Shown here: positions 1-23,233 of the stretch, piece by piece
How positions within the stretch are numbered: the first letter of the stretch is position 1
Layout of the letters: every line of letters starts with the position of its first letter
Virus record (IMG/VR): IMGVR_UViG_3300018065_000643
Coordinates: 1 to 23,233 of that record
Source: a virus
Length of the DNA: 23,233 nt
Strand: one strand, 5' to 3'
The notes under the pieces: generated by a model
The model's database searches: none
Told to the model about the DNA's origin: nothing
The model's input: only the letters and a program-made list of their open reading frames with translations
Position numbers and translations under genes: made by a program

Positions 1-730
1 TCTCTGTGGCTTCGTTGAGAACTATAGTGAGAAGTTCAATTGCTCTATGAAAGTCAGTTACACATTCTACCTGACTTTCATAATCCTCAAATGTCGGATG
101 TTCTTTGCCCATCCACGATACGGCATTTTTGATGCCCCGGGCAAACATAGCAGATAATCCGGGATCTTTTAGCCGCAGTATATATGATGGGTGGAACATC
201 GGAGCAATCCAGGCATTTGCAATTTTATCGGGAATACAAAGACCCTGCCATCGGTTGATTGTTAAGGTTTTGAATCTGTTCATGTAGAAGGACTCTATTG
301 CCGTTCCTCCAACTAACCAAATCATCTTAGGTCGTAACTCTTCGATAGTTTTGGTAAGTCTGTGTTTGCATAAACTTAACTCTTTTTTGGTTGGTTTTCT
401 ATTCTTTGGTGGTCGACAACAAAGGGCATTAGTTTTCCAGAAGTCCTGTTCTAATGATAATTTGTATTTGTCCAACTCATCTCTAAGTAGCAGTCCAGAT
501 TTTCCAATGAACTGAGTAGGTTCTTTGTATCCCTTTCTTTCCCATTGCTCATCTTCTTCAGCCCCTGGGGCTTCTCCTACAATAAGAACCTTTTGTTTTC
601 CTTTCCCGGTATACTCCATCTTTGGGGACTTGGCCGATTTATAAAGCTTACAATCCTCACATGGATCAATAGAAACCCCTCTAACTTTTTTGGTTGGTGT
701 AACTTCTTTGTTCGTAAAGAATCCCTTCAT
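1..730 (-). CDS. Family 4 uracil-DNA glycosylase, C-terminus cut by window edge, probably fused to an exonuclease/polymerase
   Basis: Removes uracil from DNA. About 243 residues are visible. The start ATG at 730 has AGGAGA upstream. Visible motifs: CEDC near residues 24-27, active-site GEAPGAEED, a CCRPPKNRKPT block followed by LCKHRL, and HPSYILR. The paired cysteines (CxxC plus two downstream) fit the 4Fe-4S ligands of family 4 enzymes. The glycosylase fold appears complete by about residue 210, yet the frame stays open to the window edge. Its last residues (VECVTDFHRAIELLTIVL) resemble the entry to a PolA-type 3'-5' exonuclease, so a fusion is likely; this is inference. The start overlaps the preceding small gene by 50 bases. 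Confidence 0.85.
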   Translation of the reverse strand, partial: MKGFFTNKEVTPTKKVRGVSIDPCEDCKLYKSAKSPKMEYTGKGKQKVLIVGEAPGAEEDEQWERKGYKEPTQFIGKSGLLLRDELDKYKLSLEQDFWKTNALCCRPPKNRKPTKKELSLCKHRLTKTIEELRPKMIWLVGGTAIESFYMNRFKTLTINRWQGLCIPDKIANAWIAPMFHPSYILRLKDPGLSAMFARGIKNAVSWMGKEHPTFEDYESQVECVTDFHRAIELLTIVLNEATE

Positions 731-881
731 TTATCATCTCCTGATACACCATGCGTCTAAACGGTGGACCTGCTAATCCCGACAAATCGTAATATGAAAG
801 TAGTATGTTTGCTGGATTCCTCTCCTTCGTTGCTCTTTTTAAAGCTTGTTCGTGCCCAACCGCTGCTAAGTAGATTTTCAT
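681..881 (-). CDS. Small DpdA-N-terminus-like paralogue (copy 1), 66 aa
   Basis: Function unknown. It starts MKIYLAAVGHEQA and has a second strand-like segment, NILLSYYDL. This layout (M-x-I-Y-x-A, helix, L-x-S-Y-x-x-L) is shared with the products at 892-1122, 2116-2299, 2301-2477 and 8184-8375. The pattern resembles the first strand-helix-strand that I associate with phage DpdA proteins; this is from memory, not a search. The start at 881 follows ATATAGG heptamers of the repeat at 881-941, which supply an AGGA ribosome binding site about 8 bases upstream. Its 3' end overlaps the uracil-DNA glycosylase start by 50 bases. Confidence 0.7.
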   Translation of the reverse strand: MKIYLAAVGHEQALKRATKERNPANILLSYYDLSGLAGPPFRRMVYQEMINEGILYEQRSYTNQKS

Positions 882-941
882 ATCCTATATCCTATATCCT
901 ATATCCAATTTTTAATTTAACCGTACTCTCATGGACCTCAG
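881..941. repeat. 48-bp dispersed repeat, copy A, with ATATCCT heptamers
   Basis: Positions 894-941 are identical to 11011-11058, and the core (CCAATTTTTAATTTAACCG) recurs inverted at 17939-17972. At its left end copy A carries nearly four ATATCCT heptamers, where copy B has about two. On the minus strand it encodes the last 16 residues of the 892-1122 product (EVHESTVKLKIGYRI) and then the ribosome binding site of the gene starting at 881. Confidence 0.85.
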
Positions 942-1122
942 TAGGACATAATCTTATTTTTAGAGTGGAGTTTGTTATGATGTCTTCCTTGAATCTATCC
1001 TCCTGTCCATATCCTTGATTGGGGGTGGTAATATCGAAAAAACTATACAGTTTTTTAGCTTTATATTTGTTCAGAGTTAGGTGCCTGATTTTACCTCCCC
1101 CACCAGCAAAGTAGATGTCCAT
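892..1122 (-). CDS. Small DpdA-N-terminus-like paralogue (copy 2), 76 aa
   Basis: Starts MDIYFAGGGGKIRHL, followed by KKLYSFFDI, then EDRFKEDI and LKIRL. The order strand, glycine-rich turn, helix, strand matches the other small paralogues in the window. It is the longest of the set and the one that continues furthest toward where a full DpdA would have its DSGAF segment. Its last 16 residues come entirely from dispersed repeat A, so the natural C-terminus may have been replaced. The start codon overlaps the clamp stop by one base (TAATG), indicating coupled translation. Function unknown. Confidence 0.72.
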   Translation of the reverse strand: MDIYFAGGGGKIRHLTLNKYKAKKLYSFFDITTPNQGYGQEDRFKEDIITNSTLKIRLCPTEVHESTVKLKIGYRI

Positions 1123-2135
1123 TATACAACCAGGCTCATCAGATGTTTCAACTTGCCGGACAGAATCAGCAGTTTACCGGGTTCATAGGTCATGGTAGTA
1201 TTATGTTCCAATACTTCAGATAGGAATACGGGATTGGCTTTAAAGGTTAGATCAGGAACTTTGTCATGAATATCAATAGAGGTCTCGGCCCAACCAGATG
1301 CCCCATCTGAACGGCATTTCAAAGTATTCTTGGTGACGGATATTTCAATTTGTTTGTCAATATCGAAGTCACCATCAGCCATTGGATACACGGTATTTAT
1401 ACTGTCCTTGAATTCAGAAGGAAGTTTCATGGTAACGGCGTTATTCATTTCGAAGAATTCAGATACATTTGGATACTCATCAACGACTATTCTTGAACAG
1501 AAGACAATCCCATCCAGAGTACTAAAGAACACCCACGACTTCATGAGCGCGTACTCAACAATATCAAACTTTACTAACTCAGTGGCAGCAGTAGCTGGCA
1601 GGAGAAAAGTATCTGATATATCATGCTTCAAATCAAAGAGACTGATTCTGATATCATCACCGGAAACCAGTCGGTTGTTCTCCACACTTATACAGGTCAT
1701 ATAAGGGCAAGATAAATCTTTCGATGCCGAGAACATACAAAGTTTTATTCCTTCCAAAAACTCTTTATCAAGAGACTTCCACTCTGTATCTTTTGGGAAC
1801 CCCATATCATCAACCAACTCCATAATAGTCTCATCGGTTGATACATTGATCCCGGCTTTTGTCTTACCGCAAGTTAGAAGTAACTGTCCCTCCTTCAAAG
1901 TCACCTCCACTTCCTTGCCCTTGAGGTCTTTTACAAAATCGTACAATTTTGTCGATGGAACCGAACACTTGAACTCGGTTTCCAATGGGTAGCTGATACT
2001 GATCTGGTCGTTGTAGGTAAATACATCATCGCCGGTAAATACAAAATGAGTGGCCTGTTCAACTATACCTTTCGAAGCAAGACCTGGTTTTATTTTAAGT
2101 AATATTTCCTTGAATTCACTTGGTGCTATTTTCAT
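1122..2135 (-). CDS. DNA polymerase sliding clamp, beta (DnaN)-like
   Basis: A 337-residue protein with the size and texture of a three-domain bacterial beta clamp, the ring that tethers a replicative polymerase to DNA. It has alternating short strands such as LLLTCGKTKAGINV and VFTGDDVFTYND. It ends YEPGKLLILSGKLKHLMSLVV, resembling the clamp C-terminal strand, although the usual last residues MPMR are replaced. The start ATG at 2135 follows AAAAAGGGGTAAACA. It lies among DNA-repair and modification genes, next to a probable polymerase-fused glycosylase, which fits a replisome role. The assignment rests on overall layout rather than a catalytic motif. Confidence 0.68.
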   Translation of the reverse strand: MKIAPSEFKEILLKIKPGLASKGIVEQATHFVFTGDDVFTYNDQISISYPLETEFKCSVPSTKLYDFVKDLKGKEVEVTLKEGQLLLTCGKTKAGINVSTDETIMELVDDMGFPKDTEWKSLDKEFLEGIKLCMFSASKDLSCPYMTCISVENNRLVSGDDIRISLFDLKHDISDTFLLPATAATELVKFDIVEYALMKSWVFFSTLDGIVFCSRIVVDEYPNVSEFFEMNNAVTMKLPSEFKDSINTVYPMADGDFDIDKQIEISVTKNTLKCRSDGASGWAETSIDIHDKVPDLTFKANPVFLSEVLEHNTTMTYEPGKLLILSGKLKHLMSLVV

Positions 2136-2299
2136 TGTTTACCCCTTTTTGATATCCGAATTTATTTTTGTATTTATCTAAAACAAAGTTTGTTCTGCTG
2201 GTCCAATAAAAGGTTAGAAGTCTGGGAACATTGAGTTCGACCATATCACTCTCTCTCTTCCCAGACTCCTCCAGGGTATCCGGCAAAGTAAATGATCAT
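2116..2299 (-). pseudogene. Small DpdA-N-terminus-like paralogue (copy 3), split by a frameshift at an (AG)5 tract
   Basis: The first half, 2299-2246, starts MIIYFAGYPGGVWEERE and stops at TGA immediately after AGAGAGAGAG. The second half, 2244-2116, reads MVELNVPRLLTFYWTSRTN in the +1 frame. One extra AG unit would join them as a single product of about 60 residues with the same strand-helix-strand pattern as the other paralogues (IYFAG, then RLLTFYW). The second half overlaps the clamp start by 20 bases. It could be a decayed gene, a sequencing error, a repeat-length switch, or two separately translated peptides. Confidence 0.6.
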
Positions 2300-2300
2300 A

Positions 2301-2477
2301 TCATGACACCACTCTATCTTTCCTTGCATTAATTCTCCCCGTTTTTACATATTCGGGCAGGAACTCCGGTTTAGTCTCTTTTAAAAAGTAGTATGACATC
2401 AACCGGTTTTGATAATCTACTTTGGTTAGAGTCTCCCCCTGGTTATCTTCAGTCCATGTCGCAAGAAAGATCCGCAT
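2301..2477 (-). CDS. Small DpdA-N-terminus-like paralogue (copy 4), 58 aa
   Basis: The product begins MRIFLATWTEDNQGETL and has NRLMSYYFLKE around residues 25-35, the same pattern as the other small paralogues. It starts one base after the DpdA stop codon (TAA, C, ATG), with CGGAGG about 11 bases upstream inside the dpdA 3' end, so it is almost certainly co-translated with DpdA. The adjacent DpdA begins directly at its catalytic segment and lacks such an N-terminal region, so this peptide could complete it in trans. That is inference. Confidence 0.68.
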   Translation of the reverse strand: MRIFLATWTEDNQGETLTKVDYQNRLMSYYFLKETKPEFLPEYVKTGRINARKDRVVS

Positions 2478-2478
2478 G

Positions 2479-3456
2479 TTACTTTAACCTCCGCATTCCA
2501 AATCCTTTTGGTTTGGGGGATAACCAGGGCCAAGGCCATTCTGGCATGGATTTTTCAAGGTCCATGAAGTAAATAATATTCATCTCATCTCTTTGCTTAT
2601 AGTCATTGGACAGACCCGGCTCAATGACTTTTTCAATTGTCCGTTCCTTGGTCCATCCTTGGTTGACATACCCATTTCGGTCCCCTCTGACATTCCGCTG
2701 ACTATCAGCCTCCTCTTTACCGAACCATCTTTCGTTATCTTTCGGAGTATACTTTGGGTCTTCTTTTCTGAACTCTGATTTACCAAGTTTGAACCCCTTG
2801 GAATCAAAGTACTTCAGGATTTGTTTCTTCTCCATAGCAGAAAAAGTTTCGAAGTGTTGTCCGACTTCTGTAACGGATGGTGATCTTTGCGATACACACA
2901 CCTTCCAAGAATCCTCATTGTACACGTATTTTCCATCTCTTATATTAGGAACATAAACAGATCCAAATCGACTGGTCATTACCCACGACGTACTATCAGT
3001 TGAATACCAAGGGTACCGTAGCATAAGTTTGAGTGATGTCATACCAAACCCATGAACTTTCTGCTTTGGTATTCTATCTTTGTTGTCACAGATAATATCC
3101 CAACAGGAATCCAGAAACTGAACTCTATCATTTTCACTACAATCTCTTCCAGCCATACCACCAAGGCAAAAGTATGGATACTCCATACATCTATACAATG
3201 ATGACACATCATCATTCAAATGAAATACCGGTAATGGATGGAAGCCATTTGCCTCCATTATCTCCTGATTTTTCCAGCTCCCCTCCGCACTACCAATTAC
3301 ATCAAGGTTGGAGTATACTTCAATGTACTGCTCATTGTCTTGAATGAATTGCATGTAAGCATTCAGATCAATTGTCACATTCTTACTCCATGCAGAGAAG
3401 GCCCCACTGTCCAGAAATAATTTTACTTTTTTATCGGTCTCTTTTTTCATCGTCAT
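2479..3456 (-). CDS. dpdA: DpdA-type 7-deazaguanine DNA transglycosylase (TGT superfamily)
   Basis: 325 residues from the chosen start. The family swaps guanine for a 7-deazaguanine base; phage members act on DNA. Motifs: KLFLDSGAFSAW with D16 as candidate catalytic Asp; NLDVIG at 50-55; CLGGMAGRD at 97-105; VHGFGM at 134-139; STDSTSWVMTSRFG with D154 at the TGT nucleophile position. The start at 3456 is preferred because GAGG lies 6 bases upstream; the frame extends to 3576, but that part lies inside the kinase gene. The overlap with the kinase is 26 bases. The protein starts almost directly at the catalytic Asp segment, so the barrel's usual first strand seems missing. With FolE, QueD, QueE and QueC also present, preQ0 is the likely base. 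Confidence 0.85.
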   Translation of the reverse strand: MTMKKETDKKVKLFLDSGAFSAWSKNVTIDLNAYMQFIQDNEQYIEVYSNLDVIGSAEGSWKNQEIMEANGFHPLPVFHLNDDVSSLYRCMEYPYFCLGGMAGRDCSENDRVQFLDSCWDIICDNKDRIPKQKVHGFGMTSLKLMLRYPWYSTDSTSWVMTSRFGSVYVPNIRDGKYVYNEDSWKVCVSQRSPSVTEVGQHFETFSAMEKKQILKYFDSKGFKLGKSEFRKEDPKYTPKDNERWFGKEEADSQRNVRGDRNGYVNQGWTKERTIEKVIEPGLSNDYKQRDEMNIIYFMDLEKSMPEWPWPWLSPKPKGFGMRRLK

Positions 3457-3799
3457 CTGGTTCCTCATATACTGACCCTTCCCATAATGTCCCACCATCC
3501 AAGTAAATAAGTTTGGATTCTTTGAACAATTCTCTCGCTTCTTGACGCCACTTTTTTCGGGGACTGATAAGGGCACAAATAACTATAATGTTTTGCTTCT
3601 CAGCAATTGCTGCAATATGGGCAATCCGCATGATGTTTTCCCTTCTGTCCTCATCTGTAAACCCACAAGGAAAGTGTTTTCTAACATCATCCCCATCGAG
3701 AATCAATACGGGTTTTCCTTCTTCTCTATACTTAGAGGCCAGGGTATTAGCAGTAGTGGTTTTATAACTGCCTTGTCGACCGGTTATCCAGATTACCAT
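3431..3799 (-). CDS. APS-kinase-like P-loop protein, short (122 aa)
   Basis: Resembles adenylylsulfate kinase (CysC), which makes PAPS. P-loop ITGRQGSYKTTTANTLA at 5-21; LDGDDVRKHF at 34-43 (CysC has LDGDNVR); GFTDEDRRENIMRIA at 46-60; then IIVICALISP. Two oddities: the last P-loop glycine before lysine is replaced by tyrosine (GSYKT instead of GAGKT), and the protein ends about 60 residues earlier than typical CysC, after an acidic tail. AAGGAGGG precedes the start. It sits between a sulfotransferase-like gene and dpdA. It could make PAPS for that neighbour, or be a kinase acting on a modified nucleotide. Confidence 0.72.
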   Translation of the reverse strand: MVIWITGRQGSYKTTTANTLASKYREEGKPVLILDGDDVRKHFPCGFTDEDRRENIMRIAHIAAIAEKQNIIVICALISPRKKWRQEARELFKESKLIYLDGGTLWEGSVYEEPDDDEKRDR

Positions 3800-3810
3800 G
3801 TCCCTCCTTC

Positions 3811-4428
3811 TTACTCGAAGTGTACTTTTTTAAAGTCCACCAAGGAATCCCAAACATCCTTCTTGTTTCTGATATCAAGTCCCAACTCCAGTATTGTTTG
3901 GGAGAATGTTTTAAAGTCTTTCAATAGTTTGGGAAACTCCATAATCCGGTATGTGATCCCGAGTTTGACTATGATACGTAAACTCAGATTGAAATTGTAA
4001 CCCAAGTAGGCCGGAGCCTGATCCAATAGAATACTATCAGTACCAAATCTTGTCACTCGTTTCTTTGATTGGACAATGTGATCAAGTGGTCTTGTCAATA
4101 TGAGAAAGGCATCTTGAGTACCACGAAATTTATGCCAAATATATGGCAGAATCGGTAACATCATCAGAAATGAGAACTTCCCTACCTTTTCGGGTATATG
4201 AGTAATATTCCTTTCATCAAGATTTGGATCGAAGCCGAAGGGAAGATCACTGAATGGAAAGTCAGGGTCCCCCAGGTAACGTCGGAAAAAAGAACAGATT
4301 TGTAAATGCTCTAACCCTCCATTAATATCTTCATGCCAGAAGTCCGATCCAACATCATACCCTGATTGTTTAAAGAAGTTTGTAACAAAACTGGTCCCAC
4401 TTCTTTGTGTTCCGGTGATTAACAACAT
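3811..4428 (-). CDS. Sulfotransferase-like P-loop protein
   Basis: 205 residues. The N-terminal ITGTQRSGTSFVTNFF (4-19) matches the PAPS 5'-phosphosulfate loop of sulfotransferases (xRSGTSxL). FLILTRPLDHIVQSKKR (108-124) fits the second conserved strand with the Arg and Ser (R113, S121) that hold the PAPS 3'-phosphate. The family transfers sulfate from PAPS to a hydroxyl or amine. The substrate cannot be read from sequence. GGAGG precedes the start at 4428 and overlaps the FolE stop region. The APS-kinase-like gene starts only 11 bases downstream, suggesting a functional pair. Confidence 0.72.
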   Translation of the reverse strand: MLLITGTQRSGTSFVTNFFKQSGYDVGSDFWHEDINGGLEHLQICSFFRRYLGDPDFPFSDLPFGFDPNLDERNITHIPEKVGKFSFLMMLPILPYIWHKFRGTQDAFLILTRPLDHIVQSKKRVTRFGTDSILLDQAPAYLGYNFNLSLRIIVKLGITYRIMEFPKLLKDFKTFSQTILELGLDIRNKKDVWDSLVDFKKVHFE

Positions 4429-4431
4429 ATA

Positions 4432-5676
4432 CTATCCTCCGATCAAGCTCATGAGTTCTTGTCTGGCAGATGGTTGGGTGAGGAAAACTCCTCGTAGACT
4501 GGATGTGACCATCTTTGCCTGTGTTTTGATTCCTCGCATTTGCATACACATGTGCTCTCCGGTAATACTAACCCCTACCCCTTTAGCCCCAGTGAAGTTA
4601 ATAATAAAATCGACTATGTCCTCCCCCAATTGCTCTTGAAGAATAGGACGCTTACCCAGAAGAACAGCGGCCCTGGGAAGTTTACTGGCTCCCAACACCC
4701 GATCTTTTGGAATGTAGCCGATTGATATATTGTACTTGACCGGTAGTAAATGATGAGGGCACATGCTCCAACACAGAATATTTTTGACCACAATCATTTG
4801 ATCATTGTCACATGGAAATGTTTTTGACAGATGTTCTCTCAGTTCCTCCTCCGCTTCCGGTAAAAGTCCCTCAAGTATTTCCCGGTAGGCCTTGGCGACT
4901 CTTTTCGGGGTTTCAAAAAAGTTATCATCCTGTATGTCAACTTTAAGACCATGTAAGATAAATCTGACCCCCCTCTCGATTGCCGGAGGACTAAACTTGT
5001 TTCTATACTTTGCGGCCTTTGCTTTATGCAAAGTTGCATGGCATGCAGAACATACGATTTGAAGGTTTTCAATATCGTTGTTATTCGGGTTTTCATCCTT
5101 ATGGTGAACTATCAACCCTTCAGCATCATCCTCTGAAATGTTACAAATATCACAGATGTTGGGAAGATGAGCAAATGCTTTGATTCGATAATTAGAAGCA
5201 TTCATTTGCGAATATTCAATATAACAATCATGACAACAGAACTTACCGGATCTATCCGATGGGGTGTATTGAAACTCCCTACCACAATTTTCACAGGTAC
5301 TATTGTTATGATTTTTGGGATCTCTTGGTCTGCCAATTAGAGGTGGAAACAACTCTCGTTCAAGAGCTCTTGCCTCTCGTTTTTCCTGAGACCCCCGTTT
5401 GATTAATAGTCTTTCAGGATTGTTCCCCCAGTCATTTTTTGCTTTTTCAGATTTGATACTTTTCAATTCCTCCCCTTTCTTTTTGCCATAAACCTCTTCG
5501 TATGATTTGTTTTTAAGATGTCTCACTCTCTTAGCAGCGAGACCCGGCATATCAATAGTGGCCCCAGGGAACAACTTTTTATACTCCTCTATAGTTGTTT
5601 GATGTGCACTAATTAAGTGTGTATTAGTTATCCGCTTGAACTCTTTTTCACACAATAGGCACTTTATTTTTTGCAT
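4432..5676 (-). CDS. folE: HNH endonuclease fused in frame to GTP cyclohydrolase I
   Basis: 414 residues. Residues 1-40 look like a MucR-type zinc module (CLLC, HLISAH, EEYKKLFPGA). C128, C131, C147/C148 and C151 form a second zinc site. Residues 173-217 are an HNH module (CDIC, VHHKDENPNNNDIENLQIV, CSAC, H217). Residues 230-414 are a near full-length FolE: ETPKRVAKAY, SMCPHHLLPV with C306 and H309, GASKLPRA, and EHMCMQMRG with C377, so the zinc ligands are intact. FolE converts GTP to dihydroneopterin triphosphate, the first step to preQ0. No ATG, GTG or TTG with a ribosome binding site is seen at the domain junction, so one fused product is expected. It overlaps the phosphoribosyltransferase by 13 bases. 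Confidence 0.9.
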   Translation of the reverse strand: MQKIKCLLCEKEFKRITNTHLISAHQTTIEEYKKLFPGATIDMPGLAAKRVRHLKNKSYEEVYGKKKGEELKSIKSEKAKNDWGNNPERLLIKRGSQEKREARALERELFPPLIGRPRDPKNHNNSTCENCGREFQYTPSDRSGKFCCHDCYIEYSQMNASNYRIKAFAHLPNICDICNISEDDAEGLIVHHKDENPNNNDIENLQIVCSACHATLHKAKAAKYRNKFSPPAIERGVRFILHGLKVDIQDDNFFETPKRVAKAYREILEGLLPEAEEELREHLSKTFPCDNDQMIVVKNILCWSMCPHHLLPVKYNISIGYIPKDRVLGASKLPRAAVLLGKRPILQEQLGEDIVDFIINFTGAKGVGVSITGEHMCMQMRGIKTQAKMVTSSLRGVFLTQPSARQELMSLIGG

Positions 5677-6152
5677 TTCACTTCCCCTTCCTTAACCTTC
5701 AAAAAGAACTCGGCTACATGTGAAAAGAGATTATCAATTCCGGCCTGTGTGGGTTTACGATTATGAACTTGAAATAATCGTATTACGGCATCAGCCGCTG
5801 GAGCTTCGTTTGCTTCCCAGAAGAACTGTACCCACTCGGCTTCTGTTTGATTATAAATGACATCATTCAAACATTCCAGTGGTGTTCCTGTCTTAATATA
5901 TAAACAGGCAAAATCCTGATTCGGAAACTTCATCCTGGTCGTTCCAGAGTCCATCAGATCATCTACAACCAGGATATCTTTTTGTCCTGTGTTATGTTCA
6001 ACCATGGGTATCCCAAGTTTATAGGATAGAGCCATAGCCACAAAAACTCCTCCTTTGGGAACACCATATAGACCGGAATACTTCTCGGTTTTTAGTTGTT
6101 GTTGAAGGTGCTCAATTTGTTTATTGAACTCATCCATAGTAACTTGTATCAT
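5664..6152 (-). CDS. Phosphoribosyltransferase (type I PRTase)
   Basis: 162 residues. The PRPP-binding loop ILVVDDLMDSGTT at 60-72 is canonical, and GLYGVPKGGVFVAMAL near 27-42 matches the pyrophosphate-loop region of purine PRTases. The family joins a nucleobase to PRPP. The base specificity is not visible. The start overlaps the queC stop as ATGA, with GGAGG inside the end of queC, so the two are translationally coupled. DpdA-type exchange releases free guanine, and a guanine-accepting PRTase here would recycle it to GMP; this role is inference. Confidence 0.85.
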   Translation of the reverse strand: MIQVTMDEFNKQIEHLQQQLKTEKYSGLYGVPKGGVFVAMALSYKLGIPMVEHNTGQKDILVVDDLMDSGTTRMKFPNQDFACLYIKTGTPLECLNDVIYNQTEAEWVQFFWEANEAPAADAVIRLFQVHNRKPTQAGIDNLFSHVAEFFLKVKEGEVKCKK

Positions 6153-6820
6153 CTAACCTCCTTTTCCGAGAGCAAAGGGTCCTCAACTCCAGCCACCCGG
6201 AATCCTTCCGCTCTAATAGAGCAGGCTGGGCATACCCCACAAGGGGGGTATTGACCTTGATAACAGGTATGACTATATTTATACCAATCAATCTTACCCA
6301 GGGACTGCATAATTTGGATAGTCTCCGCCTTTGTCTTCCACATAAGTGGAGTGTGGATGTTGATATCTTTTCCAAAACATAGAGATATGGCCACCTGTAT
6401 CGACTTTATACTGGTGTTCCGGCAATCTGGATATCCACTATAGTCCGTTTGACAGACTCCGGTAATAAGATTATCAATACCCAACTGATAGGCTTTGGCG
6501 GCAGCCAAGGTTAGGAATACGAGATTTCGACCAGGAACGAAAGTAGCCGGGAGGGTCTTATCCCTATCATGGGTTCCATCTACTGATGTACCATGGTCCA
6601 TGAGAGAGGACCCTCCGAGTTGTTTGAGGGTATCTATGGTCAGGGTGGTATGAGATTTCACTCCTGCCAGTTCGGAGAGAGTTTTCGAACAATTCAATTC
6701 TCTCCGATGCCTTTGCCCATAATCAAATGTTACTGTATGGACTTCCGAATATTCCCTGGTGGCCAGGGCCAGGCAGGTTGCCGAATCCTGACCACCAGAT
6801 ATAAGGACCAATGCCCTCAT
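6149..6820 (-). CDS. queC: 7-cyano-7-deazaguanine (preQ0) synthase QueC
   Basis: 223 residues. ATP-dependent conversion of 7-carboxy-7-deazaguanine to preQ0. PP-loop ISGGQDSAT at 7-15; FDYGQRHRREL at 32-42; FVPGRN at 94-99; GVCQTDYSGYPDCR; and a zinc site with C186, C194, C197 and C200 (PPCGVCPAC). The frame can extend to a GTG at 6835, but ATG at 6820 aligns with the usual QueC start and lies 9 bases after GGAG. There is no fused amidotransferase domain. It follows the 210-residue gene by one base and overlaps the PRTase by 4. Confidence 0.95.
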   Translation of the reverse strand: MRALVLISGGQDSATCLALATREYSEVHTVTFDYGQRHRRELNCSKTLSELAGVKSHTTLTIDTLKQLGGSSLMDHGTSVDGTHDRDKTLPATFVPGRNLVFLTLAAAKAYQLGIDNLITGVCQTDYSGYPDCRNTSIKSIQVAISLCFGKDINIHTPLMWKTKAETIQIMQSLGKIDWYKYSHTCYQGQYPPCGVCPACSIRAEGFRVAGVEDPLLSEKEVR

Positions 6821-6821
6821 A

Positions 6822-7454
6822 TTACTTGGCTCCACCGGGCAAACTCTTTCCTTTAGTCCAATTTCTGATCCAGGCTTTGACCGTTTTCACTTTAACATCA
6901 GGCCCGAATTCTTTTTGAAGTTCCTCCGCATTTTTTGTCTTTTCAGATTTACTCCACTCAGACCAAATGGTAAACTTTGCAGATCCTCCACCTTCTTTTT
7001 TCTTTCTGTCTTTCTTCTCCCTCTTCGGTTTGGTATTAATGGTTGTACAGGCTTCTTCACATTTTTTGTAGTCCTCGGGAAAAGCATCTGCACAGGCTTG
7101 ACAATCTGTATTCTCAGGGTCCCATCCTTTCTTGAAAACCGGACATCCTTCTTCCGATGATCCTTGCTCTGCTTCAGCATCTGTGGGTACTTCAGCATCT
7201 GTGGGTACTTCAGCAGGAACATCCGGTCCCTCCAACTGAGCCGATAAACTATTGTACAAATCAGCAACAGCCTTTGGGATGTTAACCTCCTGATCTTCAG
7301 GAACTGATTCTACGGCAGTCATAAAAGATTCAATCAAGTTCTCCCTTTTGATAGCCACGAGTTTCACTTTCTTTTCTGCCCCACCCCATTCATTCAACTC
7401 CCTGCTTACTTCTTTCAACTCCGCGAGCTCTACTTTAACATCTTCTAATTCCAT
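6822..7454 (-). CDS. Hypothetical protein with a Cys-rich centre and basic linker
   Basis: 210 residues; I do not recognise a named family with certainty. The N-terminus is charged and helical (ELEDVKVELAELKEV). An acidic segment has two copies of an AEVPTD-type unit, from a 15-base direct repeat near 7180-7215. Then comes a Cys-rich stretch (GCPVFKKGW, DCQACADAF, KKCEEAC), a Lys-rich linker, and a C-terminal part (WSEWSKSEKTKNAEEL, VKTVKAWIRNWTKG) that could be a small DNA-binding domain. The ATG at 7454 follows GGGAGGAG by 5 bases. It is the first gene after the promoter at 7508-7536 and heads the queC-folE-dpdA run. Confidence 0.8.
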   Translation of the reverse strand: MELEDVKVELAELKEVSRELNEWGGAEKKVKLVAIKRENLIESFMTAVESVPEDQEVNIPKAVADLYNSLSAQLEGPDVPAEVPTDAEVPTDAEAEQGSSEEGCPVFKKGWDPENTDCQACADAFPEDYKKCEEACTTINTKPKREKKDRKKKEGGGSAKFTIWSEWSKSEKTKNAEELQKEFGPDVKVKTVKAWIRNWTKGKSLPGGAK

Positions 7455-7507
7455 CTTTACTCCTCCCAAAAATCCAAAAATTAAAGTTAACTTCCTGATT
7501 CACCACC

Positions 7508-7536
7508 ATTATACTAAATCCAGATCGTTTGTGCAA
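7508..7536 (-). promoter_or_regulatory. Sigma70-like promoter P(queC operon)
   Basis: On the minus strand: -35 TTGCAC (7536-7531), 17-base spacer, -10 TATAAT (7513-7508), with an A/T-rich AAATAATTTT block directly upstream. The 34 bases 7504-7537 are identical to 9621-9654. Transcription would start near 7500 and enter the gene at 7454. The promoter begins at the queE stop codon. Confidence 0.85.
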
Positions 7537-7543
7537 AAATTAT

Positions 7544-8215
7544 TTACTTTTTTTCATTTAGATCCAAAACTTTATGAAGTTGGAAATTCAGAATGACATC
7601 ATAGACCTTGGCCTCCAGGAGCCACCGGATTAATTCATTCGGACTCAACTCACCATACCAAGGGGAAAATGCAAAATTGACTCTTGAGTGGGCAATGGTT
7701 TGGAGCGTGTGTTTAACACTCAAGGCCATGGTCAGATCTTCTTCGTCCTTGACGACGAACTTGACAAAATCATTCCCACCCAGTTCCAGAAAAGTGTCAT
7801 ACTGCATTTCCTTCATACAACCTGAACTTGGGAGTTTATAGTCAACTACCCATGAACCCACTCCATACCCTTTGCATGGAAGTGAACCATTTGTTTCGAC
7901 AGACACTTTATAATTAGACCAGTAAAGTCTCTGAGTCAACTCGTAGAAGTCTCTTGCCTGCATCAAAGGCTCACCACCAGTGATGGTTACATTTTTATTG
8001 CCCAGCCCTTTAATTTTTTGTACGACATCATCTATAGTCATCTCTATTCCTGAAGTTGGAGATAGAGCATAACCGGTATCACAATAAGTACATGGGTGTT
8101 TCCCAAAACTTTTATCAAAGTTACAACCGGAAAAACGCACAAAAGTAGTCAATCTACCCTGGTGAAATCTATTGACCTCACCATCACAACTTGGAAATAT
8201 CGAGTAAATTCTCAT
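7544..8215 (-). CDS. queE: 7-carboxy-7-deazaguanine synthase QueE (radical SAM)
   Basis: 223 residues. Converts 6-carboxytetrahydropterin to 7-carboxy-7-deazaguanine. The iron-sulfur ligands are C31, C42 and C45 in a CX10CX2C spacing, longer than the usual radical-SAM CX3CX2C; expanded spacings are known among QueE proteins. TITGGEPLMQ at 77-86 is the SAM-binding GGE motif; VSVETNGS and WVVDYKLPSSG follow. The start MRIYSIFPS is at 8215; it overlaps the small gene at 8184-8375 by 32 bases. The stop codon abuts the promoter at 7508-7536. Confidence 0.93.
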   Translation of the reverse strand: MRIYSIFPSCDGEVNRFHQGRLTTFVRFSGCNFDKSFGKHPCTYCDTGYALSPTSGIEMTIDDVVQKIKGLGNKNVTITGGEPLMQARDFYELTQRLYWSNYKVSVETNGSLPCKGYGVGSWVVDYKLPSSGCMKEMQYDTFLELGGNDFVKFVVKDEEDLTMALSVKHTLQTIAHSRVNFAFSPWYGELSPNELIRWLLEAKVYDVILNFQLHKVLDLNEKK

Positions 8216-8375
8216 TCGGTTCCATGTCCTCCTGAATCAGTTCATTAAATCGGTCGTGGTTACCAAACATATTGTCCTGGAGGAAGAAGTAAGAAAACAA
8301 TACTTTAGAACCGGCTTTTCCCAACAAACCAATACGACTGATATTGCCTCCTCCGAAGGCAAGATATATTCTCAT
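8184..8375 (-). CDS. Small DpdA-N-terminus-like paralogue (copy 5), 63 aa
   Basis: Begins MRIYLAFGGGNISRIGLLG and continues KVLFSYFFL, then HDRFNELI. The pattern matches the small proteins near dpdA and the clamp, over 5.7 kb away, closest to the 892-1122 copy (IYFAGGGG, EDRFKEDI). It lies between queD and queE, starting 4 bases after the queD stop and overlapping queE by 32 bases. The reading frame is intact and co-directional. Function unknown. Confidence 0.72.
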   Translation of the reverse strand: MRIYLAFGGGNISRIGLLGKAGSKVLFSYFFLQDNMFGNHDRFNELIQEDMEPNENLLDISKL

Positions 8376-8379
8376 TGTT

Positions 8380-8745
8380 TTACTTTCTCCATTCTACCCA
8401 TGAATCAGGGGTCTCTGACATTCTGACTCTGATTAGACTATGGCCGAAAACATTCTGCAGTTCCGTAACCACCCACTCCATGATGTTTTCTGCTGTTGGT
8501 ATTGGAATGAAGTCGTTCAGATATCTATGGTCCAGTTTATTAACCACTGTTTCGTTGACCAACCTTTTCAAATCACTAAAGTCGAGTATCATACCATTGT
8601 AAGTATTGAGTTTCCTTGTAGTTTCTGTAGATATCAGTTCCACTTCAAGAAAACTTCCGTGACCATGAACATTGCGGCATTTTCCATTATACTCAGGCAG
8701 ATGGTGACCGTAACAAAATTCAAATCTCTTTGTTATTGATAGCAT
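8380..8745 (-). CDS. queD: 6-carboxy-5,6,7,8-tetrahydropterin synthase QueD
   Basis: 121 residues. Converts dihydroneopterin triphosphate (the FolE product) to 6-carboxytetrahydropterin. Zinc ligands H14, H27 and H29 (YGHHLP, NVHGHG); catalytic C23 in NGKCRNVHGHG; MILDFSDLK at 52-60; KLDHRYLND at 70-78; PTAENIMEWV; and E111 in SETPDSW. The length is normal. The ATG at 8745 has AGGAGG 9 bases upstream; the longer frame to 8943 lies inside the preceding gene and looks unrelated to the family. Confidence 0.95.
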   Translation of the reverse strand: MLSITKRFEFCYGHHLPEYNGKCRNVHGHGSFLEVELISTETTRKLNTYNGMILDFSDLKRLVNETVVNKLDHRYLNDFIPIPTAENIMEWVVTELQNVFGHSLIRVRMSETPDSWVEWRK

Positions 8746-9103
8746 ACTTTTCTTCCTCCTTTTGCTGCATATTATGTAAACACTTTGTGCATCTACCCAA
8801 TAAGTCTGACATAGACTTACCCACGTCGATAGTACATTCCCTATACTTTTCATAATTTTTGACAGTTTCATTAAAAACAAGTTCGGCCATAGGAGACTCA
8901 TGATTATACCCTCTTCGTAACATCTCGATGACAAGTTCATCATGCCGACTTTTAATTGATCGTGGCTCTAAGCAGTTATTTTTAATATACCCGTCTATCC
9001 CATAACCTTTCTTCATGCTTCCCAACATCATGTGAGTCTCTACATGTTCTCCACATAGATGTTTCTGACACATGATACTCGGATCTACCATCCACATCCT
9101 CAT
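8720..9103 (-). CDS. Pyrimidine dimer DNA glycosylase/endonuclease V-like protein
   Basis: 127 residues. Resembles T4 endonuclease V (DenV), which cuts at UV pyrimidine dimers. HLCGEHVETHMML (15-27) aligns with T4 HLMAEYRELPRV, placing E22 on the catalytic T4 Glu23. RHDELVIEMLRRGYNHESP resembles the later T4 helix (RQIELIAECLKRGFN). T4 uses the amine of Thr2; here the second residue is Arg and the equivalent of Thr2 would be the initiator Met, so chemistry may differ. AAGGAGG precedes the start. The 3' end overlaps queD by 26 bases. Confidence 0.72.
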   Translation of the reverse strand: MRMWMVDPSIMCQKHLCGEHVETHMMLGSMKKGYGIDGYIKNNCLEPRSIKSRHDELVIEMLRRGYNHESPMAELVFNETVKNYEKYRECTIDVGKSMSDLLGRCTKCLHNMQQKEEEKYAINNKEI

Positions 9104-9120
9104 TGTGTCCTCCTTTCCCT

Positions 9121-9576
9121 TTAAAATTTAACTCTTCGTAGACAAGGGGCTCTGTCACCAAGATTAGCCCCTATGGTAGTAAGACTCTGGAACTCCGGGT
9201 TTCCTTTTATCTTATCACCGAATTGATTAGTAACACCAAACCCTCGAAGGAGCCCCATATTATCTGCTCGCAGAATGGTTTCATATATCTTTCGAACCAG
9301 GGCCGGTTGCGTAGCTGGGACATACTTTATCATTTTATTGTATTGATTTATGAACTTGGTAAACTTGGCTGTATGTCGAACTAATTGCTTCATTTCATGA
9401 GACCATGCTACAACAATATCCAAATACCCGATATATAATTCTTTGAGGGCCTCATAACTCCAGCAATCCGGATTGGGGGTACATTCGAGTAATTGGGCTA
9501 AAGCTTCAGCAGGGGTGTTTGCAAAGACATAAGCTCCGTCGATAAATATGTGTGGCTTGTCCGGGGGTTCTTTCAT
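9121..9576 (-). CDS. Hypothetical protein, 151 aa
   Basis: Not recognised. Soluble-looking, with IFIDGAYVFANTPAEAL near the start, a helical middle (VVAWSHEMKQLVRHTAKF) and the C-terminal FQSLTTIGANLGDRAP. No membrane segment or zinc motif. The ATG at 9576 is preferred over the one at 9588 because GGAGGG lies 5 bases before it. It is the first gene behind the promoter at 9625-9653, ahead of the repair protein, queD and queE. Confidence 0.75.
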   Translation of the reverse strand: MKEPPDKPHIFIDGAYVFANTPAEALAQLLECTPNPDCWSYEALKELYIGYLDIVVAWSHEMKQLVRHTAKFTKFINQYNKMIKYVPATQPALVRKIYETILRADNMGLLRGFGVTNQFGDKIKGNPEFQSLTTIGANLGDRAPCLRRVKF

Positions 9577-9624
9577 TATTCCCTCCATTGTCGATATTGT
9601 TTACTTATTCTCTCTCACAACACC

Positions 9625-9653
9625 ATTATACTAAATCCAGATCGTTTGTGCAA
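9625..9653 (-). promoter_or_regulatory. Sigma70-like promoter P(queD-queE operon)
   Basis: Minus strand: -35 TTGCAC (9653-9648), 17-base spacer, -10 TATAAT (9630-9625). The 34 bases 9621-9654 are identical to the queC-operon promoter, spacer included. It starts right at the stop codon of the ATPase gene and would drive the gene at 9576 and the genes through queE. Confidence 0.85.
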
Positions 9654-9658
9654 ATTAT

Positions 9659-10948
9659 TTACTCGAGTTCTTCCTCGTCCCTAACCCTGGTCCATTCCAG
9701 ACTTCCAGAACCATCCTCTAACAAATGAAGATCAAAGGATCTCAAGCCGGCGCATGGTGCTATGTTTCTGGCCTTGTCAAACATAACAGTAAATCTTGCT
9801 CCCTGTTCGGTCCCACATATAGGTGGTCTTTTGAGTTTGATTATACTATCAAGTGCATCTTCTCTACCGGATGTTCCCCGCTGTTGATTACCTTTTCCAG
9901 CATGGTGAACTATTATGACCGATACGCCGAGATGCCGAAGGGATATCAACCATTGGTTTATAGGGTCCCAGTCCTCTTTACTATTTTCATTCAGTCCTGG
10001 TGTCAACGATGCCAGGTTATCGAGTATCAATAAGTAGTACTTATCATTATCAAACAGATACTGGTAAATAGCATTTCTGTACTCTTCCGTAGAGATATTG
10101 ATTTGTTCACCATACTCTTTGGCATATCTGGACGCTGCAAGAAGAGTTAACGGATGCTCCTCTGATTCTTCACCATACATCTTCTCCAGAGTTTTTAAAC
10201 GATCCTGCATTTCGAACTCTCCCATCTCTCCATCTATATACAAACACCCACTGGTATTCATCACTTCCCAGGGACCAATCCTTTTACCGACTCCATGTTT
10301 CCTTGTAACCATAACTGCCAGAGACAATGATAACCACGTCTTACCTATTCCTCTTGGTGCATACAACATATTTATGGTACCATCAGTCAACCACGGGGCT
10401 ATAATCATTGTAGGGGGAACAATATGCTCTTTGACAAATTCGGCACCATGAACTACTGAATTGGTGATATTCATTACAATATCACCAAAAGTCTCTTTGT
10501 GTCGGCTAAACTTCTTGAGAACTTCCTCAGCCTTGTCAATTTTGTCTCTTTCCAGTAGAACTTTTACCTCTTCATTTGTAACCTCAATGTTCCTTCGTTT
10601 TAAGTAACTCTTTGCCTGGTCTATTTCAAACTTGATATTGGACTCCTCATTTTCCTCATATTCTTCGGACAGGTCCAGAAGAAAATCCGAGACCAATTCT
10701 ACCGTGGCATCAGATTCGGTGATCATAGCTTCATCAAACAACTTCTCTAAATTGCTTTTTGGAGCCTCCTTATATGTGTTGAAATAGGATTGAATCCATT
10801 GGTAGGCTATTTTGGAGTTTTCAGATTTCAAAAGTCTGGTGGATGTGAGTGGCAGAATTTCTTTACAAAATCTGGTAGAGGTTACAAGGTTAGTAATAAG
10901 TTTTCGTTCTTGTGTGGTGTCTACTTTTTTCCGCCGGATTAAAATCAT
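9659..10948 (-). CDS. RepA/DnaB-like RecA-fold ATPase, probable replicative helicase
   Basis: 429 residues. Residues 1-140 are a helical region like the N-terminal domain of phage replicative helicases. The RecA-fold core begins with Walker A APRGIGKT at 197-204, YIDGEM at 237-242, Walker B YYLLILDNL with D310, VIIVHHAGKG at 344-353, and the glycine/arginine loop QQRGTSGREDALDSI. This layout matches AAA_25/RepA-like hexameric helicases. It follows the primase and winged-helix proteins in transcription order, consistent with a phage replisome. It could instead be a helicase loader or recombinase-type ATPase. The start ATG follows TAGGAGAG. Confidence 0.82.
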   Translation of the reverse strand: MILIRRKKVDTTQERKLITNLVTSTRFCKEILPLTSTRLLKSENSKIAYQWIQSYFNTYKEAPKSNLEKLFDEAMITESDATVELVSDFLLDLSEEYEENEESNIKFEIDQAKSYLKRRNIEVTNEEVKVLLERDKIDKAEEVLKKFSRHKETFGDIVMNITNSVVHGAEFVKEHIVPPTMIIAPWLTDGTINMLYAPRGIGKTWLSLSLAVMVTRKHGVGKRIGPWEVMNTSGCLYIDGEMGEFEMQDRLKTLEKMYGEESEEHPLTLLAASRYAKEYGEQINISTEEYRNAIYQYLFDNDKYYLLILDNLASLTPGLNENSKEDWDPINQWLISLRHLGVSVIIVHHAGKGNQQRGTSGREDALDSIIKLKRPPICGTEQGARFTVMFDKARNIAPCAGLRSFDLHLLEDGSGSLEWTRVRDEEELE

Positions 10949-11010
10949 AAAACTCTCCTATCCAAAACTATCGTTTATATCCTGTTTCTCTGCTGTTCTT
11001 TTTCAAACCC

Positions 11011-11058
11011 ATATCCTATATCCAATTTTTAATTTAACCGTACTCTCATGGACCTCAG
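11011..11058. repeat. 48-bp dispersed repeat, copy B
   Basis: Identical over 48 bp to 894-941, in the same orientation. It lies in the 148-bp gap between the winged-helix gene and the ATPase gene. Read on the minus strand it keeps the frame EVHESTVKLKIGYRI seen in copy A, but there is no start codon here. Confidence 0.85.
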
Positions 11059-11085
11059 ATAAGGAGAAACTGATTTTATGGGTCC

Positions 11086-11120
11086 ATTATATCCGGTTAT
11101 TTTCCATGCTTCAGTCTATA
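11086..11120 (-). promoter_or_regulatory. Possible weak promoter before the ATPase gene
   Basis: On the minus strand a perfect -10 TATAAT followed by GG lies at 11091-11086, just after the stop codon at 11097, the same placement as the stronger promoters. The candidate -35, CTGAAG with 17-base spacing, is poor. Confidence 0.35.
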
Positions 11121-12578
11121 ATCCTTCCAACGCATCTCTTTTGGCGGATACCCTTTACTCATCATGAATTGATCTTTGAGAAACTTTGGGAGGAGTTCTT
11201 CATAAGTCTTTGCTGATACTAAGTAAGTCAGGCTCGGCTCATAGTCCGGACCGATTGATGAGGATATGGCTCTAAACAATAACTTTACCCAGAGAATCTT
11301 AGGATCGTTTTTCATCCAGCGTATTGGTGAACTCTTACCGGAACCTACACCGTAAACATCTATGAATTGATTGAGTCGTTTAGAAGCTTCGATGAGTAGG
11401 TTTCTGTTTGCTATGGACAACCCATTTTTCATCATAATCAGAGAGCCTTGAAATCTGACTTCTTCATACTCACCCTCAGCATAGGGTGATGTTCCATTTG
11501 ATGTTCTTTGATTGGGTCGGAGTAGCATATCTTCGAACTCTTTTGTCCACTCTGGAAAGTCATCGGTTTTAACGGCACCGTACTTTTTGTCAAGGTAAAC
11601 TTGAGATTTCATACATTCATTCAGCCATACAACATTTTTCGTGATAATATTATTTGGGAATATTCTCTTTTTTGTGTTTGCTGATAGTCCGTTCAAGAAC
11701 TCATCGAAGCCTACTCTATGGCCGGGTGTTTCCTCATTTAGAGCATAGTTGAATTTGTCGGAGAGTAGGCTGTCGTAAACATCAATAGCTGTTTTGATCT
11801 TAGATACACCATAGCCATCTTGAGCAAGGAGCTTTGGTAAGTATCTTGTTGTTACTTTTGTATAGGGACCTTTCGGAGGATCACCATTCTTAGGTATTGT
11901 AAGCTTTCTTGTAGTAGGTTTACTATTCCAGTGTTTTATGATCTCACGAATAGAGACACTATAAGGGTTGGTTCTGTTTTTAGTAGCAGGCTTAGTAGTA
12001 GGAGTTGATAAGGTAGCAGTAGCAGTTCTTCTTTTCAGCTTCACCGGAGTAGCAGTGTCTTTGATAGAGGAGACAGAGTTTTTGTGCACCGCAGGTGCTT
12101 GACACTTTAGTGTCATCTCATTCTTAATATCCTCCTTCTTAATACCTTTTGAAAAAACAAAAGCCTGCCTTTTAAAATTTTGAAAGGCAGGCTTTTGTGA
12201 TCTTTTAATTTCCTTATATTGTTTTGCTTTTAAATAGTAGTCAGTAGCATATTGCCGGTGATGTTCTGTAAAGCCACAGTCAACGAGGACTCTTTTCCGC
12301 CCATCAAATGATTTTTCCTTTATGTAGCCTTGTTTTTTGAGATTAGTGATGGCCAAACTCACAGTTGTTTCCTTACAATTATTCATGTATGCTATGTATG
12401 CATTACTGGGGAAACAGTCTTGATTATTCCTCCAGTAATTACTAAGAAACCACCAAATTCGTATCTCTTTATCTGATAAGTTTGGGTTGAAGAAAATCTC
12501 CCCTTCTATCCAAGCCCCCTTATGGGCCTGACCTTCAGTTTCGTCAACTTCATTTATTGTCGGATCATTTGTTATCAT
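11097..12578 (-). CDS. Winged-helix replication initiator-like protein with internal repeat linker
   Basis: 493 residues. Residues 20-100 are a winged-helix module of the HTH_36/replication-initiator kind (LSDKEIRIWWFLSNYW, then AYIAYMNNCKETTVSLAI, wing KEKSFDGRKRVLV). A basic stretch, then a Thr/Ala-rich linker (161-190) shared almost word for word with the neighbouring 12575-13261 product. The C-terminal 300 residues (REIIKHWNSKP, LSANTKKRIF) are unrecognised. The start overlaps the preceding gene by ATGA. Oddities: a full terminator-like hairpin is coded within residues 127-142, followed by AAGGAGG and an in-frame Met155, so a shorter product is conceivable. Confidence 0.78.
   Translation of the reverse strand: MITNDPTINEVDETEGQAHKGAWIEGEIFFNPNLSDKEIRIWWFLSNYWRNNQDCFPSNAYIAYMNNCKETTVSLAITNLKKQGYIKEKSFDGRKRVLVDCGFTEHHRQYATDYYLKAKQYKEIKRSQKPAFQNFKRQAFVFSKGIKKEDIKNEMTLKCQAPAVHKNSVSSIKDTATPVKLKRRTATATLSTPTTKPATKNRTNPYSVSIREIIKHWNSKPTTRKLTIPKNGDPPKGPYTKVTTRYLPKLLAQDGYGVSKIKTAIDVYDSLLSDKFNYALNEETPGHRVGFDEFLNGLSANTKKRIFPNNIITKNVVWLNECMKSQVYLDKKYGAVKTDDFPEWTKEFEDMLLRPNQRTSNGTSPYAEGEYEEVRFQGSLIMMKNGLSIANRNLLIEASKRLNQFIDVYGVGSGKSSPIRWMKNDPKILWVKLLFRAISSSIGPDYEPSLTYLVSAKTYEELLPKFLKDQFMMSKGYPPKEMRWKDYRLKHGK
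12013..12099. repeat. Linker repeat, copy 1 (44-bp plus 51-bp blocks)
   Basis: The 44-bp block 12013-12056 equals 12618-12661, and the 51-bp block 12049-12099 equals 12684-12734. In copy 1 the blocks overlap by 8 bases; in copy 2 a 22-base stretch separates them, adding ten residues. Both copies encode Thr/Ala-rich linkers with KLKRRTATAT and APAVHKNSVSSIKD. GTAGCA hexamers within could promote slippage. Confidence 0.9.
12100..12115 (-). other. Perfect 6-bp hairpin with TAAA loop beside linker repeat 1
   Basis: Minus strand TGACAC-TAAA-GTGTCA. It abuts a second small hairpin (GCACC-TGC-GGTGC, 12098-12086) inside the repeat. The matching site beside repeat 2 also has a TAAA-loop hairpin but with different arms. 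Confidence 0.6.
12152..12198 (-). terminator. Terminator-like hairpin inside an open reading frame
   Basis: A 16-bp perfect stem (12198-12183 with 12172-12157; core GCCTGCC/GGCAGGC), a 10-base loop, and then TTTTTT (12157-12152, the first T belonging to the stem) on the minus strand. This has the form of an intrinsic terminator but sits in frame within the 11097-12578 gene, coding KPAFQNFKRQAFVF. It could attenuate the gene or mark a past junction between two genes. Confidence 0.7.
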
Positions 12579-13261
12579 AGTGTCACCAAGCCGGATTGAG
12601 TATTACTTGGTTGGATAGTAGCAGTAGCAGTTCTTCTTTTCAGCTTCACCGGAGTAGCAGTTGTACTATCAGGAGGAGTAGCAGTAGCAGTGTCTTTGAT
12701 AGAGGAGACAGAGTTTTTGTGCACCGCAGGTGCTGTGTTACCTTTAGGTAACACTATGGTCTTATTTTCTATAGTCTTATTATTATAATATAACCATGCA
12801 AACAATGTCTTTAAATCCATGTTTTTCATGGTTTTGGTTATGAAGCTTTTTTTACCGGTCTCTTGTTCTATTTCTTCATCTTTGTTGTTTATGGCAATTG
12901 TCAGATCTACCAGGAGTTGTAAGTTTATTGAATAGTAGTTCCTCGGGGGAACCCCTTGACGCACTGCAGATATTATATTTAACTCTGAAAATTGTTTTAT
13001 TATAGTGGTTTGGGTTAGAGGTGATATTCTTGTCCGTTGTTCGATTTTCGATTGATCACAGTGGAATGCATGGCAGGGTCTTAACTTCTTTTTTTCAATT
13101 AGTTCCTTTCTATGATCGAGCAGAGCAGTAAGCCACAAAGAGTGTGTACCACCAAAAGCCCTGCATAGTTCCTTGCTGTATTGCCACCATCCTGTACTAA
13201 AGGTAGCCAGATTTTCTGATTCAGGGTATACACTATCTGGATTGTCATTTTGAATGTCCAT
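12575..13261 (-). CDS. Winged-helix replication-type protein with shared repeat linker
   Basis: 228 residues from the ATG at 13261, which follows AAAGGAG. Residues 25-125 look like a winged helix (SLWLTALLDHRKELIEKK, QTTIIKQFSELNIISAVRQG, RNYYSINLQLL), as in phage/plasmid replication initiators. The C-terminal 55 residues are the APAVHKNSVSSIKD / KLKRRTATAT linker duplicated in the next gene, after which it ends without a C-terminal domain. It may be a truncated relative or a partner of the 493-residue protein. The 4-base ATGA overlap indicates coupled translation. Confidence 0.75.
   Translation of the reverse strand: MDIQNDNPDSVYPESENLATFSTGWWQYSKELCRAFGGTHSLWLTALLDHRKELIEKKKLRPCHAFHCDQSKIEQRTRISPLTQTTIIKQFSELNIISAVRQGVPPRNYYSINLQLLVDLTIAINNKDEEIEQETGKKSFITKTMKNMDLKTLFAWLYYNNKTIENKTIVLPKGNTAPAVHKNSVSSIKDTATATPPDSTTATPVKLKRRTATATIQPSNTQSGLVTL
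12618..12734. repeat. Linker repeat, copy 2
   Basis: Second copy of the 44-bp and 51-bp blocks of 12013-12099, in direct orientation about 600 bases away, with a 22-base insertion between the blocks. It encodes the C-terminal linker of the 12575-13261 product. Confidence 0.9.
12735..12754 (-). other. Perfect 8-bp hairpin with TAAA loop beside linker repeat 2
   Basis: Minus strand GTGTTACC-TAAA-GGTAACAC, in the same position relative to the repeat as the hairpin at 12100-12115, with a different stem sequence but the same loop. Confidence 0.6.
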
Positions 13262-13292
13262 TGTCACTCCTTTGTAGTCATGGGTTTACCTC

Positions 13293-13601
13293 CTAATTCA
13301 TTAGTAAATCTAATCTGGCACCATAGTTCTTTTCGATAGGAACAAATCTTACTTCCAGAAGTTCCACATATTCGTCGTGTTGTTTGATACAATTATGTTC
13401 TTCGAGTTCAGTTAAAAGTTTGTTTACTTTTTGGGTTTTCATTCCACAACAGATGTCAGCAATTTTTTTGACTGTTTTCTTGGTTGGATTCAGATACAGG
13501 TGTATAAGACCGAATAATACTTTTGCGTTTGAACTTAGCGATGGGTTGAAAGCAATTTGTGCTGTTACTGTGATTTCATCTGGTACGTATCGTGGTTCCA
13601 T
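13293..13601 (-). CDS. Small winged-helix protein (HTH_36-like), 102 aa
   Basis: A compact winged helix: FNPSLSSNAKVLFGLIHLYL (helix 1), KTVKKIADICCGMKTQKVNKLL (helix-turn-helix), LEEHNCIKQHDEYVELLEV (wing). The opening ITVTAQIAFNPSLS resembles the WIEGEIFFNPNLS start of the 493-residue protein, so the two may be related. The ATG at 13601 with GGGAGG upstream is preferred to a TTG at 13619. Probably a DNA-binding replication or regulatory protein. A structured RNA with a U-tract lies directly before it. Confidence 0.75.
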   Translation of the reverse strand: MEPRYVPDEITVTAQIAFNPSLSSNAKVLFGLIHLYLNPTKKTVKKIADICCGMKTQKVNKLLTELEEHNCIKQHDEYVELLEVRFVPIEKNYGARLDLLMN

Positions 13602-13617
13602 GTCGGCCCTCCCGAGC

Positions 13618-13715
13618 AAAAAAATCCCATATACGACTCAAGGTGAATGGCAGATAACGGATTTGCCACCACAAAGGTGGAAGGGATAACCATCCACCCT
13701 GAGTCCTATATGGGA
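13618..13715 (-). ncRNA. Long-stem RNA structure ending in U7 (terminator, attenuator or small RNA)
   Basis: On the minus strand, 13715-13690 pairs with 13650-13625: 9 bp, one G-G mismatch, 6 bp, then 10 bp including two G-U wobbles. The wobbles would be A-C mismatches on the plus strand, favouring a minus-strand RNA. The apical region has a smaller CCACC/GGTGG hairpin (13680-13666). Seven Us (13624-13618) follow. The gene at 13601 starts just beyond. A weak promoter-like GTGACA-N17-TTTATT lies at 13743-13715. Confidence 0.65.
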
Positions 13716-13759
13716 ATAAACTATTTGTGTATTCAATTGTCACCGTTATCTATTCCTTC

Positions 13760-13794
13760 CAGGTAGGAGAGGCTCCCTCAAACCTCTCCACCTG
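13760..13794 (-). other. 12-bp stem-loop with one bulged base
   Basis: Minus strand CAGGTGGAGAGG (13794-13783) pairs with CCTCTCCTACCTG (13772-13760), with one bulged base and a 10-base loop. No U-tract follows. It lies in the 265-bp gap between primase and the small winged-helix gene, upstream of the long-stem RNA. The rest of that gap (13795-13866) is AT-rich with no gene seen. Confidence 0.55.
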
Positions 13795-13866
13795 TTAAAT
13801 AATATATTGTCCCTCCGAAAAAATAAAGAAGTTACTTCATGTGATTTTAAATAAACTATAAATAAG

Positions 13867-14766
13867 TTAAAGTCTCAACTCTTTCCGTAAAGATGTTACG
13901 ACATCGGGTGGCAGTTCTGCTGGGTCCCCTTCGGATAGAGTTACTACTTCCACATGCCTTTTTTTTCTTTGTAGCATGGTGCATAACTCTATGGCTTTGT
14001 CGGTAGCATCGGAATCAAACATGATGAACAGATTCTTAACCCTGGTTAGTAGACTCTTTTGTTCTTGAGTGAGCATTGTTCCGAACGAGCCTATAGCCCC
14101 GTGTCCTATGTTCCAGACATCCATTATCCCTTCTACTAATACCGCTGTATCTCTGATTCTGTCATACCCATACAAGGTATGTTTGATAGGAACCACGGCT
14201 TCTCTATCCGGTAGATGACGATACTTGATCTCGGCTTTCCCAGTTACATCTCTCGATGTGAAGGTTACGATCTTTCCCTCAAACTGCACTGGAATAATGA
14301 TTCTGAATTTCCATTGACCAAGGTTCCTGGTAAATTTCAATCCGAACTCCTTGGTAAGCATATCAGAATCGAACCCTCTCCCCTCCAGGTACGTCTTATG
14401 AAGTTTAGGGATATCATTCTCCATATATTTGGGCCACACGATTCTGGTAGGGTTGAGGTCCGTTTTCTTTGGTTTCTTGGTATCCAGAATATCCAGAGTG
14501 AACTCAGTGATTGTATCCCTTGCTTCCTGCCAGGAGCAGCTATCAATCTCTTGAATCAGATTTACCGGATTTGATTTTTTACCACAAATCCAGCAATTAC
14601 CAAAGCCGGAGTTGAGATTGATACCAAAGTGATACGATGGATCATTGCCGCAGAATGGACAGTTGATTTCAACCCAGCCCTCCGTTACATTTTTTCCACT
14701 GGTTTTATACTCTATATCTCTGTCTTCTAAAAAAGAGACAACATCAAAGTTTGAGTAATCAGCCAT
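13867..14766 (-). CDS. DnaG-type primase
   Basis: 299 residues. Synthesises RNA primers for replication. The N-terminal CHC2-type zinc finger has C36, C39, H46, C58 and C61 (INCPFCG, YHFGIN, NCWICGKK). The TOPRIM domain has VLVEGIMDVW with E212 and D216, and FIMFDSDATD with D251 and D253. It is shorter than bacterial DnaG and lacks a helicase-binding C-terminal domain, as in many phages. It lies 6 bases after the SF2 helicase gene. Confidence 0.9.
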   Translation of the reverse strand: MADYSNFDVVSFLEDRDIEYKTSGKNVTEGWVEINCPFCGNDPSYHFGINLNSGFGNCWICGKKSNPVNLIQEIDSCSWQEARDTITEFTLDILDTKKPKKTDLNPTRIVWPKYMENDIPKLHKTYLEGRGFDSDMLTKEFGLKFTRNLGQWKFRIIIPVQFEGKIVTFTSRDVTGKAEIKYRHLPDREAVVPIKHTLYGYDRIRDTAVLVEGIMDVWNIGHGAIGSFGTMLTQEQKSLLTRVKNLFIMFDSDATDKAIELCTMLQRKKRHVEVVTLSEGDPAELPPDVVTSLRKELRL

Positions 14767-14772
14767 CTTTTA

Positions 14773-16110
14773 TTACATCCATGAATTGTTAACATATAAT
14801 GAAATTCTTTGTATACTATGTTGGGCTAAATACTTATATGGATCAAGCATGTCCACGAGCAGAACTGATTCCTTGTCCTTATCAATTCTCAATCCTCTTC
14901 CGAGAGCCTGAGCCGTTTGAATAGCACTCTTTCCTCCCAGTGCCAGGATGATTGTGTTCAGACTTTTTATGTTGACCCCCTCTCTCCACACAGCTGTACA
15001 TACTACACACTTGGTAATTTTCTCGTTCAGAGTTTGTTGTATTAACCCCCTTATTCCCCCTTCTGTTTTCCCCTGAACAAATACAATATCCATACCGAAT
15101 AAACTCCGGCCCATCTTAACTAAATTGTCTCCGTGGCTGATCTCTTTTACCATGATCAAAACTGTTTTATCCTGGTCAATTTGTTTCTTGGCTTCCTCCA
15201 GGATTAACCTATTTCTGGCTCTGTTCTCCACGATACCTTCTCGGTAGATGTCTACATATCTGTTTAAATCCCCGATAGATGAATTGTATGGAACCGGAAT
15301 CAATTTTATTTTTGGTTTAGCCAGCATTTTCTTCTCCACCCCTTCCATCACAGTAACTTCTCCTACCACCGGACCAAGATACCCTTCCATGTACAGTATA
15401 CTTTCTGGTTTAGTTGGTAGGGTTGCTGTTAGCCCAATTCTCATAGGGGATAGATTTGCCCCCAGTACCTTTGCATATTGGGATGTGGCCGATACTATAT
15501 GGTGGCATTCATCTACAATCACTATATCAAAAAAGTCGCACCACTCAGCAGGATTGATTTTTACAAATGTTTGGATAGTCGATAGTGTTATTCTTTTCTT
15601 CTTGCTGAATTTTTTTTCACCACCACCAAGTATTTGAAGTCCGGTGAAACCAAACTTCTTCATTTCCTTTTCGGTCTGCTTAATAATGGATAGACTATGA
15701 CACAAGAACAAAACTTTTGCTTCTGGAAAACAGGATAGTAATAACATTGCAACTATAGTCTTACCTGAACCGGTAGGAGAGAGGAGTACTCCACGACCTT
15801 GAATGATAGCTTCGTTGATAAGCCGTAGCTGATCTTCCCGTGGGGTGATACCTTTGAGGTGGGGCTTTTTGGTGGGAATAAGCTTCTCCAGATCCCCGAC
15901 AATTTTAATGTCAGGGAATCTGGATTTTATTCGTGGTATAAGTCCTGTCAGGAAAAGACCTTTAGTCAACACATTAGCATCATAATTTTCAATGATAGTT
16001 TTTTTCTTGTTCGGTCTCACCCATGTTTTTTTGTAGGATAGTACCGGTTTGATAATCGTAACATCTTCTTTATCAGCCTTGCTGAATATCGGGTCGAGTA
16101 TTTGAATCAT
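14773..16110 (-). CDS. SF2 DNA helicase (UvsW/RecG-like DEAH family)
   Basis: 445 residues. PREDQLRLINEAI (Q-like motif, 90-102), Walker A LSPTGSGKTIVA at 110-121, VDECHH at 199-204, GLTATLP at 226-232, and motif VI QALGRGLRIDKD near the C-terminus. This is the layout of phage UvsW-type branch-migration helicases, which remodel forks and recombination intermediates. GGTGGATAA precedes the ATG at 16110. It is the first gene behind the promoter at 16141-16170. Confidence 0.9.
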   Translation of the reverse strand: MIQILDPIFSKADKEDVTIIKPVLSYKKTWVRPNKKKTIIENYDANVLTKGLFLTGLIPRIKSRFPDIKIVGDLEKLIPTKKPHLKGITPREDQLRLINEAIIQGRGVLLSPTGSGKTIVAMLLLSCFPEAKVLFLCHSLSIIKQTEKEMKKFGFTGLQILGGGEKKFSKKKRITLSTIQTFVKINPAEWCDFFDIVIVDECHHIVSATSQYAKVLGANLSPMRIGLTATLPTKPESILYMEGYLGPVVGEVTVMEGVEKKMLAKPKIKLIPVPYNSSIGDLNRYVDIYREGIVENRARNRLILEEAKKQIDQDKTVLIMVKEISHGDNLVKMGRSLFGMDIVFVQGKTEGGIRGLIQQTLNEKITKCVVCTAVWREGVNIKSLNTIILALGGKSAIQTAQALGRGLRIDKDKESVLLVDMLDPYKYLAQHSIQRISLYVNNSWM

Positions 16111-16140
16111 TTATCCACCTGTAATTTTAGGTTTCTTTTT

Positions 16141-16170
16141 ATTATACCCGAACCAGATTGTTTTGTTCAA
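16141..16170 (-). promoter_or_regulatory. Sigma70-like promoter P(helicase-primase)
   Basis: Minus strand: -35 TTGAAC (16170-16165), 18-base spacer, -10 TATAAT (16146-16141). It shares AAATAATTTTTG and an ATCTGG in the spacer with the other two promoters. It overlaps the stop codon of the upstream gene. Confidence 0.8.
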
Positions 16171-16628
16171 AAATTATTTACAAACTCCCATAGTTCTTGA
16201 AATACTGCCTGGGTTTTTCTGGAGTTTCTCCATTGTTTCGCACAAAATCTGATTATTCGATGTTTTGATATGACACCTCTAACTGGGGAGATAATAGTAT
16301 CCAGTATCTCCGCTGGAGCATTCAAGCACAATTCGATCACATACTTTGCTTCATTTGATAGTGACTGGTAGGACTCTTTCTTTAGTAGAGCTTTTTCAGG
16401 GTCAGGATAGTGTGACAGAATATATTCACCAGGTTCTTCGTGTTCTTCCTTGATTGTTGTGTAAGAGTCGTGATTTGTAATATTAATAACATTTGCAATG
16501 TCCCATTCAGTCCATCTGGTGGACACACCGGGATTGTGACCACGGCAATATTTACTTTGTTTCTTTCCCGTTACTCTCACTGGTTTTCCACATCCACATT
16601 CACATAGGATTACTTGATTTGTTTTCAT
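16167..16628 (-). CDS. Hypothetical Cys-rich N-terminal protein, 153 aa
   Basis: Starts MKTNQVILCECGCGKPVRV with a following YCRGH, a small zinc-binding pattern (CxCxC...CxxH) common in phage DNA-associated proteins. The C-terminal part is helical (NEAKYVIELCLNAPAEIL, HRIIRFCAKQWRNSRK) and could be an HTH. The ATG at 16628 with AAGGAG is chosen; the frame extends to an ATG at 16676 located in a hairpin loop. The stop codon lies inside the next promoter. Function unknown. Confidence 0.75.
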   Translation of the reverse strand: MKTNQVILCECGCGKPVRVTGKKQSKYCRGHNPGVSTRWTEWDIANVINITNHDSYTTIKEEHEEPGEYILSHYPDPEKALLKKESYQSLSNEAKYVIELCLNAPAEILDTIISPVRGVISKHRIIRFCAKQWRNSRKTQAVFQELWEFVNNF

Positions 16629-16656
16629 GTATTTCTCCTTATAAGTTGATGATTTC

Positions 16657-16691
16657 CCTCCGAATGGTTCTATCATAAAAACATCCGGAGG
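16657..16691 (-). other. 10-bp stem-loop between genes
   Basis: Minus strand CCTCCGGATG pairs with CATTCGGAGG (one G-U wobble), 15-base loop. It lies between the DUF932-like gene and the next start and has no U-tract. Confidence 0.5.
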
Positions 16692-16703
16692 TAAAGGGTT
16701 AAT

Positions 16704-17474
16704 TTAAAATATTTTTCTTGCTTTTGTTTCCAGATTAACTTTTCTGATTTGGCTTTGTACATTATGAGTAATGTATTGACAAATGATGTTGTAAAACATC
16801 CAGTAGCTGAGTGATTTGGTTTTCATATCATCCAACATCAGATCGGAGGAGACTTCTACTTCTTGGTGAATCATTTCCTGTTCATTTTTGGTTAGGTTCA
16901 ATTCTTTCATAGTATACTCATACTCGGATGAGGTAGTCACTCGATCAGCCCACTTCTTCCATATTTCAGTCTGCTCTGAGTATTCCTCCATTCCTTTACA
17001 AAGGATTTGTTGTACGACTTCTTGGTTCAGAGATTGTGTGTGTTTTTTGACGTAGAATGCAAACTGTTTACCAATCACCAGACCATTTGAGCAGACTAAT
17101 CTGAAGGCTCCGAACCGAACTTCGTATTGCCAACCTGTGTCATAGGAATTTTTTATATTGATGGTCGGATTAATGGGATCACCTTTGCCAATGTCATACA
17201 CGATATCTGGAAAAGTAATCTTGGTGTTCATCTTTCCACCGTCACTGAAAATATCTGTCTGAACATCATACTTTCCGAACTCCGGACTTTTATCTATTGC
17301 TTGTATCACTGTTTCGATAGCATCTTCATGTTTCACGAGTTGGTAACCAGGACTAACAATGGAATAGGTATCTCCTGTTTCGGGGTTTACTATTGCTTTG
17401 TAGTTGGGGCAATGTGTTCTTGTTCGTCGACCCCAACTTACTACATCTTCCCTTACCGCTGGAAATTCTGTCAT
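16704..17474 (-). CDS. DUF932-like phage/plasmid protein
   Basis: 256 residues. The segments YSIVSPGYQLVKHEDAI near 37-53 and FRLVCSNGLVIGKQ near 122-135 match the pattern of DUF932/TIGR03299-type proteins (a NPETGD/YSIVSxxY start and a CSNGLV centre), widespread in phages and plasmids with no firmly known function. The start at 17474 overlaps the preceding small gene as ATGA. No nuclease or helicase motif is seen. Confidence 0.75.
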   Translation of the reverse strand: MTEFPAVREDVVSWGRRTRTHCPNYKAIVNPETGDTYSIVSPGYQLVKHEDAIETVIQAIDKSPEFGKYDVQTDIFSDGGKMNTKITFPDIVYDIGKGDPINPTINIKNSYDTGWQYEVRFGAFRLVCSNGLVIGKQFAFYVKKHTQSLNQEVVQQILCKGMEEYSEQTEIWKKWADRVTTSSEYEYTMKELNLTKNEQEMIHQEVEVSSDLMLDDMKTKSLSYWMFYNIICQYITHNVQSQIRKVNLETKARKIF

Positions 17475-17695
17475 GTTGTTTCCCTCCTCCGCAAGACTTT
17501 TACTTTCCTACGTTTCATAAATGGTAATGCAAACTCCTCCCGGGACCAAGGTAAACGGGGCATGCCTTTCAGTATACAGATATTTAAACAAGTTGAACAG
17601 ACAATAGCCGTAGCATCTTTTTTGGATTGCTTTTGTCCTCCCCATCGCTTTGGTTCTACCCCTCGTTCATAATTGCCACAAATTGAACATCTCAT
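17471..17695 (-). CDS. Small zinc-ribbon-like protein, 74 aa
   Basis: Two CxxC pairs, MRCSICGN and VCSTCLNIC, separated by a basic stretch, then a very basic tail (MKRRKVKVLRRRE). Probably a small zinc-binding, nucleic-acid-associated protein. It overlaps both neighbours by 4 bases (ATGA), so the trio 17886-16704 is translated as a coupled unit. Confidence 0.7.
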   Translation of the reverse strand: MRCSICGNYERGVEPKRWGGQKQSKKDATAIVCSTCLNICILKGMPRLPWSREEFALPFMKRRKVKVLRRRETT

Positions 17696-17886
17696 TTAAT
17701 GTCCTCCACTCCTGTATAATTGACGTTTGTAACTTCTTCACCTTTACTTACTACTTTCCGAATAATGTGGGGATTTGTCGTATCTTCGGCTTCTCCTGTT
17801 TCACTATTTATGATTCGGACGAATCCCATGGCTGTTGAGTAAATGTACATATCCTCCCCTCGTTCATATATAATCTTTCTTTCCAT
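17692..17886 (-). CDS. Hypothetical protein, 64 aa
   Basis: Not recognised. The product reads MERKIIYERGEDMYIYS then GFVRIINSETGEAED. AGGAG lies 9 bases before the ATG at 17886; a downstream ATG at 17850 has GGGGAGG, but too close. It overlaps the next gene as ATGA. Acidic and soluble-looking. Confidence 0.65.
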   Translation of the reverse strand: MERKIIYERGEDMYIYSTAMGFVRIINSETGEAEDTTNPHIIRKVVSKGEEVTNVNYTGVEDIK

Positions 17887-17938
17887 ATTGATATACTCCT
17901 GTGACTATCAATTTTGAGCCCACTCAGACCCCTGGAGG

Positions 17939-17972
17939 TACGGTTAAATTAAAAATTGGATATAGGATATAG
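17939..17972. repeat. Dispersed repeat, copy C (inverted)
   Basis: TACGGTTAAATTAAAAATTG and the following GGATATAGGATATAGG are the reverse complement of the core of copies A and B. It lies in a gap (17887-18025) without a gene. The flanking CTGAGGTCCATGAGAG half of copies A and B is not conserved here. Confidence 0.85.
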
Positions 17973-18012
17973 GTCCGGATCTGAAGCCAGCCTCATTGAT
18001 CTGAGAGGTTCC

Positions 18013-18024
18013 GGGTCCGGACCC
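18013..18024. repeat. Perfect 12-bp palindrome GGGTCCGGACCC
   Basis: Self-complementary GC-rich site in an AT-rich gap; GGTCCGG also occurs at 17972-17978 and could pair with its right half. It could be a protein-binding site or a hairpin stem. No U-tract follows. Confidence 0.5.
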
Positions 18025-18025
18025 A

Positions 18026-18133
18026 TTACCCACCAATTTTAATTCCGTATGCTATAATTGCCCACCAGTATCCGAGTCCGACACATACCAAACTCCAACA
18101 GAACAGTAACAGCATTACTTTTTCAAGTTTCAT
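18026..18133 (-). CDS. Single-pass membrane peptide, 35 aa
   Basis: Starts MKLEKVMLLLFCWSLVCVGL and continues through GYWWAIIAY to a short basic end, so most of it is one hydrophobic helix. The ATG at 18133 has an excellent ribosome binding site, GGAGGAG, 5 bases upstream. It follows the 66-residue gene. The function is unknown; small membrane proteins of phages include inhibitors and superinfection factors, but nothing in the sequence decides. Confidence 0.65.
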   Translation of the reverse strand: MKLEKVMLLLFCWSLVCVGLGYWWAIIAYGIKIGG

Positions 18134-18166
18134 TTTACTCCTCCTTTTTAGGTTAACGATTTATTA

Positions 18167-18194
18167 CTGCCCATGATGTTGAATTCATGAGCAG
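18167..18194 (-). other. 10-bp stem-loop between genes
   Basis: Minus strand CTGCTCATGA pairs with TCATGGGCAG with one G-U wobble and an 8-base loop. It lies between the 66-residue gene and the membrane peptide, with no U-tract. Confidence 0.5.
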
Positions 18195-18212
18195 GATAAA
18201 AAGTTAAACTAA

Positions 18213-18413
18213 TTATCTTATATCAGCATACTCCATTGCTGTCATAAGCAAACTGTCATAGTTGGATTTCATGGATTCGTTCATATACTTTTCGATGTAC
18301 TCCTCATCCGCCCCGGCTCTTCTCAGAGCTTTTGTAACTTTGCCCATGATTGCGAATGCATTTCCATCTTCCCCTATAAGTTTGACTTTTGGTTTTGCTT
18401 TCGGTGCTTTCAT
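18213..18413 (-). CDS. Conserved small phage protein, 66 aa
   Basis: Contains VKLIGEDGNAFAIMGKVTKA and ends NYDSLLMTAMEYADIR. This pattern (K-V-x-L-x-G-x-D-G-N-A-F-x-I, then S-x-Y-D-x-L-L) is one I recognise from many phages and mobile elements, always of unknown function. The ATG at 18413 follows AAAGGGGATAA. A run of eight Gs lies between it and the upstream helicase stop. Confidence 0.75.
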   Translation of the reverse strand: MKAPKAKPKVKLIGEDGNAFAIMGKVTKALRRAGADEEYIEKYMNESMKSNYDSLLMTAMEYADIR

Positions 18414-18444
18414 TTATCCCCTTTCTTTGTTTCCCCCCCCAACA

Positions 18445-21102
18445 TTATTTCATCATTTCTTTTGCTGCTTTCTGAATCTTCTTTGTCGTTGCTGGATTGA
18501 ATATCTTGTGTAACTTTTTGGCCGGTGTTGTGGCAACATCAGCAATGGTGCGAATATCATGTGCCCACAACTTCTTTGCTCTTACCCCACCCACACCAGG
18601 AATACTTACCAGTTCTATCATCTCCATTCCGACTCCATACTGAACTCTGATCGGTAATGCTTTCCAGAGGTTTTCTTGATTCCACATAGCATACATTCCA
18701 TCTATCATTGAAATGGCTTGTACTTGTCTTTGGATATCGAATACTACAGCCCTTTTAAATGGCTTAAGATAGGCTTCACCATCTTGCCCACTCAATTGTG
18801 AGTAGATAGCCAAAGCCGATACTATACCATTACTGGTATGAGTAACCCCTCTGTTCTTGAGTAACCATCTGAGTTCTTTTACATCTTGTTCCAGTGGTTT
18901 CGGAATATAGCCCATATCATTACTTGGGACATCCCCCAACGCCCATGCTAATGTAGTATCATCAACAGTCAGGTTATCTTCGAAAATCTGACCAAAGTTC
19001 TTGTGCCAGGCATCTATGTCATAGGGACTGAAGTACATCATTGCCGAAACTCTTCCAAGATTTGTAATGTTGAAATGTTCATCTATCATTTGCATCTCGG
19101 TTAACTCGGTGGATAGTGCTTCCGCATCTTCCCTACTGAACGTTGAATTTTGTTTGAAGGCTAAACTCCTGCTATACCAGTTCAATAAATCCCCAGCACA
19201 CTGAATGACTTTGTTACTAACTTCAGCCAATGCGTGGAAGGCCATGATCTGGTGGTTGTTAAGGACCGAAAGAACTGGTCTCGGGTTTACAAAAACATCT
19301 TTCCAGGTATTTGTACTCCCTTGTGGAATGATCAGATAAACAAAACCAGCATCATCTATACCGAAACGACCGCCCCTACCAGCCATCTGCACTATATCCA
19401 GTTCATCAACTGTATTGATCCCACGGTGAACACCACAAATAACGACGTTCCTTGCTGGTAGGTTTCTGCCCCATGCGAGGGTGCTGGTGCTTACCAATAC
19501 TCTGATACCATTTTCTTTACTTTGAAACTGACCTTCTATTTCCAATCTGTCCTTTAGTTCCAGATCGGCACTATGAAAATGTGCTACAATGTTATGTTCG
19601 GCCAATCTGTTCACTATATCCCTACCTGTCCCTTTATCATGGACGAAGCAGAGGAACTTTTCATCAGGTTTTGAAAGGATAGTGTCTACTACCATTTGTC
19701 GTTTTGCTTCTTGGCTTGACCAATAATCTTCCCGACCCCATTTGTTTAGTGCTATAGGATACTCCATGAAGTTTAATTGTAATTCCACTGGTCTCCATGT
19801 TGAAAATATTACTGTTGTTTCTTTACCATTCAGGTCTGACAACCAACCTCCAAGTTCTGCTACATTCGGCATGGTGGCTGATAAGAACAATATTCTTGCT
19901 CTTGGATTCAGTCTTGTAAATCTCATAATTCCAGATTCTACAGCATGCCCCCGCTCTGTTGTAAGGATGTGACTTTCATCAACTATAACCAATCCGACTT
20001 GGTCCATCCAGAAGTTTTTCTCTGAGTGGTATTTTCTGGTGCGACTGTCACACATCTCACTGGTCATTACTATGATACGACTTTTACCGAGTTCTTGTTT
20101 CTTTTGTTCTGAGAGGGTATAGTCACCGGTCATGATGGTGATTTTCTCATTTGGGAATCTTATTTGCCAATCTTCGTATTTCTCACTTGTAAGGGCTTTG
20201 AGAGGGCTCAGATAAATTACTCTCTGGCCTTTTGCAAGAACATCATCCATCAACAACTCCGCACAAATAGTTTTACCAGCCGTTGTGTTTGCCCCCACAA
20301 TCATGTTTCTGTCCTCTCCTCTATGAGGGTATACTAATGACTGGACCGGATTGAAAGATTCAAACGGATACTGGAAATCCTGATATTCAGATGTTGGGAC
20401 TCTGTCTCCACTAACATCGAGTACTATCTCAACTCTTTTATCAGTCTTCTTACTATTCTGTTCCTTCGTTCCAGGTTCATTAACTTTATATCCGGTTTCG
20501 TTGGATACCAATTCTTTCTCATTGTCATCCTCCTCATCATCAAGACTCTCAAAATATATTTCCATGAAGTCCGGATCTTTTATCTTTACTTGGCTTTCCA
20601 TGGTTGGTTTGCCTTTTGGATTACTATCACCGATAACATATGCAAGTTGCCCATCAGTAAGACTACCATACTTGTCCAGACTTTCCAGTAGTGACTGAGC
20701 AAATCCCATCCAATTTACCGCTTTGGAGGAGAGAATCGCTCTGACATACTGAAAATCAATTACGTTCTGATCATGTGCAGATCCGATAAACTCTTGAACC
20801 CGACTACTAATACGATCGGATATGGTCGTGGCTCCTTCAACTCTTAATATTTTCTTTCCCTTACCTATGGGTCGGTTGTTCAGATTGTCCCAAAAAACCA
20901 CTCGGATTGCATCTTTTCCTTTGTCACGGGTCTGTCCCGTTCGAATATCTACCGTGGAGTAGACTCGGATGTTGATGTTTTCATTCGAAGTCCCGATGGA
21001 GTATATGATTTCTTTACTCTTCGAATCCTCTACGATTTCAAAGTCACCGGTCAAGGAGTCTTCGAATTCTTTTTGACTCAAGGTTACAAATTCTTTTTCC
21101 AT
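18445..21102 (-). CDS. Ski2/Hel308-like SF2 helicase
   Basis: 885 residues. The N-terminal 240 residues are of unknown fold. Then FNPVQSL (Q-type motif, 250-256), GANTTAGKTICAELL (Walker A, 270-284), YLSPLKALTSEKY (297-309), VIVDESHIL (motif II, 372-380), LFLSATMPNVAELGGWL (405-421), STSTLAWGRNLPARN (motif V) and QMAGRGGRFGIDDAG (motif VI). Near the C-terminus, VSIPGVGGVRAKKLW is a helix-hairpin-helix as in Hel308. This is the Ski2-like layout, common in archaea and eukaryotes and unusual in phages. The frame runs to an ATG at 21150, but ATG 21102 has GGGAGGG upstream. Confidence 0.88.
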   Translation of the reverse strand: MEKEFVTLSQKEFEDSLTGDFEIVEDSKSKEIIYSIGTSNENINIRVYSTVDIRTGQTRDKGKDAIRVVFWDNLNNRPIGKGKKILRVEGATTISDRISSRVQEFIGSAHDQNVIDFQYVRAILSSKAVNWMGFAQSLLESLDKYGSLTDGQLAYVIGDSNPKGKPTMESQVKIKDPDFMEIYFESLDDEEDDNEKELVSNETGYKVNEPGTKEQNSKKTDKRVEIVLDVSGDRVPTSEYQDFQYPFESFNPVQSLVYPHRGEDRNMIVGANTTAGKTICAELLMDDVLAKGQRVIYLSPLKALTSEKYEDWQIRFPNEKITIMTGDYTLSEQKKQELGKSRIIVMTSEMCDSRTRKYHSEKNFWMDQVGLVIVDESHILTTERGHAVESGIMRFTRLNPRARILFLSATMPNVAELGGWLSDLNGKETTVIFSTWRPVELQLNFMEYPIALNKWGREDYWSSQEAKRQMVVDTILSKPDEKFLCFVHDKGTGRDIVNRLAEHNIVAHFHSADLELKDRLEIEGQFQSKENGIRVLVSTSTLAWGRNLPARNVVICGVHRGINTVDELDIVQMAGRGGRFGIDDAGFVYLIIPQGSTNTWKDVFVNPRPVLSVLNNHQIMAFHALAEVSNKVIQCAGDLLNWYSRSLAFKQNSTFSREDAEALSTELTEMQMIDEHFNITNLGRVSAMMYFSPYDIDAWHKNFGQIFEDNLTVDDTTLAWALGDVPSNDMGYIPKPLEQDVKELRWLLKNRGVTHTSNGIVSALAIYSQLSGQDGEAYLKPFKRAVVFDIQRQVQAISMIDGMYAMWNQENLWKALPIRVQYGVGMEMIELVSIPGVGGVRAKKLWAHDIRTIADVATTPAKKLHKIFNPATTKKIQKAAKEMMK

Positions 21103-21139
21103 TCCTACCCTCCCCTTTTTAATTATAGGTTTTACCCAC

Positions 21140-21154
21140 CTGAGGTCCATGAGA
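21140..21154. repeat. Partial dispersed repeat, copy D (15 bp, inverted)
   Basis: CTGAGGTCCATGAGA is the reverse complement of 927-941 and 11044-11058. Only this half is conserved. It lies 38 bases before the helicase start and 13 bases upstream (minus strand) of a TATAAT at 21127-21122. Confidence 0.55.
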
Positions 21155-21201
21155 ATCGACGGAAAAGGACCAACCCTTATCCTATTATAACCCCTTCATT
21201 A

Positions 21202-21231
21202 CTACCCATTGAGAAGGACCTCAATGGGTAG
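21202..21231 (-). other. Perfect 12-bp stem-loop between genes
   Basis: Minus strand CTACCCATTGAG / CTCAATGGGTAG with a 6-base loop, lying 10 bases after the 157-residue gene stop. No U-tract follows, so a processing or stability hairpin is as likely as a terminator. A TATAAT lies 11 to 16 bases further on, without a clear -35. Confidence 0.6.
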
Positions 21232-21241
21232 GATCAAAGGA

Positions 21242-21715
21242 TTATTTTCCGGCTACTAAATCATAAAGTTTTGCCTTGAGTTCCAGAATTTCTTGAGCCT
21301 GAGCAGAGAATTTGTTTCCGGTCTCCCCGATCTCGTTCCGGGCATTATGAAGATGGTCTTCCAAGTTGATGATCTTTGTTCGTTGGGTTTCAATCTGCTG
21401 CTCCAACTTTGCTATGGTCTGTTCTTTATCTTCCAGGACTACTTTGGTAGCCTTCAGGATGTCTTCCTTATCCTGAACTTCCAACTTCAACTGATCTATT
21501 TCCGGGTTGCCGTAAAAGTTTTGAATATACTCGTAGGCATCGACCATAACGTCGTCCCTGATTCTATTACTTGCCCAGCCGACAAACTCACCAGTGAACA
21601 AACTGGCCAGATAGTTGTCCGGAAAGTCATCATAAATCCTCTGCAGTTTTTTGAGGATCTCGATCTCGTCAGCCTTTGCCATGTCATTTGTAATATCAAA
21701 TCTGAACTGACTCAT
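21242..21715 (-). CDS. Coiled-coil protein, 157 aa
   Basis: Residues 1-70 are mixed (MSQFRFDITNDMAKADEIEI; FVGWASNRIRDDVMVDAYEY). Residues 75-155 form a long heptad-rich coiled coil (DKEQTIAKLEQQIETQRTKI, ILELKAKLYDLV). No catalytic motif. Function unknown. It starts 12 bases after the 76-residue gene stop, with AGGAGGGGTAG upstream. Confidence 0.75.
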   Translation of the reverse strand: MSQFRFDITNDMAKADEIEILKKLQRIYDDFPDNYLASLFTGEFVGWASNRIRDDVMVDAYEYIQNFYGNPEIDQLKLEVQDKEDILKATKVVLEDKEQTIAKLEQQIETQRTKIINLEDHLHNARNEIGETGNKFSAQAQEILELKAKLYDLVAGK

Positions 21716-21727
21716 TTTCTACCCCTC

Positions 21728-21958
21728 CTATGGTTCATACTCCATGAGATCCGTAATCATGCTTTCCAGTGTTTCTATCATTTCTTCCAACTGATCTATG
21801 TAGTCACTTGCAATTCCGGCTTTCTCTGAGTCCTGGAGACTTTCGGGCATATTATCTAAGTAGGCCTGTTCTTCTTCCAGTACTACATCCAGTGCTGCTC
21901 TGACGTCGTCCAAATCTTCCCCCAACTCTCGCATTCTTTTCCTTCTTACTTTGTTCAT
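21728..21958 (-). CDS. Conserved small acidic helical phage protein, 76 aa
   Basis: MNKVRRKRMRELGEDLDDVR, then EEEQAYLDNMPESLQDSEKA, then an acidic coiled helix. The EEEQAxxDNxPESLQxSE pattern is one I recognise as recurring across many phages and integrative elements with no known function. AAGGAG precedes the start, inside the end of the previous gene. Confidence 0.8.
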   Translation of the reverse strand: MNKVRRKRMRELGEDLDDVRAALDVVLEEEQAYLDNMPESLQDSEKAGIASDYIDQLEEMIETLESMITDLMEYEP

Positions 21959-21969
21959 GATTTTTCTCC

Positions 21970-22128
21970 TTAGTCTTCATTCCGCGAACCGTCATGACCA
22001 CATCCATAACAAATGTTTGCTTTGTGATTGACAGTCCCACAATTGGAGCAAATGTATAAATAATAGTCCTCACAAATTTCGTAGAGCAATTCTAACAACT
22101 GCTCTTTATTCATGTCTTCTGGGTGCAT
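21970..22128 (-). CDS. Small zinc-ribbon protein, 52 aa
   Basis: Reads MHPEDMNKEQLLELLYEICE, a helical start, then ICSNCGTVNHKANICYGCGH, a two-knuckle zinc ribbon (CxxC, 9 residues, CxxC). The ATG at 22128 follows AAAGGAGATC. Short enough to be missed by length cut-offs, but the motif and ribosome binding site support it. Function unknown. Confidence 0.72.
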   Translation of the reverse strand: MHPEDMNKEQLLELLYEICEDYYLYICSNCGTVNHKANICYGCGHDGSRNED

Positions 22129-22141
22129 TTTTTGATCTCCT

Positions 22142-22387
22142 TTAGTAGTTTCTAATCCCGTCCCATTCGGGGTCCAGTGTTACCAAGTCCAAGTCTTGCT
22201 CTGTCAAATACCCTGTCTCCCAAAGCCCAAACTTCAGTGGAACCTTCACCCGGTCCGGCATCGTTTTCCAGGTCTTTACTTTTCCATTCACCCGCCAACG
22301 CTGCGGGGAACCGTCCTTATTCTTGTTCGTGGTATGATAAAGAATAGTTCCGGGTGCCAACTCTTTTGCTTCCTGTAACGTGATCAT
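22142..22387 (-). CDS. Conserved small phage protein, 81 aa
   Basis: Reads MITLQEAKELAPGTILYHTT, then DGSPQRWRVNGKVKTWK, PDRVKVPLKFGLWETGYLTE. The motif PGTxLYHTTxKNxDGxPxRWRVNGKxKTWK is one I know from many phages, always uncharacterised. It starts 10 bases after the previous stop. Probably a small single-domain beta protein. Confidence 0.8.
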   Translation of the reverse strand: MITLQEAKELAPGTILYHTTNKNKDGSPQRWRVNGKVKTWKTMPDRVKVPLKFGLWETGYLTEQDLDLVTLDPEWDGIRNY

Positions 22388-22397
22388 TTCAGCCCCC

Positions 22398-22703
22398 TTA
22401 CGAAATAATTGTGTACGCTCTTATGAAATCCATATCTCCGTCCTTATCTCCTAATTTGATACCAACCCCGGAGAAGAACGAATCTGAAAGATAGCCATCA
22501 AAGGAGGATTTCAACCATTCTGTTGCATTTTCATCGGACCGGGAGAATTCTTCAAGTGAATATACCTGTCCACGGTATCGGAAGAAGGTTGCATCAGTTA
22601 TATCACTCATCCAATCGAACTCGTTCTTTTCTTTCTCGGTCAACTCCCACCCTCCAATTAATGGGATGGGATGGTGGTTTCCAATAATCTTTATTTCACA
22701 CAT
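22398..22703 (-). CDS. Conserved small phage protein, 101 aa
   Basis: Begins MCEIKIIGNHHPIPLIGGWE; later FFRYRGQVYSLEEFSR and GYLSDSFFSGVGIKL. The pattern (FFRYRGxVYxLxEF, SDSFFSG) recurs in phages and mobile elements with unknown function. The ATG at 22703 is preceded by GGAGG; an upstream ATG at 22715 has none. Confidence 0.78.
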   Translation of the reverse strand: MCEIKIIGNHHPIPLIGGWELTEKEKNEFDWMSDITDATFFRYRGQVYSLEEFSRSDENATEWLKSSFDGYLSDSFFSGVGIKLGDKDGDMDFIRAYTIIS

Positions 22704-22735
22704 CAGTACCTCCAATCCCCGTTTTATCCGGCGGG

Positions 22736-22912
22736 TTACAACAACTCTGATTTATGAAGTCTATTGAAACCTTCATCATCTATCACATAAGTTTGCAGTT
22801 TCCATACCCAAACATCGGGTGTGTCTTTTGACTCGTCGGTTCGGTGTGGGACCAGTCTAAACTCGACACCTTCTAAAGCGGCCTGTCTTGGATCTCCTAA
22901 AATCTCGTTCAT
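22736..22912 (-). CDS. Hypothetical protein, 58 aa
   Basis: Reads MNEILGDPRQAALEGVEFRL, then DVWVWKLQTYVIDDEGFN. AAGGGG lies 8 bases before the ATG at 22912. Not recognised. It lies between the UUCG hairpin and the 101-residue gene, within the run of small genes. Confidence 0.65.
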   Translation of the reverse strand: MNEILGDPRQAALEGVEFRLVPHRTDESKDTPDVWVWKLQTYVIDDEGFNRLHKSELL

Positions 22913-22933
22913 TTTATATACCCCTTATTTTTG

Positions 22934-22949
22934 GGGGCCGAAGCCCCCG
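22934..22949 (-). other. GGGGGC-TTCG-GCCCCC stem-loop
   Basis: A 6-bp all-GC stem with the extra-stable UUCG loop on the minus (transcribed) strand. AAAAATAA follows instead of a U-tract, so it is not a canonical terminator for minus-strand transcription. Likely an RNA stability or processing element. Confidence 0.6.
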
Positions 22950-22955
22950 TTTTGA

Positions 22956-23233
22956 TTAGACCAGCTTCCCTTCCTTCTTCTCCCAAAGTTTCATGTATGC
23001 ATGCACTCGGTCGGTGATTGAGAAAGAATTGGAGGTATTCTTACCGGACCGAACTGCTCCGGCCTTGCCGACAAACCATCTTTCTTCTTTCCCATCGACA
23101 GGTGATACTCCGTTGAACTGCCTATATTTGCTGCGGCAGTCAACTTCTGCGAACCCTTGTTTTTCTTCCAGAAAACGAACGACCCTATCTGTTAGGGTCT
23201 TTGGAATCCCCTTGCGGGGACCACTTTGATAAA
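22956..23233 (-). CDS. Conserved small phage protein, N-terminus cut by window edge
   Basis: About 91 C-terminal residues are visible: RVVRFLEEKQGFAEVDCRSK, then RWFVGKAGAVRSG and SNSFSITDRVHAYMKLWEKK. The pattern (RFLExxGFxEVxxRSxKYRxF, FVGKAGAxRxGxxxxxSxSxT) is one I recognise from phages; the function is unknown. It ends at TAA just before the UUCG hairpin. Confidence 0.72.
   Translation of the reverse strand, partial: YQSGPRKGIPKTLTDRVVRFLEEKQGFAEVDCRSKYRQFNGVSPVDGKEERWFVGKAGAVRSGKNTSNSFSITDRVHAYMKLWEKKEGKLV

Follow-up and report, generated by a model that had tools for sequence, protein, structure and literature searches.

A 265-nt gap between a DNA primase gene and a winged-helix ORF in the IMG/VR viral fragment IMGVR_UViG_3300018065_000643 houses a structured RNA, and the question raised by this locus is what an RNA in such a position would do. 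The fragment, referred to here in its entirety as the window, is 23,233 nt long (41% G+C) and carries nearly all of its genes on the minus strand. The original prediction had offered an attenuator, a small RNA or an origin transcript; the attenuator is the best supported of the three, and the origin transcript found no specific support. We propose that the element is probably the 5′ leader of a replication-initiator operon, acting as a transcription attenuator.

Genomic setting

The minus-strand gene run leads from 7-deazaguanine genes through a helicase gene (16110–14773) and the DNA primase gene (13867–14766), which lies upstream of the leader, to the gap. The first gene after the leader is the winged-helix ORF (13293–13601; weak HTH_36), followed by two more initiator-like ORFs and a RepA-like ATPase.

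Several other features of the window are of note. Two adjacent initiator-like genes contain identical linker DNA (12048–12099 and 12683–12734; 12013–12056 and 12618–12661), which suggests a recent duplication or an N-terminal domain exchange; in the related locus L119, a single 554-aa protein carries N- and C-terminal parts matching these two linker-sharing genes. A near-perfect terminator-like hairpin with a U tail (12157–12198, minus) lies inside the replication-initiator ORF 12578–11097. The translation of the minus-strand ORF 4432–5676 reads as an HNH-nuclease-like part fused to a GTP cyclohydrolase-like part, and four small minus-strand ORFs (681–881, 892–1122, 2301–2477 and 8184–8375) begin with MxIYLA or MxIFLA and are possibly N-terminal DpdA-like fragments or paralogues. 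A dispersed element of about 50–100 nt containing GGTTAAATTAAAAATTGGATATAGGATATAGG is found in both orientations, at 891–991, 11008–11108 (minus) and 17919–17974 (plus).

Anatomy of the leader RNA

Read on the minus strand, the leader begins with hairpin 1 (13794–13760), which would lie at the 5′ terminus of the RNA or close to it. This second stem-loop had been described as 12 bp long; it has in fact 15 bp with one bulge, and no U tail. Next comes strand A (AGAUAACGG, 13751–13743), the proposed antiterminator strand, and then B (13715–13689), the 27-nt 5′ arm of the long stem, which pairs with the 27-nt 3′ arm B′ (13651–13625). The 37-nt loop between the arms contains a 5-bp inner hairpin in the computed fold (CCACC/GGUGG, 13680–13666) and, adjoining B′, strand A′ (CCGUUAUCU, 13660–13652), which is complementary to A; AGATAACGG is found in the window at A and A′ only. 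This second helix, between the upstream strand and the terminator loop, was not part of the original prediction. The long stem comprises 26 pairs with one G-G mismatch and three G-U pairs, two internal and one at the loop end, so that the predicted 25-bp stem with two wobbles was right to within one pair, and the inner hairpin and the U7 tail (13624–13618) were both borne out. Directly 3′ of the stem follow U7, the Shine-Dalgarno sequence GGGAGGG (13613–13607) and the ATG of the winged-helix gene at 13601. The U tail, the Shine-Dalgarno sequence and ATG right after it, the gene direction and the wobbles agree that the minus-strand RNA is the functional form, as had been proposed.

The minus-strand fold (189 nt) has an energy of −78.6 kcal/mol (z −6.8), with none of 200 shuffles as good, and the plus-strand fold is also strong (z −5.8). 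The leader fold has the lowest energy among 2314 segments of 100 nt taken from both strands of the contig, and the long stem is the only one in the contig with a stem score of at least 45. An intrinsic terminator consists of a stem containing G+C and a U tract immediately after it, here present as the 26-pair stem and U7, and minimum-energy folds of the full-length leader gave the terminator every time. A simple terminator scan missed the long stem; its 37-nt loop is far above the usual size. The statement that the stem resembles no riboswitch class stands, as Rfam covariance models gave no family at the element (none at E ≤ 1) and none at the leader elements of relatives. In the same search, the contig of a related phage gave a hit to the Type-P5 twister ribozyme (L160, 1065–1119, plus; 55 bits).

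Promoters and candidate features near the leader

Scans of the window leader found no consensus promoter; TATATT (13806–13801, minus) is a weak candidate −10 box with no good −35 box. Among relatives, a sense sigma-70-like promoter can be placed immediately upstream of A in most leaders (60 shuffles per leader; hand-combined p ∼0.001). On the antisense strand of 15 elements there was no enrichment of promoters of the sigma-70-like type, and a model with an antisense promoter is unsupported.

Elsewhere in the window, a sigma-70-type promoter (TTTTGCACAAACGATCTGGATTTAGTATAATGG and a variant) recurs before several genes, at 7501–7547, 9618–9657 and about 16162–16193 (minus). The exact TTTTGCACAAACGATCTGGATTTAGTATAATGG core is found in one other IMG/VR contig, L007 (2607–2632), which carries polymerase, clamp-loader, RecA-like and exonuclease genes and may represent a different piece of this phage type. 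Two candidates within the leader were discarded. A 10-nt match to the T7 promoter core (ATACGACTCA, 13631–13640, plus) lacks the initiation half and is attributed to chance, as is a 55-aa ORF (13743–13576) running through the hairpin, since ORFs of 50 aa or more number 105 in the window and are mostly spurious.

Recurrence of the architecture in related phages

DNA similarity searches in phages found nothing for the element, and single-protein scans found no close relatives; alignments of conserved proteins succeeded. An alignment of DpdA-like transglycosylases led to 80 IMG/VR contigs, a primase alignment built from these contigs led to 80 loci, and a re-centred version led to further loci. 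The sequence of the element is shared with none of the relatives' loci. The closest relative, L119, has a primase 57% identical and no gap, the primase overlapping the next winged-helix ORF. The element is therefore not conserved by sequence and is missing from its nearest kin. Named phages with distant primases (L002–L006) have no such element, nor do many relatives that have a gap at the primase junction.

What recurs is an architecture. In relatives, U-tailed stems of 13–33 bp with large loops and unrelated sequences precede replication-initiator genes, the long ones usually ending about 20 nt before the initiator start codon. Their common layout is A-B-A′-B′-U, in which the terminator loop and a stretch close upstream are complementary. 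A gap after the primase is common among the other relatives, and some of these gaps harbor stems of 30 bp with 59-nt loops (L123 and L125), 29 bp with a 47-nt loop (L124), 27 bp with a 49-nt loop (L188), 20 bp with a 37-nt loop (L185), 18 bp with a 22-nt loop (L146) and 14 bp with a 34-nt loop (L105 and L179). Across the window and 80 loci, mostly of about 10 kb, 9 of the 17 distinct stems scoring at least 45 lie no more than 400 nt downstream of a primase. PHROG and Pfam searches placed initiator or DnaD-like families downstream of most elements. The recurrence of the layout at such genes suggests a switch that turns the start of DNA replication on or off. On a contig binned as Sulfuricurvum (L200), an initiator-like ORF is preceded by a 28-bp stem (loop-upstream pairing p 0.08). 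Structural conservation, whose absence from relatives would have counted against the original prediction, is thus wanting in sequence and in the closest relative but present as architecture in more distant ones.

One further inverted repeat was seen at a primase junction. In L159, 187–377 nt past the primase stop, a long inverted repeat whose flanks are duplicated (TTGTTGTTTTATAATAAATAAAAATTATAATTAAT) is perhaps a mobile or repeated element.

Pairing between the terminator loop and the upstream strand

To quantify the pairing, we used 16 junction hairpins chosen by stem, loop and U tail alone, regardless of loop-upstream pairing, at a single setting of thresholds of our own choosing. Their loops pair with the upstream segment above dinucleotide shuffles (Fisher combined p 2.8e-12), and matched loop-upstream partners exceed swapped ones (mean 23.5 versus 15.4; permutation p 5e-5, 16 hairpins). 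The helices range from 20 pairs including G-U in L105 through 14 in L179, 12 in L124 and 10 in both L123 and L125 to 9 in the window. Pairing is absent from 4 of the 16 (L126, L142, L152 and L169), and in L181, as in the window, it is marginal. For the window alone p is 0.05–0.06, and its own loop ranks third of 16; the argument for the window draws on its place in the architectural group. Downstream or far-upstream control sequence gave no excess pairing with the same loops, a contrast for which alone the Fisher value of 2e-16 should be read, as it comes from a set partly picked by pairing.

Among 86 such hairpins in 162 loci, most of the strongly pairing ones precede initiator genes, and most other terminators show no loop-upstream pairing. 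Three strongly pairing hairpins (L038, L145 and L160) stand before initiators, with no primase immediately preceding them in the stretch covered. The exceptions, among them L013, which precedes a ParB-like gene, and a number of borderline cases, are at about chance level. Among 22 unseen hairpins from later-fetched loci, 2 had p < 0.05, and both lie upstream of winged-helix initiators.

Predicted folding of the growing transcript

Partition-function folding of growing transcripts, free of pseudoknots, was carried out for the window with 5′ ends at 13866, 13796 or 13758. Before A′ is made, A is predicted to be partly held by a local hairpin (13756–13748 with 13721–13713). The predicted probability of A:A′ is 0.91–0.99 at 3′ ends 13652–13644, 0.6–0.95 at 13640 and 0 from 13636 onward. 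In most elements A:A′ is likewise predicted to dominate before B′ is made and to be gone once B′ is complete. The computations thus yield both helices, their order of formation and the same layout before the initiator genes of relatives, in unrelated sequences.

These folds suggest how the leader could work. During transcription, A would pair with A′ in the future terminator loop, leaving B looped out in a read-through state. As B′ emerges, the much stronger B:B′ stem with U7 would form and halt transcription just before the initiator gene. Blocking A, or giving B′ time to invade, would turn the initiator off; a lasting A:A′ would leave it on. Our inference is that termination takes place in the cell, where A:A′ would oppose it and the ratio of the two states would be under regulation. 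The spacer between A and B is 5–9 nt in five relatives, too short for a helix of 20–33 bp, so in these the two states should exclude each other. It is 27 nt in the window, where both helices might coexist as a pseudoknot and exclusion is less certain. The A strands share no motif, which points to a regulator that acts by base pairing (an antisense or trans RNA) or to purely kinetic control in cis, and makes a conserved ligand or protein site less likely.

Alternative explanations

The hairpin could instead be a plain intrinsic terminator that ends the helicase-primase transcript, perhaps leaky for gene dosage, with no switching involved. We consider this possible, though rather unlikely. The strong stem and U7, the marginal A:A′ of the window taken alone and the sigma-70-like promoter upstream of the helicase (∼16193–16162) would all fit such a terminator; however, stems of 26–33 bp with loops of 37–59 nt are more than termination needs, and loop-upstream pairing across relatives would be left over. 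Relatives also have promoters between primase and hairpin, which assigns the hairpin to the leader of the next gene, and elements away from the primase still stand before initiators. A less probable alternative is that termination at U7 yields a stable small RNA whose targets would lie in trans, in the host or in co-infecting phages, with the downstream gene expressed by read-through only. The 5′ hairpin and 3′ terminator would make a compact leader RNA of about 175 nt, and hypervariable sequences would suit private trans targets, but no target was found and the tight coupling to initiator genes fits control in cis better. Finally, the stem could be a processing site for RNase III, or else a palindrome in the DNA, serving as operator or origin and bound by the winged-helix protein. 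This reading would agree with the nearly perfect 26-bp duplex, the good fold of the plus strand and the GATAAC copies on both strands, but is very improbable, as it explains neither the U tail nor the loop-upstream pairing, nor the G-U pairs, which on the opposite strand are A-C mismatches.

Relation to known systems and significance

Attenuators in initiator leaders are known plasmid devices, and the phage layout would operate in a similar manner to those of pT181 and pIP501. In the immunity system of satellite phage P4, RNA pairing (CI RNA) leads to early termination in the leader of the replication genes, and it does so through a separate small RNA. The phage leader described here resembles P4 in the predicted tie between RNA pairing and early termination in a phage replication-gene leader, and differs in that the separate small RNA is a P4 feature, none having been identified for this leader.

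In the repC leader of the Staphylococcus plasmid pT181, an intrinsic terminator lies just before the initiator gene, and a strand farther upstream offers a competing fold that prevents termination by capturing the 5′ portion of the terminator stem, under the control of antisense RNA (PMC4878617). The initiator-gene leader, the terminator just before the gene and the upstream strand in a competing fold are all features of the phage element too; unlike in pT181, A pairs with the terminator loop rather than with an arm, and a sigma-70-like antisense promoter was not found. In pIP501 (Inc18 plasmids), a 329-bp repR leader stands before the rate-limiting initiator gene; transcription can end prematurely in it, and control is exerted by the antisense RNAIII and by the repressor CopR (PMC4981023). 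The phage element is similar in its long leader with a terminator before an initiator gene, termination here being predicted, and dissimilar in that no counterpart of RNAIII or CopR was found. A terminator in the leader of an initiator gene is thus present in the window, where initiator-like winged-helix genes lie downstream, and in relatives. No anti-terminator was found that ties up the 5′ side of the terminator stem, nor, across 15 elements, a sigma-70-like antisense promoter facing the leader. Given the lack of arm capture and of such a promoter, we do not file the element as a member of the pT181/pIP501 type.

A tentative and somewhat doubtful extension of the attenuator reading is that these leaders belong to a class of RNA switch that is widespread in phages and defined by architecture alone (A-B-A′-B′-U-SD-initiator), with hypervariable, private pairing sequences; it would set initiator output through terminator-loop pairing, possibly as a sensor of copy number or superinfection incompatibility. 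The open-licence papers searched do not describe leaders of this kind in phages. Lacking sequence conservation, the element is invisible to homology-based RNA searches; a search by architecture, for a U-tailed stem whose loop pairs upstream, is able to find such leaders. The layout supplies a concrete, testable mechanism, and a recurring attenuator-like leader before phage initiators would link the control of phage replication to RNA switching.
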